Shown here: piece after piece, positions 1 through 64,000 of the stretch
Numbering within the stretch: the stretch's first letter is position 1
Layout of the letters: every line of letters begins with the position of its first letter
NCBI RefSeq assembly: GCF_011320225.1
Contig: NZ_JAAOEN010000001.1
Span: forward strand, 911,652 to 975,651
From: Phytoactinopolyspora limicola
GTDB lineage: Bacteria > Actinomycetota > Actinomycetes > Jiangellales > Jiangellaceae
Direction: 5' to 3'
DNA length: 64,000 nt
Program-made: the position numbers and the translations under genes
Notes under the pieces: model-generated
Told to the model about the DNA's origin: nothing
Databases searched by the model: none
Seen by the model: only the letters and a program-made list of their open reading frames with translations

Positions 1-1928
1 ACCACCGGACCATCCCCGATCATCCGTACTGCCGGCCCGAGCAGGACCTCCTCCAGCCGGGTGAGGCTGGCCTCCAGGCCATCCAGCAGCGCAGCCGCGG
101 CGGACTCGGGTGCCAGGGCGGCCGCGCGCAGGGCGAACCGGGCGTAGTCGACCTCTGGATAGACGTCGGCGACTCGGCCTGCGACGCGCCTGGCGACCCG
201 GCCGCGGCTGGCGACGGTGACATGGAAATGGCCATCTCGGACGCCGACGACACTCACCAGCGTGAGATCGTCGCCGAGGGAATCAAGCAGTTCGACCACG
301 TCGAAACGCCGTCGACGGACCGACACGTCGCCCTCGCGGGTATGTACGTGCCGTCGGATCCGGTCCTCGATCAGCCGGCGGTGTGTCTCTTGCGCGGCAC
401 CGGTCATAGCGCCAAGTTGTCGCCCGGCGGCCCGCAGTCGGCCAAGTTCGGCCACGAGGGTGGGGTCCCGCCGTTCGGCCGGAACGGGCAGGGCGTGCAC
501 CGTCGCCCGCCAGCGCTCGGTCCAGCGCAATAGCTGCCGACCACTACCGTCGTGGATGATCTCCTCGGTGCCGAGGACGGCCAGGTCGGTGCCGTGGACG
601 GTGGCCCGGGCCCGCAACTCCAAGGCGCCGAGGGACAACGCATGGGCATCGAGCACGTCGAGCCCGCGCATACATGCTCGAAGCATCCCCCGACGGTCGC
701 CCCGCAGGCTGGCAAGCTGGGCCCGGGCATACCAGGCCGTGGCGCGGCGTAGCGCCGAGCCACGGCCTCGCTGCGCGGCGGCCGCGCTGAACGACACCTC
801 AGCCAACTCGGTGAGTCCCGCGGTCAGCGCCATCCGGCCGGCGAGCACCTGAGCATCGAGCCGTTCGGACGAGTACCAGTCGCTGAGGCTGGCGGCCAGT
901 TCGGCGGCGGCGAGCACGTGCCGGCGCGTCACCGAGCCGGCAGCTGCCTGGGCCCGCAGCAGCACGAAACGTGCATGCTGGGTCGTTTCGCTGTGTTTCT
1001 GCCGACGGCTCGACCGTTCGGCACGGCGAGCGAGTTCGATAGCCCGATGAGCGTTGCCGGCAGCCAGGTGGACGATCGCGGCGGCGATGCATCCGTCGAT
1101 CCGGTTGAGCACTGCGTTGCGGTCTTGTGCCAGGAGGTCGACGAGAACATCAGCAGTGGTCGCCGCCTCCTCCGTCAGGCCTGCCGCGAGCTGAATGACG
1201 GCGGTGTCGCGGACGATCTCCGTCGGGATCGAGCCCAGGTCCTCGTAGCGACGATGTGCCTGGTAGAGCAGGTGAAGTGCTTTCGGGAGACGCCCCTGGC
1301 GGTGGGCACAGTCGGCACGGTTGTGCAACGCCACGGTGGCGCTGTAGGAGTCGCCGTGTTCTTCTGCCATAGCCTGGGCATGTGCCAACTGTTGGTCCGC
1401 TGCGTCGAACCGACCCAGGTAGAGCAGAGCCGCGCCCGTGTTCTGACGGGCCCGGCACTCCCAGATGACATCTCCCAGCTGAGCCGCGATGCTGGCTGCT
1501 TCAGCGTTGTCGACGTAGCCGCCCTCGAAATCACCGAGGTGAACGCGTAGCGCACCACGGCGGACAAGTACCCGCGCACGGGCTTGGTGATCCGCGTCCG
1601 CGAGTGCCTCGTCGAACACGGCCAGCGCTTCACGCTTGCGGCCGGCCAGGCCGAGCGCGGTACCTAGGCTGGCGCTCAGCTCGATCCGCCGGTCAGTGAG
1701 TCCGGTGTCGACCGCGGTGCGTAGTCCTCGGCGGAGATAACGAAGGGCGCGTCCGATCTGACCGCGGTTTCGCTCGACGATGCCGAGCGCATGCAACGCG
1801 AATGTGACGTCGAGGGCAGGCGAGGTGACACCGAGGATGGCCCGGGCGTGACACGCCGCGGAGTCCGGGGCGGACATCGCGAGCGCCGGCAGCTCGTCGG
1901 CTGTGACCTGCGTTTCTCTGACCCGCAC
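1..1928 (-). CDS. TPR-repeat CHAT-domain protein (C-terminus cut by window edge)
   Basis: The reading frame is open from a GTG start at 1928 to base 1 with no stop, so 642 residues are visible and the C-terminus lies outside the window. GAGGG seven bases before the GTG is a good ribosome binding site, and an in-frame TGA just upstream limits the start. The first ~480 residues are Ala/Leu-rich helical repeats of TPR type (segments such as ALGIVERNRGQIGRALRYL and RADCAHRQGRLPKALHLLYQ). The last visible part (VVELLDSLGDDLTLVSVVG, then a segment ending LLGPAVRMIGDGPV) resembles the entry into a CHAT caspase-like protease domain; the catalytic His and Cys would be off the edge. TPR-CHAT proteins are predicted cytoplasmic proteases in signalling or conflict systems. 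It is divergent from a subtilisin-like protease. The CHAT call is by family resemblance only. Confidence 0.75.
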   Translation of the reverse strand, partial: MRVRETQVTADELPALAMSAPDSAACHARAILGVTSPALDVTFALHALGIVERNRGQIGRALRYLRRGLRTAVDTGLTDRRIELSASLGTALGLAGRKREALAVFDEALADADHQARARVLVRRGALRVHLGDFEGGYVDNAEAASIAAQLGDVIWECRARQNTGAALLYLGRFDAADQQLAHAQAMAEEHGDSYSATVALHNRADCAHRQGRLPKALHLLYQAHRRYEDLGSIPTEIVRDTAVIQLAAGLTEEAATTADVLVDLLAQDRNAVLNRIDGCIAAAIVHLAAGNAHRAIELARRAERSSRRQKHSETTQHARFVLLRAQAAAGSVTRRHVLAAAELAASLSDWYSSERLDAQVLAGRMALTAGLTELAEVSFSAAAAQRGRGSALRRATAWYARAQLASLRGDRRGMLRACMRGLDVLDAHALSLGALELRARATVHGTDLAVLGTEEIIHDGSGRQLLRWTERWRATVHALPVPAERRDPTLVAELGRLRAAGRQLGAMTGAAQETHRRLIEDRIRRHVHTREGDVSVRRRRFDVVELLDSLGDDLTLVSVVGVRDGHFHVTVASRGRVARRVAGRVADVYPEVDYARFALRAAALAPESAAAALLDGLEASLTRLEEVLLGPAVRMIGDGPV

Positions 1929-2105
1929 CCGTCAACCCTCAATGTACGCCGAAACTTGCGCCAAGAATGATCGTATTTGTCGCGTTAATTCGGTATCGTC
2001 CTCAAAGTTTGTTCATGAGGTTCGGTCGCCGGACCGGGGAGCGATGGTTCGTCTCCGGCGATCGTCGAACAGGCTCTCACGCAGTCTAAGGGGAGGCTAG
2101 GCAAT
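1929..2105. promoter_or_regulatory. Divergent promoter region between CHAT protein and subtilase
   Basis: This 177-bp spacer separates the two start codons. Its middle (about 1960-2015) is distinctly AT-richer than the flanks, as expected of promoters. AAGGGGAGG just upstream of 2106 is the ribosome binding site of the protease. I see no convincing long inverted repeat, so no operator is claimed. Confidence 0.4.
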
Positions 2106-3344
2106 ATGAGTGGGCGGCGGGTCCGACGCGAGGAATTGGCACGAGAGGTGGAGCGGTTGGAACGCAACTGCGCCGCTCGTACACAGGGGCGCCAGTTTCC
2201 ACTGGCGGTGAGGTGGGATCCAAGCGGAAACGAAGTTGAGTATCTGTACCGCAATCACCAACTGATCTGCGATGTCGATGACCTCGACGAGACATTGGAG
2301 GCATTTGATCGGGTCGGCGCTGAACGACCGGAAGCGATCACCGATGGGCCCGTGGGCCTGAAGGTGCTCGATGTCGGTGATCGCGACGCCGCCGATTTAG
2401 CCGAGCAATTGCTCGGTGTCGTGGATGAAGACGTCGTCGGGCTCAACTATGTCCTGGACACGCAGGGCAACACGGTGATGTGCCCGGTCACGGAGCCACT
2501 ACCGTGGAACGCGCCGGTGCCGGTGCTCGGCGAGCCGGTTGGTCCCGGTCGGCCTCGGCTGGCCGTCATCGACACCGGCTACCATCCACCCGTCGCCGAG
2601 CAATCCGGCTTCGCCCGGTTCAGCGCCGTCAAGGACAACCACGAGCCCGACGACGAGGTCTACTTCGACGACGGCAGCACCATCCGGCCCTACGGCGGCC
2701 ATGGCACCGCGGCCGCCGCTCGGCTGCTGGCCGTGTCCGGATCGGAGTCGGTCACGGTGCAGGTGCGCGACTGCCTCGTCGGTGGTGCGGTCGACGAGTT
2801 GACTATCGTCAACGACCTCGACCACGTCGTGCGCGCGGGCGTGGACGTCGTCAGCGTTCAGGCCGGACTGTATGCCCGTCCCGGCTGCTCGCCCAAGGCG
2901 TTCAACGCGTTCTACCGGCGCGTGCTCCGGCGCCACCCGGACACGGTGATCGTGGTGGCCGCAGGCAACAACGGCTCCGACGCACCGTTCTGGCCGGCCG
3001 CATACCCCTGGACAATCGCCGTGGGAGCGCTCACCGACGGGGGCGATTCGCGAGCTGGATGGTCCAACGTCGGACACTGGGTCGGCGTGTACGCCTCCGG
3101 TGAGAACGCGGTCGTTCCGTTCCCCAACGGCACCTACGAGTACCTCGACGGCACCCGAGCGGAGTTCAGCCAAGGCCACGCCCTGTGGTCGGGGACGTCG
3201 TTCGCGGCACCCGTCGTCGCCGGCATGATCGCCCGGCGCATGGTGGAACGCGGGGTCACCGCGCCCGTGGCCCGCGACATCGTTCTGGCCGAAGCGGAGA
3301 TCGCCGCCCTGGACGGCGTGGGGCCGAGGCTCGTCCTGCCCTGA
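2106..3344 (+). CDS. S8 (subtilisin-like) serine peptidase, intracellular
   Basis: A 412-residue protein with a complete subtilase triad: Asp156 in AVIDTGY, His199 in GGHGTAAAA, Ser365 in SGTSFAAP, with oxyanion-hole Asn288 in VVAAGNNGS. The first ~150 residues form a charged non-secretory N-terminal region rather than a standard propeptide, and there is no signal peptide or membrane segment, so it should act in the cytoplasm. The ATG at 2106 has a strong AAGGGGAGG site. It is divergent from a TPR-CHAT protein, so the two predicted proteases may work together, for example one cleaving or activating the other; that link is inferred from position only. The peptidase family assignment is firm, the substrate unknown. 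Confidence 0.9.
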   Translation: MSGRRVRREELAREVERLERNCAARTQGRQFPLAVRWDPSGNEVEYLYRNHQLICDVDDLDETLEAFDRVGAERPEAITDGPVGLKVLDVGDRDAADLAEQLLGVVDEDVVGLNYVLDTQGNTVMCPVTEPLPWNAPVPVLGEPVGPGRPRLAVIDTGYHPPVAEQSGFARFSAVKDNHEPDDEVYFDDGSTIRPYGGHGTAAAARLLAVSGSESVTVQVRDCLVGGAVDELTIVNDLDHVVRAGVDVVSVQAGLYARPGCSPKAFNAFYRRVLRRHPDTVIVVAAGNNGSDAPFWPAAYPWTIAVGALTDGGDSRAGWSNVGHWVGVYASGENAVVPFPNGTYEYLDGTRAEFSQGHALWSGTSFAAPVVAGMIARRMVERGVTAPVARDIVLAEAEIAALDGVGPRLVLP

Positions 3345-3920
3345 ACCGCAGGTGTGCCGCGCTGGCCGAAGGGCAGACCCGGCGACTCAGGGCAGGTGTG
3401 ACGATCCAATGCGGGCACCAATATGACGACCGTAGGTCGGTGGCGACCGGGAGGTCCGCGGCGGCTGTGAGCCTGGCCGCTGCGGGCCGCGGCCATCGTC
3501 CGTTCGGCTGATCTTCGCCGCCGAGCGGCTACCTCGGGTTGCCGGCCGCGCGGAGTTGGGTAATCTCGCGAATGTGAGTTTTGGGCGACGAGTACGCGAA
3601 GAAATGCCGGTCGATCCAGAGATCACGGCCGAACTCCGGGCAGCGGACGAGGCCGCCCGGCAGGAATGTGCCGAGCGCGGCGTCGAGCTACTGGAGCGGC
3701 TGCGCCGGCTCTAAGCCAACCTGTGCCGGCATCTAAGCCACATTGCGCGCCTTGTCCATCGTGCGCGGCGCAGTAGCCGTGCTGGTCAGGCGTCCCGTTC
3801 TGGCTCGGCGTCGGTCGGTGAGCCTCATGGGGATCGTTGGGTCATGGCTATGTGGCGTGGTTGTTGTTGTCGGTTAGCCGGACGGCTGCGAGAGCGACAT
3901 CGCAAGCGGCCGAGGTGCGT
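3345..3920. other. Gene-poor spacer after the subtilase
   Basis: This 576-bp stretch lies between the subtilase stop and the stop of the convergent DUF222 gene. Apart from one small candidate ORF at 3574-3714, I see no coding signal, RNA gene or strong hairpin. ORFs in it appear to be chance open frames of GC-rich DNA. Confidence 0.5.
3574..3714 (+). CDS. Possible small acidic helical protein (46 aa)
   Basis: A GTG-started frame gives 46 residues beginning MSFGRRVREEMPVDPEIT and ending LLERLRRL. The composition (many Glu, Arg, Ala, Leu, no low-complexity Pro/Arg runs) is protein-like and predicts one or two helices. Evidence against is the lack of a well-placed ribosome binding site (a GGAG lies about 18 bases upstream). 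I do not recognise a family. Confidence 0.3.
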   Translation: MSFGRRVREEMPVDPEITAELRAADEAARQECAERGVELLERLRRL

Positions 3921-6113
3921 CTAGAACGGCGGCACATCGTGGTGGTCAGGGGCGTCAGGTTCGGGTGCGGGGTGGTGTGACTCGGTGACCTGTCCCGCTG
4001 CTGTGGATGTGCCCATGGTGGGCAGGGTGGGGCCGCAGCCGCAGTAGCTGAGACAGCCGCAGTCGAGTCTGGGCGGATGGGTGGACTCGCTCGGATATCT
4101 GGTCTGCGGACGGGGGCGGGGGGTAGCGGGCATGATGGGCGGCGCCCGATGCACATAGCGGTGCCCGAGCGGGCTGACCCAGATTGTGGTGTACGGATCC
4201 GGTTTTATGACTGCCCACCGACCACAGTGTTTCAACCTGTGGTGGTGACGGCAGCAACATCCGAGGTTGGCGTCGGTGGTGAGTCCACCGGCGGCGTAGT
4301 CGATAGCGTGATCCTGGTCGGTGTGTCTGGCCGGAGCCCGGCAGGCCGGGTGTGTGCAGGTCCGATCCCGGATCTGTACCCACCGGCGTAGCCGTGCCCG
4401 CGCTGTGCGTCGCCGCTCATCATGAGGACCGGCACGCCCGACAGTCGCGTGTCTCGTGTCGGCGCCGTCGAGTGGGCCGACATCCACCAACCCACCGGCG
4501 GATGCTGCGCCACCCACGTGGGTCATGATGTCGTCGACGACGCGCTTGTATTCCGGATGTGTGGTTCGTGCTGCGATGGCGAGACGATGAAGATCGCCGC
4601 TGCGTAGCTGTAGTTCCACAATTCCGCGTGCTGTTCCCGAGGCTGGGGCGGTTTGCGTGGCCTGGGTGGGCAGGAGTGGGCGGGCCCGCGTAGTGCCTGT
4701 GATGATCGCGTGACCATTGTGGTCACACAGGACCCATCTGAACTCGGCGCGAGTCATGGTGGTGATGATCCGGCGAGCGGTAGCCGCCGGGATGACATCC
4801 CAACCCACCAGCTCAGCCGGACGTTCGTCCAAACCAAGCAGGGACGCCAGCCCAACCCGCAACTCGTCCGGCGTCCACCTATCACCATCACCAGAACTGG
4901 GCTCAGCACCTCCGTCGTCGTTGGTACCAGAGCCGTCGCTGCGGTCGGGATCAGGGCCGTGGGTGGGGCTAGGGTGATCGTCGTCGGGACCAGGGCCGGG
5001 GTCGGGATCAGCGTCGGGGGCAGGACCAGGGTCGGGGGCAGGACCAGGGTCGGGGGCAGGGCCGGGGTCGGGACCAGCGTCGGGGTCAGGGTCGGGGTCG
5101 GGGGCGGGGCCAGGATCAGGACCGGGGCCGGGGCCGGGGTCGGGGTCGGGGGCGGGGCCAGGATCAGGACCGGGGCCGGGGGCAGGACCGGGGCCGGGGG
5201 CAGGACCGGGGTCATCATCACCACCACCGGCGGGGCTGGGTGTTTCGGTGGGTTGGATGAATGGGTGGGTCAGGATGTGGGCGGTGATCTGTTCGTCGTT
5301 CATCGTCTGGAATGTTCCGTCGAGCATCCCGAGGTAGAGGTCGGCCCGGATGTGATTGATGGGCCGGGTGTCTCCGGCGTGTTTGCATCGTCTGGCGAGG
5401 GTGTCGACTCGGTGGCACGCTGCGGCGGCGCGGTCGATTGGTAGGTCTAGTCCGGATATGTTGGCGCTGCCGTCGGGGTTGCGTGTGCCGTGTACTCGTC
5501 GTCCTTTGACTGCTTGTTGGTAGCGTCGTTGTGCCCAATCCGGGTCGATAGCGATAGCGGCTCGTTTGAGAGCATCGATCAGTTCACCAACGAGCATGTG
5601 TGCCGCGGTAGGCAGCAGCTCATGACAGATCTGGGCGGCTTGGTCGTCGGTGAGCCCAATGGTCCATTGTGTGAATGCCACTGCGCGGGGTTCGTCGAGC
5701 TCACCAGCCAGCATCGCCTCGCCCAGCATCGGTAGGCGTGAATGCACGTCGTAGGCCAACGTAAAGGTGGTATCTGAACGTCGACGTGACCATGTCAAGG
5801 CTGCGCGGGCCTCTTCGGCGGCGAACTCTGCGGGGTGTGCCAGACGGGCTACGGTGTCACGGCTGTGCGGGTGGCGCATGCCGGTCTCCAGCATGGCGCG
5901 TAAGAACACCGCTCGGTCATGGTTGGCCTGCCGGTAAGCCGCGGTCAAGACCTCAATGGTGTCGTAACCACACACGCGCTGGACCGCAATCTGAGCCAGC
6001 AGCGCCGCCAGGTGGGGGCCGGGTGGCATGGTGGCCAACCCGTCAGGGATCGGTACCGCCACACCAACCCCGCTTGCGCGATAGGCATAGCCGTCCTGGT
6101 CGGAGACGAACAT
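3921..6113 (-). CDS. DUF222 and HNH endonuclease domain protein
   Basis: A 730-residue member of the actinobacterial DUF222-HNH family. The N-terminal half carries DUF222 (from LAALLAQIAVQRVCGYDTIEV onward). A ~90-residue Pro/Asp/Gly-rich linker follows, and the C-terminus has an HNH nuclease fold with zinc-ligand cysteines (CTHPACRAP), the DQDHAIDYAAGG stretch, and Asn and His in NLGCCCRHHHRLKH. These proteins are multicopy in actinobacteria, of uncertain biological role, often mobile-like. I chose the ATG at 6113 (MFVSDQDGYAYR) because GGGAG sits eight bases upstream and the DUF222 family starts about there; the frame stays open to 6302. It is divergent from a helicase-associated gene. Confidence 0.85.
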   Translation of the reverse strand: MFVSDQDGYAYRASGVGVAVPIPDGLATMPPGPHLAALLAQIAVQRVCGYDTIEVLTAAYRQANHDRAVFLRAMLETGMRHPHSRDTVARLAHPAEFAAEEARAALTWSRRRSDTTFTLAYDVHSRLPMLGEAMLAGELDEPRAVAFTQWTIGLTDDQAAQICHELLPTAAHMLVGELIDALKRAAIAIDPDWAQRRYQQAVKGRRVHGTRNPDGSANISGLDLPIDRAAAACHRVDTLARRCKHAGDTRPINHIRADLYLGMLDGTFQTMNDEQITAHILTHPFIQPTETPSPAGGGDDDPGPAPGPGPAPGPGPDPGPAPDPDPGPGPGPDPGPAPDPDPDPDAGPDPGPAPDPGPAPDPGPAPDADPDPGPGPDDDHPSPTHGPDPDRSDGSGTNDDGGAEPSSGDGDRWTPDELRVGLASLLGLDERPAELVGWDVIPAATARRIITTMTRAEFRWVLCDHNGHAIITGTTRARPLLPTQATQTAPASGTARGIVELQLRSGDLHRLAIAARTTHPEYKRVVDDIMTHVGGAASAGGLVDVGPLDGADTRHATVGRAGPHDERRRTARARLRRWVQIRDRTCTHPACRAPARHTDQDHAIDYAAGGLTTDANLGCCCRHHHRLKHCGRWAVIKPDPYTTIWVSPLGHRYVHRAPPIMPATPRPRPQTRYPSESTHPPRLDCGCLSYCGCGPTLPTMGTSTAAGQVTESHHPAPEPDAPDHHDVPPF
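4975..5222 (-). repeat. Pro-Gly/Pro-Asp coding minisatellite inside the DUF222 gene
   Basis: On the plus strand the DNA is a run of short imperfect repeats of GGGGCAGGACCAGGGTCG and GGGGCCGGGG types. On the coding strand it gives alternating PGPAP, PDPGPAP and PDPDP units forming a flexible acidic linker between the DUF222 and HNH domains. Unit boundaries drift, suggesting slippage-driven length variation. Confidence 0.85.
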
Positions 6114-6528
6114 GACGAGCACTCCCATGTCCAAGAATGGGGACCCTGCGGCCTCGGGCGGCTCAACACCGCACGACGACACACAAAAGGGCAGGGTTCC
6201 TGCTGTCGGCCCAGGGCGGACCTGGGGCCGTTCACTCGTCAACACGCCGTCTCGCAGAGCCTGACCAACTCTGCCGGCAACTACCAACAGCATACCAAAC
6301 ATCTGTTCGATTTACACGGTCTGGACAGGTAATTTAATATCCGACGAAACTTGTGCGCGGTCCAGTCGATCGCCTCACGGGTGCGCCGCTTAACTCAACT
6401 GACACGTCAACGACGGACGTCGAAGAACACGAAGATGGCCCCGTCGGCCCACCTTCGACGGTCGCTCGTCTACGGCCCCGGATTCGCGACGCCGACCAGC
6501 TGGGCCGAGACATCGTAGTGTAGAGCTG
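6114..6528. promoter_or_regulatory. Divergent region between DUF222 gene and helicase-associated gene
   Basis: About 415 bp without a recognised gene; 6114-6302 is an open upstream extension of the DUF222 frame that looks non-native. Close to the plus-strand gene, TAGTGT at 6516-6521 is followed by exactly seven bases and then the ATG at 6529, the geometry of a -10 element driving a leaderless mRNA. No clear -35 is seen. Confidence 0.35.
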
Positions 6529-8904
6529 ATGCCAAGGACGAGTGCGGCGCCGCGGAGCCTCGCGGAGGATCTGCGGGCCCGAACTGACGATGAGCTGGCG
6601 GGGCTGCTGCGTACCCGCCCAGACCTCGTCGTACCCGTCCCGGCCGATATCACCCAGCTCGCGTCTCGGGCCGCGACCCGCACCTCCGTCGTGCGTGCGC
6701 TTGACCGTCTCGACCAGTTCACCCTGCACGTCGTCGACACTCTGGTGGTCCTCCCGGACCCCGCCACCGGCAAAGACGTGCAGCAGCTGCTGGGCGCCCC
6801 ACCACGAGCCGTACGCGCCGCCCTCGCCGCTCTCCGGCAGCGGGCGTTGACCTGGGGAAGTGGGCGCGAGATCCATCTTGTCCGGGTGGTAGGCGAGATC
6901 ATTGGTCCCCACCCAGCCGGTCTTGGCCCGCCGGCCCGGCAACTGCTGCTCGCGCTGCCGCCATCCCGGCTGGTCTCGGTTGCCACGGACCTGGGGTTGC
7001 CCACCGCCGGCGACCACGCGTCGAACGCGGACGCCGTGGCAGCGTTCTTCGCCGCTCCGGAAACGCTGAAACCCCTTCTCGGAGAACTCAGCCCGGAGGC
7101 GGTCGCGGCTCTGCGCAGCCTCGCCGACGGTCCACCGACCGGGCGCATCGAGGACGCATGGCGCGATGTCGACCGCACCCGCGCCCGCAGCCCGATCGAC
7201 CAGTTGCTGGCCACCGGTCTACTCGTGCCGGTGGACGGCGACGCGGTCGTCTTGCCGCGCGAGGTCGGACTGCATCTTCGGGGCGGGACAGTCCGGGGTG
7301 ACATCCGGGTCACCCCACCGGAACCGGCCGTCACGAACCGCGACCCCGAGATGGTCGACCGCGCCGCCGGCGCGAGGGCATTCGACATCGTGCGCGCTAT
7401 GGAGTCGCTGCTCGACGCATGGGCAAATGATCCACCACCGGTCTTGCGGACAGGTGGCCTCGCCGCCCGCGACTTCAGACGGCTGCCTGCCCTGCTCGAC
7501 ACCGATGAGGCTGGTGCCGCGCTGGTGGTGGAACTTGGCTATGCTGCCGGTCTGCTCGGCTCGGGTGGTGGCGACGATGAGGTCTGGTTGCCTACCCATG
7601 AGTACGACTCGTGGCGCCGTGAGTCGATAGCAGACCGTTGGGCCATGTTGGCCAATACCTGGTTGGGCACGAGCCGCACCCCCGGCCTGGTCGGCACCCG
7701 GGACGATCGAGACCGGCTTGTATCCGCGTTGGGAGGCGACCTCGACCGTCCGGTAGCGCCAGAGATCCGCCGCCAGGTGCTTGAAGTCATGGCCGGTCTG
7801 CCGGGCGGCGCTGCACCAGACCCGGAATCGATGGCCGAGTCAGTCCGCTGGCGGCGGCCCCGCCGCGGCGGCCGGTTGCGGGACGACCTCGTGGGTTGGA
7901 CGCTGCGCGAGGCGGAATCACTCGGTCTCACCGGGCGTGGGGCGCTGGCATCGTATGGCCGGCTCCTGCTCACCGGTGGTGGCGCCGCCGAAGCCGCGGT
8001 GACCGCCTTGCGCGCTCTGCTCCCCGAGTCGCTGGGCCACGTCTTGCTGCAAGCCGATCTCACCGCCGTGGCCCCCGGGCCCCTGCGGTCGGAGGTGGCC
8101 CGCGAACTGGGCCTGCTCGCCGACGTGGAAAGTCGTGGAGGTGCGTCGGTGTACCGATTCACCGCGGACTCCGTGCGGCGCGCGCTTGATGCCGGGCGAG
8201 CCGCGGCCGACATTCACCAGTTCCTCAGCTCGGTGTCCCGGACGCCGGTGCCCCAACCGTTGACGTACCTCGTCGACGACGTCGCCCGGCGGCACGGGCT
8301 GTTGCGGGTCGGCGCCGCGTCGTCGTTTATCCGTTCTGACGACCACACCACCCTGACCGAGATCCTGGCCGCGGCTCAGGCGTCGGCGCTCGGGCTTCGC
8401 CGGCTCGCCCCCACGGTGCTCGTATCCAGCCTTGACGGCATCACACTCCTCGAGCGGCTGCGGCAGATGGGTTTCGCGCCCACCCCGGAGGCTGCCGACG
8501 GGTCCATAGTGATCGCCCGCTCGCAGCCGCGCCGGGCCCCGGCCGGGCCAGTACCGCAGCCTGCTCTGGCCGAGCGGCCAAGTCCGACCGAGACGGTGTT
8601 GGGCGCGGCAGTCCGTGCGTTGCGGGCGGGTGAACGCTCGTCGGCGGCACGGCCACCGGACGCGGTGCCGGGGCGGCTCGGCCGCAGTGCCTCCGCTCAG
8701 ACTCTGGCCGACCTGCGCCAGGCGCTCGACGATGGCGCCACCATCTGGATCGGGTATGTCGACCAGCACGGCTCCACGAGCGAGCGGGTGGTCGACCCGG
8801 TGCGGTTGGAGGGCGGATGGCTGGCCGCGTTCGACCATCGCAGTAACGAGATCCGCTCCTTCGCGGTCCACCGCATCAGCGGCGTCGCTCCCGTCGCCTC
8901 CTGA
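6529..8904 (+). CDS. Helicase-associated (XPB/Ssl2 C-terminal-like, Rv0862c-type) protein
   Basis: A 791-residue soluble protein of the actinobacterial family usually named helicase-associated or XPB/Ssl2 helicase C-terminal domain protein, typified by Mycobacterium Rv0862c. The start (LAEDLRARTDDELAGLLRTRPDL) is characteristic of the family, the middle is a long winged-helix-rich region (including VLLQADLTAVAPGPL), and the last ~65 residues look like a WYL-type ligand-binding fold (IWIGYVDQHGSTSERVVDPV). It has no Walker motifs, so it is not itself a helicase. In mycobacteria the homologue lies beside XPB; here the XPB gene is about 3 kb downstream, which supports a shared DNA-repair role. 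The exact function is unknown. Confidence 0.8.
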   Translation: MPRTSAAPRSLAEDLRARTDDELAGLLRTRPDLVVPVPADITQLASRAATRTSVVRALDRLDQFTLHVVDTLVVLPDPATGKDVQQLLGAPPRAVRAALAALRQRALTWGSGREIHLVRVVGEIIGPHPAGLGPPARQLLLALPPSRLVSVATDLGLPTAGDHASNADAVAAFFAAPETLKPLLGELSPEAVAALRSLADGPPTGRIEDAWRDVDRTRARSPIDQLLATGLLVPVDGDAVVLPREVGLHLRGGTVRGDIRVTPPEPAVTNRDPEMVDRAAGARAFDIVRAMESLLDAWANDPPPVLRTGGLAARDFRRLPALLDTDEAGAALVVELGYAAGLLGSGGGDDEVWLPTHEYDSWRRESIADRWAMLANTWLGTSRTPGLVGTRDDRDRLVSALGGDLDRPVAPEIRRQVLEVMAGLPGGAAPDPESMAESVRWRRPRRGGRLRDDLVGWTLREAESLGLTGRGALASYGRLLLTGGGAAEAAVTALRALLPESLGHVLLQADLTAVAPGPLRSEVARELGLLADVESRGGASVYRFTADSVRRALDAGRAAADIHQFLSSVSRTPVPQPLTYLVDDVARRHGLLRVGAASSFIRSDDHTTLTEILAAAQASALGLRRLAPTVLVSSLDGITLLERLRQMGFAPTPEAADGSIVIARSQPRRAPAGPVPQPALAERPSPTETVLGAAVRALRAGERSSAARPPDAVPGRLGRSASAQTLADLRQALDDGATIWIGYVDQHGSTSERVVDPVRLEGGWLAAFDHRSNEIRSFAVHRISGVAPVAS

Positions 8905-8988
8905 TCCTTTCGTGAGTTGTCCGGCCGGACATCTTACTCACCAGCCATGATGTGCGGCGGCAGCCTGACACTCCGGTGAGATGGGTGT

Positions 8989-9046
8989 GTTGTCAGGTTC
9001 CGCCGGCGCATCGGCCCAGGCCGATGAGTTTGTCCGGCCTGACAAC
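8989..9046. terminator. Nested hairpins between convergent genes
   Basis: GTTGTCAGG (8989-8997) pairs with CCTGACAAC (9038-9046), and inside the loop CATCGGCC and GGCCGATG form a second perfect 8-bp stem (around 9010-9027). A related GTTGTCCGGCCGGACA palindrome lies just upstream (about 8916-8931). The position between the convergent 8904 and 9096 gene ends suggests a bidirectional terminator. Confidence 0.55.
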
Positions 9047-9095
9047 GCGCAAAAGGGGTGGGTCAGGAGCGGGCGGGACAGGCGGGTGGCCGGGA

Positions 9096-10748
9096 TCAGC
9101 ACACCTCGTCGATGAGCTGGGCGCCCTCGGCCTCTGTGGGCTGATCGGTCCCGGTTTCAGCGGGTTGATCGGTATCGATGGTTCCCGTTTCGGTGCCGTG
9201 CTCGGCCGGAGCGTCGGTGCCATCCGTCAGGTCGGTGCCGTCCGTCAGGTCGGTATCGCCGGAGGTGTCTGCTCCGATGTCGGTGATCGGGGTGTCGCCC
9301 TCGTCGGTACCGTCTGGTGGTGTGGTTGACCCGCCGGCGGGTTCCTCCGGAGGTTCGAGCGACTCCCGTACGAACTGCCGCATCAGCTCGAAATCGGGAG
9401 AACGGTACTGGATGACTTCGTCGGTGAAGGGGAGGCTACGCATCTCGCCTTTCTGGACGCGTAACGCCAGCTCGGCGAAGTCTTCGAGACGTCGTTGCCC
9501 TATATCGGTGCTGATGTTCTGCCGCACCGCGTACTCCAGTTGTAGGTAGCGGGTGAGGAGCCGGAACGGGTCGGTCTGCTCGGCGATAGCGCCGATCAGG
9601 CAGCGCTGCCGGCGCATTCTCTCGTAATCGTCGGACACTGGCGGTGGGCCGCAGCGCGCCCGGGCGAACCACAGGGCCTCGCCGCCGGTGAGCCGCTGCT
9701 CGTCACCTTCGTCGATCCAGGCCCGAGGCTCTGTGCAGGTGCCCCACGGGGTGGCACGAGTACCCATGGGGATCGCGTACGGCACGTCGATGACGACACC
9801 ACCGAGTGCATCCACGAGAGCCTTGAAGCCATCGAGGTTGACCATGACGTAGTAGTCGATATCGAGGCCGAGTGCCTCGCCCACCGCGAGTTTGGTCGCC
9901 TCGGCACCGGGGTCGTTGATGCCGTCGAAGTAGTCGGGGAACTGCGGCGGGATGTTGTTGTAGATCGACGAGATCCAGTACTCGGCCTCCGGCGTGCCAC
10001 GAAAGCCATCCGGGTAGGCGTCGCGGAGGGGGCCGTCCGGGAAGGGGGTGTGCTGGAGGTTGCGTGGGATCGAGAACAAGGCGGTGTCGCCGGTGCCGGT
10101 GTCGATGCTGGCCACCATGATCGTGTCGGCGCGCACCCCCTCGCGGTGCTCGTCGGCGTCGGAGCCGAGGATGAGCACGTTGACGCGGTCTTTTCCGGCC
10201 CATGGGTCTTCGTCGGTTGAGTTTTCCGGGATGGTGAGGCTGTGCCGTTCTTCTTCGTCAGGGAAGACCGACTGGATGAAGTCGCGTTGGGTGAAGGCGT
10301 AGTGCGAACCGATCCCCATGGGGGTGAGCACGGCCGAGGCGACCACGATGACCAGGAACGCGGCCAGCCACCGCCGGGGTGCCGACAGTCCGCGTGGTTC
10401 CAGCAGATAGAAGCTGACGAGGGCGACGAGCAGCCAGGTTGCGGCGACGGCGATGAGCCCGTAGCCGATGACGTTGACGCGATCCGCGTCGGTGCCGAGC
10501 CGGACCAGCCGGGTCTGCCCGGCTTGCCAGACGTAGAAGACGACGGCCGCCACGCCGGCGAGGAAGATGCCGAGAACGAGATAGCCGATGCGACGCCGTC
10601 CGGCCAGGATCAACCCCAGGCCGGGAACGATCACGCCCAAGACGGAGCGGCCGAGGAAGCGGCCGTACCCAGCACTGTTCGGCGGTGGCGTTGACCCTGC
10701 CCCGCCGCTCCGGGCGCTCGAGCGATCTTGTCGGCTCATTGCTGTCAT
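9096..10748 (-). CDS. LytR-CpsA-Psr (LCP) family cell-wall glycopolymer transferase
   Basis: A 550-residue membrane protein. Residues ~30-146 hold four hydrophobic segments (about 32-50, 55-72, 93-115, 128-146), more than the single anchor of classical LCP proteins. The extracytoplasmic LCP domain runs from ~185 to ~400 with VNVLILGSDAD, RADTIMVASID, the SIPRNL arginine motif (residue ~229) and the YERMRRQRCLI motif (~375-385). LCP enzymes move undecaprenyl-linked polymers (teichoic acid, arabinogalactan, capsule) to peptidoglycan. The last ~80 residues are an acidic Thr/Asp/Gly tail with a repeated TDLTDG unit. The family assignment is firm; the polymer is unknown. Confidence 0.9.
   Translation of the reverse strand: MTAMSRQDRSSARSGGAGSTPPPNSAGYGRFLGRSVLGVIVPGLGLILAGRRRIGYLVLGIFLAGVAAVVFYVWQAGQTRLVRLGTDADRVNVIGYGLIAVAATWLLVALVSFYLLEPRGLSAPRRWLAAFLVIVVASAVLTPMGIGSHYAFTQRDFIQSVFPDEEERHSLTIPENSTDEDPWAGKDRVNVLILGSDADEHREGVRADTIMVASIDTGTGDTALFSIPRNLQHTPFPDGPLRDAYPDGFRGTPEAEYWISSIYNNIPPQFPDYFDGINDPGAEATKLAVGEALGLDIDYYVMVNLDGFKALVDALGGVVIDVPYAIPMGTRATPWGTCTEPRAWIDEGDEQRLTGGEALWFARARCGPPPVSDDYERMRRQRCLIGAIAEQTDPFRLLTRYLQLEYAVRQNISTDIGQRRLEDFAELALRVQKGEMRSLPFTDEVIQYRSPDFELMRQFVRESLEPPEEPAGGSTTPPDGTDEGDTPITDIGADTSGDTDLTDGTDLTDGTDAPAEHGTETGTIDTDQPAETGTDQPTEAEGAQLIDEVC
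9213..9254 (-). repeat. 18-bp tandem repeat in LCP tail
   Basis: Two and a third copies of an 18-bp unit (GTCGGTGCCRTCCGTCAG on the plus strand) encode the repeated TDLTDG segment of the acidic tail. This is a short coding repeat likely to vary in copy number between strains. Confidence 0.7.
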
Positions 10749-10811
10749 TCTGCCGGACCCGCTCGGGCCACGGACAGCACGTGTCTGTTTTGTTGATCAC
10801 CGCTGGGGTGA

Positions 10812-11393
10812 TCACGTGGTGGTGCTCAGCGTCCAGAGCCCTGGATACTCGGTTACGACGCCGTCGGAGTCGACCTGAAGATCGGCCCTGAAGTCGCCGG
10901 ACTCGTAGCGGTAGCCGGCGCCGTGATCGAGCCTGGTGTACCGCTGGTTGGATGTGGTGACCGACAGGTGTGGGTAGAACTGGACGTAGACCGCGCGAAT
11001 GTCGACCGACTGACCGGGATCAAGGCCGAGCCGGCGGATCGGCAGGGTGTTGGTGAACGGTGTCAGTGCGATGTCCACGTCGACGCAGCCGGCTAGGTCA
11101 GGGCGCGGTGTGCCGTCCGGGTGTTTCCAGCCGTCGGTGTCGTCCCGGAGGAGGGCCAGCGGTGGTTCGCCGGCTGCCTGGACGGTGAGACGCCAGGTGC
11201 GCCAAGCGGTGTCGCAGTTGATCTCGTATGCGATCCGGGTGGGCCGGGCCTCGGCGGCGATGATGACGCCGTCGGCGGTGATGGTGTGGCCGTCGGAGTG
11301 CACGGACAGATGTTCGGCGCCGGGCCAGCGGTGAGGTGTCCAGAGCAGTTCGCGGTTCAGCCTGGACTGGGATGTGGGATGTGGTTGGTACAT
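10812..11393 (-). CDS. Putative glycolipid-binding family protein
   Basis: A 193-residue cytoplasmic protein of the putative glycolipid-binding family (PF06475). Family hallmarks are visible: WPGAEHLSV near the start, AYEINCDTAWRTWRLTV, the strongly conserved LAGCVDVDIALTPFTNTLP followed by IRRLGLDPGQ, and a C-terminal VDSDGVVTEYPGLW. The biochemical role is unproven; the family name rests on a structural resemblance to lipid carriers. It is divergent from a CGNR-type regulator, with a shared operator-like sequence between them, so the regulator may control this gene. Confidence 0.8.
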   Translation of the reverse strand: MYQPHPTSQSRLNRELLWTPHRWPGAEHLSVHSDGHTITADGVIIAAEARPTRIAYEINCDTAWRTWRLTVQAAGEPPLALLRDDTDGWKHPDGTPRPDLAGCVDVDIALTPFTNTLPIRRLGLDPGQSVDIRAVYVQFYPHLSVTTSNQRYTRLDHGAGYRYESGDFRADLQVDSDGVVTEYPGLWTLSTTT

Positions 11394-11439
11394 GGCGACC
11401 TCCCTGTTCTCCGCCGAGCGCTCGCGTCGAGCTCGACGC

Positions 11440-11465
11440 TAACCGGTAAATCTAATAGTCAGTTA
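11440..11465. promoter_or_regulatory. Candidate CGNR-regulator operator
   Basis: TAACCG (11440-11445) and CAGTTA (11460-11465) form an imperfect inverted repeat around an AATCTAAT core (11449-11456). The same plan, TCACTG-N16-CAGTGA with AATCTAAT in the spacer, occurs before the second CGNR gene at 55.9 kb. Two GTTAAC palindromes (11463-11468, 11509-11514) lie nearby. It sits in the 112-bp divergent spacer. Confidence 0.45.
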
Positions 11466-11505
11466 ACAAGGTCTGGCGAGCATATGCAACCTGTAAACTT
11501 CGTGA

Positions 11506-12021
11506 ATGGTTAACGACGGGCCTGGGCAGGCGGCACCCGACCGTCTGGAAGCGGTACGTGAGCTCCTCAATACCTGGCTGATCCCCAACGACACCCGAAC
11601 CCCCGAAGACCGGTTCGACGCCTACGCCACCCAACAGCACCTTGCGCCCCCCGAACGTGACCAGATCCGGCGGCTCCGGGACGAGCTGCGAATCGCCGTC
11701 GAACGTCCCGACGACGCACCGGGCATCCTGAATGGCTGGATCGAGCGGCTAGACGTCCGCCCCGCCGTCGGCCCGGACGGGATCGGCTACCAGCATCGGG
11801 CCGGGACCGTCGGGCAGCTCGTGGTCGCCTGCCTCGATGCGGTGGCCGCCGGCCGGTGGCGCCGGCTGAAAGCCTGCCCGGACTGCCGGTGGGTGTTCTA
11901 CGACCACACCCGCAACGCTGGCAAGAGGTGGTGCCTGATGACGGCGGGTGGCCCCGGCGGGCGCTCGTGCGGCAGCATCGCCAAAGTGCGCGCCCACCGT
12001 CGGCGGACCCGTGGTGAATGA
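11506..12021 (+). CDS. CGNR zinc-finger (ABATE-domain) transcriptional regulator, variant finger
   Basis: A 171-residue protein with an N-terminal ligand-binding-like (ABATE) region and a C-terminal CGNR-type zinc finger: CPDC, then WC, then a final Cys followed by a basic KVRAHRRRTRGE tail. The usual CGN(R) tetrapeptide is CGSI here, and about nine Gly-rich residues (TAGGPGGRS) separate the third Cys from the fourth, so the finger is atypical. These proteins are putative transcriptional regulators, mostly in actinobacteria. It is divergent from the glycolipid-binding-family gene, its most likely target. Confidence 0.8.
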   Translation: MVNDGPGQAAPDRLEAVRELLNTWLIPNDTRTPEDRFDAYATQQHLAPPERDQIRRLRDELRIAVERPDDAPGILNGWIERLDVRPAVGPDGIGYQHRAGTVGQLVVACLDAVAAGRWRRLKACPDCRWVFYDHTRNAGKRWCLMTAGGPGGRSCGSIAKVRAHRRRTRGE

Positions 12022-12075
12022 CCGCCGGCAACAGCGTGCCCGCCGAGTGTGCGTGTTTCCGGATCCGGGGGGACA

Positions 12076-13731
12076 ATGGGTCGCGTGACTGACGGACCGC
12101 TGATCGTGCAGAGCGACAAAACGCTGCTGCTCGAGGTCGACCACGACGACGCCGAGGCCTGCCGGCGGGCCATCGCGCCGTTCGCCGAACTAGAGCGCTC
12201 ACCGGAGCACGTCCACACCTACCGGTTGACCCCCTTGGGCCTGTGGAACGCACGGGCCGCCGGGCACGACGCCGAGCAGGTGATCGACACCCTGATGACC
12301 TACTCGCGTTACCCGGTGCCGCACGCCATGCTGGTCGACGTCGCCGAGACCATGGCACGATACGGCCGGTTACGGCTGGAGACCCACCCGGCGCACGGGC
12401 TTGTCCTCCACAGCAGCGACCGGCCGGTGCTGGAAGAGGTGCTGCGATCCAAACGGATCAAGCCGCTGGTCGCGGCGCGCCTTGACGCGGACACCGTCGT
12501 GGTGCACCCATCGCAACGAGGCAATCTCAAGCAGGCGCTGATCAAACTTGGCTGGCCGGCCGAAGACATGGCCGGCTACGTCGACGGCGAGGCCCACGAG
12601 ATCGATCTCGACGAGGCCAGTTGGCAGCTGCGGACCTACCAGAAGGAAGCCGCCGACGGTTTCTGGCACGGTGGCTCGGGTGTCGTGGTCCTCCCTTGCG
12701 GCGCTGGCAAAACCCTCGTCGGCGCGGCCGCCATGGCCCAGGCCCGCAGCACCACCCTGATCCTCGTCACCAACACCGTCGCCGCCAGGCAATGGCGCGA
12801 CGAACTGATCCGCCGAACCTCCCTGACCGAGGACGAGATCGGCGAGTACTCCGGATCGAAGAAGGAGATCCGCCCGGTCACCATCGCCACATACCAGGTC
12901 ATGACTACTCGTCGCAAAGGCACGTACACCCACCTGGAACTGTTCGAGGCGCGCGACTGGGGCTTGATCATCTACGACGAGGTCCACCTGTTGCCGGCTC
13001 CCATCTTCCGAATGACCGCCGACCTTCAGGCACGGCGCCGGTTAGGACTGACCGCGACGCTTGTGCGGGAGGACGGACGCGAGGACGACGTGTTCACCTT
13101 GATCGGACCGAAGCGCTACGACGCCCCCTGGAAGGAGATCGAAAACCAGGGTTACATCGCGCCGGCCGACTGCGTCGAGGTCCGAGTCACCCTCTCGGAG
13201 GGGGAACGGCTGGCCTATGCGACGGCTGAGGCGGACGAGCGATACCGGCTGGCGTCGTGCACCGAGTCCAAAACCCGCGTGGTCGAGGAGCTGGTTCGGC
13301 TGCACAAGGCCGATCAGACACTCGTCATCGGCCAGTACATCGACCAGCTCGACGAGTTCGGTGAGCGGCTGAACGCGCCCGTCATCAAGGGGGAGACACC
13401 AGTGCGCGAGCGGCAGCGGCTGTTCGACGCGTTCCGGGCTGGTGAACTGACGGCACTCGTGGTGAGCAAGGTAGCCAACTTCTCCATCGACCTTCCGGAG
13501 GCCAGCGTCGCGATCCAGGTGTCCGGGACGTTCGGATCGCGGCAGGAAGAGGCCCAGCGGCTGGGCCGGATCTTGCGGCCCAAGTCCGACGGCCGGACTG
13601 CCCGGTTCTACTCGGTGATCGCCCGCGACACCATCGACCAGGAGTACGCCCAGCACCGGCAGCGGTTCCTGGCCGAGCAGGGGTATGCCTACCAGATCGC
13701 CGACGCCGAGGAGCTCCTCTCCGGCGAGTAA
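12076..13731 (+). CDS. XPB/Rad25-type 3'-5' DNA helicase
   Basis: A superfamily-2 helicase of the bacterial XPB group (~551 aa from this ATG). The N-terminus GPLIVQSDKTLLLEVDH matches the actinobacterial family. Walker A is LPCGAGKT (Lys ~212), the DEVH box is IIYDEVH (~301-304), motif III is LGLTATLVREDGRE, and the C-terminal RecA domain has SGTFGSRQEEAQRLGRILRP. XPB unwinds DNA in nucleotide excision repair; the bacterial forms are thought to act in repair. The frame is open from a GTG at 12049. ATG 12076 follows a GGGGGGAC run closely, and GTG 12085 is an equally plausible start. It is convergent with the HelD gene. Confidence 0.9.
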   Translation: MGRVTDGPLIVQSDKTLLLEVDHDDAEACRRAIAPFAELERSPEHVHTYRLTPLGLWNARAAGHDAEQVIDTLMTYSRYPVPHAMLVDVAETMARYGRLRLETHPAHGLVLHSSDRPVLEEVLRSKRIKPLVAARLDADTVVVHPSQRGNLKQALIKLGWPAEDMAGYVDGEAHEIDLDEASWQLRTYQKEAADGFWHGGSGVVVLPCGAGKTLVGAAAMAQARSTTLILVTNTVAARQWRDELIRRTSLTEDEIGEYSGSKKEIRPVTIATYQVMTTRRKGTYTHLELFEARDWGLIIYDEVHLLPAPIFRMTADLQARRRLGLTATLVREDGREDDVFTLIGPKRYDAPWKEIENQGYIAPADCVEVRVTLSEGERLAYATAEADERYRLASCTESKTRVVEELVRLHKADQTLVIGQYIDQLDEFGERLNAPVIKGETPVRERQRLFDAFRAGELTALVVSKVANFSIDLPEASVAIQVSGTFGSRQEEAQRLGRILRPKSDGRTARFYSVIARDTIDQEYAQHRQRFLAEQGYAYQIADAEELLSGE

Positions 13732-13741
13732 CCCACGGGCG

Positions 13742-13850
13742 CTGGCCCGGTTGCCTGGCCCGGTTGCCTGGCCCGGGGCAGGTGTCGGGGCAGGTGTCGG
13801 GGCAGGTGTCGGGGCAGGTGTCGGGGCAGGTGTCAGGGCAGGGGGCAGGA
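13742..13850. repeat. Two adjacent minisatellites between convergent helicase genes
   Basis: First comes a 13-bp unit CTGGCCCGGTTGC in about 2.5 copies (13742-13776), then five perfect copies of the 12-bp unit GGGGCAGGTGTC (13775-13834), then degenerate copies up to the HelD stop codon. The repeats fill the whole intergenic space. Possible roles are transcription termination by G-rich RNA or simple replication slippage. Confidence 0.85.
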
Positions 13851-15905
13851 TCAGGCGAACTCGGGTGGCAGGGGTTCGGCGTGGACGACGGTCAGCGTCG
13901 AGACGGCACGAGTCAGCACCACGTACAGGCGCCGCAAGCCCTGGGGTTCGGCGGCAACGATCCGTGCTGGCTCGACGACCACCACGTGGTCGTATTCCAG
14001 CCCCTTCGCCAGCGACGCCGGAACCAGCGTCAGCGGTGCGTCGTCCGCCAACCGTCCGTACCGCACACCGGCCGCCGCCATCTGGGTGGCCAGCTCGTCG
14101 AGCATGTCGTCCGCGGCGATGACGCCGGCGGATCCTGGCCGCTGCGCGACCTCGAGCAATGCGGCCGCGAGGACCGCGGAGAGGGTGGCGGGTTCGGCCG
14201 GGACGACGTCGAGCCGACCGGGATTGGACCGCACCGGCTGAGGTGGCTCGATGTTGGGTGCGATGGATGGCAACAACCGGGCGGCGAACTCCACAACCGT
14301 GGACGGCACCCGGTACCCGCGACGCAGCACTTCGATGTGTGCGTCGGACTGCTTGAGATGCGCCAGCGCTGTCGGCCACGATGCCGTCGCCCACGGGGTG
14401 GTGCCCTGAGCGATATCGCCGAGGACGGTGACCGAACCGCCGGCCGCCCGCCGGCCGACCGCCCGCAGTTGCATCGGCGACAGATCCTGTGCCTCGTCGA
14501 GGACGACATGGCCGGCGCCCGCGACCCGTTCCAAGACTCCAGCGGCTTCGTCGACGAGGACCGCATCGGCGGGTGTCCACGGGGCGGACTTCGGCCCTCG
14601 TGCGGGCCGCTTCCAGCTGATCGCTCGCTGCTCGTCGGCGGTGAGGATGCCGTTCGCCGCCGCGGCGAGGTGGTCGGCGTCGCCCAACAACCGGAGTATC
14701 ACCCTGACCGGATCGAGCGTGGGCCAGAGCGACTCGACGTACACCTTCATGGGCCGGGATCGGGCCACCGCGTTCTGCACCCGGTCATCGGTGATCTCGC
14801 CCGCGGCCTCCATGCGCAGGAGAACGCGGTGCGCGAGCCGTTGCGGTAGCAGCGCCCGCGCGGTGTCGTATCCGTCGCCACGGGCCCGCAGGGTGGTGAC
14901 CGCCTCGGCCGCCTCCGTCGCAGGCACTCGCCAGTTGCGGGTGCCGCGCGGTATCACCAGGGTCTCGGTGGGCTGGGCGACGTGTGACCACACCGCCCGG
15001 TAGATCACCTCAGCCATTCGGGCGTCGCCCTTGAGAGCCGCGACGGCGGGTGGGTCTTCGGTGCGCACGGGGACGGCGTCGATCAGCTCGGTCATGGTCG
15101 TCTGGCGTACGTCGACCTCCCCGAGGGTGGGCAAGACCTGGCCGATGTAGTGCAGGAACGCTCGGTTGGGGCCAATAACCAGCACGCCATTGCGCGACAA
15201 CCTGGTGCGGTAAGCGTGGAGGAGGTAGGCGGCTCGATGTAGTCCCACGGCCGTCTTGCCCGTTCCCGGTGCTCCCTGGACGCAGACCGACTCGTCCAGC
15301 CCGAGCCGTACGACGTCGTCCTGCTCGGGCTGGATGGTGGCGACGATGTCGCGCATAGGGCCGACGCGTGGGCGCTCGATCTCTTCGGTGAGAATGCGGC
15401 TGGTGGCCGGTGATTCGGTGGGATTGAGCAGGTGCTCGTCCTCGAACGAGGTCAGCTCACCGTCAGCGAAGCCATACCGGCGGCGTAGGGTCAGCCCTTG
15501 CGGATCGCGGAGGCTGGCCTGGTAGAACGTGCGCGATACTTCCGCGCGCCAGTCGATCACGATCGGATCGCCGGCCTGATCCATGACGTGGCGGCGACCG
15601 ATGTAGAACGTCTCCGGTGGTGGCTGGGCATGGTCGGATGCCGGCACGCTGGATTCCTCGGGGAGATCGTCATCGGGTGGTACCCGATCGATCCGGCCGA
15701 AGAACAGGGGCAACGACGGATCATCCTCCAGTGCCTTCGCGCGGCGATGTAGTGACGCCTTGAGGTACTCGGTGGATACGGCGTCACCGCCCTGGGCATT
15801 AAGCGACAGGGTCCGATCGCGCATGGCACGCAGATGTTCGCGGGCGCGTTTGAGGTAGTGGCTCTCGGCGGCGAGGGTGCGGGCGGTAGGCGCGTCGGCA
15901 GCCAT
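13851..15905 (-). CDS. helD: HelD-family RNA polymerase recycling ATPase (UvrD-like superfamily 1)
   Basis: A 684-residue SF1 ATPase. The N-terminal coiled-coil (SHYLKRAREHLRAMRD) is typical of HelD/HelR, which insert into RNA polymerase and strip it from DNA. Walker A is GAPGTGKT (211-218), Walker B is HVVLDEAQDLSP, and motif VI-like ARG and Thr occur in LYVVLTRAV near the end. HelD homologues recycle stalled polymerase and in some actinobacteria (HelR) give rifampicin tolerance. The start at 15905 has AGGAGG nine bases upstream, which is better than the longer frame to 16049. I looked for a rifampicin-associated element upstream and did not find one. The Hsp20 gene lies directly upstream on the same strand. 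Confidence 0.88.
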   Translation of the reverse strand: MAADAPTARTLAAESHYLKRAREHLRAMRDRTLSLNAQGGDAVSTEYLKASLHRRAKALEDDPSLPLFFGRIDRVPPDDDLPEESSVPASDHAQPPPETFYIGRRHVMDQAGDPIVIDWRAEVSRTFYQASLRDPQGLTLRRRYGFADGELTSFEDEHLLNPTESPATSRILTEEIERPRVGPMRDIVATIQPEQDDVVRLGLDESVCVQGAPGTGKTAVGLHRAAYLLHAYRTRLSRNGVLVIGPNRAFLHYIGQVLPTLGEVDVRQTTMTELIDAVPVRTEDPPAVAALKGDARMAEVIYRAVWSHVAQPTETLVIPRGTRNWRVPATEAAEAVTTLRARGDGYDTARALLPQRLAHRVLLRMEAAGEITDDRVQNAVARSRPMKVYVESLWPTLDPVRVILRLLGDADHLAAAANGILTADEQRAISWKRPARGPKSAPWTPADAVLVDEAAGVLERVAGAGHVVLDEAQDLSPMQLRAVGRRAAGGSVTVLGDIAQGTTPWATASWPTALAHLKQSDAHIEVLRRGYRVPSTVVEFAARLLPSIAPNIEPPQPVRSNPGRLDVVPAEPATLSAVLAAALLEVAQRPGSAGVIAADDMLDELATQMAAAGVRYGRLADDAPLTLVPASLAKGLEYDHVVVVEPARIVAAEPQGLRRLYVVLTRAVSTLTVVHAEPLPPEFA

Positions 15906-16070
15906 AAATACGGACCTCCTGGGGCTCGGCGGAAGAAGAAACGTTCCGACGGCCCGGGAATCCGGTCCGGTCGCGAAGAGCACAAGACAATAGCGACCGG
16001 CGAAGCGATGTGTCAATTCGCCTCGGAGGGTGGGGCAGCGCCATGCCACCCCACCCAGTGTGGAAGCGGG

Positions 16071-16493
16071 TCAGGCGGTTTTCGTGATCTCCACCTGGTG
16101 GGGCGAGGTGCCGGTGTAGATGCCGGCGATGGTGACGGTGAGGACGCCGGCGTCGTACGTCGCGGTCACCTTGGCGGGGTCGGCGGCCGTTGGAAGCGCC
16201 ACCGCGCGCCGGAAGCTGCCGTAGCGGACCTCGCGGATCCGTCTGCCGCCGTCCTGCTCGTCTCGGGTGTCTTTGCGCTCGCCCCGGACCACGAGGCTGC
16301 GGCCGTGGACCTCGACGGTGACGTCCTCGTCCGGGTTGACGCCTGGTAGGTCGAAGCGTGCGACGAGGTCGTCGCCGGCTCGATGGACATCGGCGGCCGG
16401 AGCGTGCTGGCCGGAGTCGGCCGGGACACCCCAGAACGACTGGACGACGCGGTCGAGGTCGGTGAACGGCCGGAATGCGAGTGTGGTGGTCAT
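16071..16493 (-). CDS. Hsp20/alpha-crystallin small heat-shock protein
   Basis: A 140-residue ATP-independent chaperone holdase. The alpha-crystallin domain spans ~35-130: DDLVARFDLPGVNPDEDV, VEVHGRSLVVRGER, the GSFRRAVALP motif and DAGVLTVTIAG (the A-x-x-x-G-V-L signature). The start is supported by GAAGGAGA seven bases upstream. A HAIR element 63-83 bp upstream predicts repression by HspR, as known for actinobacterial dnaK, clpB and mycobacterial acr2. The helD gene follows 165 bp downstream in the same direction. Confidence 0.95.
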   Translation of the reverse strand: MTTTLAFRPFTDLDRVVQSFWGVPADSGQHAPAADVHRAGDDLVARFDLPGVNPDEDVTVEVHGRSLVVRGERKDTRDEQDGGRRIREVRYGSFRRAVALPTAADPAKVTATYDAGVLTVTIAGIYTGTSPHQVEITKTA

Positions 16494-16555
16494 GCTGGAA
16501 TCTCCTTCTCTGGGCCATACCCGGCGCCGGTGGCGACCAGGTCTAACAAGTAGAA

Positions 16556-16576
16556 CTTGAGTGAAGGTGACTCAAT
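16556..16576. promoter_or_regulatory. HAIR element (HspR operator) of hsp20
   Basis: CTTGAGT (16556-16562), seven bases, then ACTCAAT (16570-16576). This matches the HspR-associated inverted repeat consensus CTTGAGT-N7-ACTCAAG at 13 of 14 positions with exact spacing. It overlaps a TTGAGT that could be the -35 of the hsp20 promoter, fitting a repressor. Confidence 0.85.
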
Positions 16577-16609
16577 TCCAGCGAGGTGTTCGCCCGGAGC
16601 GATCGGCCC

Positions 16610-16647
16610 GTCGGCCAGGTGTCGGCCAGGTGTCGGCCAGACCCCGG
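16610..16647. repeat. 11-bp tandem repeat upstream of hsp20
   Basis: Two perfect and one partial copy of GTCGGCCAGGT (16610-16640) and a decayed fourth. The core CAGGTGTCGG formed at unit junctions is also present in the 12-bp repeat at 13775-13834, on the other side of the helD-hsp20 pair. It lies in the spacer between hsp20 and the end of mrf. Confidence 0.7.
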
Positions 16648-16728
16648 CCAGCTCGTCTCGGCCGGCCCGCCTCGGCCGTCGGCCGGGAATCTCCGCCTCG
16701 ACGGCCCACCGCCGGAGCTCGGCTGCCT

Positions 16729-17814
16729 CTACGCAGCCGCCGCCGACTCGCCCAGCCACGGATCGAAGCCGTCGTCCGCGCCCACCCAGCGGGTGATGCC
16801 GCCGCTCATCTCAGCCGGTGTCAACAGGGTGTCGGCGAAGGCGTTACGCAGGCGTGGCCGTTCGTTGCCGGTTCCGGTGACGACCAGCCGGGTGCTGGGC
16901 TCTATGCCATCCCAGGGGCCGCCGGTGCCGATGGCCAACTGCCCTCCGGCGCCGTCCCAGACACACAACATGTCCGGCCGGGTGGGCAGCCAGAAGCGGC
17001 CACGGGCCCGGAGGCGTCCAGCGCCGAGGCGTTCCAGCGACGCCATCAGCCGCACGGGATGAAATGGGTGGGGCGAGTGGAGGTCTAGTGTCCATGGCGT
17101 GCCTAGTCCGTGGTCAGCCTGGCTTGACGTGCCGGCTTGGATGGGCTCGGTATACCTGGGGTCGGTGCGCCGCGCTGCTCGGATCGGATCATGATGCTGG
17201 TCGAACAGCCGGGTGGCGTCGAAATGATGTAGTCCGGTCCAGTGCTGCCCGTCCGCCGCACGGATGTGGTCGAGAAGTTGGCGACCGGCCGGGTCGTCGT
17301 CCGGCGTGATAACGATGTCCGCGTATTCGATCTGGTGGGTCAGGGCCTCGGCGACGGACCGCTCGTCGTCATCGGTGAGGGCCAGGCCGCGGTCGCTGAG
17401 TAGATCGGCGCCGAGAACGTCGTCGTCGAGTGAGGCGAGGGTGGCCACGGCGGCGACGCTAGCGAGCCGTAGTTGGGGGCCGGCCAGGGCCAGCGCCTCC
17501 GCCACCGGCTGGGGTTCGGCTCCGACCGGCGCCGCGAGTACCGCGTAGCGCCATCGGTCGAGATCGGCCAACCCCTCCAGGGTGGGGATGACGTCCTCGC
17601 GTAGGGCGCAGTTGAGGCACACGTGATCCAGCGGTATCTCGTGGTCTTCGAGCACTCCGGTGAGATCGGCGACGATCCGCCGGATCGAGTGGCGGCCCAT
17701 CGTGTAGCTGAGCGTGACCGCCCCGGGTGTGTCGAGAGCGACGGCCAAGGTCGTGGAGTCGCGCAGCAGCGGATCGATGGTGGAGATGACGGTGATGGGA
17801 AGTGGTTCCGACAC
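16729..17814 (-). CDS. mrf: MRF: CobW-like ribosome-hibernation factor recruiting protein
   Basis: A 361-residue protein of the COG0523/CobW fold found beside zinc-free ribosomal protein genes in actinobacteria. The family Cys motif reads CLNCALREDVIPTL, and the C-terminal CobW domain has RLMASLERLGAGRLRARGRFWLP split over HPVRLMASLE onward. The Walker A region (VISTIDPLLRDSTT) lacks a GKT/S, as in mycobacterial MRF, so GTPase activity is doubtful. In mycobacteria MRF recruits the hibernation factor MPY to remodelled zinc-free ribosomes during zinc starvation. The GTG start at 17814 follows AAGGG. It is divergent from rpmB-rpmG-rpsN across a Zur box, which strongly supports the call. Confidence 0.85.
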   Translation of the reverse strand: MSEPLPITVISTIDPLLRDSTTLAVALDTPGAVTLSYTMGRHSIRRIVADLTGVLEDHEIPLDHVCLNCALREDVIPTLEGLADLDRWRYAVLAAPVGAEPQPVAEALALAGPQLRLASVAAVATLASLDDDVLGADLLSDRGLALTDDDERSVAEALTHQIEYADIVITPDDDPAGRQLLDHIRAADGQHWTGLHHFDATRLFDQHHDPIRAARRTDPRYTEPIQAGTSSQADHGLGTPWTLDLHSPHPFHPVRLMASLERLGAGRLRARGRFWLPTRPDMLCVWDGAGGQLAIGTGGPWDGIEPSTRLVVTGTGNERPRLRNAFADTLLTPAEMSGGITRWVGADDGFDPWLGESAAAA

Positions 17815-17854
17815 GGTAGCCCTTCGGGGTTGTGGTGCAGAAGGGAAGTGGTAT

Positions 17855-17869
17855 TGATAATTACTCTCA
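17855..17869. promoter_or_regulatory. Zur box between mrf and rpmB
   Basis: TGATAATTACTCTCA fits the actinobacterial Zur operator pattern (TGAnAATnATTnTCA, imperfect dyad). It lies 41 bp from the mrf start and 95 bp from the rpmB start, in an AT-rich patch, and should repress both directions when zinc is plentiful. Its reverse complement matches the second box at 19077-19091 in 13 of 15 positions. Confidence 0.8.
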
Positions 17870-17963
17870 TTAAGCTACCATGGACCGGCGCCGCACGCAG
17901 GGATCTGGGATCGCCAGGCACTTGCCGCGCGCATTCCGGTCAACACGTCGTGAGGAGCCCGTC

Positions 17964-18200
17964 ATGTCCGCTCACTGTCAGGTCACAGGTGCGGTGCCCC
18001 GCTTCGGGCACAACATCTCCCATTCACATCGCCGCACCAAACGCCGGTTCAACCCCAATATCCAGCGCAAGCGGTACTGGGTGCCATCTCTCGGGCGGCA
18101 TGTCAGGCTGACCGTGAGTGCGCGTGGCATCAAAACCATCGACCGACGCGGCATCGACGCCGTGGTGCGGGAGATCATCGCCCGAGGGGAGCGGCTCTGA
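17964..18200 (+). CDS. rpmB: 50S ribosomal protein L28, zinc-independent (C-minus) form
   Basis: A 78-residue L28 ([20 protein letters not shown] is diagnostic). The zinc-binding Cys pairs of the standard form are broken: only one Cys remains ([12 protein letters not shown]). C-minus paralogues replace zinc-containing copies during zinc starvation. The ATG at 17964 has GAGGAG seven bases upstream; the longer frame from 17880 crosses the promoter region and is unlikely. Its stop overlaps the rpmG start (TGATG). Confidence 0.95.
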
Positions 18201-18367
18201 TGGCGAAGGCGGCTGACCTGCGGCCGATCATCAAGCTGCGCTCCACGGCCGGTACGGGTTACACCTACGTCACCCGAAAGAACCGCCGTAATGACCCGGA
18301 CCGCATGGTGCTGCGCAAGTACGACCCCGTGGTGCGCCGGCACGTGGAATTCCGCGAGGAGCGCTGA
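18200..18367 (+). CDS. rpmG: 50S ribosomal protein L33, zinc-independent form
   Basis: A 55-residue L33 ([34 protein letters not shown]) with no Cys at all, whereas the zinc-ribbon form has four. It starts within the rpmB stop codon (one-base overlap) and ends one base before the rpsN ATG, so the three genes are translationally coupled. Expected to be made only under zinc limitation. Confidence 0.95.
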
Positions 18368-18368
18368 G

Positions 18369-18674
18369 ATGGCCAAGAAGAGCAAGATCGCCCGCGATCA
18401 GCAGCGCCGGCTGGTGGTTGCCCGGTACGCGGAGCGGCGTGCCGAGCTCAAGAAGCTGCTCGCTGATCCGCGGATCGACGACGAACAGAGACGCGCTGCC
18501 CGCCGCGAACTGTCCCGCCAACCGCGCGACGCCAGTGCCACCCGGCTGCGTAATCGCGACATCGTCGACGGCCGGCCGCGTGCGGTCTATCGCAAGTTCG
18601 GGGTGTCCCGGATCCGGCTGCGTGAGATGGCGCACCGTGGTCAGCTTCCGGGAGTGACGAAGTCGAGCTGGTAG
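18369..18674 (+). CDS. rpsN: 30S ribosomal protein S14, long zinc-independent form
   Basis: A 101-residue S14 of the long type without the CxxC zinc motifs (starts [20 protein letters not shown], ends [11 protein letters not shown], with RFGVSRI-like [16 protein letters not shown]). The third gene of the Zur-controlled operon. A C-minus S18 gene, common at the end of this operon in other actinobacteria, is not present here. A palindromic hairpin follows. Confidence 0.95.
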
Positions 18675-18690
18675 TCGCCGTGCGGGTGCC

Positions 18691-18713
18691 TTAGCCGCTC
18701 CGGAGCGTTAAGC
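18691..18713 (+). terminator. Hairpin after the zinc-free ribosomal operon
   Basis: A perfect 12-bp palindrome CGCTCCGGAGCG (18697-18708) flanked by CTTA and TAAG that can extend the stem. It lies 17 bp after the rpsN stop, between convergent rpsN and the FmdB gene. No U-tract, as is usual in GC-rich actinobacteria. Confidence 0.5.
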
Positions 18714-18757
18714 CGGGTGGGTGTGTTGGCTGTGTCGCTGTTGATTGTGCGGGTGGG

Positions 18758-18973
18758 TTAGCCAGCGCACCCGCAGGCGCCCCCACAGCAGCCGCCGCCA
18801 GCTCCGGGAGCGCCCCCGGAGTCGGCACGGCCGGCGAGGCCCACCGTGGTGAGAAGTTTGACGGTGTCGTCATGGCCGGCTGGGCACTGGGCCGGCGCGC
18901 TGGCATCCGTCATAGGGCGGGAGACGTCGAAACTGGAGCCACAGGCTCGGCAGCGATACGCATACGTCGGCAC
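18758..18973 (-). CDS. FmdB-family zinc-ribbon protein
   Basis: A 71-residue FmdB/regulatory zinc-ribbon protein. The N-terminal MPTYAYRCRACGSSFDV is the family signature; the second metal pair is CPAGH (Cys and probably His rather than CxxC). The tail is Gly/Cys-rich (GGGCCGGACGCAG), typical of actinobacterial members and potentially metal-binding. The function is unknown; a role in metal or redox sensing is often assumed. It is convergent with the zinc-free ribosomal operon and has a Zur-like box about 104 bp upstream. Confidence 0.88.
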   Translation of the reverse strand: MPTYAYRCRACGSSFDVSRPMTDASAPAQCPAGHDDTVKLLTTVGLAGRADSGGAPGAGGGCCGGACGCAG

Positions 18974-19018
18974 GGCACCAGTGTACGGCGCCGGGGGTGA
19001 TTATCCAGGAAGTGGACG

Positions 19019-19059
19019 CGGGGCGCGGTCCACCCGGGCATGAGACCGACCGCGCCCCG
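19019..19059 (-). terminator. 11-bp GC hairpin after the sigma-factor gene
   Basis: CGGGGCGCGGT (19019-19029) and ACCGCGCCCCG (19049-19059) form a perfect 11-bp stem with a 19-nt loop. It lies downstream of the sigma-factor stop at 19099 and upstream of the FmdB gene on the same strand, so it either terminates the sigma transcript or sits in the FmdB leader. Confidence 0.55.
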
Positions 19060-19076
19060 ACGATCTCCAGCCTAGA

Positions 19077-19091
19077 TGAGAGTGATTCTCA
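19077..19091. promoter_or_regulatory. Second Zur box, upstream of the FmdB gene
   Basis: TGAGAGTGATTCTCA is a near-perfect dyad that agrees in 13 of 15 positions with the reverse complement of the Zur box at 17855-17869. It is the only such site near the FmdB start (104 bp upstream). Caveat: a terminator-like hairpin lies between the box and the gene. Confidence 0.6.
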
Positions 19092-19098
19092 TGTCCAG

Positions 19099-20358
19099 TC
19101 ATTGGGTGGTGTGATCCATGATGTCGGCCTGCGTGAGGAGGAACTTCCGCTCTACCGCGTTGCCGGTCAGTGTGGCGGCGCGGCGGTATTCGGCCGCGGC
19201 CTCGGTCGGGCGGTCCAGTTGGCGCAACAGGTCGGCTCGGGTCGCGGGGACCCCATAGTAATTCATTAAATGTTGATTTCCAGCGAGGGCATCGATGTCG
19301 GCCAACGCTGTGGCTGGCCCGTCGACCATGGCGCGGGCCGCCGCCCGTGCCAGCCGCGTCACCGGTGACGGTTGAACGCGCAACAGAACGTCGTACAGTG
19401 CCAGGACCTGCGGCCAATCGGTCGCCTCATAACTCGGCGCCTCGGAGTGCACCGCGGCGATGGCCGCATGCAGTGTGTACGGTCCGGGGCTGCCGTTGGC
19501 CGAGCGTCGTACCGCCTGTTCGGCCAACGCGCGCCCCTCGTCGATATCGGCAGCGTCCCACTGCGAGCGGTCGTGGTCGCGCAGCGGTATGAACCCACCG
19601 TCGGGGTCGACCCGTCCTCGGGACCGCCCCCGCGCCAGGCGGATCATCGCCAGCAGGCCAAGCACCTCGGGTTCGTCCGGCATCAGTAGACGGAGCGTGG
19701 CCGCGAGATCATCTGCCCGGGCCGCCAGCTCCGCACGCCCCAGCTCCGCACCGGCCGATGCGGTGTGTGCTTCGGTGAACAGCAATGAGACGACGGCAAG
19801 CACGGACGGCAGCCGGTCGGGCAACTCGGGGTCCGTGGGGACCCGATAGGGGATTCCCGCAGCCCGGATCTTCTTCTTAGCCCGGGTGATCCGGGCGGCC
19901 ATAGTGGCCTCCGGGATCAGGAACAGCCGGGCGATCGTGGGCGTCGTCAGCCCACACACCAGTCGCAGCGTCAACCCGACCCGCGCCGGCATCGCCAAGG
20001 CCGGATGGCAACAGGTGAAAATCAGCCGCAGCCGATCGTCGGGGATGGTGCTGGGATCGGGCGGGGTGTCGTCGCCCGGTACCACGAGTGGTGGCAGCTT
20101 GCGCGCCAGCGTGTCCGCCCGACGCCGGTTATCCAGTGCCTTGCGCCGTGCCACGGTGGTCAGCCAGGCTGCCGGTGTACCGGGCACCCCCTGGCGGCCC
20201 CACACCTCGAGCGCGGCGGCGAATGCCTCCTGTGTGGCGTCCTCCGCGGTATCGAGGTCGCGCGTGACCCGGGCGACCGACGCGAGCACCTGAGCCCAGT
20301 GGTGTCGATGTGCATCCTCGACGGCGGCCGCGATGTCGTGGTGCTCGTGGCGGGTCAT
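19099..20358 (-). CDS. ECF sigma factor, ECF42-type (SigJ-like long form with C-terminal TPR-like domain)
   Basis: A 419-residue RNA polymerase sigma factor. Region 2 shows VTRDLDTAEDATQEAFAAAL and AWLTTVARRKALDNRRR; region 4 is LRLVCGLTTPTIARLFLIPE followed by ATMAARITRAKKKI. The long C-terminal extension (~200-419), helical with ALYDVLLRVQPSPV and NYYGVPATRADLL, is diagnostic of ECF42. Such sigmas lack an anti-sigma factor and are encoded with a DGPF/YCII protein, which is exactly the gene 39 bp upstream here. The signal is unknown. Confidence 0.9.
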   Translation of the reverse strand: MTRHEHHDIAAAVEDAHRHHWAQVLASVARVTRDLDTAEDATQEAFAAALEVWGRQGVPGTPAAWLTTVARRKALDNRRRADTLARKLPPLVVPGDDTPPDPSTIPDDRLRLIFTCCHPALAMPARVGLTLRLVCGLTTPTIARLFLIPEATMAARITRAKKKIRAAGIPYRVPTDPELPDRLPSVLAVVSLLFTEAHTASAGAELGRAELAARADDLAATLRLLMPDEPEVLGLLAMIRLARGRSRGRVDPDGGFIPLRDHDRSQWDAADIDEGRALAEQAVRRSANGSPGPYTLHAAIAAVHSEAPSYEATDWPQVLALYDVLLRVQPSPVTRLARAAARAMVDGPATALADIDALAGNQHLMNYYGVPATRADLLRQLDRPTEAAAEYRRAATLTGNAVERKFLLTQADIMDHTTQ

Positions 20359-20397
20359 CGAGCTGTCACTACCTGATGCATCGTGGTGGGCGGCCGG

Positions 20398-20745
20398 TCA
20401 TGTCGTGGTGTCCCACGTCGGGCGGATCTCGATACCGCTGGCTATCGGACAGCGTCGGGCGACCTCCAACGCTTGGTCGAGGTCGTCGACGTCGATGATG
20501 TAGTACCCGCAGAGATTCTCCTTGAGCTCGATGTACGGGCCGTCGGCGATGATCGTCTCGGAACCGTCCGGGCGCAGCGTCGTGGCGGCGGTGGACGGGC
20601 GTAATGCCGCGCCGGAGTACGGAATGCCATGCTCGTCGAGGTAGCGGCAGAACTCCCCATGTGCCCTCAATTCGGCGTCGAGTTGCTCCTTCGGCACCGA
20701 CAACCAGTCGGTGTCCGGCTCGAACAGCAAAAGCATGTATTTCAT
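20398..20745 (-). CDS. YCII-related (DGPF) protein, ECF42 partner
   Basis: A 115-residue dimeric ferredoxin-like YCII-fold protein (MKYMLLLFEPDTDW start, the ADGPYIELKENLCGYYIID DGPF-type motif, and ALEVARRCP near the end). The start at 20745 has AGGAGGAACC directly upstream. DGPF proteins accompany ECF42 sigma factors, probably as targets or modulators. It precedes the sigma gene by 39 bp in one operon. Confidence 0.88.
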   Translation of the reverse strand: MKYMLLLFEPDTDWLSVPKEQLDAELRAHGEFCRYLDEHGIPYSGAALRPSTAATTLRPDGSETIIADGPYIELKENLCGYYIIDVDDLDQALEVARRCPIASGIEIRPTWDTTT

Positions 20746-20789
20746 GATGGTTCCTCCTGACGAAGGGCCGGGCGTTCGTGGTGGTGACA

Positions 20790-20822
20790 CATACGTATGA
20801 CGGCCGGCTGTCCGAATATTCG
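20790..20822. promoter_or_regulatory. Two palindromes between YCII gene and methyltransferase
   Basis: CATACGTATG (20790-20799) and CGAATATTCG (20813-20822) are perfect 10-bp palindromes in the divergent spacer. They may be operator sites for either gene; no regulator is encoded beside them. Confidence 0.35.
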
Positions 20823-20873
20823 ACCGGTCCGCCATGTGGAGCGCAATGTTTACCATTCTGTTATCTGGGAATG

Positions 20874-21674
20874 ATGGCGTTGATGAAACCACGAGACGAT
20901 CATCAGAACTTCTGGGAAGGTCGGCTCGCCGCGGACTGGACGGAGAGCGGCGTCGGTTATCGTGCGCTCGGCCGGCCCTTCAACACCTGGGTGTACAAAG
21001 TCCGCCGTGAGGTGTTCCTTCAACAGGCCGGCACGCTGGGGCTGGGGCCCGATCACCGGGTCCTCGACGTTGGTTCGGGTACCGGCGTCTACCTGCGCTG
21101 TTGGAAGCAGCTTGGGGTAGGTGAAGTCATCGGGAGCGACCTCACCGAAGCGGCAGTCACTCGGCTGCGTGAACACGAACTCGGTACGGACGTGGTCCAG
21201 ATGGACATCACCGAGCCGGCCGGGCCGTGGCCCGCCGCGTCGTTCGACGCCGCCTCGTGCATCGACGTCCTCTTCCACATCACCGACGACGATGCCTACA
21301 TCGCCGCCATCGATCACCTGGCCACATTGGTCCGCCCGGGCGGGTACCTGGTGTTCTCGGAGAACTTTCTGCGTCGGCCCCCCGACTACTCAGCGCACCA
21401 GGTCAGCCGCACCGAGGAGTGGATCACGTCGGTCCTTGGCCGGGCCGGGTTCGAGATCGAACGTAAGGTGCCGATGCTGGTGCTGATGAACGCCCTCGTC
21501 GACGCCCCCGCCGTGGTGCGCAAGGCCTGGGGTGGTGCGTTGCGGGCGGTCACGTTGACCCCACCCACCGGCTGGTTGGCCGGGGCCGCGCTGTATCCGC
21601 TCGAGCGACAACTCGTCCGGCGGCTGAACACCAGCCCCACCACGGAGTTGATGATCTGCCGCCGCACCCGGTGA
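20874..21674 (+). CDS. Class I SAM-dependent methyltransferase
   Basis: About 266 residues. SAM-binding motif I is VLDVGSGTGVYL, motif II region is VVQMDITEPAGPW with ASCIDVLFHIT (motif IV-like), and LVRPGGYLVFSEN is motif V. No membrane segments. The substrate is unknown. Starts at 20871, 20874 and 20883 are all possible; GGGA close upstream does not decide. A rhodanese gene follows 54 bp downstream. Confidence 0.8.
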   Translation: MALMKPRDDHQNFWEGRLAADWTESGVGYRALGRPFNTWVYKVRREVFLQQAGTLGLGPDHRVLDVGSGTGVYLRCWKQLGVGEVIGSDLTEAAVTRLREHELGTDVVQMDITEPAGPWPAASFDAASCIDVLFHITDDDAYIAAIDHLATLVRPGGYLVFSENFLRRPPDYSAHQVSRTEEWITSVLGRAGFEIERKVPMLVLMNALVDAPAVVRKAWGGALRAVTLTPPTGWLAGAALYPLERQLVRRLNTSPTTELMICRRTR

Positions 21675-21728
21675 GCTCGGGCTGCCGACGTGTTCCGCGT
21701 CCGTCCACCATCTTCTACCGTGGATGAC

Positions 21729-22196
21729 ATGACTGCCTTCGACGTGTCGACCGACACCGGCTCCACGGCCGACGGTGCCATCCCCCTGGTGGGGTCATCC
21801 GTAGCCGCCGTGCGTCCCGCCGATCCTGCCGTCGCCGCCGAACACTTCGCGTCTCTGCTCGCCTTCGAGACCGACTGCTGGGACGTCCACGACGCCATGA
21901 GCCGAGGCGTGCAGGACTTCGTCCTACTGGACGTCCGTAGCCCGGATCTCTACGCTGCCGGTCACATTCCGGGTGCGGTGAACCTGCCGCACGGAAGGCT
22001 CGTGAAGCGGAACCTCGAGGTGTATCCGGACGAGACCCTGTCCGTCGTGTACTGCGCCGGGCCTCACTGCAATGGCGCTGACAAGGCCGCCTACCGGCTG
22101 GCTCGGCTCGGCCGGCCAGTCAAGAAGATGATTGGTGGTGTCACCGGGTGGCTCGACGAAGGGTTCCACCTCACGTCGGCGAGCACCTCGGGCTGA
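21729..22196 (+). CDS. Rhodanese-like sulfurtransferase domain protein
   Basis: A 155-residue single-domain rhodanese. The family parts are visible: FVLLDVRSPDLYAAGHIPGA, then VYCAGPHCNGADKAAYRL with the active-site Cys in the CAGPHCNGA loop, and GGVTGWLDEGF at the end. It would transfer sulfane sulfur or handle thiols. The ATG at 21729 is preferred to the frame-extending GTG at 21690, though neither has a strong ribosome site. A perfect GC hairpin follows the gene. Confidence 0.85.
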   Translation: MTAFDVSTDTGSTADGAIPLVGSSVAAVRPADPAVAAEHFASLLAFETDCWDVHDAMSRGVQDFVLLDVRSPDLYAAGHIPGAVNLPHGRLVKRNLEVYPDETLSVVYCAGPHCNGADKAAYRLARLGRPVKKMIGGVTGWLDEGFHLTSASTSG

Positions 22197-22211
22197 GCGG
22201 TGAGTTCGTCG

Positions 22212-22238
22212 CCTCCCCCCGGCATACCCGGGGGGAGG
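22212..22238 (+). terminator. Terminator hairpin after rhodanese gene
   Basis: CCTCCCCCCGG (22212-22222) and CCGGGGGGAGG (22228-22238) form a perfect 11-bp stem with a 5-nt loop, 15 bp after the stop codon. No U-tract follows, as is usual in this group. Confidence 0.75.
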
Positions 22239-22306
22239 GGCAGGGTGAACGACAAGTAAGCATCTCGTAAGGCGGAACCGGCCGCGGCCCGGGATAGTTT
22301 GCGGGG

Positions 22307-23200
22307 GTGGACAGCCTACCCATCGCCCTCGCGGTCGCCGCCGGCATGCTCGCCGTGGTCAACCCATGCGGCTTCGCTTTGCTGCCGGCCTACGCGTCGT
22401 TCCTGGTCATGGGAGACGAACCGGATCGGGCCGCTGCCATCCGTCGAGCGATGGCGTTCGCCGCCGCCATGACGGCGGGTTTCTCGGTGGTCTTCGGTGG
22501 TTTCGGGTTGCTGCTGTCGGTGTCGTTGTCAGCAGGTGCGATCCAGCGGTACCTGCCATGGTTCACGGCGTTTCTCGGACTGGTGCTGCTCGGGCTCGGG
22601 ATCTGGCTGCTCACCGGGCGTGCGCTGCCCGGGTTGCGATTCGCCGTGCGGGGCCCCCAACTGACGAGGTCGGCGGGATCGATGACGCTGTTCGGTGCCG
22701 TCTATGCCATCGCCTCGCTGAGCTGCACCATCACCCCGTTCCTGATCACGGTGGTGGCCAGCTTCCGGACCGGGACGGTGGCTGGTGGGGTGCTGGTGTT
22801 CGCCGCTTACGCGGCTGGTATGGGGCTCGTAGTGACGGCGGTGTCCCTAGCCGTGGCGTTGGCCCGGACGGCGCTGGTGACCCGGCTGCGCGGGCTCGCG
22901 CCGCGGATCTCCCGGATCAGCGGTGGGCTGCTCCTCGTCGCCGGCGCCTACGTGGCCTACTACGGCTGGTACGAGATCCGCGTCCTCCGCGACGGCGCGG
23001 TGGACGACCCGGTCATTGGCGTTGGCGAAGCAGTGCAGCGCTGGTTGTCGCGGAGCATCGACACGATCGGCGTGTGGGGTGTCGGCGCGGTGGTGATAGC
23101 CCTCGCCGTTGGTGCCGTGCTTGTTGGATGGGTGTTTCGTCGACGACGAGTCGTGGCCGGTGCCGCGGAGGATGAGGCCGGCGTCGAAGAGGCTAACTAG
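22307..23200 (+). CDS. CcdA/DsbD-like cytochrome c biogenesis membrane protein
   Basis: A 297-residue protein with about seven transmembrane segments. Conserved Cys lie in VNPCGFALLPAY in the first segment and LSCTITPFL in the fourth, the pair used by CcdA to pass electrons across the membrane to extracytoplasmic thioredoxin-like proteins. The GTG start follows a G-rich stretch. No ResA, ResB or thioredoxin gene lies beside it, so its partner is unknown; the rhodanese upstream may be a functional neighbour. Confidence 0.85.
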   Translation: MDSLPIALAVAAGMLAVVNPCGFALLPAYASFLVMGDEPDRAAAIRRAMAFAAAMTAGFSVVFGGFGLLLSVSLSAGAIQRYLPWFTAFLGLVLLGLGIWLLTGRALPGLRFAVRGPQLTRSAGSMTLFGAVYAIASLSCTITPFLITVVASFRTGTVAGGVLVFAAYAAGMGLVVTAVSLAVALARTALVTRLRGLAPRISRISGGLLLVAGAYVAYYGWYEIRVLRDGAVDDPVIGVGEAVQRWLSRSIDTIGVWGVGAVVIALAVGAVLVGWVFRRRRVVAGAAEDEAGVEEAN

Positions 23201-23212
23201 GACCTAGCCGGA

Positions 23213-23443
23213 TCAGCGCTTCAGCTCCTGCAGGACGACTTCCAGGAAATCTTTGAGTTCGTCCCACTTCACCCGCGCGTTGGCCAGGTGTGTCTCGAGG
23301 TCGTCGATCTCCGCGGCCCGCGCCTCAGCCCGCCGGCGCTGGAGTTCGCTCTTGAGCTCGGACAGGTACGCCTCGGTCTCGGCGATGATCTGCTCGAGAT
23401 CGCGGTCGGGCTCGGTGGGGCGCCTGCCCTCCATGCCTGCCAT
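23213..23443 (-). CDS. Small coiled-coil protein co-encoded with Na/Pi cotransporter
   Basis: A 76-residue charged protein with continuous heptads from ~15 to the end (LEQIIAETEAYLSELKSELQ ... VKWDELKDFLEVVLQELKR). It begins 15 bp after the transporter stop, so it is probably in the same mRNA. No family recognised. Its helical, soluble character and position suggest a regulator, perhaps playing the part of the missing PhoU-like domain of the transporter; that is inference. Confidence 0.65.
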   Translation of the reverse strand: MAGMEGRRPTEPDRDLEQIIAETEAYLSELKSELQRRRAEARAAEIDDLETHLANARVKWDELKDFLEVVLQELKR

Positions 23444-23458
23444 CTTGGCACGCTCTGG

Positions 23459-24664
23459 TTACAGGATGGAAGTCGCCAGGATGAGCGCACCGGGCAAGGC
23501 GAGGAACACACCGATCACCCACGCCGCCGCGTACACCTTGCGCTGAGCGGCCAGCCCCGCCAGCCATTGAGCGCCGCGGATGGGTATCTCTCGGAGGAAC
23601 GGCACGGAGAAGATCAGCACGAGAGCGAAAATGTTGAACAGAAGGTGAACAAGCGCGATCTCGAGTGCGGCGAGGGCGTTGGGGCCACTCACCGCGGTCG
23701 CGGCGAGCAGAGCGGTCACCGTGGTCCCGACATTCGCTCCCAGGGTAAACGGGTAGATCTGCCGCAGATTCAACACACCCGAGCCGGCGAGGGGCACCAT
23801 CAAGCTGGTGCTGGTGGTCGACGATTGGACCAAGACGGTGACGGCCGCACCGGAGGCGATGCCGCTGAGCGGGCCACGGCCGATCGCGGTGTGCAGGATT
23901 CGCTTGGCCCGGCCAACCATGAGGATTTTCAGCAGCTTGCCGATGTATCTGATGGATAGCAGGATCATGGCGGTGCCGACGATGATCATCGCAACGCCAC
24001 CGAATGTGGTCGGCAGCGCGCCGGCGGCACCTTTGATCGTGTCGGTGACCGGCGCGGTCAACGTGCCGATGACGTTGGTGTTCTCCATCGAGTAGCTGCT
24101 GTCGCCGACCAGTGGTTGGGCGATGGCCAGGGCGCTGCGCTCGATGAGCCCGAACATGATCTCGAGCGGGAGGAAGATGGCGACCGCGAGCAGGTTGAAG
24201 AAGTCGTGCACGGTGGCGGCGGAGAACGCTCGTTTGAAGTCCTCTTTGTTCCGCACGTAGCCGAGGCTGACCAGGGTGTTGGTCACCGTGGTTCCGATGT
24301 TCGCACCCATGATCATGGGTACGGCGACACTCACCGGCAAACCCCCGGCGACCAGTCCGACGATGATCGAGGTCACGGTGGACGAAGACTGGATGAGAGC
24401 GGTGGCGACCACACCAACCATCAACCCGACGAACGGGTTGGTGGCGAACTGGAACAACTCTTCGGCCTGGCCACCGGTGGCGGTGCGGAACCCGGAGCTG
24501 ATGATGCTGACCGCACAGATCAGCAGGTAGATGAGAGCGACGACGAGAAGCCAGTTCAGCGCGTTGCCAGTGGTGATGCGACGCGAGCCACGCCCGGCAA
24601 TGCCGGATGCCGCGGCTGCGGGAACACGAGTGACGTCCGTGCGGACGACTGTGCTGGTCGCCAT
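23459..24664 (-). CDS. Na/Pi cotransporter family membrane protein
   Basis: About 401 residues with roughly nine membrane segments. The two inverted-repeat QSSS/T motifs of the NptA/PhoU-associated family are present: TALIQSSSTVTSIIVG with MGANIGTTVTN, and VLVQSSTTSTSLMVP with LGANVGTTVTA. It imports phosphate with sodium. The C-terminal PhoU-like domain of many members is absent. The ATG at 24664 is chosen; a GTG at 24712 extends it but has no ribosome site. Confidence 0.88.
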   Translation of the reverse strand: MATSTVVRTDVTRVPAAAASGIAGRGSRRITTGNALNWLLVVALIYLLICAVSIISSGFRTATGGQAEELFQFATNPFVGLMVGVVATALIQSSSTVTSIIVGLVAGGLPVSVAVPMIMGANIGTTVTNTLVSLGYVRNKEDFKRAFSAATVHDFFNLLAVAIFLPLEIMFGLIERSALAIAQPLVGDSSYSMENTNVIGTLTAPVTDTIKGAAGALPTTFGGVAMIIVGTAMILLSIRYIGKLLKILMVGRAKRILHTAIGRGPLSGIASGAAVTVLVQSSTTSTSLMVPLAGSGVLNLRQIYPFTLGANVGTTVTALLAATAVSGPNALAALEIALVHLLFNIFALVLIFSVPFLREIPIRGAQWLAGLAAQRKVYAAAWVIGVFLALPGALILATSIL

Positions 24665-24806
24665 CTGCCGGTCGGACCCTTCTTCGACATCGGTGCGTCG
24701 GTGTGACGTCACCTAAGTAAAGGAAGCCCCAGCCGGGTGAACGAATGGTGAATTGGCGTCGAAATCCCCGCGTACTCTGCGCGGCAGGTTCGCTTACGTT
24801 TCACTC

Positions 24807-24864
24807 CCCATGATCGTTGGCTTTTGACCACCGAATTCGGTGGTCAGAAGCCAACGATCATGGG
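24807..24864 (-). terminator. Very long hairpin overlapping the DUF1015 stop codon
   Basis: Arms 24807-24835 and 24836-24864 are reverse complements over 29 positions with a single T/G mismatch (24824 against 24847, which would be a G-U pair in plus-strand RNA); the centre is GAATTC. It overlaps the last codons of the minus-strand DUF1015 gene and precedes the Na/Pi gene, consistent with a strong terminator. The arm carries a TGATCGTTGGC core similar to other intergenic hairpins in this window. Confidence 0.8.
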
Positions 24865-26069
24865 CGAGGGAGGTTGAGCTGCGCCAGCACGAGCCCGGCG
24901 CGGGCTTTCGGGGTAAACCATGTGCTCTTGCGGGGCATCTTCCGCCGCGCCAGGTTGACGGCGATGAAGTCGTCGACGGACACCGGGGCGACGAGGACCG
25001 CGAGTTCGGCACGGCCGCCATCGACTTCGCCCCGCAACCACGCCGCGGGGTAGTCGCCGCCGATGTACCGGATCCGTTTGTCGCCCGGGTCGAACCCGAG
25101 GACGTCGCCGAATAGGACCCGCTCAACCAGTGCATGGTCCAGACGTTCGGTTACCGTGGCACCCGGCGGAGCGGGCAGGGCAACCGCGTAACCGGCACCG
25201 GCAGCGTACAGATGGACGGTTCCCGTCCGCGGCGGCGTAGCCGGGGGATCCGCGAGCAACTCGACCGTGGCTCCTGCCTCCCGCAGCCGGTCTAACAGGG
25301 CGGCCGGTGGCATACCAAGCTCGTGCACGAGTCGGTGGTAGGGATCGATGGTCACCGACGCCGGCGTAGTGATCACGGCGAGAAATCGGGCCAATCCGCC
25401 GATCTGCGCGGCGAGGCTGCGGTGGTTTCCGTCGGCGACGACGAGTTCGCCGCCGCCGGCCAACGCCCGCAACCGGTCGGCCTGTTCGCCGGGTGGAAGC
25501 GGCCAGATCTCGTGGCGGCGCCCGGCGCCATCGATGTCCGACGCCGCGGCCGGCCCGGCCGTGGTGGCGGCCGCGACCAGTTCGGCCTGGAGTTCGTCGC
25601 CACTGCCGGTCTGCATGAGCAGCACCGGTGAGAGCAGCGTCCTGGTGGCCTCCGCCAGTGCGACGCGCTCACGAACCTTCTCGATGAAGACGTCTTCGTT
25701 GCGGATGACCAAACCCGGCTCGCCCGCACGACTGGAAATCTGGTCGGTGTCGACCAGGCAGAACATGCCATGGGCGGTCCGGCCGCCGGGTTCGGTGATC
25801 CGGTAGAGCACCACGGTGTCCTCGGCCGGGAGATAGCGGCCTTGGGCTCGCGCCCGGGCTAGACGCTCCACCGCGTCGGGCAACGAGTCGGCGAAGGTTT
25901 TGCCGAGGCTATCCGGCGCGCGGTGGGGCATCTCGACCCCCAGGGCGCTGTCTGGATTGGCGTCGATGATCGCGGTGATCTCGGCGTCGTCGGCGAACTC
26001 GTCGTAGTTCTGCGCACCGGTGTTCCCCGCCGTGATCCACGCCTGCGGGATCGGATGGACGATCGTCAT
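24858..26069 (-). CDS. DUF1015 family protein
   Basis: A 403-residue soluble protein of the DUF1015 family (some members are SerK/SbnI-type serine kinases). Family segments seen: LYRITEPGGRTAHGMFCLVD, the IRNEDVFIEKVRERVAL region, and LVVADGNHRSLAA, the signature DGNHR motif. The start at 26069 (MTIVHPIPQAW) matches usual family length; the frame extends to 26324 without support. Its substrate here is unknown, and no siderophore or serine genes are adjacent. Confidence 0.85.
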   Translation of the reverse strand: MTIVHPIPQAWITAGNTGAQNYDEFADDAEITAIIDANPDSALGVEMPHRAPDSLGKTFADSLPDAVERLARARAQGRYLPAEDTVVLYRITEPGGRTAHGMFCLVDTDQISSRAGEPGLVIRNEDVFIEKVRERVALAEATRTLLSPVLLMQTGSGDELQAELVAAATTAGPAAASDIDGAGRRHEIWPLPPGEQADRLRALAGGGELVVADGNHRSLAAQIGGLARFLAVITTPASVTIDPYHRLVHELGMPPAALLDRLREAGATVELLADPPATPPRTGTVHLYAAGAGYAVALPAPPGATVTERLDHALVERVLFGDVLGFDPGDKRIRYIGGDYPAAWLRGEVDGGRAELAVLVAPVSVDDFIAVNLARRKMPRKSTWFTPKARAGLVLAQLNLPRP

Positions 26070-26140
26070 GGGGGACGACGTTATCGTGCCCGCCGGACGT
26101 GTGGACCGGCCCGTCGCCACGTGCGGCCGGACACCACGAA

Positions 26141-26932
26141 CTAGCGCAGGAACTCGGTTAGTACCGGGGCGACGGCATCCGGTTTGAGCAAGTGGGTCTG
26201 CCCAGCCAGCGTCCGGTATTCGGCGTCGGGCAGAACGTCGGCCAAGGCGCGTTGCGCATCCCGCATCCAGTCGGGGCTCTTGCCGCCGTCCATCACGAGA
26301 GCCGGCATGGTCGCCGCGCTCCAACGCTGCTCCGGGAGCGGCTGGTACTGCCGGCCGGGTTCCAGGATGGCGTGATCGTAGGGCAACGTGTGGGCGACCG
26401 CCTTGAGCTTCTTCCAGACCGGCGTGAGCTGCATGGCGAAGACCGCGAACGAGGGGGTGCCGACGAGTTTCATGAAGAGCTTCACCGCGTCGCCACGGCG
26501 ACCCGCCGCGATGAACTCGTTGAGGCGCCCGGCGTAGTCAGGTGGTTCCTGTGGAGCGTCCTGGCTGACCAGATACGGCGCCTCGTAGGTGGCGAGTTTG
26601 GTGATGCCGACGCCGCTGTTGGCCGCCTCCACCGCGAGCGCGGCACCGGACGACATGCCGAACGCGAAGATCGCACCGCCGACGTCTTTGGCGACGGCCT
26701 CGATGTCTTCGATCTCACGCTCGACGGCGTAGGGAGGGGTGTCCGCGCTGTCGCCACGACCGCGCCGGTCGTAGGTGATGACGGTGAAGTCGCCGGACAG
26801 CTTGTTGCGCAGCCCTTTGCTGGGCCCGAACGCACGATGGCACAGCGCGCCGTCGACGATGAGCAGTGGTGGGCCGCTGCCGGTTTTCTCGTAGACGATG
26901 GTCGTTCCGTCACGAGATGTGACCGCGTGCAT
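26141..26932 (-). CDS. Alpha/beta hydrolase
   Basis: A 263-residue alpha/beta-hydrolase. Motifs: an oxyanion strand near LLIVDGALCHRA, VITYDRRGRGDS, the nucleophile elbow FGMSSGAAL, a late acid near LVMDGGKSPDW, and catalytic His in AGQTHLLKP. No signal peptide. The ATG at 26932 has GGAGGACACT upstream. It is 26 bp downstream of the SRPBCC gene in the operon headed by an HTH regulator. Confidence 0.88.
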   Translation of the reverse strand: MHAVTSRDGTTIVYEKTGSGPPLLIVDGALCHRAFGPSKGLRNKLSGDFTVITYDRRGRGDSADTPPYAVEREIEDIEAVAKDVGGAIFAFGMSSGAALAVEAANSGVGITKLATYEAPYLVSQDAPQEPPDYAGRLNEFIAAGRRGDAVKLFMKLVGTPSFAVFAMQLTPVWKKLKAVAHTLPYDHAILEPGRQYQPLPEQRWSAATMPALVMDGGKSPDWMRDAQRALADVLPDAEYRTLAGQTHLLKPDAVAPVLTEFLR

Positions 26933-26958
26933 AGTGTCCTCCAGGAATGACGGCGGGG

Positions 26959-27702
26959 TCAGGTGAGCTGTTGGTCGAGCCACCGGTGCCAGGCCGTCTC
27001 GGCCGAGGCTGGCTCTATGTCGGCGAAGACGTGGTGCATCGCGACGAGTGGGCCGTTGAAGCCCTTGACGAACCGATACATCGCGGTGTCGGTGCGCAGA
27101 CCAACGCTGTCGGGGTTGACGTGGTAGACGACGGCGTCGATCGGTACCCCATCCGGTCCGGTGAATCGGGCTGGATCGCCTCCGGCAGGTTGGTCCGGCA
27201 GGCCGAGTGCCCGGTACACCAGCGGCCAGATCTGCTCCCAGTTGGACACCGCGGGGCCGAAGACGGTCAACGGAACCGCGGTGCGGCCGGGAAAGTGTGT
27301 GACGTACTCGACGAGCGTGCGGAAGAAGAGGTGGAGGCCCGAGGTCATCGCGTCGTATTCGGCTTCCCAGTCGTCGTCTGGGAGGAACCCGCTGACCACC
27401 ATACGCAGGCTAGTGCTGCCCTGCTTGCGGCCTTCGATCAGAAACTCGTAGGCCATCCGGCGGCCGTCCGGAGCCTGGCCGCTTTCGTAGGTTAGCCGAC
27501 GCGGCGGATCCCAGGTGGTCACCCGGTGTTCCGGGGTGTGCTCGCCAAAGGCGGTACGAACCGCGCCGGCTATGCCGGATTCAACCTCGGTCCGGCCCAT
27601 GAACCATGAGTTGATGCCGGGGCCGGTGGCGATCGCCTGCCACACGAGATCGGGGTCGGCGTCGAACTCCGCGTCCTGGGGTGCCTCGAAATGGTGGCCC
27701 AT
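26959..27702 (-). CDS. SRPBCC/AHSA1-like domain protein
   Basis: A 247-residue START-like (SRPBCC) protein: DADPDLVWQAIATGPGINSW, TTWDPPRRLTYE and LRMVVSGFLPDDDWEAEYDA are typical of the AHSA1/CalC group that binds hydrophobic ligands. It starts one base after the stop of the upstream HTH regulator, so translation is coupled. ArsR-type regulator plus SRPBCC pairs are common in bacteria, and the ligand is usually unknown. Confidence 0.88.
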   Translation of the reverse strand: MGHHFEAPQDAEFDADPDLVWQAIATGPGINSWFMGRTEVESGIAGAVRTAFGEHTPEHRVTTWDPPRRLTYESGQAPDGRRMAYEFLIEGRKQGSTSLRMVVSGFLPDDDWEAEYDAMTSGLHLFFRTLVEYVTHFPGRTAVPLTVFGPAVSNWEQIWPLVYRALGLPDQPAGGDPARFTGPDGVPIDAVVYHVNPDSVGLRTDTAMYRFVKGFNGPLVAMHHVFADIEPASAETAWHRWLDQQLT

Positions 27703-27703
27703 G

Positions 27704-28288
27704 TCAGGACTCCCTCACGGTGGGATGGACAGCGACCACGACGCGATGGGTGCGGCCACGGGGGGCTGTCTCGTCGTGGTATTGCCCGACGAGGCGGGTG
27801 ACGGTCGCGGCTAGCTCTTCGGCGAAGGCGGCCCGGTCGGCGGCCGAGGCGAAACGCACGTCGCCGTCGATGGCGAAGGTGGCGACCTTCTGCTGTGCGC
27901 GTCGGGCGCGAGTCAGCAGCGTGCCGATGTCTCGCACCAGGCGGGCGGCGACGGCGAGCAGCCATTGTGCGGAGAGTCGGTCTGGTTCGCGGTGTGGGTC
28001 GGGCTGAACCGCGGCGAGCGCTACCGGTGAAATAACGTATGACGACGCCGACGCGCGGAGGATCCGTTCGGTGACATTACCCTTGCGGCGTTCCTCGACC
28101 AGCTCGACCAGGCCGTGTTTCTCCAGGGTCTTCAGGTGGTAGTTCACCTTCTGCCGGGGGAGGCCGACCTTGGTGGCCAGCGTGGTGGCGGAGCCGGGTT
28201 CGCCGAGCTCGGCCAGCAGCCGGGCACGTACTGGATCAAGCGACACCTCGGCCGCCTGGGGGTCTTCGATCACCCTGACGTCGTCCAT
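27704..28288 (-). CDS. ArsR-type winged-helix regulator
   Basis: A 194-residue helix-turn-helix protein (DPVRARLLAELGEPGSATTL, LPRQKVNYHLKTLEKHGLVE, the wing EERRKGNVTERILR). No metal-binding Cys set is seen, so it probably senses an organic ligand. ATG 28288 is preferred to the longer frame because it lies exactly seven bases after a -10 element, implying a leaderless mRNA. It is translated just ahead of the SRPBCC gene. Confidence 0.85.
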   Translation of the reverse strand: MDDVRVIEDPQAAEVSLDPVRARLLAELGEPGSATTLATKVGLPRQKVNYHLKTLEKHGLVELVEERRKGNVTERILRASASSYVISPVALAAVQPDPHREPDRLSAQWLLAVAARLVRDIGTLLTRARRAQQKVATFAIDGDVRFASAADRAAFAEELAATVTRLVGQYHDETAPRGRTHRVVVAVHPTVRES

Positions 28289-28294
28289 ACGTCG

Positions 28295-28323
28295 AGCCTG
28301 GCACCGAAAAGAAAAATTGTCAA
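28295..28323 (-). promoter_or_regulatory. Promoter of the HTH-SRPBCC-hydrolase operon
   Basis: Read on the minus strand: -35 TTGACA (28323-28318), a 17-bp AT-rich spacer, -10 CAGGCT (28300-28295). Transcription would start at about 28288, the first base of the regulator ATG, giving a leaderless message. Confidence 0.7.
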
Positions 28324-28358
28324 GAAAGTAGTCTTCGTCCGTCCTGTCGTCGCGCAAT

Positions 28359-28496
28359 CCGTGATCGTTGCCGAAATCCAGCCGCTCCCTCCCGTGATCG
28401 AAGTCACGATTCGGTCGCTATTGCGACTCTAAGCCGGCGACGATCACGGGGGTGGGGGGCGGAAATCCGGCGACGATCACGGGGGGTGGGGGGCGG
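28359..28496. repeat. Inverted and direct repeats after the TetR gene
   Basis: Two nearly identical ~30-bp direct copies starting CCGGCGACGATCACGGGG (28434-28462 and 28467-28496) end in G-rich tails. CCGTGATCGTTGCCG at 28359-28373 is an inverted copy with one mismatch, so stems of 14-15 bp can form. A small GTCGC-TATT-GCGAC hairpin lies inside. It is the 3' end of the minus-strand TetR gene, so termination is the simplest role. The TGATCGTYGCC core recurs at 24.8 and 53 kb. Confidence 0.75.
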
Positions 28497-28498
28497 GG

Positions 28499-29119
28499 TC
28501 AGACGGATGCGATGGCGTTGACGGCGCCTTCCACCGCGCGCAAGATCCGATCCGTGGCATGCTCCGGATCGGGCTGGCCGGCGTCGAGCCACGCCATGAT
28601 CGCCTCGATGACGATCATGGTAGTGAGCTGCGCCGTCCATTCGACCCATCGCTCGTCGGTGGTGACCTCTTCGAGATACGGCCGGATGTGGGCCGACATG
28701 CCGACCTTGAGTTGATCGATCTCGCCGCGGAAATCGGGCTCCTGGGCGGCGAACCGGAACAAGAGTCGGAAGGCGTCCGGATCTTCGCGGGCCCAGTGGA
28801 TCACCCTGGCCACGCTGTCGTCGTCCATCTCGCCGTCCACTACCGCGGCGTGGTACATCCGTTCTCCGGCGCGATCGAGGACGGCCTCGTAGAGGTCGGC
28901 CTTCGAGTTGAAGTGCCGGTACAGAATCATCCGGGTCACACCAGCCACGGCCGCGACATCATCCAGGCTGGTGTGAGAGTACCCGCCCTCGCGTGAGAAC
29001 GCCTGGGTGGCGGCGTCGATGATCTGCTCGCGACGTTCCGCGCGGCCGAGTCGCCGACCACCGCGGGTGCTGCTGGAATGCGGGGCCGGGCCCGCGCTGT
29101 CTGGCGTCATCGGCCCCAT
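28499..29119 (-). CDS. TetR-family regulator of an ABC exporter
   Basis: A 206-residue TetR protein: HTH in ~45-75 (REQIIDAATQAFSREGGYSH, LDDVAAVAGVTRMILYRHFN, SKADLYEAVLD) and a variable ligand-binding helical domain. It is divergent from a two-gene drug-type ABC transporter, with a near-perfect 36-bp palindrome between the two, so it very likely represses the exporter and perhaps itself. Confidence 0.92.
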   Translation of the reverse strand: MGPMTPDSAGPAPHSSSTRGGRRLGRAERREQIIDAATQAFSREGGYSHTSLDDVAAVAGVTRMILYRHFNSKADLYEAVLDRAGERMYHAAVVDGEMDDDSVARVIHWAREDPDAFRLLFRFAAQEPDFRGEIDQLKVGMSAHIRPYLEEVTTDERWVEWTAQLTTMIVIEAIMAWLDAGQPDPEHATDRILRAVEGAVNAIASV

Positions 29120-29229
29120 TCTCTCCCACCTCCGTGCCGCGAGTCGGCCGCTCTGTCCGCAGTTGTCGTGCGCTCGCAGTTGTCGTGTGCTTCGGGCTCG
29201 TTGTCCGGCGGTTGACGAGCGATCGCAGT

Positions 29230-29265
29230 AACTATACTTTGAAGTATATACATCAAAGTATAGTT
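29230..29265. promoter_or_regulatory. 36-bp TetR operator before ABC exporter
   Basis: AACTATACTTTGA (29230-29242) and TCAAAGTATAGTT (29253-29265) are perfect inverted 13-mers, and the 10-bp centre contains the palindrome GTATATAC (29244-29251). The whole site is symmetric except for one A/A pair. It is AT-rich in a GC-rich genome and contains TATACT-like -10 sequences, so repressor binding would block the promoter. Confidence 0.85.
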
Positions 29266-29305
29266 AGCGGGAGTTGCTCATGAGATCTAGCGAAGGGGTG
29301 AGGTC

Positions 29306-30295
29306 GTGAACGTTCTGACGCAATCGGGGGCGTCGCGTCCGGGGGTGGTTCCGGGGCAGCCGGCCGTGGTCGCCGAAGGTGTGGTCAAACGGTTCGGCGC
29401 CACATTGGCCCTGGATCGGTTCGACCTGGTGGTCCCCGAAGGCACGGTGTGCGGCCTTCTGGGACCCAACGGTGCCGGCAAGTCCACGGCCGTGCGCATC
29501 CTGTCGACGTTGTTGCGCCCGGATAGCGGCCGGGCAAGCGTCGCCGGCTTCGACGTCGTCCGAGATCCGGTCGATGTGCGCTACCGCATCGGGCTGGCCG
29601 GCCAGCAGCCCGCCGTGGACGACATGCTGACCGGCCGGGAAAACCTGGAGATGTTCGCCCGCTTCTATCGGCTCGGCCGTGTTGCCGCGCGGCGGCGGGC
29701 GGGGGAGTTGATCGACCAATTCGACCTGGCTGACGCGGCCGACCGCCGACCGAAGGGGTACTCCGGCGGCATGCGCCGGCGCCTCGATCTGGCCATCAGT
29801 TTCATCATGGCTCCCCCGGTGCTATTCCTCGACGAACCAACCACCGGCATGGATCCGGGCCACCGTCTAGAGGTGTGGCGGGGCGTGCGGTCGTTGGTGG
29901 CCGAGGGGACGACGGTCTTGCTGACCACCCACTATCTCGACGAGGCGGACCAGCTCGCCGACGCCATCACAGTCATCGACGGAGGTCGCGTCATCGCCCA
30001 AGGGGCGCCCGAAGAGCTCAAGTCCATGCTGCACGGTGACCGCATCGACGTGTTGGTCGACGAGATCGCCGACCTGGACGTCGTCGCTCGTTTGCTCGCC
30101 GACGTCACCGGCTCCGCGCCGGAGGTCCGGCCCGAGGGGCGCCGGGTGAGTGTTCCGGCCATGGATCGGGTGGCCGGACTAGCGCGGGTGGCCCGTGCCC
30201 TCGACGACGCCCGTATCGAGGTGCGCGACATCGCGCTGCGTAGGCCCACGCTCGACGAGGTATTCGTCCGATTCACCGGGAAGGACCGGGCATGA
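29306..30295 (+). CDS. DrrA-type ABC transporter ATP-binding protein
   Basis: A 329-residue ATPase of daunorubicin-resistance type. Walker A GPNGAGKST, Q-loop region LAGQQPAVDD, signature YSGGMRRRLDL, Walker B PVLFLDEPTTGMD, H-loop LTTHYLDEA. The C-terminal ~100 residues with RRPTLDEVFVRFTG are the DrrA extension. The GTG start follows GGGGTGAGG. It overlaps the permease by four bases (ATGA). Confidence 0.93.
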   Translation: MNVLTQSGASRPGVVPGQPAVVAEGVVKRFGATLALDRFDLVVPEGTVCGLLGPNGAGKSTAVRILSTLLRPDSGRASVAGFDVVRDPVDVRYRIGLAGQQPAVDDMLTGRENLEMFARFYRLGRVAARRRAGELIDQFDLADAADRRPKGYSGGMRRRLDLAISFIMAPPVLFLDEPTTGMDPGHRLEVWRGVRSLVAEGTTVLLTTHYLDEADQLADAITVIDGGRVIAQGAPEELKSMLHGDRIDVLVDEIADLDVVARLLADVTGSAPEVRPEGRRVSVPAMDRVAGLARVARALDDARIEVRDIALRRPTLDEVFVRFTGKDRA

Positions 30296-31113
30296 CCACG
30301 ATCACTATTCCACGGACCCGGTCGGAGCGGCTGCGCGCGGCGATGTCCGATGCCGCGACGATGACCCGTCGCAACCTGTCGTACTGGTTGCGCTCACCGG
30401 AGGAAATGATCGGCGCGCTGGCGTTTCCGCTGATCTCCGTGTTGTTGTTCGGGTACGTCTTCGGCAGTGCGATGGTGGTTCCCGGTGGTGCGGACTACCG
30501 CGAATACCTGATGCCCGGGCTGTTCGGCATGACGATGATGTTCGGCCTGGTGAACACCATCAGCGCGGTGGCGACCGACCGGGAACGTGGCGTCACCGAC
30601 CGGTTCATGGCGATGCCGATCTCGTCGTCGGCCATCCTGGCCGGACGTAGTGTCACGGACATCATCCGGGCTAGCGCGGATCTCGTGGTCCTGCTCGGCT
30701 GCGGTTACCTCGTGGGCTGGCGCTGGCACGGCAGCGTGTGGGAGGCGCTGGCTGCCGTAGGGCTGCTGCTTCTCCTCCGGTTCGCCCTGATCTGGGTCGG
30801 CATCTACATCGGCCTCGTCCTTCGCTCGCCGGACTCCGCTGCCGCTCTATATCCCCTGGTACTGCCCTTTGCGATGGTGGCCAACACGTTCGTGCCGCCC
30901 GCCCTCATGCCGGGCTGGCTGGGTGCGGTGGCGGAGGCCAATCCGATGTCATCAACGGTGGCAGCGACTCGGGAGCTCTTCGGTAACCCCGCGGTGCCGG
31001 GCGACTCCTGGCTGGCTGAGCACCCGTTGCCGCTGGCGGTCGGCTGGCCGCTCCTGCTGCTTGTGGTTTTCGTTCCACTTGCGGTGCACCGTTACCGGCG
31101 AGCCCGGCGTTGA
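30292..31113 (+). CDS. DrrB-type ABC-2 permease
   Basis: A 273-residue ABC-2 permease with six membrane segments (first LAFPLISVLLFGYVFG, last WPLLLLVVFVPLAV). Conserved TDRERGVTDRFMAMPISS follows the second segment, and NPMSSTVAATRELF is the usual late loop of this family. With the ATPase it should export a hydrophobic drug or lipid. Expression is predicted to be repressed by the divergent TetR protein. Confidence 0.93.
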   Translation: MTTITIPRTRSERLRAAMSDAATMTRRNLSYWLRSPEEMIGALAFPLISVLLFGYVFGSAMVVPGGADYREYLMPGLFGMTMMFGLVNTISAVATDRERGVTDRFMAMPISSSAILAGRSVTDIIRASADLVVLLGCGYLVGWRWHGSVWEALAAVGLLLLLRFALIWVGIYIGLVLRSPDSAAALYPLVLPFAMVANTFVPPALMPGWLGAVAEANPMSSTVAATRELFGNPAVPGDSWLAEHPLPLAVGWPLLLLVVFVPLAVHRYRRARR

Positions 31114-31135
31114 ATGCCGGCTAGGCGAGGGGCGC

Positions 31136-31876
31136 TCACGCGGTGTATCCGCCGTCTACGGCGATGGACGCGCCGGTGATCCACGCCCCGCCGGGGCCGG
31201 CGAGGAACGTGACCATTCCCGCGATGTCCGCGCCGTCGCCGTAGCGGCCCAGGGCGGTGAGGGCCCGCTCGGCGGCGGCCTCCGGGGCGGCGGCTGGGTT
31301 CATGTCGGTGTCGACGGGGCCGGGGTGGACGACGTTGGCGGTGATGTCGCGGGCGCCGAGGTCTCGGGCGAGACCCTTGGTCATCCCGGTCAGGGCTGCC
31401 TTCGTCATCGAGTACAGGGTGAGTCCCGAGGTGGGTACCCGCTCGGCCAGGCAGCTGCCGATGCTGATGATGCGTCCTCCGGCGCTCATCTGGCTGGCGG
31501 CTGCCTGGGCGGCGACGAACACATTGCGGACGTGGATGGCCAGAGTTTGGTCGAGGTCGTTGTAGGTGACCTCGTCGAGTGGCCCGGACGGAAAAACTCC
31601 CGCGTTGGCGACGAGGATGTCCAGGCGGCCGAGTTCGGCGACGGTGGATGAGATCGAGGCGGTGACGGCGTCGGCGTCAGCGGCGTCGGCCTGCATCGCC
31701 AGGGCGCGCCGGCCTTCGAACTTGACCTGCTCGACGACGTCGGCGGCGGCCGCGGCGCCGGCCCGGTAGGTCAGTGCGACGTCGGCACCCTCGGCGGCGA
31801 GGCGGGTGGCCACCGCGGCGCCGATCCCCCGGCTGCCGCCGGTGACGAGTGCGACACGGCCTTTGAGGCTGGGCAT
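31136..31876 (-). CDS. Short-chain dehydrogenase/reductase (FabG-like)
   Basis: A 246-residue classical SDR. Cofactor motif TGGSRGIGAAVA (TGxxxGxG), NAGV, catalytic Ser in SIGSCLAE, Tyr and Lys in YSMTKAA, and PGPVDTDMNP. Arg after the glycine motif suggests NADP(H). The start at 31876 follows GGAGGTCCACC; the longer frame to 32170 runs through the divergent TetR gene. It is divergent from that regulator with a shared operator. The substrate is unknown. Confidence 0.9.
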   Translation of the reverse strand: MPSLKGRVALVTGGSRGIGAAVATRLAAEGADVALTYRAGAAAAADVVEQVKFEGRRALAMQADAADADAVTASISSTVAELGRLDILVANAGVFPSGPLDEVTYNDLDQTLAIHVRNVFVAAQAAASQMSAGGRIISIGSCLAERVPTSGLTLYSMTKAALTGMTKGLARDLGARDITANVVHPGPVDTDMNPAAAPEAAAERALTALGRYGDGADIAGMVTFLAGPGGAWITGASIAVDGGYTA

Positions 31877-31902
31877 GGTGGACCTCCGGGGTCGTCTTGA
31901 TA

Positions 31903-31924
31903 TTATGTAGTGATCGATACATAA
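31903..31924. promoter_or_regulatory. TetR operator between SDR and TetR genes
   Basis: TTATGTA (31903-31909) and TACATAA (31918-31924) form a perfect inverted repeat with an 8-bp spacer containing GATCGA. AT-rich, centrally placed in the 69-bp divergent spacer, typical of a TetR-family operator controlling both genes. Confidence 0.75.
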
Positions 31925-31945
31925 ATTATCACGGAAGGAGCGGAT

Positions 31946-32551
31946 ATGGCCGAACGGGGCCGGCCGCGGGTGTTCGATCGTTCCGCCGCCTTGCGCAGCG
32001 CGATGGATCAGTTCTGGACGTACGGTTACGAGGGCACCTCGATCAAGCACCTCACCCAGGCCATGGGGATCAACCCGCCCAGCCTCTACGCGGCGTTCGG
32101 CAGCAAGGAACAACTGTTCAGAGAGGCCATCGCGCTCTATGCCGCTACCGACGGCGCCGTGACCGAGCACGCGCTACGTGCACTCACCAGCGCTCGAACC
32201 GCGATCGAAACCATGCTGCGGGGCAACGCCGAGCTGTATATGGGTCCCGAGTGTCCCGGCGGGTGTATGTTCGTCCTCGCCGCGACCAACGTCAGCGCCG
32301 ACAACGGACTGATCCACGACTACCTGGTCGAGCAGCGCCGGGAGACGGTGTCCTCGATCGAGCGGCGCCTCGACCAAGCCGTGGCCGACGGCGAACTCCC
32401 GGCCGGAACCGACGTCTCCGGGCTCGCCGGTTTCTACGGCACCGTCCTGCACGGGATCTCCATCGAGGCACGAGATGGCGTGTCCCGTGAGCGGCTACAC
32501 GCGATCGTCGACTCGGCGATGCGTGCATGGGACGTGCTCGTCGCTGCGTGA
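31946..32551 (+). CDS. TetR-family regulator divergent from SDR
   Basis: A 201-residue TetR protein: AALRSAMDQFWTYGYEGTSI, LTQAMGINPPSLYAAFGSKE, then a ligand domain that includes PECPGGCMFVLAA (two Cys, typical of the subgroup often controlling SDR or NADPH-dependent oxidoreductase genes). The ATG follows GGAAGGAGCGGAT. Its evident target is the divergent SDR gene. Confidence 0.9.
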   Translation: MAERGRPRVFDRSAALRSAMDQFWTYGYEGTSIKHLTQAMGINPPSLYAAFGSKEQLFREAIALYAATDGAVTEHALRALTSARTAIETMLRGNAELYMGPECPGGCMFVLAATNVSADNGLIHDYLVEQRRETVSSIERRLDQAVADGELPAGTDVSGLAGFYGTVLHGISIEARDGVSRERLHAIVDSAMRAWDVLVAA

Positions 32552-32645
32552 CGCGACGCCCCGGCGGGGTGGCAGGGCCGCATCGGTACGTCCGTCGCAC
32601 CGGGGTCACAGGTTCGACGAGTCGCGCCCGTCGTATGCTCGCTGG

Positions 32646-33482
32646 GTGCATGAAGGTGCCCAGCAGACCGGATCGGTCGCTTCGCTCATCGGCCCCGCCG
32701 GCCCAGGACAGCTGCACGTGATGAGCTACAACCTGCGTTACGCCGCCGACGATCCGGCCCACCTGTGGGAGCAACGCCGGCCCGCGATGGCCGAGCTTCT
32801 GACCCGGGAGAAGCCGTGTGTCATCGGTACTCAGGAAGGCCTGTTCGGCCAGGTGACGGACGTAGCAGCGGACCTTCCAGAGGGTTATGAATGGATCGGG
32901 CTGGGGCGTGAAGGCGGCAGCCGTGGCGAGTATGCCGCGGTGTTCTACGACGCCCGGCGGTTAACCCCGGTCGAGTACAACCATGTGTGGCTGTCCAGCA
33001 CACCAGCCGTTATTGGTTCGACGACGTGGGGCAATGTCCTTCCTCGCATGGCCACCTGGGTCCGCTTCCGGGTCGGCGGCGCAGGTGAGCTAGTGGTGGT
33101 CAACACCCATCTGGACAATGACTCGGCTGCGGCGCGGCAGCAGGCGGCGGCGCAGCTGACCGAACTCATCTCGCTGATGGCGCCGATGCCGGTGATTCTG
33201 ACCGGTGATTTCAATACCGCCGCCGAGGCCAGCGAGCCGTACCAGATGTTGACGGAGTCGGCTGGGCTAACCGACACCTGGCCGGCCGCCGCCGAGCGCC
33301 GAACCCCGGCTTATGCCACCTATGGTGGGTACGCACCGCCACGGGTCGGTGGTGACCGGATCGACTGGATTCTGGCTGCTCCCGGGATCGAATCCGAGGT
33401 GGCCGGGATCAATCCGTTCTCGCTCAACGGCCGTTTCCCCTCGGATCATCTGCCCGTGCAGGCGCTTCTGCGCCTACCATAG
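32646..33482 (+). CDS. Endonuclease/exonuclease/phosphatase family hydrolase
   Basis: A 278-residue EEP-fold metallohydrolase: MSYNLRYAADDP, GTQEGLFGQ (metal Glu), VVNTHLDNDSA, LTGDFNTA, DRIDWILA and SDHLPVQA (catalytic His). Such proteins cleave phosphodiesters in nucleic acids, lipids or inositol phosphates. The GTG at 32646 lies six bases after TATGCT (a possible -10), suggesting a leaderless mRNA; ATG 32721 is the main alternative. The long frame from 32475 overlaps the TetR gene and is rejected. No signal peptide. Confidence 0.85.
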   Translation: MHEGAQQTGSVASLIGPAGPGQLHVMSYNLRYAADDPAHLWEQRRPAMAELLTREKPCVIGTQEGLFGQVTDVAADLPEGYEWIGLGREGGSRGEYAAVFYDARRLTPVEYNHVWLSSTPAVIGSTTWGNVLPRMATWVRFRVGGAGELVVVNTHLDNDSAAARQQAAAQLTELISLMAPMPVILTGDFNTAAEASEPYQMLTESAGLTDTWPAAAERRTPAYATYGGYAPPRVGGDRIDWILAAPGIESEVAGINPFSLNGRFPSDHLPVQALLRLP

Positions 33483-33519
33483 CCAGCCTCAGCGGACGAG
33501 TAGTCCAGCCTCTCGCGCG

Positions 33520-34164
33520 TCACCAAGCCACCGACAGCGCCAGAGCGAAGAAGGCAACCGCGGTGACCCCATCCAGGGCGCGCCGGATCCGGGGACGGGT
33601 CAGCGGGCCATGTAGCCGGTTGATCACCCGGACGAGGGCGCACAGCCACCCGGCTGCGAGAGCCATGGTGGTGGCGGCGAGGAGCAGGACCTGCGTGGGC
33701 ACATTGCCGCCGGAATCCAGGAACTGAGGCAGGAGCCCGACGAAGAAGAGGACCGCCTTGGGGTTGAGCAGGTTGGTGAGCAAGCCGGTGCGGTACGGGC
33801 GTCCGCCCGCCGGTGGTGGCGGCAGGGTGGTCGCCGCTGCGCCGGGTGCGCCAACCGGGTGGGGTTCGCGCCGGTGGGTCAGGAAGCTGCGCAGCGCACC
33901 GATGCCAAGCCAGGCCAGGTACGTGGCGCCAGCTCCGCGGACGGCGGCGAGGGCCGAGGGGTGGGCGGCGACGGCGGCGGTGATACCCGCTACCGCGATG
34001 GCGGTGTGTGCGCCGAGGCCGGTAATGATGCCGGCAACGGCACGGTATCCCGCTCGGCTGTGCTCGAGGGAATGGCGTAGGACCACTAGGAAGTCCGGTC
34101 CCGGTGTACACAGGATGACGAGCAACACGCCGACGAAGGCCAGCCAGCGTTGGAGGTCGATCAC
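33520..34164 (-). CDS. LysE/RhtB-family amino acid exporter
   Basis: A 214-residue membrane protein with about six segments. The family signature CTPGPDFLVVLRHSLEHSR with GAHTAIAVAG, and TNLLNPKAVLFFVGLLPQF, is clear. These exporters remove amino acids or homoserine-lactone-like compounds. The GTG start (VIDLQRWLAF) gives normal family length. It is divergent from an Lrp-type regulator with an operator-like dyad between, the usual LysE-Lrp arrangement. Confidence 0.9.
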   Translation of the reverse strand: MIDLQRWLAFVGVLLVILCTPGPDFLVVLRHSLEHSRAGYRAVAGIITGLGAHTAIAVAGITAAVAAHPSALAAVRGAGATYLAWLGIGALRSFLTHRREPHPVGAPGAAATTLPPPPAGGRPYRTGLLTNLLNPKAVLFFVGLLPQFLDSGGNVPTQVLLLAATTMALAAGWLCALVRVINRLHGPLTRPRIRRALDGVTAVAFFALALSVAW

Positions 34165-34271
34165 CGGGGGCCCCTGCGGCTGTCCGTCCCCGGGTGATGG
34201 GGGAGCACGTGGCCGGTCTGACGTAGCACGGACAGATCGTGCTCCAGGTATCCGGGGTGTCGCAATCTTCA

Positions 34272-34286
34272 CCGGATATCATCCGG
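34272..34286. promoter_or_regulatory. Operator-like dyad upstream of Lrp gene
   Basis: CCGGAT (34272-34277), ATC, ATCCGG (34281-34286): a perfect 6-bp inverted repeat ending three bases before the Lrp ATG. A related TATCCGG half-site occurs around 34250. Probably the Lrp-family binding region. Confidence 0.5.
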
Positions 34287-34289
34287 AAC

Positions 34290-34772
34290 ATGCCTGAAGT
34301 ACAGCATCTCGATCCGGTCGATTGGCGGATTCTCACCATCCTCCAGGATGACGCGTCGATCACGAACAAGGCGTTGGCCGACGAGGTGGGGCTGTCGACG
34401 TCGTCATGTCATGAACGGGTCCGGCGGCTACGTTCAGCCGGTGTCATCACGGGGATCAAAGCCGTGGTCGACCCTGCCGCCATCGGTCGCGGGCTGCACG
34501 CGTTCATCGCCATTCGGCTCCGCCCGCACCGTCGAGACCTGGTTGACGCGTTCACCGCCGCGGTGCTGACCCTGCCGGAGACGCTGGCGCTGTACAACGT
34601 TTCGGGGCCGGAGGACTTCTTCCTCCATGTGGCCGTCGCGGATAGCGCTGACCTGCAGCGAATCATCATGGAGCAGCTTGCGACGCGGCCGGAGGTGGGG
34701 CACGCGCAGACCCACCTGATCTTTGACCGGCCACTGGCCGCTCCGGTGCGTCCGCGCCGGTCGATCAGCTGA
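34290..34772 (+). CDS. Lrp/AsnC-family regulator of LysE exporter
   Basis: A 160-residue Lrp protein: N-terminal HTH (LDPVDWRILTILQDDASITN, LSTSSCHERVRRLRSAGVIT) and C-terminal RAM domain (VVDPAAIGRGLHAFIAI, NVSGPEDFFLHVAVAD). It probably activates or derepresses the divergent exporter in response to an amino acid. Its last 8 bp overlap the convergent MFS gene. Confidence 0.92.
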   Translation: MPEVQHLDPVDWRILTILQDDASITNKALADEVGLSTSSCHERVRRLRSAGVITGIKAVVDPAAIGRGLHAFIAIRLRPHRRDLVDAFTAAVLTLPETLALYNVSGPEDFFLHVAVADSADLQRIIMEQLATRPEVGHAQTHLIFDRPLAAPVRPRRSIS

Positions 34773-35958
34773 TCAGCCGTGGCGAGGCAGCCCGGACCCC
34801 AAGAACGCCGCAGGCCAACGAGAGCACCACGAGCACGGCTAGTGGGGCGGTCCACGAGCCGGAGCCGGAGGACGCGGTGCCGATCAGCACTGGGCCGGGT
34901 GCGCTGAGACAGTAGGCGACCGTCTGGACCATCGCCGAGACCCGCCGTGCGGCATCGCTGCTGGATGAGCGGATCGCGATGAGGCTCAGCCCCATGGCCA
35001 GGCAGCCACCCTGAGTGATGCCGCCCAACGCGCAGAGGACTGGCCACGCCTGCGGAGCCACGAGCAACCCGCCGAAGAACACGAACCACAACGCGGCCAA
35101 CGCCACGGCGACCGCATACCGTGCCTCGCGCCGCCGGATCAACACCGGAACGGCGATGGCCCCCGCGATACCCAGCAGCTGGAACAACGACAACGCGGTG
35201 CCCGCGGCGGTGGCGTCGAGACCGGCCCGGTCTTTGAGCATGGTGGGCAGCCACGCGGTGGAGGCGTAGAACAGGAAAGACTGGAGGCCGAAGAACAAGC
35301 CCAGCTCCCATGCGGCGTAGCTACGCCAGACCCGAGTAGGTGGATGCCCGGCACGGGCACCGGCTCCAGGAGCGGACCGGGCCTGGCTGGCGTGGCCCGC
35401 CGGTCGCGTCGCGGCGAGCCAGACCGCCAGCGCCACCGCGACGAACGCCGCCCAGACGGCCAGCGCCCACCGCCAGCCAACGACCGCGGCCAGTGGTGCG
35501 GTCAACACGGCTGGCAGCGTGGCGCTGACGATCAGCGAGGTGGTTGCCGCCGACAGCAATGGCCCGGGGCGATTGGGGAAGTCCCGTCGGATGATCACCG
35601 GGAGCAGGACGTTCCCCACCGCGATGGCCGCGCCGATCAGGACCGTCCCGGCCGCCAGGAGGCCGAAACCGGCCCACGGGCGCACCGCGATCCCGACACC
35701 CAGCACGACCAGACTCGCCGCGATGGCCACGTCGAGACTGATGCGGCGCGCCAGGAGGCCCACGAGTGGAGACACCACAGCGAAGCACAGGACCGGAATG
35801 GACGTCAGCAAGCCGGCCGATCCAGCTGATACGTGCAGGTCACGCTGGATGTCTTCGAGGACGGGAGCAACCGCCACGATGGCGCCGCGCAGGTTGAGAC
35901 TGACGATGACGATGGCGACGACGAGCAGCCAGCTACCAGCGGGCGGCCCGTCTCTCAT
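34765..35958 (-). CDS. MFS transporter, CynX-like
   Basis: A 397-residue major-facilitator protein with 12 membrane segments, of the CynX/NimT (cyanate/nitroimidazole transporter-like) group: VSLNLRGAIVAVAPVLEDIQ at the start and SPLVGLLARRISLDVAI as the loop 2-3 motif. The substrate is not predictable. It lies 124 bp downstream of the arsenic-type flavoprotein on the same strand and could be co-expressed with it. Confidence 0.88.
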   Translation of the reverse strand: MRDGPPAGSWLLVVAIVIVSLNLRGAIVAVAPVLEDIQRDLHVSAGSAGLLTSIPVLCFAVVSPLVGLLARRISLDVAIAASLVVLGVGIAVRPWAGFGLLAAGTVLIGAAIAVGNVLLPVIIRRDFPNRPGPLLSAATTSLIVSATLPAVLTAPLAAVVGWRWALAVWAAFVAVALAVWLAATRPAGHASQARSAPGAGARAGHPPTRVWRSYAAWELGLFFGLQSFLFYASTAWLPTMLKDRAGLDATAAGTALSLFQLLGIAGAIAVPVLIRRREARYAVAVALAALWFVFFGGLLVAPQAWPVLCALGGITQGGCLAMGLSLIAIRSSSSDAARRVSAMVQTVAYCLSAPGPVLIGTASSGSGSWTAPLAVLVVLSLACGVLGVRAASPRLIS

Positions 35959-36024
35959 CCGGTGTCATCAGCTCCTCGGCTTGGTCAGCCGGGCGCTCCT
36001 GACCTGCTCACCGACCGGCGCCCG

Positions 36025-36062
36025 CACCACGTGTGATCCGGATTCACGATACGCGCGTGGTG
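36025..36062. promoter_or_regulatory. Dyad between flavoprotein stop and MFS start
   Basis: CACCACG (36025-36031) and CGTGGTG (36056-36062) flank a near-palindrome GTGATCCGGATTCAC (36033-36047). It may be a terminator of the flavoprotein gene or an operator of the MFS gene; the sequence does not decide. Confidence 0.35.
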
Positions 36063-36082
36063 AGCGGACGCCGTCCCGCGGG

Positions 36083-37441
36083 TTACTGCCGGCTGGGCAC
36101 GCTCAGCGTCAGCTCCACGTCGGCAGGACCGCAGCAGCCGGTCTCCGCGGAGGTGTCACTGGTCTCGCAGGCGCTGGCCGCCGACTCCTCGAACAGGCCG
36201 GAACCGCCGCACACGCCGGTGTCGGGCAGGGTCAGTTCGACCCGGGCCGCGGACTCGTGGTCGCCGGCGAGCGCAGCCACGACGGAGCGGGCCTGCTCGT
36301 AGCCGGTGAGCGCGAGGAACGTCGGGGCGCGACCATAACTCTTCATGCCGATCACGTAGACGCCGGGTTCGGGTTGGGCCAGTTCACGTGCGCCGTGCGG
36401 GTAGACGGTGCCACAGGAGTGGACGTTGGGGTCGATGAGGGGCGCGAGCGCACGGGTGGATTGCAGCACCGGGTCGAGATCGAGTCTGATCTCCGAGAGC
36501 CAGGATAGATCGGGCCGGAACCCAGTGAGCGCGACGACCTCGTCGACGGGCTCGAGGCGGTGCCCGTCGAACGATTCGAGGATCAAGCGGCCATCGAGCT
36601 GGCGTTCGACGGCGGCGGTGCGGAACCCGGTGACGGTCCGCACATAACCGGCGGTGGCAGCGGCCTTGGCCCGCTGGCCGAGGGCACCTCGCGCCGGAAG
36701 CTGGTCGGCATCGCCGCCCCCGAAGACCTGTCCGACGTCGCCACGCCGTAGTACCCAGGTGATCTCGGTTCCGGGGTGGTCTTCGGCCAGGCCGGCCAGT
36801 GCCACCAGTGCGGTCAGCGCGGAGTGCCCGCTTCCGGCGACGGCGATCCGCCGCCCGGCGTAACGGTTGAGCTCTTGTGGGTCGGTGAGATCCGGGACCC
36901 GGTAGGTGATGTGATCTGCCGCGGCGCGTTCGCCAGTGGCGGGTAGGCCGTCGCCGCCCAGCGGGTTGGGGGTGCTCCAGGTACCGGACGCGTCGATGAC
37001 ACCCCGGGCGGTGAACCGGACCTCACCGGAGGGTGTGTGGACGTGGATGGTCAGCGGTTCGGTGTCTCGGCCGGCGTCGACGATGCGGTCGCGGCCGCGA
37101 CGGGCCACGCCGATGACCCGGTGGCCGAACCGGACTCGATCGCCGAGTGCGGCCGCAAGGGGAGCCAGGTATTCACCCGCCCATTCCTCGCCGGTGGGGT
37201 GATGGTTCGGGTCGGGCTGCCGCCACGACGTCGGGCCGAGGAGGCGGGCGGCAGCCTGGTCGATCAGCTCCGACCACCGGGAGAACAGGCGGACGTGGTT
37301 CCACGCTGTCACGGCGTCGCCCGCGTGGTCGCCGGATTCGAGAACCAGGGGCTCGATGCCCCGTTCCAGCAGGTGAGCGGCGGCGGCGAGGCCGATAGGG
37401 CCGGCACCTACAACAACGACCGGTAGCGCGTCGGTGGCCAT
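36083..37441 (-). CDS. FAD-dependent oxidoreductase, ArsO-like, with Cys-rich tail
   Basis: A 452-residue flavoprotein. FAD-binding VVVVGAGPIGLAAAAHLLER, a second Rossmann motif IAVAGSGHSALTALVAL for NAD(P)H, and GVYVIGMKSYGRAPTFLALTG near the end. The last ~50 residues are Cys-rich (TGVCGGSG, SACETSD, ETGCCGPAD), suggesting metalloid or thiol binding. Similar flavoproteins (ArsO and related monooxygenases) sit in actinobacterial ars operons. The ATG has AAAGGAG five bases upstream. It is divergent from an ArsR-GNAT fusion across three operator boxes, which supports arsenic or antimony regulation. Confidence 0.8.
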   Translation of the reverse strand: MATDALPVVVVGAGPIGLAAAAHLLERGIEPLVLESGDHAGDAVTAWNHVRLFSRWSELIDQAAARLLGPTSWRQPDPNHHPTGEEWAGEYLAPLAAALGDRVRFGHRVIGVARRGRDRIVDAGRDTEPLTIHVHTPSGEVRFTARGVIDASGTWSTPNPLGGDGLPATGERAAADHITYRVPDLTDPQELNRYAGRRIAVAGSGHSALTALVALAGLAEDHPGTEITWVLRRGDVGQVFGGGDADQLPARGALGQRAKAAATAGYVRTVTGFRTAAVERQLDGRLILESFDGHRLEPVDEVVALTGFRPDLSWLSEIRLDLDPVLQSTRALAPLIDPNVHSCGTVYPHGARELAQPEPGVYVIGMKSYGRAPTFLALTGYEQARSVVAALAGDHESAARVELTLPDTGVCGGSGLFEESAASACETSDTSAETGCCGPADVELTLSVPSRQ

Positions 37442-37453
37442 GTGGGCTCCTTT

Positions 37454-37527
37454 ATCGATGCACGTCGATTAACTCCGCCGAGTTTATCGATGACCGTCGA
37501 TTGACGCAACCATCGAAGAACGTCGAT
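37454..37527. promoter_or_regulatory. Three tandem ArsR operator boxes
   Basis: Three copies of ATCGA-N6-TCGAT: ATCGATGCACGTCGAT (37454-37469), ATCGATGACCGTCGAT (37486-37501) and ATCGAAGAACGTCGAT (37512-37527). Start-to-start spacing is 32 and 26 bp. They fill the divergent spacer between flavoprotein and ArsR-GNAT starts, so one repressor should control both directions. Confidence 0.88.
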
Positions 37528-37536
37528 GATAGGGAC

Positions 37537-38385
37537 ATGACCACAACCGTGCGGGCTGCGCGTGAGCCGGAGCTGTTGCCGGACTCCGAAGCCGCCACCT
37601 ATGCCGACTGGTTCGCGTGCCTGGCCGAACCCAGCCGGGTGCGGATGCTGCACGCGGTAGCTACCGCGCCTGGCCCGATCACCGTCGGCGAGCTGGCCGA
37701 CCGGCTGCGCATCAGCCAGTCCACCTGCTCACATCATCTCCGCAAGCTGGCCGACGTGGGTTTCGTGCTGCTCCGCAAGGAGGGCACCACCACTCTGGTC
37801 ACGGTCAACGCCGCGTGCTGCACCGGGCTGCCACATGCCGCCGATGTCGTGATGGGAGTTCTGCTTCCCCGGCCCTGCTGCCCCGACGACATTCCGGCCG
37901 ACGTGACGGTGCGCGCACTCGAGGACCGCGACTGGCGGGTAGTCGTCCGTCTGTATGCCGCCGGCGTCGCGGCGGGTGAGGCGACCTTCGACGCCGACGT
38001 CGCCGAGCGTCCCGCTTTGGACGCCCGGTGGTTGCCCGATCACCGCTGGGTGGCCGAGGTCGACGGGCACGTCGTCGGCTGGGCGGCGGCTAGCCCGATG
38101 TCCAGCCGAGAGAGTTACTCCGGTGTGGCGGAGACGTCGGTCTACGTCGACGCTGCCTTCCGGGGGCGTGGTGTTGGCCGTGCACTGGTGTACCGGCAGG
38201 TGACGGCGGCTGACGATGCGGGACTGTGGACGCTGCAGACGTCGACGTTCCCGGACAATCGCGCCGGCCTCGCCCTCCATCACTCGGCCGGATTCCGCAC
38301 TCTTGGTATCCGCGAGCGCATCACCCGCCACCGTGGGGAGTGGCGCGACACCGTGCTGCTCGAGCGGCGCAGCCAGGTCGTCTGA
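37537..38385 (+). CDS. ArsR repressor fused to GNAT acetyltransferase (ArsN-like)
   Basis: A 282-residue two-domain protein. Residues ~20-115 are an ArsR winged helix (LAEPSRVRMLHAVATA, LRISQSTCSHHLRKLADVGF) with vicinal cysteines Cys94-Cys95 and Cys114-Cys115 that look suited to bind As(III) or Sb(III). Residues ~122-280 are a GNAT domain of the phosphinothricin/arsinothricin acetyltransferase type (VRALEDRDWRVVVRLYAAGV, VYVDAAFRGRGVGRALVYRQ, FPDNRAGLALHHSAGFRTLG). ArsN1 enzymes N-acetylate arsinothricin. The ATG follows AGGGAC; an earlier TTG at 37501 lies inside an operator box. The frame is continuous with no sign of a sequencing fusion. Confidence 0.88.
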   Translation: MTTTVRAAREPELLPDSEAATYADWFACLAEPSRVRMLHAVATAPGPITVGELADRLRISQSTCSHHLRKLADVGFVLLRKEGTTTLVTVNAACCTGLPHAADVVMGVLLPRPCCPDDIPADVTVRALEDRDWRVVVRLYAAGVAAGEATFDADVAERPALDARWLPDHRWVAEVDGHVVGWAAASPMSSRESYSGVAETSVYVDAAFRGRGVGRALVYRQVTAADDAGLWTLQTSTFPDNRAGLALHHSAGFRTLGIRERITRHRGEWRDTVLLERRSQVV

Positions 38386-38401
38386 AGCGGCCCCACCCGA
38401 A

Positions 38402-39172
38402 TCACCGGGCGTTGGGACGGTGCACCTGGAACGGCGCGAAACTCTGCACCGTCGGCATCAGCTCGATGACGTTGATGTTGACGTGGGCCGGCTGGGATGC
38501 CGCCCAGTACACCGCCTCGGCGACATCCGCCGCATCCAGCGGCTGCGTACCGTCATACACGGCGTCGGCATGCTGTTGATCGCCGTCGAACCGGACCGTG
38601 GAGAACTCGGTTCCGCTGCTCAGGCCAGGCTCCACACACGTGACGCGGACTCCGGTGCCATGCAGATCACTGCGCAAGTTGAGGCTGAACTGGTGCACGA
38701 ACGCCTTCGTGGCGCCATAGACATTGCCCCCAGGATACGGATAGCTGCCGGCAATCGAGCCCACGTTGACGACGTGGCCGTGCCCGCGGGCGACCATACC
38801 CGGGAGCGCCGCGCGGGTGCAGTACATGAGGCCCTTGCAGTTCGTGTCGACCATCTGCTCCCAATGGTCCAGATCCGTCTGGTGTGCGGGTTCGAGCCCT
38901 TTGGCCAGGCCCGCGTTGTTGACCAGCACGTCGATCTGGGCGAACTCGTCCGGCAGGCCGTTGATCGCCTGCTCCACGGCAACAGGGTCCCGGACGTCGA
39001 GGGGCAGGGCGAGTACCCGCGGCCCTAGTTCCGCCGCCGCCGCGGCGATGCGGTCTCGCCGACGGGCGGCGGCGATGACTCTCGCTCCCGCGGTGGCAAA
39101 ACGTCGGACGGTGGCCAGCCCGAAGCCGGAGCTGGCGCCGGTGACGAGAACCGTCGTCTCGGCGGTATTCAC
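38402..39172 (-). CDS. Short-chain dehydrogenase (YdfG-like)
   Basis: A 256-residue SDR close to YdfG-type 3-hydroxy acid/serine dehydrogenases: TGASSGFGLATVRRF, NNAGLAKGLEPAHQTD, Ser in VGSIAGSYPYPGG, Tyr-Lys in YGATKAFVHQFS, PGLSSGTEFS. Arg-rich AARRRDR after the first motif suggests NADP(H). It overlaps the upstream hydrolase stop by four bases, so both are one operon, divergent from the MocR regulator. Confidence 0.9.
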   Translation of the reverse strand: MNTAETTVLVTGASSGFGLATVRRFATAGARVIAAARRRDRIAAAAAELGPRVLALPLDVRDPVAVEQAINGLPDEFAQIDVLVNNAGLAKGLEPAHQTDLDHWEQMVDTNCKGLMYCTRAALPGMVARGHGHVVNVGSIAGSYPYPGGNVYGATKAFVHQFSLNLRSDLHGTGVRVTCVEPGLSSGTEFSTVRFDGDQQHADAVYDGTQPLDAADVAEAVYWAASQPAHVNINVIELMPTVQSFAPFQVHRPNAR

Positions 39173-39996
39173 GTTGTACCCCCTGGTGGTGTGGTAGCGG
39201 CGGGTAGTGCCTCGAGGAAGCGCTGTAGCACCGCGTTGAACGTTGTTGGGCGTTCGAGGTTCGGCAGGTGGCCCGCTCCTTCGATGATCTCAAGTGTGCT
39301 GTGGGGTATCTGACGGTGGATGGTTCGTGCGTCGCCGAGCGGGGTGAATGCGTCGTCGGTCCCGACGATGACCAGGGCAGGTACCGCCACTGTGGCGAGT
39401 GTGGCGAGGTAGTCGGGCCGTTCGGCTCGGCCGCGCAGTGCGGCCGCCGCACCGGCCGGGGAGGTCTGGCGCATCATCGTCATGACGTGGGTGGCGACGT
39501 CGGGCTGGTGGGTGATGGTCCGCGGGGTGATCATTCCGGGCAGGATCTCGTCGGCGTAGCCGTCCATTCCGTCGCGCAGCAGCCGTTCAGCGGTCTCGCG
39601 GCGGGATTGGCGGCCGGCATCGCTCTCGGCGTGGGCCGATGTGGCCGCGAGGATCAGGCCCCGGATCCGGTCGGGGAACTGGCGGTAGAAGTCCATGACG
39701 ATCTGTCCGCCCATCGACAGCCCGCCAAGGATGACTCCGTCGACACCCAACCAGTTCAGTAGGCGGTCGATGTCACCGGCGAACGTATCCAGGGTGGTGA
39801 CACCCGGCTGCACCGTGCTCTGTCCGTAGCCGCGCAGATCGGGCGTGATGACCCGCCAGCCGGCTCGGGCGAAGTGCTCCACCTGGGGGCGCCACATCGT
39901 CCGGTCGAACGGGTGGCCGTGGACCAGGACCAACGGTGGTCCGGCGCCGTGGTCGTCATATCCGAGGGTGATGCCACCGACGAGGGCTGTGCTCAC
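39169..39996 (-). CDS. Alpha/beta hydrolase (esterase/lactonase-like)
   Basis: A 275-residue alpha/beta-hydrolase: LVLVHGHPFDRTMW, VITPDLRGYGQST, nucleophile GGLSMGGQIVMDF, acid VIVGTDDAFTP, His in IEGAGHLPNLE. Resembles 3-oxoadipate enol-lactonase and related esterases. The GTG start lies in the divergent MocR control region. The downstream SDR overlaps by ATGA, suggesting sequential steps on one substrate, for example ester or lactone opening then reduction. Confidence 0.9.
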   Translation of the reverse strand: MSTALVGGITLGYDDHGAGPPLVLVHGHPFDRTMWRPQVEHFARAGWRVITPDLRGYGQSTVQPGVTTLDTFAGDIDRLLNWLGVDGVILGGLSMGGQIVMDFYRQFPDRIRGLILAATSAHAESDAGRQSRRETAERLLRDGMDGYADEILPGMITPRTITHQPDVATHVMTMMRQTSPAGAAAALRGRAERPDYLATLATVAVPALVIVGTDDAFTPLGDARTIHRQIPHSTLEIIEGAGHLPNLERPTTFNAVLQRFLEALPAATTPPGGTT

Positions 39997-40030
39997 GAGT
40001 GCCGCCTTGGAGGTGTACGCGGGATTGACG

Positions 40031-40086
40031 CACCGATGCTATTCGGTGCAATATGCTCGGTGCAATAGTCATAATGCACTCGGAGC
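40031..40086. promoter_or_regulatory. MocR-type operator cluster
   Basis: Direct repeats CGGTGCAATA at 40044-40053 and 40058-40067 (14 bp apart) plus an inverted half CACCG at 40031-40035, and TGCACTCGGAGCA, a near-palindrome, at 40074-40086. Direct plus inverted repeats in the divergent spacer are typical for MocR regulators, so both the hydrolase-SDR operon and the regulator gene may be controlled. Confidence 0.6.
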
Positions 40087-40109
40087 AATTATGTCCAGTG
40101 GAGCCAGAG

Positions 40110-41447
40110 ATGCCTGACTACCGCCTGGTCGCGGACACCGTCGCCGCTGACATCGCCGCCGGCCGGCTGGGGCCCGGAGACCAGCTTCCGCCGCAGCGGC
40201 GGTTCGCCCGGCAGCATGGCATCGCCAGCTCGACGGCAGCGCGGGTCTACGGTGAGTTGATCCGGCGTGGACTAGTGGTCGGCGAGGTCGGTCGGGGCAC
40301 GTTCGTCCGGGCGGGTGCCCCGGAGCCGGACGTGGCGCTGGCCGAACCGGCCCGAGTCGAGGTAGATCTGGAACTGAACTTCTCGGTATTGCCCGAGCAG
40401 GCCGGCTTGATCGCGGCCAGCCTGACCCGGATGTTGCACCCTGCCACACTGGCCACCAGTCTGTGGCCCGGTGCCGCCGGGGGTACACCCGCCGCGCGAG
40501 AAGCGGCGGCGGCGCTGTTGGCCCGGCCGGACTGGGCGCCGGAGCCCGACCACATTCTCTTCGCCGGGAACGGTCGGCAAGCGATCGCCGCGACGATCGC
40601 CGCACTCGTCCCCACAGGACAGCGGCTCGGCGTCGAAGAGCTGACGTATCCCATGGTCAAAGGTATCGCTGCCCGCCTGGGGGTCACGCTGGTGCCGATC
40701 GCCGTCGACGACGACGGGTTGGATCCAGCCGCCTTGGCAGCCGCCCATCGTGCTACCCCGCTGCGCGCCGTCTACGTTCAGCCGACCCTCCACAACCCAC
40801 TGGGCCGCACCATGCCGGAAGGGCGTCAGGTCGAACTCGCCGCAACCTTGGCACGCTTGGACCTGGTGGTGATCGAGGACGCGATCTACGGCTTCCTCCG
40901 GGACGACCAGCCGCCCCTGGCGCATCGGATACCGGAACGCACGATCGTCGTCGACAGCTTGTCGAAGCGGTTGGCTCCGGGGCTGACGGTCGGGTTCACC
41001 ATCACCCCGCCGTGGCTCACCGAGCGGGTCGCGGCGGCGTTGCGGTCGGGTGGCTGGCTGGCCCAGCGGTTCGCCCTCGACGCTTCCGTCGAATGGGTCA
41101 ACGACGGCACGGCCGCGACGGTGCAGGCGGCCAAACAGCGCGACGCCGCAACCCGCCAGCGCATCACCGCGGACCGGTTGGCTGGATTCACCGTCCAGGC
41201 CGACCCCCGTGCCTACCACTGCTGGTGGCGGCTTCCGGAGCCGTGGCGGGCGGAGACGTTCGTGGCGGCCGCGGCTCGGCGCGGGATCGCGATCACCCCA
41301 GCTGCCGCCTTCACCGTCGGCCCGGGGCACGCCCCGAACGCGGTCCGCCTGGCCGTTGCCGCTCCGCCGGTCGAGACGCTGACTCGTGCGCTGGACGTGC
41401 TGGCCGCGCTGGCTCGGTCCACCCCGGAGGCCACCGGGGTCGAGTGA
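40110..41447 (+). CDS. MocR (GntR HTH plus class I aminotransferase-like) regulator
   Basis: A 445-residue PLP-binding regulator. Winged helix at ~1-70 (YRLVADTVAADIAAGRLGPG, LPPQRRFARQHGIASSTAAR, VYGELIRRGLVVGEVGRGTFV), then an aminotransferase-like domain with VQPTLHNPLGRTM and the PLP-lysine motif VVDSLSKRLAPGLTVGF. Many MocR proteins bind PLP or amino-compound adducts. ATG 40110 has GGAG upstream and gives normal length; the frame from 40053 overlaps the operator. It is divergent from the hydrolase-SDR operon. Confidence 0.9.
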   Translation: MPDYRLVADTVAADIAAGRLGPGDQLPPQRRFARQHGIASSTAARVYGELIRRGLVVGEVGRGTFVRAGAPEPDVALAEPARVEVDLELNFSVLPEQAGLIAASLTRMLHPATLATSLWPGAAGGTPAAREAAAALLARPDWAPEPDHILFAGNGRQAIAATIAALVPTGQRLGVEELTYPMVKGIAARLGVTLVPIAVDDDGLDPAALAAAHRATPLRAVYVQPTLHNPLGRTMPEGRQVELAATLARLDLVVIEDAIYGFLRDDQPPLAHRIPERTIVVDSLSKRLAPGLTVGFTITPPWLTERVAAALRSGGWLAQRFALDASVEWVNDGTAATVQAAKQRDAATRQRITADRLAGFTVQADPRAYHCWWRLPEPWRAETFVAAAARRGIAITPAAAFTVGPGHAPNAVRLAVAAPPVETLTRALDVLAALARSTPEATGVE

Positions 41448-41499
41448 CTGCCGGCAGCGAGAACACGGCTGATTGGCCGTAGCGAGAACACGGCGCCGG

Positions 41500-43122
41500 T
41501 CAGCCGGCCGCGAGGATGTCCCGGGCAAGGAGCGCGACATGCAGCGAGGTCATCGTCTCCGGGTCGGACAGATCGACGTCGAGGATCCGTTCCACCCTAG
41601 TCAACCGCTCGTAGTAGGCCGGCCGGGACAGATGTGACGCGGCCGCGGCGGCCGTCTTGTTGCCACCGTGGTCGACGAAGGTGCGCAACGATGCGAGCAG
41701 CGCGCCGCCATGCTCCTCGTCGTAGGTGACCAGGGCGCCGAGTTCGCGTTCGGTGAAGGCGGCCAGGCGATCGTCGTCGCCGAGTACGTGTAGGAGGCCA
41801 CGGAGATGGACGTCGTTGAGCCGGTGACAGGGCCGGTGAGCGGGCGAGCGTGCGGCCGCGGATCCGACGTGGCGGGCCTCGGTGAGGGTGCGCCAGGCCT
41901 GCCCGGGCCCTTCCACCGGCGTCCCGGCCGCGACCAGGACGGGTAGGCCATGCGGCAATTCAGCCGCCGCGCGGTGGACCTCGGCGGCGAGCCGGTCGAC
42001 CGGCGGCCGGTCCGGTTGCTCAGGTGGCAGCGAGAGAAGGCAGCTCACGGTGTCGTCTCCGGCAACAGCGACGAGTGCTGGGATCCGGGCCGAGCGAGCC
42101 GCACTGGCGGTTGCCTCGGCCAGATCGCGCACGAGTTCCTGCGCCGCCACGGTGGCCGTGAGCTCGCCCCCTCGGGCATGCGGCAGGACGGTCAGGCCAA
42201 CGAGCAGGCGATCGTTGAGCGGGACTCCGGCGTCGGCGCACCGCTCGATCATGCTGGGTTCCGGTGCTGCGGCGGTCAGGGCGGACAGTAGGGTCCGGTG
42301 GGTCTGGCGTTCCAGGCTCTCCCGGTCTCGGGCCAGCAGCCGATGCAGCGCCAGCGCCGACGCGGCCCGTTCCAACAGCACCAGATGGCGGCGTGGCGGC
42401 GGCTCGGGGGAGACCAGCACGAGCCGCCCCCAATCGTCGCCACGTGCTCCGACGGTGGTCACCAGCCACCCTTCGGCCTGGTGGTACGTGGAGCGACGGG
42501 TGGACTCGACGGCTCGTGAGCGACGGGCCCAGCCGGCGAGGACCTCGCGGGCGGGTTCGTCCGCTGCGTCGTACCCGAGGACCTGGTGCCGGATCGACTC
42601 GAGGACAACCGGCAGCCCGGAGATCCGGGCAACCTCGGCGAGGATCTCGTCGATGCCGGCACCGGCGACGCTGAGCTCGGTGAAGGTCTCGTGGACACGT
42701 TCGGTGGTCCGTAGCTCGTCGAGCTGAGCGTCGACGACGAGCTCCCCGACGGCCTGGGTGATGGTGACGAACGCGACTTCGCGGCTGAGCGTGACGAGTG
42801 GGAGGCCAGCGGCGTCGCAGGCGGCGACAAGTGCGGGTGGCAGCGCCGTACTCCACCGGCGGCCCAGCTCTACCACGAGCCCACTGACGCCGACGGTCGC
42901 CAGCTCGTTTGCGTATGCGGCGAGTTCGGTATCCGCGCCCGGCAGGGCGATGCCGGTGGTCATGAGAAGTTCGCCGCCGCGCAACAGGTGGGCGATGTCG
43001 GACAGCTCGGCCGAATGCGCCCACCGGACGTGGTTAGCCAGACCGGCGCGTCCGGCGACGACGGTGGGGGCGCCTCTGCGCATGGCGGGCAGGGCGAGGA
43101 CCTCGCCGATCGTGGGCAGCAT
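41500..43122 (-). CDS. PucR-family transcriptional regulator
   Basis: A 540-residue PucR/CdaR-type protein: N-terminal PucR sensor (MLPTIGEVLALPAMRRGAPTV, LANHVRWAHSAEL, GELLMTTGIALP), a GGDEF-like middle, and the C-terminal HTH (LRTFVDHGGNKTAAAAASHL, YYERLTRVERIL). PucR proteins control purine, GABA or beta-amino-acid catabolism. The ATG at 43122 has GGAG six bases before. It is divergent from an aminotransferase-dehydrogenase operon, its likely target. Confidence 0.92.
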   Translation of the reverse strand: MLPTIGEVLALPAMRRGAPTVVAGRAGLANHVRWAHSAELSDIAHLLRGGELLMTTGIALPGADTELAAYANELATVGVSGLVVELGRRWSTALPPALVAACDAAGLPLVTLSREVAFVTITQAVGELVVDAQLDELRTTERVHETFTELSVAGAGIDEILAEVARISGLPVVLESIRHQVLGYDAADEPAREVLAGWARRSRAVESTRRSTYHQAEGWLVTTVGARGDDWGRLVLVSPEPPPRRHLVLLERAASALALHRLLARDRESLERQTHRTLLSALTAAAPEPSMIERCADAGVPLNDRLLVGLTVLPHARGGELTATVAAQELVRDLAEATASAARSARIPALVAVAGDDTVSCLLSLPPEQPDRPPVDRLAAEVHRAAAELPHGLPVLVAAGTPVEGPGQAWRTLTEARHVGSAAARSPAHRPCHRLNDVHLRGLLHVLGDDDRLAAFTERELGALVTYDEEHGGALLASLRTFVDHGGNKTAAAAASHLSRPAYYERLTRVERILDVDLSDPETMTSLHVALLARDILAAG

Positions 43123-43140
43123 GGCATCTCCGGTTGGTTT

Positions 43141-43180
43141 ACGGACCATAAGGATACTCGTCGAAATCCTTACGATCCGT
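43141..43180. promoter_or_regulatory. 40-bp PucR operator
   Basis: ACGGACCATAAGGAT (43141-43155) and ATCCTTACGATCCGT (43166-43180) are inverted 15-mers matching in 13 of 15 positions, separated by 10 bp. The inner arms TAAGGAT/ATCCTTA are perfect. It lies between PucR (start 43122) and the aminotransferase (start 43256). Confidence 0.75.
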
Positions 43181-43255
43181 CGGTACCGGAAGTGGCGGGT
43201 GAGTACTTGCATGGAGACACTCGACGACGCGTGGTGAGGAAGGGCGTGGCACGAC

Positions 43256-44560
43256 ATGGCTGATGAGACGCTGCTGGAGCGGCATCGGGCGGTATTACCC
43301 GCATGGATGGCGCTCTACTATGACGAGCCGATCGAGATCGTCCGTGGTTCGGGCCGCCACGTCACCGACGCCGACGGCCGGACCTACCTGGACTTCTTCG
43401 CCGGGATCCTCACCAACGCGGTCGGTTACGACATCGCGGAGATCAGCGACGCCATCCGACGCCAAGTCGATACCGGCATCCTGCACACGTCCACCCTCTA
43501 CCTGATCCGCGAACAGGTGCGGCTGGCCGAGCGGATCGCCGAGTTGTCGGGAATCCCGGATGCGAAGGTGTTCTTCACCACCAGCGGAACCGAGGCGAAC
43601 GAAGCCGCGCTGCTGTTCACCACCCAGGCCCGCCGTTCACACCAAGTCCTGGCGCTACGCAACTCCTACCACGGTCGTGCCTTCGCCACCATGGCGATCA
43701 CCGGCAACCGCGGATGGTCGGCGTCCAGTCTGAGCCCGATCAACGTCAGCTACGTCCACGGTGGCTACCGATACCGAAGCCCCTTCCGCGAGCTCGACGA
43801 CGCGGCGTACATCCGGGCTTGTACCGAAGACCTCCGGGACGTGATCGAGACCGCCACCGCAGGCGACGTCGCTTGCATGATCGTCGAGCCGGTCCAGGGT
43901 GTTGGTGGCTTCGCCATGCCGCCGGACGGGTTGTTCGGCGCCTTCAAAGCGGTGCTCGACGAGTACGGCATCCCGCTGATCTCGGACGAGGTCCAGACCG
44001 GATGGGGCCGCACCGGCGAACACTTCTGGGGTATTCAAGCCCACGGTGTGGTGCCGGACGTGATGACGTTCGCGAAGGGGCTGGGCAACGGCTTGTCGAT
44101 CGGCGGCGTGGTCGCCCGCGGAGACCTGATCGACAGCGTCAGCGCGAACTCCATCTCGACGTTCGGCGGCAACCCGCTCTCCGCGGCGGGTGCCCGCGCC
44201 ACGCTCGAGTACGTCCTCGACCACGATCTTCAGGCCAATGCCGCCAAGCAGGGTGGTCAACTGCTCGCGGCGCTGCACGAGGCGGCCGAGCGGCACGCCA
44301 TTGTCGGAGATGTCCGCGGAAAGGGCCTCATGCTCGGGATCGAGCTGGTGGAGCCGGGCACGACGCGGCCGTCCCCGCGCGCGGCCACCGCGGTACTGGA
44401 AGCCGCCAAGGCGGCGGGCCTGCTGGTCGGCAAGGGAGGTTTGCACGGAAACGTCATCCGACTGGCCCCGCCCATGACCCTCACCGATGGCGAGACCGAA
44501 GAAGGGCTGCGGATGTTGCTGACCGCCATCGAGCACGCCGACGGGGAGCTGAACCGATGA
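43256..44560 (+). CDS. Class III aminotransferase (AGXT2/beta-alanine transaminase-like)
   Basis: A 434-residue PLP enzyme: FFTTSGTEANEAALLFTTQA, LRNSYHGRAFATMAITG, VEPVQGVGGFAMPPDGLF, SDEVQTGWGRTGEHFWG and the PLP-lysine segment TFAKGLGNGLSIGGVVARG. Paired with a CoA-acylating semialdehyde dehydrogenase in one operon, it probably converts beta-alanine or 3-aminoisobutyrate to the (methyl)malonate semialdehyde. It overlaps mmsA by four bases. PucR is the likely regulator. Confidence 0.9.
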   Translation: MADETLLERHRAVLPAWMALYYDEPIEIVRGSGRHVTDADGRTYLDFFAGILTNAVGYDIAEISDAIRRQVDTGILHTSTLYLIREQVRLAERIAELSGIPDAKVFFTTSGTEANEAALLFTTQARRSHQVLALRNSYHGRAFATMAITGNRGWSASSLSPINVSYVHGGYRYRSPFRELDDAAYIRACTEDLRDVIETATAGDVACMIVEPVQGVGGFAMPPDGLFGAFKAVLDEYGIPLISDEVQTGWGRTGEHFWGIQAHGVVPDVMTFAKGLGNGLSIGGVVARGDLIDSVSANSISTFGGNPLSAAGARATLEYVLDHDLQANAAKQGGQLLAALHEAAERHAIVGDVRGKGLMLGIELVEPGTTRPSPRAATAVLEAAKAAGLLVGKGGLHGNVIRLAPPMTLTDGETEEGLRMLLTAIEHADGELNR

Positions 44561-46083
44561 ATCACCCGACCGACCAGAACGCCCGCATCACCATCCCGCA
44601 CTGGGCTGGAGGCAAACCCTGGGACGGCACCTCCACCCGGACGGGTACGGTGCACGACCCTGCCACGGGTGAGGTCTCCGGCACGGTGGCACTGGCGTCC
44701 GCGGCCGACGTCGACGAGGTGGTGGCGGCGGCTTCCCGGGCAGCCGCCGACTGGCGGCGCGCGTCGCTGACCAAACGGGCCGCGGTGCTGTTCCGCTTCC
44801 GTGAGCTCCTCGCCCAGAACACCGACGACGTCGCCGCCGCGATTACCGCCGAGCACGGCAAGGTGTTGTCCGACGCCGCCGGCGAAGTACAGCGCGGCCT
44901 CGAGGTGGCAGAGTTCGCATGTGGCATCCCGCACCTGCTCAAGGGTGGGTTCAGCGAGAACGCCTCGACCAACCTGGACGTGTATTCGCTGCGGCAGCCG
45001 CTGGGTGTCGTCGCTGTCATCTCGCCGTTCAACTTTCCGGCGATGGTGCCGTTGTGGTTCGTCCCGATCGCCATCGCCTGCGGCAACCCCGTCGTGCTCA
45101 AACCGAGCGAGAAGGATCCGTCGGCCAGCCTGCTGATCGCCCGGCTGTGGGCCGAGGCCGGGCTGCCGGAGGGTGTGTTCAACGTCGTCCATGGCGACAA
45201 AGAAGCCGTCGACCGGCTGCTGGAGCACGACGACGTGAAAGCGGTGTCGTTCGTCGGCTCCACCCCGGTGGCGCGGTATGTCTACGAGACCGCCACCAGG
45301 CACGGAAAGCGGGTCCAAGCCCTCGGCGGGGCGAAGAACCACATGGTGGTCTTGCCGGATGCCGATCTCGATCTCGCGGCGGACGCGGCCGTCAACGCCG
45401 GGTTCGGTTCGGCGGGCGAACGGTGTATGGCGATCAGCGCATTGGTGGCCGTCGAACCGGTGGCGGACCCCCTGATCCACAAGATCAGGGAGCGGATGGC
45501 CGGGCTCCGTGTTGGCGACGGCCGACGATCCTGTGACATGGGCCCGTTGATCACCGCCGAGCACCGGGACCGGGTGGCGTCGTACCTCGATGCCGGCGTG
45601 GCAGCGGGCGCCGAATTGGTGGTGGATGGGCGCCAGTACCCGATCGATGGCGCCGACGGCGGGTTCTGGCTGGGGCCGAGCCTGTTCGACCGGGTCACCC
45701 CCGAGATGTCTATCTACACCGACGAGATCTTCGGGCCCGTGCTCTCGGTTGTCCGGGCCGACTCCTACGACGACGCACTCGAGCTGGTGAACCGGAACCA
45801 GTACGGCAACGGCACGGCGATCTTCACCAACGACGGCGGCGCAGCCCGCCGTTTCCAGAGTGAGGTGGAGGTCGGCATGGTGGGGGTCAACGTACCGATC
45901 CCGGTCCCGGTGGCGTACTACTCGTTCGGTGGCTGGAAGTCGTCGTTGTTCGGCGACTCCCATGCCTACGGCACCGACGGGGTGCACTTCTTCACCCGTT
46001 CCAAGGTGGTGACCAGCCGGTGGCCGGGGTCCGGGGCGGGCGACCGGGGCGGCGTCAGCCTCAGCTTCAACCCCACCCGCTGA
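44557..46083 (+). CDS. mmsA: CoA-acylating methylmalonate-semialdehyde dehydrogenase
   Basis: A 508-residue aldehyde dehydrogenase of the MmsA/IolA group: VAVISPFNFPAMVPLWFVPI, VLKPSEKDPSASLLI, VGSTPVARYVYETATRHGKR, ALGGAKNHMVV and the catalytic Cys in GSAGERCMAISA (MmsA lacks the general-base Glu of other ALDHs). It makes acetyl-CoA or propionyl-CoA with CO2 from (methyl)malonate semialdehyde. The ATGA overlap with the aminotransferase shows one operon for beta-alanine or pyrimidine/valine-derived beta-amino acids. Confidence 0.92.
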   Translation: MNHPTDQNARITIPHWAGGKPWDGTSTRTGTVHDPATGEVSGTVALASAADVDEVVAAASRAAADWRRASLTKRAAVLFRFRELLAQNTDDVAAAITAEHGKVLSDAAGEVQRGLEVAEFACGIPHLLKGGFSENASTNLDVYSLRQPLGVVAVISPFNFPAMVPLWFVPIAIACGNPVVLKPSEKDPSASLLIARLWAEAGLPEGVFNVVHGDKEAVDRLLEHDDVKAVSFVGSTPVARYVYETATRHGKRVQALGGAKNHMVVLPDADLDLAADAAVNAGFGSAGERCMAISALVAVEPVADPLIHKIRERMAGLRVGDGRRSCDMGPLITAEHRDRVASYLDAGVAAGAELVVDGRQYPIDGADGGFWLGPSLFDRVTPEMSIYTDEIFGPVLSVVRADSYDDALELVNRNQYGNGTAIFTNDGGAARRFQSEVEVGMVGVNVPIPVPVAYYSFGGWKSSLFGDSHAYGTDGVHFFTRSKVVTSRWPGSGAGDRGGVSLSFNPTR

Positions 46084-46130
46084 TCATGAACACTTTGCCG
46101 TGCTATCGCACGGCAAAGTGTTCATGATCA
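46081..46130. terminator. 23-bp perfect hairpin, bidirectional terminator
   Basis: Arms 46081-46103 and 46108-46130 are perfect reverse complements of 23 nt around the loop TATC. The element starts with the mmsA stop codon and ends in the convergent kynU stop region, so it closes both genes. The stem contains TGATCATGAACAC and TTTGCCGTGC. Confidence 0.88.
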
Positions 46131-47423
46131 TGGGAGGAGGCGGGTGAGGGCGTCCGCGAAGCGCCAGCAATCGTGGTACGTCGAGTAGAGCGGCACCGGG
46201 GCGGCCCGCACGATATCTGGCTCTCGGAAGTCGGTGATCACGCCGTGCTCGTGCCGCAACCGCCGGGCAACCTCACCCGCATCCCCCTGGTCGATCCGGA
46301 CCGATAGCTGGCAGCCTCGCTGCTGCGGATCGCGTGGGGTGATCACCGTCAGCGGACGCGAGGCCGCGATGTCGTCGAGAACGCGCTCCAGGTAGCCGGT
46401 CAGCCGGATGCTCCGTTCCCGGAGGGTGGTCATCCCCACCGTCTCGAAGAGGTCCAGGGCGGCTCGCATCGGGCTGAGTCCCAGGGCCGACGGGGTAGAG
46501 ACCTGCCAGGCGTCGGCGGTGGGCGGCGGCTGAGGGATGGCGTCCATGCGGAACCGCACCGCGGCGTCGGTGCCCCACCACCCCTCCAACCGTGGCATGG
46601 CGGGATCGTCCACGTGTCGCTCGTGGACGAACGCTCCCCCCGGTGCACCGGGGCCGGAGTTGAGGTACTTGTACATACACCAGACGGCGAAGTCGACGTC
46701 CCAGTCGTGTAGCTGGAGCGGGATATTTCCGGCGGCGTGGGCGAGATCCCAGCCGGAGACGGCGCCGGCCTCGCGGGTGGCGCGGGTGATCGCCGGGATG
46801 TCCATGAGCTGCCCGCTGTGATAGTTGACCGCGCCGAGCAGCACGAGCGCCACCGTCGGCCCCTCGCGCCTGAGCAGGTCCACCACGTCATCGGTGCGCA
46901 GATGGTGTTCCCCCGGGCGAGGCCGTAGCCGGACGACGGCATCGTCGGGGTCCAACCCGTGCCACCGGGCCTGGCTGCGAACCGCGTAGCTGTCCGACGG
47001 GAACGTGTTGTCCTCGACGACGATCCGCACCCGCTCGCCCCGCGGACGGTAGAAGGACGCCATCATCAGGTGCAGGTTCACCGTCAGACTGTTCATGATG
47101 ACCGTCTCGGCCGGACCGGCCCCGATCAGGCCGGCCATCGACGCGGCGAACCGCTGCGGGTAAGACTGCCAGGGCCGTTCCCCGTCGAAGAACCCTTCGA
47201 CGCCGAACCGCCCCCACGAGTCCAGGTCCGCGAGAATATCCGCTCGGGTCGCCACGGGCTGCAACCCCAGGGAATTGCCAACGAGATAAGCCGCCTGCGG
47301 ATACGGCCCCCCTTCCGCGGGCGGCACCACGAATAGCTCACGCCAGCCCGGATCGGACCCGTCGGCGTCGAGCGCCGCCTGCTCGGTGGTGGCGTCGGGG
47401 CCCGTCGTCGGCGCTGCCGTCAT
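46128..47423 (-). CDS. kynU: Kynureninase
   Basis: A 431-residue PLP enzyme that cleaves kynurenine to anthranilate and alanine. Motifs: YLVGNSLGLQPVATRADI, EDNTFPSDSYAVRSQARWHG, SGWDLAHAAGNIPLQLHDWD (Asp226, His229) and the PLP Lys252 in WCMYKYLNSGPGAPGGAFVH. The ATG at 47423 matches family length; the longer frame to 47813 overlaps kynA. It lies 40 bp downstream of kynA in the tryptophan-degradation operon. Confidence 0.95.
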   Translation of the reverse strand: MTAAPTTGPDATTEQAALDADGSDPGWRELFVVPPAEGGPYPQAAYLVGNSLGLQPVATRADILADLDSWGRFGVEGFFDGERPWQSYPQRFAASMAGLIGAGPAETVIMNSLTVNLHLMMASFYRPRGERVRIVVEDNTFPSDSYAVRSQARWHGLDPDDAVVRLRPRPGEHHLRTDDVVDLLRREGPTVALVLLGAVNYHSGQLMDIPAITRATREAGAVSGWDLAHAAGNIPLQLHDWDVDFAVWCMYKYLNSGPGAPGGAFVHERHVDDPAMPRLEGWWGTDAAVRFRMDAIPQPPPTADAWQVSTPSALGLSPMRAALDLFETVGMTTLRERSIRLTGYLERVLDDIAASRPLTVITPRDPQQRGCQLSVRIDQGDAGEVARRLRHEHGVITDFREPDIVRAAPVPLYSTYHDCWRFADALTRLLP

Positions 47424-47463
47424 CGATTCACCTACTCCGTTGTTGCTGCCATAAGGGGATACG

Positions 47464-48351
47464 TCACATCCTGGTGCGGGCCGACCACAACTCGGGGAAC
47501 ACCGGGCGGGCCAGGCTACGTTCCAGCCACCGCAGTCCGTCCGACCCGCCGGATCCCGCCTTGGCGCCCATGGTCCGGTGCACGGCCCGCAGGTGCTGGT
47601 GCCGCCACTCGTTGAACTGCTCGGCCACCTCGGTGAGCGACTCTCCGAGCATCCGCAATGGCTGACCGGGGGTGTCGTCCTGGTAGATGGCCACCCAGGC
47701 GGCCTCGACGGCCGGGTGCGGCTGGTAGTCGGCTGTGACGTCGCGGTCGACGTGCTCGGCCGGGATGTCGTGCCCCTGCCGGGCGAGCAGCGCGATGGTG
47801 TCGTCCCAGACACTCGGCTGTTCGAGCGTTTCGGTCAGCTCGGCATGGACGTCGGGCTGCCGTTTGAACGGGCGGACCAGCGACGCCGTCTTCAACCCCA
47901 GCAGAAACTCCAGGTGGCGGTACATCGCCGACTGGAAACCCGAACCTTCTCCCAGCATGTCGCGGAACCGGTTGAAGTCGACCGGACTCATCCAGGTCAA
48001 GCTCTGCCAGCTCGCGGTGAGCGAGGCGAGGTGCCGGGTGGCTCGATCCAGCGCGGCCGCCGCGTTCCACGTGCGGTCGGAGCGGAGTTCGCCCTGTGCG
48101 GCACGGAGCTCGAAACAGATGAGCTTGAAGTACAGCTCCATGACCTGCGAGATCATCAAGAACGACATCTCGCCGGGGTCGTCGGTCATGGTCTGCTGCA
48201 GGCTGTGCAACGTGCTGGCGTGGACGTAGGCGTCGTAGGGGACATCGCCGGTGAACTCCAGGGTGGGAGCGCCGCCGGTAGCTGCGGCCCGTTCGACGCG
48301 TTCCTGTTCCGACGCCGGCCGGAGGGCGGGCCGACTGTGGGTGGTATCCAT
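47464..48351 (-). CDS. kynA: Tryptophan 2,3-dioxygenase
   Basis: A 295-residue heme dioxygenase that opens tryptophan to N-formylkynurenine. Family segments: EMSFLMISQVMELYFKLICF, the SGFQSAMYRHLEFLLG region, and QFNEWRHQHLRAVHRTMGAK with the heme-ligand His, then AGSGGSDGLRWLE. First gene of kynA-kynU; no kynurenine formamidase gene (kynB) is adjacent. It is divergent from an AsnC regulator with a perfect dyad between. Confidence 0.95.
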   Translation of the reverse strand: MDTTHSRPALRPASEQERVERAAATGGAPTLEFTGDVPYDAYVHASTLHSLQQTMTDDPGEMSFLMISQVMELYFKLICFELRAAQGELRSDRTWNAAAALDRATRHLASLTASWQSLTWMSPVDFNRFRDMLGEGSGFQSAMYRHLEFLLGLKTASLVRPFKRQPDVHAELTETLEQPSVWDDTIALLARQGHDIPAEHVDRDVTADYQPHPAVEAAWVAIYQDDTPGQPLRMLGESLTEVAEQFNEWRHQHLRAVHRTMGAKAGSGGSDGLRWLERSLARPVFPELWSARTRM

Positions 48352-48382
48352 GCGCTCTCCCCTCCCTGGTTCAGCGCGGTGG

Positions 48383-48401
48383 CCACGTGAGTGTCACGTG
48401 G
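48383..48401. promoter_or_regulatory. KynR-type operator upstream of kynA
   Basis: CCACGTGA (48383-48390), GTG, TCACGTGG (48394-48401): a perfect 8-bp inverted repeat with a 3-bp spacer, 32 bp upstream of the kynA start and in the divergent spacer with the AsnC gene. The size fits an Lrp/AsnC dimer site. Confidence 0.7.
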
Positions 48402-48540
48402 AAGGCAGTGCCCTGCACTCGACACCATCATCGCTATCCAAGACAGCAAAAGGGAATGCAGATCGAACGGTGTTCGCCTATATCTGGTGGGCATCGAATG
48501 GCGTATCGTCGTCGGGACTTGATGAACGAAAGGTGGACTG

Positions 48541-49044
48541 ATGGTCGACGAGATGGACTGGGCCATTCTGCGGGAGCTTCAGGACAACGCGCGGCTCTCG
48601 TACAACGAGGTCTCGCGCCGAGTACATCTGTCGCCGCCCGCCGTCGCCGAACGGGCCAGGCGGCTCGAGGAGAGCGGCGTCATCACCGGATACCACGCCC
48701 ACATCGACCCCGGTGCCGTCGGCTGGGTGATCACCGCCTTCATCCGGCTGTCCTGCTACGGCCCGCGCTGCGTGTTACGCGACCCGGACGTACGCCAATG
48801 GCCGGAGGTCCAGGAGATCCATCGGGTCACCGGCGACGTGTGCAGCATTCTCAAAGTGGTCGCCGAGTCGATGGAGACGTTCGAGGCACTCATCGACCGC
48901 CTGGGGGTCTACGGTCGGCCGTCGAGTTCCATGGTGCTGTCCACACCACTGGCCCGGCAGGGCATCGCCGCGAACGGGGCGTCCGGTGTTGAAGCTGCCG
49001 ACGACGGTCCGGAGGCGACCACCCCTGGTCCGGTCAGCTCGTAG
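48541..49044 (+). CDS. Lrp/AsnC regulator of kynurenine genes (KynR-like)
   Basis: A 167-residue Lrp protein: MDWAILRELQDNARLSYNEV, LSPPAVAERARRLEESGVIT, HIDPGAVGWVITAFIRL and VTGDVCSILKVVAESME (RAM domain). Two Cys in the LSCYGPRCVLRDP segment are typical of the subgroup near kynurenine or cysteine genes. It is divergent from kynA, as KynR is in proteobacteria, and probably activates it with kynurenine. The C-terminal ~25 residues are disordered. Confidence 0.88.
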   Translation: MVDEMDWAILRELQDNARLSYNEVSRRVHLSPPAVAERARRLEESGVITGYHAHIDPGAVGWVITAFIRLSCYGPRCVLRDPDVRQWPEVQEIHRVTGDVCSILKVVAESMETFEALIDRLGVYGRPSSSMVLSTPLARQGIAANGASGVEAADDGPEATTPGPVSS

Positions 49045-49076
49045 GCGTTGTGGGCTCGTCAGCTGGTAGGCCGTCT

Positions 49077-50255
49077 TCACACGACGTGCCGCTCCGGCCG
49101 ACCGGTGCGCCCCGCGGCGAACCGCCCGGCATCAAGGGGGCCGACGTCGACCACCGGCACGCGGTCCATATAGAGATCGCGAACCACCTCGCCGACCGCC
49201 GGCGCCTGCAGAAACCCGTGCCCGGAGAAGCCGGTGGCGTAGAGGAAGTTCTCCGGGCTGTCGGCCCGGCCGATAAGGGCGTTGTGATCTGGGGTGATCT
49301 CGTAGAGGCCCGCCCAGCCAGACGTAACCACCACCTCGGCCAGCGCCGGTGCACGATCGGACATCACCGCGCGGAACGGTGTCAGCCAGTCCGATGTCCA
49401 TGTGGTGTCGAACCCCGGCTCTTCGCGTGGGTCGGCGAGCCCGATGAGGAGTGTGTCGTCGTCGGCGTTGTGAAAATAGCCCGTCGATCCGGTGTCGATG
49501 GTGAACGGAATGGTGGGTGGTGCCGGACGCAGCGGCGCGGTGATACCGACCTGTCGGCGGACCGGCCGGACCGGCAGATGCACGCCGGCCATCTCGCCGA
49601 GGGCGGCCGACCACGCTCCACCGGCGCAGATCACCGCAGCGCAGCTGATGGTGCCACCACTGGTGTGGACCTGGGTGACCCGCTCGCCGCGGATGTCCAT
49701 ACCGGTCACCGCGGTACCGGTGACGATCGTCGCACCTTGCCCGACTGCCGCACTCGTGTAGCCATCGATCACCCGGGTAGGCCGCGCATGCCCGTCGTCG
49801 GGAGAGAAGGCGGCGGCGAGTATCCCGTCGGTGGCGATCAACGGGCATAGGCCCCGGGCCTCGTCCGCGTCGATCAAGCGGGCTGGTACTCCGATCCGGC
49901 GCTGGACGGCGATGCTGTCCTCGAAAGCCGTCACTTGATCGTTGGTGGTCAGGAGGAAGAGATAGCCGACCTGGCTCAGTCCGATGTCGTGGCCGGGGCG
50001 GTGCGGAAAGTCCGCGTAGGCGGTCAGACTTCGCGCGCCCAACTCGATGTTGAGCGGATCGGAGAACTGGGCACGAACCCCGCCGATGGGTTTACCCGAG
50101 CTGCCGCTGGCCAGTTCGTCCCGCTCGACGAGGACGACGTCGGTGATGCCGGCTTCCACAAGATGGAACGCGATGCTGGCGCCCATCACCCCGCCGCCGA
50201 TGATGACGACCTCGGCGTGATCGGGCGGGGCGGTGTTGTGGGCGGAACGGGGCAT
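49077..50255 (-). CDS. FAD-dependent amine/glycine/D-amino-acid oxidase (DadA/SoxB-like)
   Basis: A 392-residue DAO-fold flavoenzyme: VVIIGGGVMGASIAFHLVEA, VERDELASGSSGKPIGGVRA, AVICAGGAWSAALGEMAG, GWAGLYEITPDHNALIG and LYATGFSGHGFLQAPAVGEV. These oxidise the C-N bond of secondary or D-amines (sarcosine, glycine, D-amino acids). The start at 50255 has GAGGAGGG upstream; the long frame to 50717 crosses the divergent SDR gene. It lies 32 bp from the AsnC stop, convergent, so a link to kynurenine metabolism is positional only. Confidence 0.87.
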   Translation of the reverse strand: MPRSAHNTAPPDHAEVVIIGGGVMGASIAFHLVEAGITDVVLVERDELASGSSGKPIGGVRAQFSDPLNIELGARSLTAYADFPHRPGHDIGLSQVGYLFLLTTNDQVTAFEDSIAVQRRIGVPARLIDADEARGLCPLIATDGILAAAFSPDDGHARPTRVIDGYTSAAVGQGATIVTGTAVTGMDIRGERVTQVHTSGGTISCAAVICAGGAWSAALGEMAGVHLPVRPVRRQVGITAPLRPAPPTIPFTIDTGSTGYFHNADDDTLLIGLADPREEPGFDTTWTSDWLTPFRAVMSDRAPALAEVVVTSGWAGLYEITPDHNALIGRADSPENFLYATGFSGHGFLQAPAVGEVVRDLYMDRVPVVDVGPLDAGRFAAGRTGRPERHVV

Positions 50256-50346
50256 GGAACCATCCCTCCTCCGGCCGGGTCGCTCCGCGAACGCGAAAGC
50301 CACACCGAGGCCCGGTGACGTTGCCCCGGCGGTAGCGCCGGGAAGC

Positions 50347-50410
50347 ACCAGTATCTGGGTGACCAGTGTCCGGGTGACCAGTATCCCGGTGACCAGTGTC
50401 CGGGTGATGC
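50347..50410. repeat. 15-bp tandem repeat in the FAD enzyme/SDR divergent spacer
   Basis: GTGACCAGTGTCCGG (50359-50373), GTGACCAGTATCCCG (50374-50388), GTGACCAGTGTCCGG (50389-50403), with a partial copy on each side. Located in the 256-bp divergent control region. It may be an array of regulator-binding half-sites or a slippage repeat. Confidence 0.7.
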
Positions 50411-50511
50411 GTGTGTGCGGAGTCGGGTGGTCCGCGGTAGCGGGGAGGCCCGAGAAGAATTCCCCGAATAGCTGACACAGGGTGGCAAGAATAGGTGGGT
50501 AGCGTCGGGGC

Positions 50512-51426
50512 ATGACACAACCACTGGCAGGTAAGGTCGCCCTGGTCGCCGGAGCCACCCGAGGTGCCGGCCGGGGCATCGCGGTCGAACTCGGTGCCGC
50601 CGGGGCCACGGTGTACGCGACGGGCCGCAGCACCCGCCGGCAACGTTCGGAGCTGGACCGCCCCGAGACCATCGAAGAGACCGCCGAACTCGTCACCGCG
50701 GCCGGCGGAACAGGCATCGCGGTGCCGGTAGACCACCTCGAACGTGATCAGGTGCACGAGCTCATCGAACGCATCGACCACACCCACGCCCGCCTCGACA
50801 TCCTGGTCAACGATATCTGGGGCGGCGAGAAGTTGTTCAGCTGGACCGACCGGCTCTGGGAACACTCACTGGACGACGGGTTCCGCCTACTCCGGTTGGC
50901 CATCGACACCCACATCATTACCAGCCACTATGCGCTTCCACTGCTCATCCGGAACCCCGGGGCGCTCGTCGTCGAGGTCACCGATGGGACGGCGGAATAC
51001 AACGCGGCCAACTACCGCGCCACCTTCTTCTACGACCTCGCCAAGGCATCAGTGCTGCGTATGGCGTATTCCCAGGCGCAGGAGCTAGCGCCACTCGGCG
51101 GCACCGCCGTAGCGTTGACTCCGGGCTGGCTGCGTTCGGAGATGATGCTCGACGCGTTCGGCGTCACTGAGACCACCTGGCGCGACGCACTGGAGAGGGT
51201 GCCACATTTCGGTATCTCGGAGACCCCCGCCTTCGTCGGCCGGGCCGTCGCCGCGCTGGCGGCCGACCCCGACGTGGCGCGCTGGTCCGGACAGTCGTTG
51301 TCCAGCGGTCAGCTCGCTCGTGAGTACGGATTCACCGATGTGGACGGCAGTCAGCCCGACGCCTGGCGTTACCTCGTCGAAGTGCAAGATCGCGGGTTGC
51401 CGGCGGATCCCACGGGTTACCGCTGA
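50512..51426 (+). CDS. SDR-family oxidoreductase (DHRS1-like)
   Basis: A 304-residue SDR: ALVAGATRGAGRGIAVELGA with TGRSTRRQRSEL, VDHLERDQVHELIERID, LVNDIWGGEKLFSW (instead of NNAG, as in the DHRS1 subgroup) and Tyr-Lys in FYDLAKASVLRMAY. The WGG-containing loop and ~300-residue length separate it from FabG-like SDRs. The substrate is unknown. Its 3' end overlaps the convergent GNAT gene by 10 bp. Confidence 0.88.
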   Translation: MTQPLAGKVALVAGATRGAGRGIAVELGAAGATVYATGRSTRRQRSELDRPETIEETAELVTAAGGTGIAVPVDHLERDQVHELIERIDHTHARLDILVNDIWGGEKLFSWTDRLWEHSLDDGFRLLRLAIDTHIITSHYALPLLIRNPGALVVEVTDGTAEYNAANYRATFFYDLAKASVLRMAYSQAQELAPLGGTAVALTPGWLRSEMMLDAFGVTETTWRDALERVPHFGISETPAFVGRAVAALAADPDVARWSGQSLSSGQLAREYGFTDVDGSQPDAWRYLVEVQDRGLPADPTGYR

Positions 51427-52124
51427 GGCGGTGTGTGGTGCGTAGCACCCGGGAACCGGACGTCGGCGGCACGGGAGCGTACTCTTCGGCGCGGGCGGAG
51501 GATCACCTCACTGCCGACTGGTTGGAATCCGACGCTGAGGAAGGCCCGCAACGAACGGGCATTACCCGGTGACACCGCCGCGAAGACCACCTCACCGGCC
51601 GGGACGAGGCCGAGGGAGTCGGCGAGCAGCGAACGTCCCCAGCCGCGGCCTTGCCCGTCGTGTACTGCTTCGACGCTCAACTCTCGGCGGCCCGCCAGGC
51701 CGGCCGCGACCGTCACGACGCCACGTTCGTCACCGAAGACCCGGACCCCGGTGCGCAGCCGGGCGGCGTGCCGTACCCGTGGGTGGCTGACGGCATCGTG
51801 CCGCTCGGGAGGACCACCACCGCCAGTACCCGTGGCGACGAGGGTGACGTCGATCGTGCCGACTTCTCCGCCGCCACCGGCCAGCCAGCGCAGGAAATCC
51901 GGACTCAGAGAGCCGCCAAAGCCATCCGGGTGCTGGTCCGCGACCATGGTGGGAGACAGGGCGGTGGCAACAACCGCGTGCCCGGTGAACGCCACCGAAC
52001 ACTCCAACCCGCCGGCCGGAGGTGGCACCACCTCTACCGCGCCGTCCACCGGCGGGAACCGGCCGTCGGCTGCCGCGAGCATCATGTGGAGCAGCGGATG
52101 AACCACCCCCGGGTCGCCGTTCAT
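51417..52124 (-). CDS. GNAT-family N-acetyltransferase
   Basis: A 235-residue protein. The C-terminal half has the GNAT core: VVTVAAGLAGRRELSVEAVH, the acetyl-CoA loop GQGRGWGRSLLADSL and AAVSPGNARSLRAFLSVGFQ with PVGSEVIL. The N-terminal half is less conserved (FTGHAVVATALSPTMV). The substrate is unknown. It lies 16 bp upstream of the xthA stop on the opposite side and shares its strand. Confidence 0.75.
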   Translation of the reverse strand: MNGDPGVVHPLLHMMLAAADGRFPPVDGAVEVVPPPAGGLECSVAFTGHAVVATALSPTMVADQHPDGFGGSLSPDFLRWLAGGGGEVGTIDVTLVATGTGGGGPPERHDAVSHPRVRHAARLRTGVRVFGDERGVVTVAAGLAGRRELSVEAVHDGQGRGWGRSLLADSLGLVPAGEVVFAAVSPGNARSLRAFLSVGFQPVGSEVILRPRRRVRSRAADVRFPGATHHTPPQR

Positions 52125-52140
52125 TGGGGTAGGTCACCGT

Positions 52141-53004
52141 TCACCGGGCCTGGGGCAGCTTCACCGACCCGCGCTGTGCCGCTGGTGCCGACGGCGGCGG
52201 AACCACCGGCCCGATGTCGCCGTCCGGGGCGGTGTCGAGGTCGACGATCACCGGGGCGTGGTCGCTCGGACCGGTACCCTTCCGGGCCTGCCGATCCACC
52301 CATGCCGCGGCCACCCGCGCCGAAACCGGGGTAGTGGCCAGAATCAGGTCGATCCGCATGCCGAGATCCTTGTGGAACATGCCGGCGCGGTAGTCCCAGT
52401 ACGTGAAGATCCGCTCGTCGGGCCAGCGCTCGCGGATGACATCGTGCAGGCCGACGCCCCGCAAGGCGGCCAAATGCTCACGCTCGGGCGCCGTGACGTG
52501 GGTCTGCCCGGCGTAAGCCTCCGGATCGAACACGTCGGCGTCGGTCGGGGCGATGTTGACGTCACCACACACCAGTGCATCGGCCGGCCCGGCCTGCACA
52601 GTGGCGCGCAGAGCGTCGAGCCAGGCCAGCTTGTAGTGGTAATGATCGGAGTCGGGCTCCCGGCCGTTGGGCACATACATCGAATGGACGCGGACCCCGG
52701 CACAGGTCGCAGCCAGCGCCCGGGCCTCCGGATGGGGAAAACCCGGAGCCCCCTCAAGTCCGGGTACGACGTCGTCGAGCCCGACCCGAGACAAGATCGC
52801 CACCCCATTCCAGCGTGGTTCTCCGTGGTGGGCGAAGGTGTACCCCAACTCGGCCAACGGTTCGCCGAACATGGTGGCGAAGGCGTCGTCGGCGAGTTTG
52901 GTCTCCTGGAGGCACACCACGTCCGGCTGGCGTTGTTGAAGCCATGTCAACAGGCGGGGTTGCCGTTGCTTGGCCGAATTCACGTTCCACGTCGCTACCC
53001 GCAC
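52141..53004 (-). CDS. xthA: Exodeoxyribonuclease III (AP endonuclease)
   Basis: A 287-residue EEP-fold DNA repair nuclease: VRVATWNVNSAKQRQPRLLT, VVCLQETKLADDAF (metal Glu), WNGVAILSRVGLDDV, MYVPNGREPDSDHYHYKLAW, ALVCGDVNIAPTDADV, IFTYWDYRAGMFHKDLGMRI-type substrate loop, and GPSDHAPVIVDL (catalytic His). It cleaves abasic DNA in base excision repair. The GTG at 53004 matches the family start; the frame to 53151 runs into the repeat array. No signal peptide. Confidence 0.94.
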   Translation of the reverse strand: MRVATWNVNSAKQRQPRLLTWLQQRQPDVVCLQETKLADDAFATMFGEPLAELGYTFAHHGEPRWNGVAILSRVGLDDVVPGLEGAPGFPHPEARALAATCAGVRVHSMYVPNGREPDSDHYHYKLAWLDALRATVQAGPADALVCGDVNIAPTDADVFDPEAYAGQTHVTAPEREHLAALRGVGLHDVIRERWPDERIFTYWDYRAGMFHKDLGMRIDLILATTPVSARVAAAWVDRQARKGTGPSDHAPVIVDLDTAPDGDIGPVVPPPSAPAAQRGSVKLPQAR

Positions 53005-53040
53005 CTGACCTACGTTAGCGCTCCGCCCCCACCCCCGGTT

Positions 53041-53618
53041 GTGCACCTGATCTCCGTTTGTGCGCCTGATCGTTTTTGTGGCGACGATCAGGTGCAGGGG
53101 GATGGCGACGTCCAGCGCCGACGGGCGGTTGCGGCGTCTGATCGTCGCCACGATGTGGATGCGATGTGGAACGCTTGGCGATCAGATGCGCCAACCGTTG
53201 GATGACGTCCGGTAGCGCATCTGATCATTCGTCCGTGTTCCACATCGTCGCGGATCCGCTGGGCGCTCTGCCGCTTGTCGGTGGTGCCGGGTGCTCCCCC
53301 CCCGGAGGTCTCTACAGCCGCCGTACACCCACCGGCGGACCGCACATGCGCTCGCCGTCGTCGTCCGCATACCCGTGCGCCCAAAGCTCCGACAACGGCT
53401 CCCCCCGACGAGGTGGCCACGATCAGATGCATAAGCCACCGGATCTCGGTCCGTCGTGCATCTGATCGTCCGCCATCCGCATGATGAGACGTGATCAGAT
53501 GCACACCGGTCGGCCGTTGCCTCGCAATCGCCCACGCGCGGCGCATCTGATCGTCGCCACAAAAACGATCAGGCGCACAAGCGGAGATCAGGTGCACAAA
53601 CGGAGATCAGGTGCACAA
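53041..53618. repeat. Array of GATC-cored inverted repeats bounded by 57-bp inverted repeats
   Basis: The outer arms 53041-53097 and 53541-53597 are inverted copies differing at only a few positions; they contain GTGCACCTGATCTCCG, GCGCCTGATCGTTTTTG and TGGCGACGATCAG. The unit CGGAGATCAGGTGCACAA is repeated in tandem at 53582-53599 and 53601-53618. Inside are three hairpins of GATCAGATGC-spacer-GCATCTGATC type: 53180-53191 with 53215-53226, 53421-53431 with 53458-53468, and 53493-53502 with 53543-53552. GCGATGTGGAAC (53161-53172) pairs with GTTCCACATCG (53238-53248), nesting the first. ORFs across it encode only repeated HLIVAT-like peptides and are not genes. It lies between xthA and the NmrA-like gene (both minus). 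Confidence 0.85.
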
Positions 53619-53622
53619 CGGG

Positions 53623-54468
53623 TCAGCGGAAGGCGGCAGCGTGTTCGACGGCCCATTGGCGGTACGTGCGCGCCGGTGCGCCGGTCACGGCCTCGATCTC
53701 GTTGGTGAGCGGTTCCGGATTCTCCACCATGGAGGCCCACGCGTCGAGGGCCGCCTGGACGAACTCCGGGTCGCCCCATTCGGCGAGATACTGGCGTTCG
53801 GCGGCGTCGCGGGACATCTCTTCCCACCGCACTGGACGGCCGATCGCCTCGCCGATGGTGCGCACCTGTTCGACCTGGCTGATGTGTTCCGGCCCGGTCA
53901 GCGGATAAGCCCGGCCCACATGATGGTCCTCGAGCAGGGCATGGACGGCCACCGCCGCGAGGTCGGCTTCGTGGACGAGGGAACGACGGGCGGCGCCGTA
54001 GGGGGCCCGCACCACACCGTCGGTGCGGATGCTTTGAGCCCATTCGAGGGTGTTGGAGGTGAAGCCGGAGGCACGCAGGAAAGTCCATTCGACGCCGGAT
54101 TGTTCGATGAGTTCCTCGACCTCGCCCCAGAAGCCGGTCGGGCGTTGGTTGGCCGCGTCCTCGAGTGCGGAGAGGAAGACGACGCGGCGGGCGGCTTTGG
54201 TGAGCCGGGCAACGGTTGGTGGTGCGGCGTCGGCCGAGAGCAGTGGCCAGATGAGGAAGATGGACCCGACCCCGTCGAGCGCCGTGTCAAGTGTGTCGGG
54301 TTGGGTGAGATCGCCGGGAACGACGTCGACGCCGGTGGGAAGTTGGGCGCGTTCAGGATGGCGCACGACGGCGCGGACGTCGGCGCCGGCTGCGACGAGG
54401 CCGGTGACGACGTGTCGGCCGACGTGACCGGTGGCGCCGGTGACGAGGATGGTGCCGGGGACGGACAT
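53623..54468 (-). CDS. NmrA-like NAD(P)-binding oxidoreductase
   Basis: A 281-residue atypical SDR: ILVTGATGHVGRHVVTGLVA (GxxGxxG), VRAVVRHPERAQLP (NADP-type Arg), VVPGDLTQPDTLDTALDGVG, FLIWPLL, WTFLRASGFTSNTLEWAQSI. NmrA-like or quinone-reductase-2-like proteins sense or use NADPH in redox stress. The start at 54468 has GGAGG six bases before. Its promoter has an over-long 19-bp spacer holding a SoxR-type dyad, and soxR is the divergent neighbour. Confidence 0.88.
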   Translation of the reverse strand: MSVPGTILVTGATGHVGRHVVTGLVAAGADVRAVVRHPERAQLPTGVDVVPGDLTQPDTLDTALDGVGSIFLIWPLLSADAAPPTVARLTKAARRVVFLSALEDAANQRPTGFWGEVEELIEQSGVEWTFLRASGFTSNTLEWAQSIRTDGVVRAPYGAARRSLVHEADLAAVAVHALLEDHHVGRAYPLTGPEHISQVEQVRTIGEAIGRPVRWEEMSRDAAERQYLAEWGDPEFVQAALDAWASMVENPEPLTNEIEAVTGAPARTYRQWAVEHAAAFR

Positions 54469-54555
54469 GGATGCCTCCGTGAAGGTTTCGTCGATGTCGA
54501 CCAACCGTGGTTTCGGCCCGGCCGACGGCGGGCCCACGACGGGCCAGCTGTTCCC

Positions 54556-54586
54556 AGCCTCTGACTTCAACATAGGTTGAGGTCAA
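54556..54586 (-). promoter_or_regulatory. SoxR-type promoter of the NmrA-like gene
   Basis: On the minus strand: -35 TTGACC (54586-54581), 19-bp spacer, -10 GAGGCT (54561-54556). The spacer region carries the dyad GACTTCAAC (54563-54571), ATAG, GTTGAGGTC (54576-54584), 8 of 9 bp symmetric. A 19-20 bp spacer spanned by the operator is the mark of MerR-family activated promoters. On the other strand TAGTGT (54588-54593) lies seven bases before the soxR ATG, suggesting a leaderless soxR message. Confidence 0.8.
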
Positions 54587-54600
54587 GTAGTGTGATCGGC

Positions 54601-55140
54601 ATGACATCTGTTCCCGCGGATGCCGAGGTCTTGACCATCGGCGAGCTGTCGGAGCGTAGTGGCGTCCCCGCGTCGGCGTTGCGTTTCTATGAACGGCAAG
54701 GGCTCATCAGTAGCGAGCGCACCTCGGGCAATCAGCGCCGGTACAACCGAGCGACGTTGCGTCGAGTGGCCTTCATCCGGGCATCACAGAGGGTCGGGGT
54801 TCCGCTCGCCGACATCGGCGGAGTGCTGGCCATGCTCGAAGGCGCCGCTCCCACCCGCGAGTTTTGGGTGCAGGCGTCGTCATGCTGGAGTGACATCCTC
54901 GACGCCCGTATCAAGCAACTCCAGAGGATGCGCGACCTCTTTACCGAGTGCATCGGGTGTGGCTGCTTGTCGTTCGAGCAGTGTGAGCTGATCAACCCCG
55001 GAGACAAGCTGGGCCGGAACGGTTCGGGCGCGCCGCGGCTTATGCCCGGACGTGCTGGTCGGCTACCGGATGGCGACGAGGACGTGGTCGTCGCCCACCT
55101 GCCAGACCGGTGCGACACTGCCGAAGCCAGCGGCATGTAG
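54601..55140 (+). CDS. soxR: SoxR, redox-sensing [2Fe-2S] MerR regulator
   Basis: A 179-residue MerR protein. Winged helix (LTIGELSERSGVPASALRFY, NQRRYNRATLRRVAFIRASQ), dimerisation helix, and the [2Fe-2S] ligands CX2CXCX5C at Cys117, Cys120, Cys122, Cys128. SoxR responds to redox-active compounds; in actinobacteria it activates a few oxidoreductase and export genes. The C-terminus extends ~40 residues past the usual end, and its last 78 bp overlap antisense to the methyltransferase gene. Confidence 0.93.
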   Translation: MTSVPADAEVLTIGELSERSGVPASALRFYERQGLISSERTSGNQRRYNRATLRRVAFIRASQRVGVPLADIGGVLAMLEGAAPTREFWVQASSCWSDILDARIKQLQRMRDLFTECIGCGCLSFEQCELINPGDKLGRNGSGAPRLMPGRAGRLPDGDEDVVVAHLPDRCDTAEASGM

Positions 55141-55884
55141 CAGGCGGGTGTGTCCTTCGACGCTGAGCCCGTTGCCGTGGTGGGTGTGCCCGTCGGCCGT
55201 CTCGTCACCAGTGGTGGTGCCGTCCGCTGCGGCCCTCGTCGCTAGTCGAGTGGCGCGAACTCGGTTTAGTTCGGCGAGCTCGGGGTCGGCGAGGGCGGCG
55301 TCCCACCAGGTGTCCCACTGCTCGTTCTCCCGTACTCCGGCCCGCTGTGCGCGTTGGTCGCGGACGTGCGTGCCCAGTGTGTTCATCCGTTGGTCGTCGT
55401 GCCCCAGGTGGTCACCGTTGACCAGCGCACCACCGGGTGCGAGCGTGGTGCCGAGGAATCGGTAGAGTTCGGCGACGTGGTGGCGGCTCAGCCAGTGCAG
55501 TGCGGTGGTGGACACGGCCGCATGGATGGTGGGTGGCAGGTGATGGTGCCAAGTGGAGCCGGCGAGGTCGCCGTCGACCCACTCGATGGTGTCGCCGTAG
55601 TGGGTGCGGGCCAATCCGAGGAGGAGCGGGTCGGCGTCGACGCCGATGATGGTGGCCCTGGGTAGGCGTTCGTGTAGCCGCGCGGCCAGCGAGCCTGGTC
55701 CACAACCGAGGTCGACGACGACGGGGTGGTCGACGCTGGCCACCACGTGGGTGACGACGTCCGCGATCACCGCGAAGCGTTCCTCCCGGTCGGCGATATA
55801 GAACTCCTGTTGTGCGTCCCACCGTTGTAGCCAGGTGGCCGCGGTGTGAGCCGGTACCGTCGTCTGATTGGTGGGACGTTCCAT
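55063..55884 (-). CDS. SAM-dependent methyltransferase
   Basis: A 273-residue class I methyltransferase: VVVDLGCGPGSLAARLHERL (motif I), IIGVDADPLLLGLAR (motif II acid), IHAAVSTTALHWL (motif IV) and LGTTLAPGGALVNGDH. Resembles trans-aconitate/UbiE-like enzymes; the substrate is unknown. The stop lies inside the convergent soxR frame (78-bp overlap). It is divergent from a CGNR regulator, which probably controls it. Confidence 0.85.
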   Translation of the reverse strand: MERPTNQTTVPAHTAATWLQRWDAQQEFYIADREERFAVIADVVTHVVASVDHPVVVDLGCGPGSLAARLHERLPRATIIGVDADPLLLGLARTHYGDTIEWVDGDLAGSTWHHHLPPTIHAAVSTTALHWLSRHHVAELYRFLGTTLAPGGALVNGDHLGHDDQRMNTLGTHVRDQRAQRAGVRENEQWDTWWDAALADPELAELNRVRATRLATRAAADGTTTGDETADGHTHHGNGLSVEGHTRLLHAAGFGSVAPVWQVGDDHVLVAIR

Positions 55885-55895
55885 GACGCGACTCC

Positions 55896-55925
55896 GTCAC
55901 TGTCGATTAATCTAATGCCAGTGAC
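55896..55925. promoter_or_regulatory. Operator between methyltransferase and CGNR gene
   Basis: GTCACTG (55896-55902), 16 bp including AATCTAAT, CAGTGAC (55919-55925): a perfect 7-bp inverted repeat in the 71-bp divergent spacer. It has the same AATCTAAT core and CAGT arm as the site before the first CGNR gene at 11440-11465. Confidence 0.7.
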
Positions 55926-55955
55926 GAGCCTAGATGAGGGGGTGTAACTGGTCAA

Positions 55956-56540
55956 GTGGACTTCGACAGTCACACGAGTGATGTGGTGATGTCGGCGGTG
56001 CGTGTCGTCAACCTGCTGACCCCGGGTTATGCCCGCGGCCGCCAGTATGACGCGGCTGACATCACCGGCCAGGTCCGAGCGGATCTACTCCCGCGCGGCT
56101 CCAACCGGGTACCCGACGTTTCCGACACCGACGTCGAAGAATTACGTGAGTACGCCTTGCGGCTGCGCCAGGTCTTCGTCGCTGTTGACGACGGACGTGT
56201 CGACGACGCATGTGAGTACGTCAACACGCTGCTTCGCGAGACTCGTGCGGCGCCCGTCCTGACCCGGCACGACCACGAACCCTGGCACCTGCACTTTCAC
56301 GCTATCGATGCCGCGTGGGCTACCAGTTGGGCAGCACCGATGGCGACCGCCCTGGCGGTCGTCCTGGGTAACCCGATGTTCGAGCGGTTAGGGGTGTGTA
56401 CAGCTCCGTCGTGTGACCGCGTGTTCGTCGACACCTCCCGTAACGGTGCTCGAAGGTTCTGCTCCACTGCGTGTCAGAATCGGGTCAAGGCTGCGGCATT
56501 TCGCGCACGGCAGCGCAGCTCCACGGGACCAACCGGGTAA
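55956..56540 (+). CDS. CGNR zinc-finger (ABATE-domain) regulator
   Basis: A 194-residue protein with an ABATE N-terminal domain (FDSHTSDVVMSAVRVVNLLT, HLHFHAIDAAWATSWAAPMA) and a C-terminal zinc finger: CTAPSCDRVFVDTSRNGARR, then FCSTACQNRVKAAAFRARQ (CxxxC, CxxxC; CQNR replaces CGNR). The GTG start is supported by the family-typical FDSH start. A putative transcriptional regulator of the divergent methyltransferase and itself. The GNAT gene follows 11 bp downstream. Confidence 0.87.
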   Translation: MDFDSHTSDVVMSAVRVVNLLTPGYARGRQYDAADITGQVRADLLPRGSNRVPDVSDTDVEELREYALRLRQVFVAVDDGRVDDACEYVNTLLRETRAAPVLTRHDHEPWHLHFHAIDAAWATSWAAPMATALAVVLGNPMFERLGVCTAPSCDRVFVDTSRNGARRFCSTACQNRVKAAAFRARQRSSTGPTG

Positions 56541-56551
56541 AAGGAATGTGG

Positions 56552-57112
56552 ATGATCGACCACCTCCAGCCGATCGAGACCAAACGACTCGTCCTACGTC
56601 CGTTCACCACCAGCGACGAAACCGACATGTTCGCCTTCGAGTCCCGGGAGGACGTGGCCCGATACCTGTACAACGAGCCACGCAGCCCGGAGGACAACAC
56701 CCGCGAACTCGCCGCCCGGCAGACGAAGACGGCGCTACGCAACCAGGGCGACACCCTGATCCCGGCCATCGAACTCGATGGCACGGTCATCGGGTACACG
56801 GTGCTCACGTGGCTGAGCCGGCAGCATCAGCAGGGCGAGTTCGGCTATGTCCTGCACCCGTCCTACAGCGGTCAGGGGTATGCCACCGAGGCCGCGGTCG
56901 AGATGCTGCGGCTCGGGTTCGAGCGCTTGAAGCTGCATCGCATCATCGGCCGCTGCGACGCGCGCAACACCGCGTCGCAGCGGGTCATGGAGCGCCTCGG
57001 GTTACGCAAGGAAGCCCACTTCGTCGGCAACGAGATCTTCAAAGGGGCCTGGGGTGAAGAACTCGTCTACGCCATGCTCGCCGCGGAATGGGATCGATCC
57101 CCCTGGAAGTAA
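56552..57112 (+). CDS. GNAT-family acetyltransferase (RimJ/RimL-like)
   Basis: A 186-residue GNAT of the ribosomal-protein/aminoglycoside-type RimJ group: IETKRLVLRPFTTSDETDMF, FGYVLHPSYSGQGYATEAAV (acetyl-CoA loop SGQGYAT), LHRIIGRCDARNTASQRVME and LGLRKEAHFVGNE. The ATG at 56552 has AAAGGA about seven bases upstream. It follows the CGNR gene by 11 bp in one operon. The acceptor is unknown. Confidence 0.88.
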   Translation: MIDHLQPIETKRLVLRPFTTSDETDMFAFESREDVARYLYNEPRSPEDNTRELAARQTKTALRNQGDTLIPAIELDGTVIGYTVLTWLSRQHQQGEFGYVLHPSYSGQGYATEAAVEMLRLGFERLKLHRIIGRCDARNTASQRVMERLGLRKEAHFVGNEIFKGAWGEELVYAMLAAEWDRSPWK

Positions 57113-57200
57113 CGGCCGGATGACCGCCCGGAATGCTGCCTTCACCCAACCTCAGGCCCGGAAGTAGAGCGTGTCCGAGCCAGCCGCGATGCGCAGGGCA

Positions 57201-58448
57201 CTAGAAATGGGTCTCGATCCCCCCGATCACCGTCTCGTCGTCATCCACGACCAGCATGGTGCGCCATTTGTCGAAGGCGGTGCACGGGTGCGAGATGCCG
57301 CAGCCCAGCCAGCTACCCGGCGAGAGCCGGCGATCGGCGGGCACCTGCACGAACGCATGCTGATCGTTCAGCTGCGTCACGGTCAGGTCAGTGGCCGGCT
57401 CACCTCCCGACCCGTCGGCGGCCCGCACCTCCAGCGGGATGGGGTACCCCTGGTCGAACGGGGCGTCACGGCGGCCGAAGTCCACGACGGCGAGTTCGGG
57501 CTCGGGACGGGACAACACCCGCCCCCACAGCTGGAGAGCGGGCTCGAACCGATACGCGGAGCCGGCCTGCTCGAACGGTGAGATCTGCTGGTATATGCCG
57601 TGATCATGAGTGACGTAGGCGCCACTTCGCAACAGCACCTGAGCCGGCCGGCCGGCCAACGACGCACCGGCAAAAGAGTCGACCACGAGGTCGTAGAGCA
57701 GACTGCCGCCAGCACTGAGCAGGCCTGGACGCTCGGTGGTCAGGAGACCTTCGTCGGCGATACGTTCGGCGGTACGACGGACCTCAGCGCAATAAGCGGC
57801 CACGGCGCGCACACCTTCCTCCGACCGACCACCTCCGACCGCGCCTTCGTATCCCGATACGCCCCGTAGCCGCAGGTGTGGTGATGTGGCGACGTGCTGG
57901 GCGATCTTCAGCGCTTCCGCGCCGCTCCGGCAACCGGTCCGGCCCGCGGGCACACCTAGCTCGACAACGACGTCGAGACGTGTCGGTTCGGCACCGCTGG
58001 CCGTCAGTTCGCGCTCCAGGATGTCGACGCCGTCGATCGAGTCGACGTAGCAGATCAGCTCGAACTCCGGATCGGCAGCCAGCTCGCTGGCCACGAAACG
58101 GATCGCCACGGGATCGACCAACTGGTTCGCCAGGAAGATCCGCGACACCCCGTACTGCCGGTAGGTGTAAACGTGGGCTCCGGTGGCGGCGGTGATTCCC
58201 CACGCGCCGGCCTCGATCTGAAGGCGAAACAACTCCGGGGACATAGTGGTTTTGCCGTGCGGCGCCAGCTCCACTCCGCGATCCCGGCAGTACTGGGCCA
58301 TGGTCGCCACGTTGTGCAGGACGGCGTTCGCGCGCACCGCCATCACCGGAGAGTCGAACGCGCCCCCTAACAGCGGTGTCCCGGGTGGCGGACGGTGACC
58401 GAAGACCTCCGGTACCGGACCCCAGCGGTGGTTGTCCCGCCCGCTCAC
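57201..58448 (-). CDS. PLP-dependent D-hydroxyamino-acid dehydratase/aldolase-like enzyme (DSD1/DTA family)
   Basis: A 415-residue fold-type III PLP enzyme related to D-serine dehydratase, D-threonine aldolase and D-threo-3-hydroxyaspartate dehydratase. PLP Lys66 is in ELAPHGKTTMSP, VVVELGVPAGRTGCRSG is the conserved barrel segment, and the metal site is the CGISHPCTAFDKW His-x-Cys near the C-terminus. It overlaps ridA by four bases; RidA destroys the enamine products that such dehydratases release, which favours dehydratase over aldolase activity. Part of a GntR-controlled catabolic operon. Confidence 0.85.
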   Translation of the reverse strand: MSGRDNHRWGPVPEVFGHRPPPGTPLLGGAFDSPVMAVRANAVLHNVATMAQYCRDRGVELAPHGKTTMSPELFRLQIEAGAWGITAATGAHVYTYRQYGVSRIFLANQLVDPVAIRFVASELAADPEFELICYVDSIDGVDILERELTASGAEPTRLDVVVELGVPAGRTGCRSGAEALKIAQHVATSPHLRLRGVSGYEGAVGGGRSEEGVRAVAAYCAEVRRTAERIADEGLLTTERPGLLSAGGSLLYDLVVDSFAGASLAGRPAQVLLRSGAYVTHDHGIYQQISPFEQAGSAYRFEPALQLWGRVLSRPEPELAVVDFGRRDAPFDQGYPIPLEVRAADGSGGEPATDLTVTQLNDQHAFVQVPADRRLSPGSWLGCGISHPCTAFDKWRTMLVVDDDETVIGGIETHF

Positions 58449-58822
58449 GGTTTGACGGCGACGGCGTCGATCTCGACCAGAATGTTGGCCAGTGTGCTGC
58501 CGACCGTGGTGCGCACCGGGTACGGCTTGGAGAAGCGCTGCTCGTACACCCGGTTGTAGTCGGCGAAGTCTCGCGCCAGGTGCTCCAAGTGCACCGTTGT
58601 CTTCACCACGTCGTCGAGGGACAGCCCCACTGCCTCCAGGGCGGTCTGGAGGTTGTTGAGCACCTGCTCGGTTTGAGCCGCGATTCCCTCCGGTACCGCA
58701 CCGGTCTGTGGGTCCTGCGGCCCGAAGCCTGCCGTGTAAACGAAACCGCCGGCCTCGACGACCTGGCTGTAGGGTCCGGCCGGAGCGGGCAGGGTGGGGA
58801 TGACGAGGGCCTTCTTGGTCAT
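58445..58822 (-). CDS. ridA: RidA-family enamine/imine deaminase
   Basis: A 125-residue RidA/YjgF/UK114 protein: PAPAGPYSQVVEAGGFVYTA, GGIAAQ-like EGIAAQTEQVLNNLQTALEA, VVKTTVHLEHLARDFADYN and FSKPYPVRTTVGSTLANILV (the conserved Arg is in PVRTTV). It hydrolyses reactive 2-aminoacrylate-type intermediates. The frame upstream of 58822 continues to 59263 but lacks family similarity. It is coupled by a four-base overlap to the dehydratase gene. Confidence 0.94.
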   Translation of the reverse strand: MTKKALVIPTLPAPAGPYSQVVEAGGFVYTAGFGPQDPQTGAVPEGIAAQTEQVLNNLQTALEAVGLSLDDVVKTTVHLEHLARDFADYNRVYEQRFSKPYPVRTTVGSTLANILVEIDAVAVKP

Positions 58823-58883
58823 TGGTTCGATGTCCTTCCTGGTTGCTCGGAGATGGGTGGGCGAACAGGCGGGTGCCGACCTG

Positions 58884-59660
58884 TCACGGTCGATCCCGTC
58901 GGATCGTCGTGACGATTTCATACCGGTCCGCCCGGTAGTACGACTCCGCCACATAGAGCGGTGTCGCATGTTCGTCCCGGAAGACATGGACCACCCGCAA
59001 CGCGGGTGAACCAACCGGGACTTGCAAGAGTCTGGCCACGTGGGACGGTAGGGCGATGGCTGAGGTGCGCCGGGTAGCGATGACGGGCGCGGTTCCGATG
59101 TTCCGCAGTGCGCCGTGCAGCGACGATTCGTAGTCCTGGGCCTTGAGCTGGGCGGCGAGCGCCCCGGGCAGGTGCACGGTTTCGTGACAGATCGCTTCGT
59201 CGCCACCGAACCGCAGCCGCTGTGCCCGTACCATCCGGGTGCCGGGGGGAAGGCCGAGCTCACCGGTGACGTCGAGTGCTGCTTCGACTTCCTCGAGGGC
59301 CACCAGGCGGGTGGAGGGAACCACGCCTCGTGTCTTCATGTCCTCGGTGAACGACGTCAGGTTCTGATCCTTGGCGACGATCAGGTGTTGCACGAACGTT
59401 CCTCGGCCGCGTAACCGCGTGACCACCATGAGCTCGCCGAGACGCTGGAGGGCGTGCCGGACTGTCATCCGGCTCACGCCGAACTCGGCGGCCAACTCCT
59501 TCTCGGTTGGAAGCTGGGTGCCCGAGGGTAGTGCACGGTAGCGGTCGGCGAGTTCGGCGGCGATCGCTAGATACTTGGGCGCCGGACTCTCCGTGTCGCC
59601 GGTCGCCAGGGTGTCCTGGTCCGATCCGGCGGAGTTGTCGCCCGGGGTCGCCGTCGTCAC
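58884..59660 (-). CDS. GntR/HutC-family regulator
   Basis: A 258-residue GntR protein with a winged helix (LPSGTQLPTEKELAAEFGVS, RMTVRHALQRLGELMVVTRL, RGRGTFVQH) and a C-terminal UTRA ligand-binding domain (FTEDMKTRGVVPSTRLVALE, RAQRLRFGGDEAICHETVHL, YRADRYEIVTTI). It overlaps the upstream M20 gene by four bases and precedes ridA by 61 bp. Likely a repressor acting at the CTAGAC boxes in the divergent region at 60.9-61.1 kb. Confidence 0.9.
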   Translation of the reverse strand: MTTATPGDNSAGSDQDTLATGDTESPAPKYLAIAAELADRYRALPSGTQLPTEKELAAEFGVSRMTVRHALQRLGELMVVTRLRGRGTFVQHLIVAKDQNLTSFTEDMKTRGVVPSTRLVALEEVEAALDVTGELGLPPGTRMVRAQRLRFGGDEAICHETVHLPGALAAQLKAQDYESSLHGALRNIGTAPVIATRRTSAIALPSHVARLLQVPVGSPALRVVHVFRDEHATPLYVAESYYRADRYEIVTTIRRDRP

Positions 59661-60838
59661 GGCACCCTGCCTCGCAGGTACTCGTCGGCGAGCACCTCGT
59701 AGAGGTCGACTGCCTGGGACAGCTGGTCAACGCCGACCCGCTCGTTGGGGCCGTGCGCCACACTCAACCAGCCAGGTCCCAGGCTGGTCACGGTGGGGAT
59801 CCCGGCATCGCGCATGAAGTAGGAGGCGTCGGTACCTCCGGGATAGCCGCGCACCGGGAGTTCGCGGCCGAGTACCCGGCCGGCGGCACGTTGGCTGGCA
59901 GCCACGATTTCGTGCCCGGGATCAAGTTCTACGGCCGGCATCCAGCCGAGGGATCCCGGTCGGTAACGCACGTCCACCCGCGCGGCGCCTCCCACCGTCT
60001 GCTTCACCAAACCCTCGATCTCGGCACGGACAGTATCGCGGTCCATGCCAGGGGCAAGCCGCAGCTCTACTCCCACGGTGCAGAGCCCCGGCCAGGTGCC
60101 GAATGCTACCCCGCCCTCGATCAACATCCCAGGGTTCACGGTGACCTCGCACGGCACCCGCCCCGGTTCGGACACCGTTGGCTGGAACGACTCGAATGCG
60201 TGGAGCACGTCGGCGGCGACCAGGATGGCATTGCGGCCCAGCGCTGGTGACAACCCGCTGTGGCCTTGGGTGGTCCAGATGTCGATCTCGAAGCAGCAGA
60301 TGCCGCGGGAGACCAGATGTATCGCTTCCCAGGGTTCGCTGATCCCGCTCGGCTCGCAGATCACCATAGCGTCGATCTCCGGCAGGCTCGTGCCGGTGGT
60401 GAGTGCCTGCGCGCCCGCGGCGGATCCCTGCTCTTCGTCGGCGGTCAGGACCAGAGAGAGGCTGCCGGAGGGGCCGCTCTCCGCGAAGCGGCGCAGCGCC
60501 AGCAGCATCGCGGCGACGGCACCCTTCATGTCCGACGAACCCAGGCCGTAGGCGTCCCCGTCGACGACGGTGAGCTCGAACGGGTCGGTGCGCCACTGCT
60601 CGCGGGTATCCCCGACCGGTTTGGTGTCGACATGCCCCGACAAGGCGAGATGCCGACCAGGACCACGGTCCACGGTGACGATGAGATTCGGGCGGCCGCT
60701 GACTGGCTCGACGACCCGGGCCGGCAGCCCGAACGTGGCGCAGAGGTCACCAAGATGTGCCACGATCTCCCGCTCCCCGACCCCCGGGTTCTGAGAATCG
60801 ATGGCGACCAGGGTGTGGGTGAGCTCCAGGACGTCCAA
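59657..60838 (-). CDS. M20-family zinc deacylase (ArgE/DapE-like)
   Basis: A 393-residue M20 metallopeptidase: HLALSGHVDTKPVGDTREQW (metal His and DxD-type), GLGSSDMKGAVAAMLLALRR (bridging Asp), LTADEEQGSAAGAQALTT (catalytic Glu), VNPGMLIEGG in the lid domain and GGTDASYFMRDAGIPTVTS. It would remove an N-acyl group from an amino acid before the dehydratase acts. The TTG at 60838 has GGAG eight bases upstream; the frame to 60895 runs into operator sequence. Confidence 0.87.
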   Translation of the reverse strand: MDVLELTHTLVAIDSQNPGVGEREIVAHLGDLCATFGLPARVVEPVSGRPNLIVTVDRGPGRHLALSGHVDTKPVGDTREQWRTDPFELTVVDGDAYGLGSSDMKGAVAAMLLALRRFAESGPSGSLSLVLTADEEQGSAAGAQALTTGTSLPEIDAMVICEPSGISEPWEAIHLVSRGICCFEIDIWTTQGHSGLSPALGRNAILVAADVLHAFESFQPTVSEPGRVPCEVTVNPGMLIEGGVAFGTWPGLCTVGVELRLAPGMDRDTVRAEIEGLVKQTVGGAARVDVRYRPGSLGWMPAVELDPGHEIVAASQRAAGRVLGRELPVRGYPGGTDASYFMRDAGIPTVTSLGPGWLSVAHGPNERVGVDQLSQAVDLYEVLADEYLRGRVP

Positions 60839-61161
60839 GATCGCGACTCCATGTAGTTCTAGATGAGTGGGACTAAGTGGACTAGGACTAGACAATAGGC
60901 TCCCCAGGTCTAGTTTGGCTAGACAACCATCAAGTGTGTCCCACGTGCGGAGTAGCTATTCACGGTGCGCATTGTTGAGCCTCTGAGCTGTGCTTTTGCT
61001 GAACCAGCCGCAGAGGCCGATGAGATCATCAATTCGTAGGCTGTTGACTTCGTCACGTTCCGTGTTGCTGGGATAGAGCTAACAATCTGTTGACTATGGC
61101 TAGACCATGTGTTTGGGTTTCGGAAGTCCGCTGAACCCGTGAGAAAGCTCTAGGAGGATCA
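60839..61161. promoter_or_regulatory. Divergent control region with GntR-type CTAGAC boxes
   Basis: A 323-bp spacer without genes. GTCTAG (60908-60913), TTTGG, CTAGAC (60919-60924) is a perfect inverted repeat; CTAGACAA occurs at 60888-60895 and 60919-60926. Near the TRAP operon, TTGACT (61090-61095) is a candidate -35, followed within the spacer by ATGG-CTAGA-CCAT (61097-61109), so a repressor there would block the dctP promoter. CTAGGAGG before 61162 is the dctP ribosome binding site. Confidence 0.65.
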
Positions 61162-62214
61162 ATGCGCACGTCTCGGAACCACCACCGGACGCGGTTATTC
61201 GTGGTTGCTGGCGCTCTGGCCGCACTCGTGGCCGTGCCGGCCTGTGGCGGCTCCGATGACGACGGCTCCGGCGACGGCGGCGAGTCCTACTCCTGGCGGC
61301 TGGGCTTCAACACCAACGAGAGCTCGGTGCGTGGCGCCGCCGCCGAGAAGTTCAAAGAGGTCGTGGAGGAGGAGAGCGGCGGCCGCATCTCCGTCGAGAT
61401 CTTCCCCGCGGAGGCACTGGGCAGTGAACAGGAGATGCTCAACGGCATCAAGACCGGCAGCCTAGACCTGCAGATGGCCGGCGGCGGCAGCATGCAGAAC
61501 ATCGTGCCCGAGTACGGGATCATGACGCTGCCGTTTGTGGTGGAGAGCTTCGACGAGGCGTACGCCCTTCTCGACGGCCCCGTCGGGGAGGAGTGGAAAG
61601 AGCTGGCCGAGGAGCAGGGCTACAAGGTGCTCTCGTACCACGACCTCGGTTTCGCCCAGGTCACCAACAACGTTCGGGCGATCCATACACCCGAGGACTT
61701 CCAGGGCGTCGCTATGCGTAGCCCCGAGGAACCGACCTCCATCGCCACATTCGAGGCGCTGGGCGCCAATGTCAGCACGCTGCCGTTCACCGAGGTGTAT
61801 CCGGCGCTGCAACAGGGCGTCGTCGACGGCCAGTTCAACCCGTTGGACGCCATCTACGAGACGAACTTCCACGAGGTCCAGGACTACCTGACCCTGCTCA
61901 ACATCTTCTACTACCACGTCAACTTCATCATGAACCCCGACGTCTGGGACGATCTCGATGCCGAACTCCAGGACATCGTCCAGAACGCGGCTGACGAGGC
62001 TCAGGCGGTGTCGCGGGAACTGACCCAGAACAACCACGAGGACATGCTCGACACGCTAAGCCCGGAGTTCGACGAGATCGTCGAGGATGCCGACCTGGAA
62101 GCGTTCCGGGCCGCCGTCGAGCCGGCCCTCAGTAAATTCGAGCAGATCGTCGCCCCGGAGAAGATCCAAGAGGCGCGCGACTTCGTCGAAGACTACCGGG
62201 CCGGGAACGAATAA
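61162..62214 (+). CDS. dctP: TRAP transporter substrate-binding lipoprotein (DctP family)
   Basis: A 350-residue DctP-type binding protein. Signal peptide with hydrophobic core LFVVAGALAALVAV and lipobox AVPACGG (Cys28), then an acidic Gly/Ser/Asp linker. SBP signature GRISVEIFPAEALGSEQEML, LPFVVESFDEAYALLDGPVG, and FTEVYPALQQGVVDGQFNPL (with the ligand Asn/Asp region). CTAGGAGGATCA precedes the ATG. It captures a carboxylate-containing substrate outside the membrane. Confidence 0.95.
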   Translation: MRTSRNHHRTRLFVVAGALAALVAVPACGGSDDDGSGDGGESYSWRLGFNTNESSVRGAAAEKFKEVVEEESGGRISVEIFPAEALGSEQEMLNGIKTGSLDLQMAGGGSMQNIVPEYGIMTLPFVVESFDEAYALLDGPVGEEWKELAEEQGYKVLSYHDLGFAQVTNNVRAIHTPEDFQGVAMRSPEEPTSIATFEALGANVSTLPFTEVYPALQQGVVDGQFNPLDAIYETNFHEVQDYLTLLNIFYYHVNFIMNPDVWDDLDAELQDIVQNAADEAQAVSRELTQNNHEDMLDTLSPEFDEIVEDADLEAFRAAVEPALSKFEQIVAPEKIQEARDFVEDYRAGNE

Positions 62215-62285
62215 CGCCCTGCTCGGAACCCTGAGCCGGATACCCCTTCGCGGCGCTGCTGCGCCGGACGTGAAGCGAGTGTTCT

Positions 62286-62828
62286 ATGGAATCGTTGCTG
62301 CGCCTGGTCGACCGGATCGTCGAAGTGTTCGCCACGATCGCCGGTCTGCTGATGGTGGCCCTCACGTGCGTCGTGACCGCCGCGGTCGTGAGCCGTTATG
62401 CCTTCGACCTGCCGATCCGGTCGACGACGGAGATGTCCGGCCTGATCTTCGCCTGGCTGGTCTTCCTGGCCGCGATCGCGGTGACTCATCGGCAGGACAA
62501 CATCGCGGTGACGTACTTCCGCTCCAAACTGCCGGCACTGGCCGAACGGCTGGTCGAGGCGGCGATGAAGGTGCTGATGCTGGTCTTCGCCGGCTTTTTG
62601 GCGTACTCGAGCTTGCAACTCACAACTGCCCTGGCCGACCAGAGGCTGCCCGCCCTGCAGATCTCGACCAGCTGGCTGAACGGATCGGTGGCCGTGGCGT
62701 TCGTCGGCATCTGCGGGGTGTTACTGGTGCAGATCGTCGTTGATCTGTTCTTCCCTCACCTGCGTAAATCTACGGATGACAGTGAACTCGCCCAGCGTGC
62801 CGAGGGCGCCGTCGGAGGTGTCGAATGA
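62286..62828 (+). CDS. dctQ: TRAP transporter small membrane subunit (DctQ)
   Basis: A 180-residue protein with four membrane segments: IAGLLMVALTCVVTAAVVSR, FAWLVFLAAIAVTHRQDNIA, LMLVFAGFLAYSSLQLT and VAFVGICGVLLVQIVVDLF. The W(L)xFLAAIAVTHRQDNI segment is typical of DctQ. It overlaps dctM by four bases (ATGA) and follows dctP by 71 bp. Confidence 0.93.
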   Translation: MESLLRLVDRIVEVFATIAGLLMVALTCVVTAAVVSRYAFDLPIRSTTEMSGLIFAWLVFLAAIAVTHRQDNIAVTYFRSKLPALAERLVEAAMKVLMLVFAGFLAYSSLQLTTALADQRLPALQISTSWLNGSVAVAFVGICGVLLVQIVVDLFFPHLRKSTDDSELAQRAEGAVGGVE

Positions 62829-64000
62829 TCTGGATCATGATCGCCACCTTCTTCGTACTCATCGCCCTGGGTATGCCGGTGGCCTTCGCCATGGGGTCCT
62901 CCGCCCTGCTCTACATCCTGGTGGAGGGTGTGCCCCTGGAGATCGTGGCGCAGCGCTTTCTCTCTAACACGCAGTCGTTCGCGTTCCTCGCCGTACCGTT
63001 CTTCATCTTCATGGGCAATTTGATGGTCGAGGGGCGAATAGCCCAACGGATCATCGATGTGATCCATGCCGGCGTCCGCCGACTACCCGGAGGCCTCGGC
63101 TGCGTCTCGGTGGTGACCAGCATGGGGATGGCCGGTGTGTCGGGTTCGTCGGTCGCGGACGCGTCGTCAGTGGGTAGCGTGCTGATCCCGGAGATGAAGC
63201 GCAAGGGTTACAGCGCGTCCTTCGCGGCCGCTATCAACGCGTCGAGCTCGGTGGTGGGGATCATCATCCCGCCGAGCAGCACGATGATCATTATCGCCTG
63301 GCTGGCCGACCTATCGGTAGCCGACATGTTCCTGGCCGGGATCATCCCCGGGATCCTGATCGGGCTGGCCTACTTGGCGCTGACCATCGTGATCTCGCTG
63401 CGCCGTGGGTATCCCCGTGGGGACCGCCCGACGTTCAAGGAGTTCATCGTTGGTGCGCGGCGCGCGTTCTGGGCGCTACTGCTGCCGATCGTGCTGATCT
63501 ACGTGATCGTCGCCGGCGTTGCCACTCCCACGGAAGCCGCGGCCATCGCGGCGGTGTACGCGTTCCTGGTGTCTTTCGTCATCTACCGGACGCTGAGTCT
63601 GCGCGGTTTGGTGCGGGCCGTGAAGGGGGCGGCGTACGGCACCACGGTGATCATGCTCATCGTCTGCACCTCGACGATCTTCAGTTATGTCCTGATCAGC
63701 GAGCGGGTTCCACAGCTGATCTCCGACGCGCTGCTGGGAATGGGGCTACCCGACTGGGGCATCAAGGTCGCTCTGGTGCTGATCCTGCTGGTGGCCGGTG
63801 CGGTGATGGATCTGGTGCCGAACCTGTTCATCTTCATCCCGATCTTCTTCCCGATCGCCCTCGAACTCGGGATGGATCCGGTGCACTTCGGCATCGTCAT
63901 GCTGTGCACCCTGGCGCTCGGGCTCTTCACCCCGCCGATCGGCACCACGTTGTTCATCTCCTGCCATCTGGCGAAGATCCGGATGGAACAGGTCACCAAG
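62825..64000 (+). CDS. dctM: TRAP transporter large permease (DctM), 3' end beyond window
   Basis: 392 codons are visible and the frame is open at the right edge; usual length is ~425, so only ~30-40 residues are missing. Many membrane segments with family motifs GMPVAFAMGSSALLYILVEG, FAFLAVPFFIFMGNLMVEG, SMGMAGVSGSSVADASSVGS, SSSVVGIIIPPSSTMIIIAW and GLFTPPIGTTLFISC. It is the ion-coupled membrane carrier working with DctP and DctQ. Confidence 0.95.
   Translation, partial: MIWIMIATFFVLIALGMPVAFAMGSSALLYILVEGVPLEIVAQRFLSNTQSFAFLAVPFFIFMGNLMVEGRIAQRIIDVIHAGVRRLPGGLGCVSVVTSMGMAGVSGSSVADASSVGSVLIPEMKRKGYSASFAAAINASSSVVGIIIPPSSTMIIIAWLADLSVADMFLAGIIPGILIGLAYLALTIVISLRRGYPRGDRPTFKEFIVGARRAFWALLLPIVLIYVIVAGVATPTEAAAIAAVYAFLVSFVIYRTLSLRGLVRAVKGAAYGTTVIMLIVCTSTIFSYVLISERVPQLISDALLGMGLPDWGIKVALVLILLVAGAVMDLVPNLFIFIPIFFPIALELGMDPVHFGIVMLCTLALGLFTPPIGTTLFISCHLAKIRMEQVTK

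Follow-up and report, generated by a model that had tools for sequence, protein, structure and literature searches.

What is the palindrome-rich, 580-bp segment that separates two genes in the 64-kb window (the whole stretch of DNA analysed here), and does any gene act on it? The initial annotation described an array of hairpins bounded by inverted repeats, and our repeat search of the window recovered each part of that description: outer inverted arms at 53,035-53,095 and 53,543-53,603 (61 nt, 95% complementary), a second arm register (53,035-53,071/53,586-53,622), local inverted pairs (53,180-53,191/53,215-53,226; 53,419-53,431/53,457-53,469; 53,061-53,073/53,084-53,096) and a tandem end (Table 1). 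The unit of the array, however, is not the three separate hairpins proposed there but a motif, GATCAGRYG, which occurs 13 times in the 580-bp element vs 4 times in the remaining window. Its copies, at 53,044-53,613, follow the order <<><>< centre ><><>> at regular spacing, that is, 6+6 mirrored motifs plus one extra tandem motif, and the order and spacing of the left end match those of other elements in the same genome (G000) and in relatives. Folding of the region as RNA, suggested as a check, gave a structure far better than those of shuffled sequences (z -13.1, with 0 of 100 shuffles equally good), and an Rfam scan of the window returned no match at the gathering threshold. The flanking genes, named from their sequences rather than through a family search, are presumably xth-like and NmrA-like SDR genes.

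Table 1. Window coordinates of the element, its parts and neighbours, and two palindromes of sister families.
Feature	Position	Strand	Remark
Gene-less element, whole (TTGTGCACC...GGTGCACAA)	53039..53618	.	4 nt from NmrA-like gene stop codon
Left end, motifs 53044<, 53063<, 53086>, 53135<, 53180>, 53218<	53039..53229	+	motif positions
Centre, ~190 bp	53230..53420	.	no relative among 30 own-genome centres compared
Right end, mirror copy, motifs 53421>, 53459<, 53493>, 53544<, 53567>, 53586>, extra 53605>	53421..53618	-	outer arms 95% complementary
19-bp tandem x3 at right outer end	53567..53623	+	other ends mostly carry two motifs
Flanking gene, exodeoxyribonuclease III-like (xth)	52144..53013	-	marks syntenic empty site in G001
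Flanking gene, NmrA-like SDR	53623..54573	-	stop codon 4 nt from element
58-bp palindrome, C12 sister family	24807..24864	.	90% (58 nt), 87% (54 nt) identity
54-nt palindrome, C10 sister family	46081..46134	.	98% identity over 54 nt

A search of the 6.59-Mb genome (40 contigs) with the array region revealed 144 matches, and 40 loci taken from around these matches carry motif arrays. The proposed whole-genome search thus yielded many intergenic copies, and the sequence is neither unique nor absent from relatives. Both outer ends were parsed in 26 loci (41 were examined, including the gene-bearing locus L217). An outer-end pattern matched 98 forward and 95 reverse sites, vs 2 and 0 for the reversed control; since ends with an extra motif count twice among these sites, the genome holds roughly 90-100 elements. 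On contigs C1 and C12, among the sites listed and with tandem doubles of one end set aside, neighbouring ends less than 1.6 kb apart face inward in 22 cases and outward in 0. Comparison of 30 centres showed one sequence common to 11 of them, another common to 6, and 13 singletons, including that of the window element. The motif letters vary by rank, being mostly GGTG outermost and GATG at the two inner ranks. By eye, the left outer ends of 27 intact elements read (T/C)GC|ACCTGATC, neither GTAG nor CGTC being constant among them, and no excess of direct repeats indicative of target-site duplication was found beside 27 intact elements. Based on an ORF caller that misses genes, the distance from element to gene end is 12 bp or less in 22 of 43 stop-side cases, and 30 bp or less in 0 of 17 start-side cases. 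Unpaired element ends were observed, among the sites listed, within ~1 kb of contig ends on C1 (both ends), C2, C6, C11, C12, C13 and C14, and the repeats therefore seem to break the assembly.

The host family of the arrays is Jiangellaceae, class Actinomycetes. Named matches fall in Jiangella, Haloactinopolyspora and Phytoactinopolyspora, plus one Gordonia contig; among the matches listed, hairpin arms are conserved and loops (mostly 26-28 nt) are variable. The Gordonia case (L208; Gordonia desulfuricans, NZ_BCNF01000194.1), outside Jiangellaceae, is a GATCAGGTGAC hairpin on a 6.4-kb contig with no further array. The contig search by pattern yielded 101 named stretches, all of which entered the spacing analysis below, and 80 of which entered the placement analysis; the latter placed 75 arrays, 27 between convergent, 33 between co-directional and 7 between divergent genes, with 8 unclassified. 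When the hairpin pattern was run over 22 Jiangellaceae genomes (controls all 0), it matched 228 times in G000, 86 in P. alkaliphila (G004), 82 in H. alba (G011), 68 in Jiangella muralis (G021), 54 in G014, 19 in G013, 11 in G015, 10 in G010, 8 in G018 and 0-2 in the other 13 genomes. At the locus of the window element, the congener G001 has the same xth-like and NmrA-like genes ~70 bp apart without an array. A further empty site was found in G020, where 43 bp separate the pcrA match from the start of the putative sdhB and no array intervenes. The elements are dispersed and mirror-symmetric, often stand just past stop codons, and are present or absent at a syntenic locus.

The initial annotation noted the lack of a transposase, which holds for the window copy; elsewhere in the genome, however, the same ends flank a nuclease-like gene. 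At C7:70,129-71,594, inverted arms of 177 nt, 95% complementary, enclose an intact gene (L217) with a 310-aa product, and the ends of the window element are common to this gene-enclosing copy, the only gene carrier found among the own-genome elements examined. An origin of the gene-less copies by internal deletion was rejected, as tblastn of 30 family proteins against the 40 element loci and the window detected no nuclease remnant. In H. alba, the gene stands alone between two inverted arrays, with no further gene there. Arrays lie on both sides of the gene in G000, G004, G011 and G014 (where the gene is broken) and only 3' of it in G010, G013, G015 and G018. In a FastTree phylogeny of 22 family proteins, these eight array-linked genes group in a clade of their own (support 0.946), and since the clade comes from the tree, the gene set is not defined by arrays alone. 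At least 8 hairpins were counted in 8 of 8 genomes with the clade (range 8-228), vs 1 of 14 without it (Fisher p 2.8e-5); 13 of these 14 have 0-2 hairpins, the exception being J. muralis, with 68 hairpins and no clade gene found. In that assembly the contig stops 1,341 bp beyond pcrA, close to where some congeners have the gene, which may therefore be present there but unassembled.

The position of the gene points to a mostly vertical inheritance. It lies 0.2-1.9 kb from pcrA in seven of the eight genomes. Its two usual neighbours, presumably sdhB and pcrA, are the same in G010, G011, G014, G015 and G018, as is the upstream one in G013. In G000 the gene adjoins pcrA, and in G004 it is found elsewhere, on C30. 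The pcrA-sdhB locus of G004 (L314, on C23) carries an array pair with a centre of ~715 bp and no nuclease, the gene having its own arrays on C30; because a gene-less pair remains at the usual site, the gene was probably displaced, or lost and regained, at least once. Its orientation relative to pcrA is opposite in G000 (L315, C7) and H. alba (L297, G011:C8), possibly as a result of inversion between the inverted ends. With the L217 protein as query, plasmid records gave no match at E<=1e-8, and phage records gave one unannotated 7.6-kb faecal record (31%).

Structural comparison of an AlphaFold2 model of the 310-aa protein (19 rows; mean pLDDT 85.4, pTM 0.76, with low confidence at residues 254-268) predicted an AbiEi-antitoxin fold joined to a nuclease-like domain. 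Residues 10-200 match the AbiEi antitoxin 6y8q (Z 11.4, rmsd 4.6, 184 aligned). Residues ~203-307 match 3hrl (Z 7.4, rmsd 4.0, 82 aligned) and the homing endonuclease I-Bth0305I, 3r3p (Z 6.7, rmsd 4.9, 84 aligned), where a Z below 8 can mean a mere common arrangement; the C-terminal match to PvuRts1I (4oq2) reached Z 4.0. We presume all three, 3r3p, 3hrl and 4oq2, to be EDxHD/Vsr-like nucleases. In an alignment with 39 usable of 41 rows (without L259 and L268), all 39 retain E208, D239, E250, G253, D265 and R268. The PADLOC AbiEi model matches L217 (E 8.9e-19). Among seven proteins scanned with Pfam, AbiEi_4 scored above its cut-off in L222 and L236, and DUF559 in L236 only; nothing was found at E<=1 for the array-clade proteins L183, L217 and L214, and NCBIfam returned nothing for 5 proteins. 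AbiEi and Rv2827c (1zel) bind sets of inverted repeats, which for AbiEi lie in its own promoters (PMC7319586).

The link between gene and palindrome extends beyond this clade, as many paralogues without GATCAG arrays have flanking palindromes of other sequence. When each left flank was compared with the reverse-complemented right flank, the score was at least 20 in 29 of 49 non-redundant Actinomycetes genes (18 of 29 in the set L213-L242 and 11 of 20 in L252-L272, of which L252 and L253 are also Jiangellaceae), vs 0 of 392 pseudo-genes, which were placed in Jiangellaceae DNA only (maximum 18.4); shuffles reached a maximum of 18.0 in 2,940. The other 20 genes, including L252 at 12.7, scored below 20. 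The test omits L239 and L243-L251, whose genes are already represented by other loci, and L254, which has too short a flank, and its 49 genes are dependent cases, since they are related to one another. No flank palindrome was found at L220, L234 or the own-genome loci L327-L329. Of eight family genes in G000, those on C7, C10, C12, C24 and C1 scored 158.6, 65.1, 57.8, 22.7 and 19.9, and those on C3, C5 and C38 have no flank palindrome. A long direct repeat (score 55.5) lies on both sides of the distant paralogue at L329 (G000:C38:249500-252300), and text like it (GGCAACAACAAGGAG...) occurs in the centres of two elements, L032 and L055. Across the class, the family profile matches 93 of 148 sampled genomes at E<=1e-10.

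Some of these sister palindromes are themselves dispersed. The ACCGACAT type occurs 24 times in G005, where two copies flank the gene, 12 times in G004, 7 in G003, 4 in G001 (1 in its control) and once in G000; a pair of them in G004:C5 was rejected as a gene-bearing element, as it encloses no family gene. The GATCATCNAGGATC type amounts to 45 palindromes (12 in G010, 7 in G016, 6 in G002, 5 in G003, 4 in G019 and 1-3 in others). For the palindrome that flanks the gene in G111, a genome-wide count gave one exact copy, and dispersal is therefore unsupported there. The initial annotation had assigned hairpins at 24.8 and 28.4 kb a TGATCGT core in common with the array. The former instead belongs to a sister family: the identities at 24,807 in Table 1 are to two palindromes flanking the paralogue G000:C12:12663-13553, and that at 46,081 is to one palindrome flanking the paralogue G000:C10:92392-93291. 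Among the 18 short-range inverted repeats on the window's list, these two rank highest for complementarity (97% and 100%, respectively). The window thus holds repeats of three such gene families. Further copies of the C12 and C10 types were found at L042 and L044 and at L043 and L062, respectively. At 28.4 kb no partner was found; the sequence there (28359-28482) is an inverted repeat (42 nt, 79%; CCGTGATCGTTGCCG.../...CGGCGACGATCACGG) accompanied by a G-rich stretch, and may represent yet another palindrome family. An AT-rich 38-bp palindrome at 29229-29266 (TAACTATACTTTGAAGTAT/ATACATCAAAGTATAGTTA, 95%), unusual in this G+C-rich DNA, is perhaps an operator.

Taken together, we consider it fairly probable that the window array is a gene-less copy of a two-ended element whose C7 relative encodes an AbiEi-nuclease that serves it, mobilisation included. 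The cognate link between gene and palindromes is well supported, and the protein is likely to bind the repeats; that its nuclease mobilises them we infer. The AbiEi part would bind the motifs in double-stranded form, in the manner of characterised AbiEi proteins, which bind inverted repeats (PMC7319586), and a complex would assemble along the regularly spaced motifs. The PD-(D/E)XK-like domain would then nick or cut at or near the motifs, and copies would spread when an element is copied into the break, so that one mostly vertically inherited gene would serve many repeats that lack it, a role like that of RAYT genes for REPs. Two options in the initial annotation, a non-autonomous palindromic element and a REP/BIME-like mosaic, came close, given the many intergenic copies, the mirror ends and the gene-bearing relative.

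The geometry of the arrays bears on how they might be recognised. GATC centre-to-centre distances are typically 19, 18, 44-45 or 55, 28-29 and 43-44. Among own-genome pairs up to 80 bp apart, >< pairs are spaced 43-45 in 84 cases, 54-57 in 38, 65 in 2 and 74 in 1, and <> pairs 18 in 58, 28-32 in 48 and 40 in 3, with two outliers. In relatives, >< pairs are spaced 43-46 in 159 cases and 55-56 in 11, with outliers at 25 and 76, and <> pairs 18 in 60 and 27-30 in 84, with seven scattered (15-17, 25, 36, 79). The steps of ~10-11 bp suggest that the protein binds one face of double-stranded DNA. Alternatively, the spacing classes may derive from a few inherited 11-bp duplications, and a periodicity score ranked periods 10 to 12 alike without singling out 10.5 bp.

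The alternative that survives best, which we still consider unlikely, holds that the palindromes are sites of a chromosomal regulator or nucleoid protein, namely the AbiEi fusion, with a host role at 3' ends such as insulation or termination and no mobiliser. It would account for motifs and spacing that are conserved while the intervening sequence diverges, and for sites that abut stop codons and spare start-side ends, and it agrees with the promoter inverted repeats that AbiEi proteins bind (PMC7319586). Yet a regulator needs neither inverted, paired ends around variable centres nor centre sequences common to 11 and to 6 copies; likewise, it needs neither presence or absence at a syntenic locus nor sites on both sides of many genes.

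We regard it as improbable that the elements are an ordinary MITE family moved by an unrelated transposase, with the nuclease gene captured by chance. Long terminal inverted repeats and copies that lack the gene are traits of MITEs, C7 is the sole gene-bearing copy among the own-genome elements examined, and our transposase search covered the Y1 class. Against chance capture, many paralogues show the same kind of link with palindromes of other sequence, the clade gene is array-flanked on both sides in four genomes and on one side in four, and the missing target-site duplication argues against ordinary transposition.

Pairing within the repeats was compared with expectation from several samples. 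In own-genome arrays, >< neighbours show no covariation (13 of 50, 17.7 expected; 53 of 56, 53.0 expected), whereas <> neighbours 18 apart agree in 21 of 67 vs 11.6 expected. The left end matches the right at ranks 2-4 (p 0.004, 0.027 and 0.034), ranks 1, 5 and 6 being nearly invariant. Pair covariation is absent from the G005 palindromes (all 24, 23 of them distinct; 106 paired vs 115 expected) and slightly in excess in G004 (11 of 12, one longer palindrome omitted; 70 vs 62). A third sample, 48-mers of a sister family pooled from several genomes, showed strong covariation (296 vs 200), where sub-families may be the cause; it comprises 40 of 45 GATCATC palindromes, four of other length and one G017 48-mer being omitted. 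Overall, this pattern leans toward duplex recognition without settling it. Selection at the RNA level, as a 3'-UTR structure or terminator array, is improbable despite the very stable predicted fold, the 3' location, the pooled 48-mers and the <> agreement, given the G005 and G004 results, the >< neighbours and the Rfam scan, and the structured-RNA decoy of the initial annotation is disfavoured by those same >< partners, though the <> neighbours 18 apart do agree.

More broadly, there is about an even chance that solitary AbiEi/DUF559-like genes constitute a new class of repeat-maintaining enzyme, each of which would bind, cut, found and keep its own palindromes, with several families per genome. 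Such a class would suggest a function, open to testing, for the many actinobacterial genes of orphan-AbiEi-like and DUF559-like kind that are still unexplained, and would provide a second, non-HUH protein for asking how systems of a gene with dispersed palindromes arise, spread and persist. By title and abstract, we found nothing in the open-access papers searched linking DUF559/AbiEi nucleases to dispersed palindromes.

Several known systems resemble the one proposed here. MITEs and foldback elements have long terminal inverted repeats, subterminal repeats, no coding capacity and many copies. Elements of the window type share all of these traits, but differ in having no target-site duplication beside 27 elements and in that the enclosed gene is not a known transposase. 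In TIRtrons, palindromes accompany TIRYT tyrosine transposases. The type IV toxin-antitoxin AbiE, in which the antitoxin AbiEi stands next to an AbiEii nucleotidyltransferase toxin, is similar in the predicted AbiEi fold (residues 10-200). Studied AbiEi proteins bind several inverted repeats (PMC7319586). The protein described here differs in its additional C-terminal domain and in its sites, which are dispersed as well as flanking the gene on either side; moreover, in H. alba the gene is alone between the arrays, with the putative sdhB and pcrA outside. I-Bth0305I (3r3p), 3hrl and PvuRts1I (4oq2) are similar in a moderate C-terminal fold match and in conserved acidic residues, whereas here the predicted domain follows an AbiEi part in a single protein, and palindromes flank the gene.

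The closest comparison is with REPtrons, in which REP palindromes accompany a RAYT (TnpA_REP) gene and carry GTAG or CGTC at the foot (PMC3733652). As in REPtrons, a chromosomal gene is flanked by its own palindromes (on both sides in 4 of 8 clade genomes and on one side in 4 of 8), many gene-less extragenic copies occur in alternating orientation, and the gene is mostly at one place and vertically inherited. A REP/RAYT system proper was rejected, as the Y1 transposase domain PF01797 is missing from 22 of 22 Jiangellaceae genomes (the control matched in 5 of 14 genomes), and lacking this defining transposase, the system is not a REPtron. Its protein is predicted to be an AbiEi and PD-(D/E)XK-like fusion instead of an HUH Y1 transposase, and each of its arrays combines 12 motifs at regular intervals with long inverted ends. 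If the broader reading, of a class of repeat-maintaining enzymes, is true, that class would be a nuclease-driven counterpart of REP/RAYT, with several independent families side by side in one genome.
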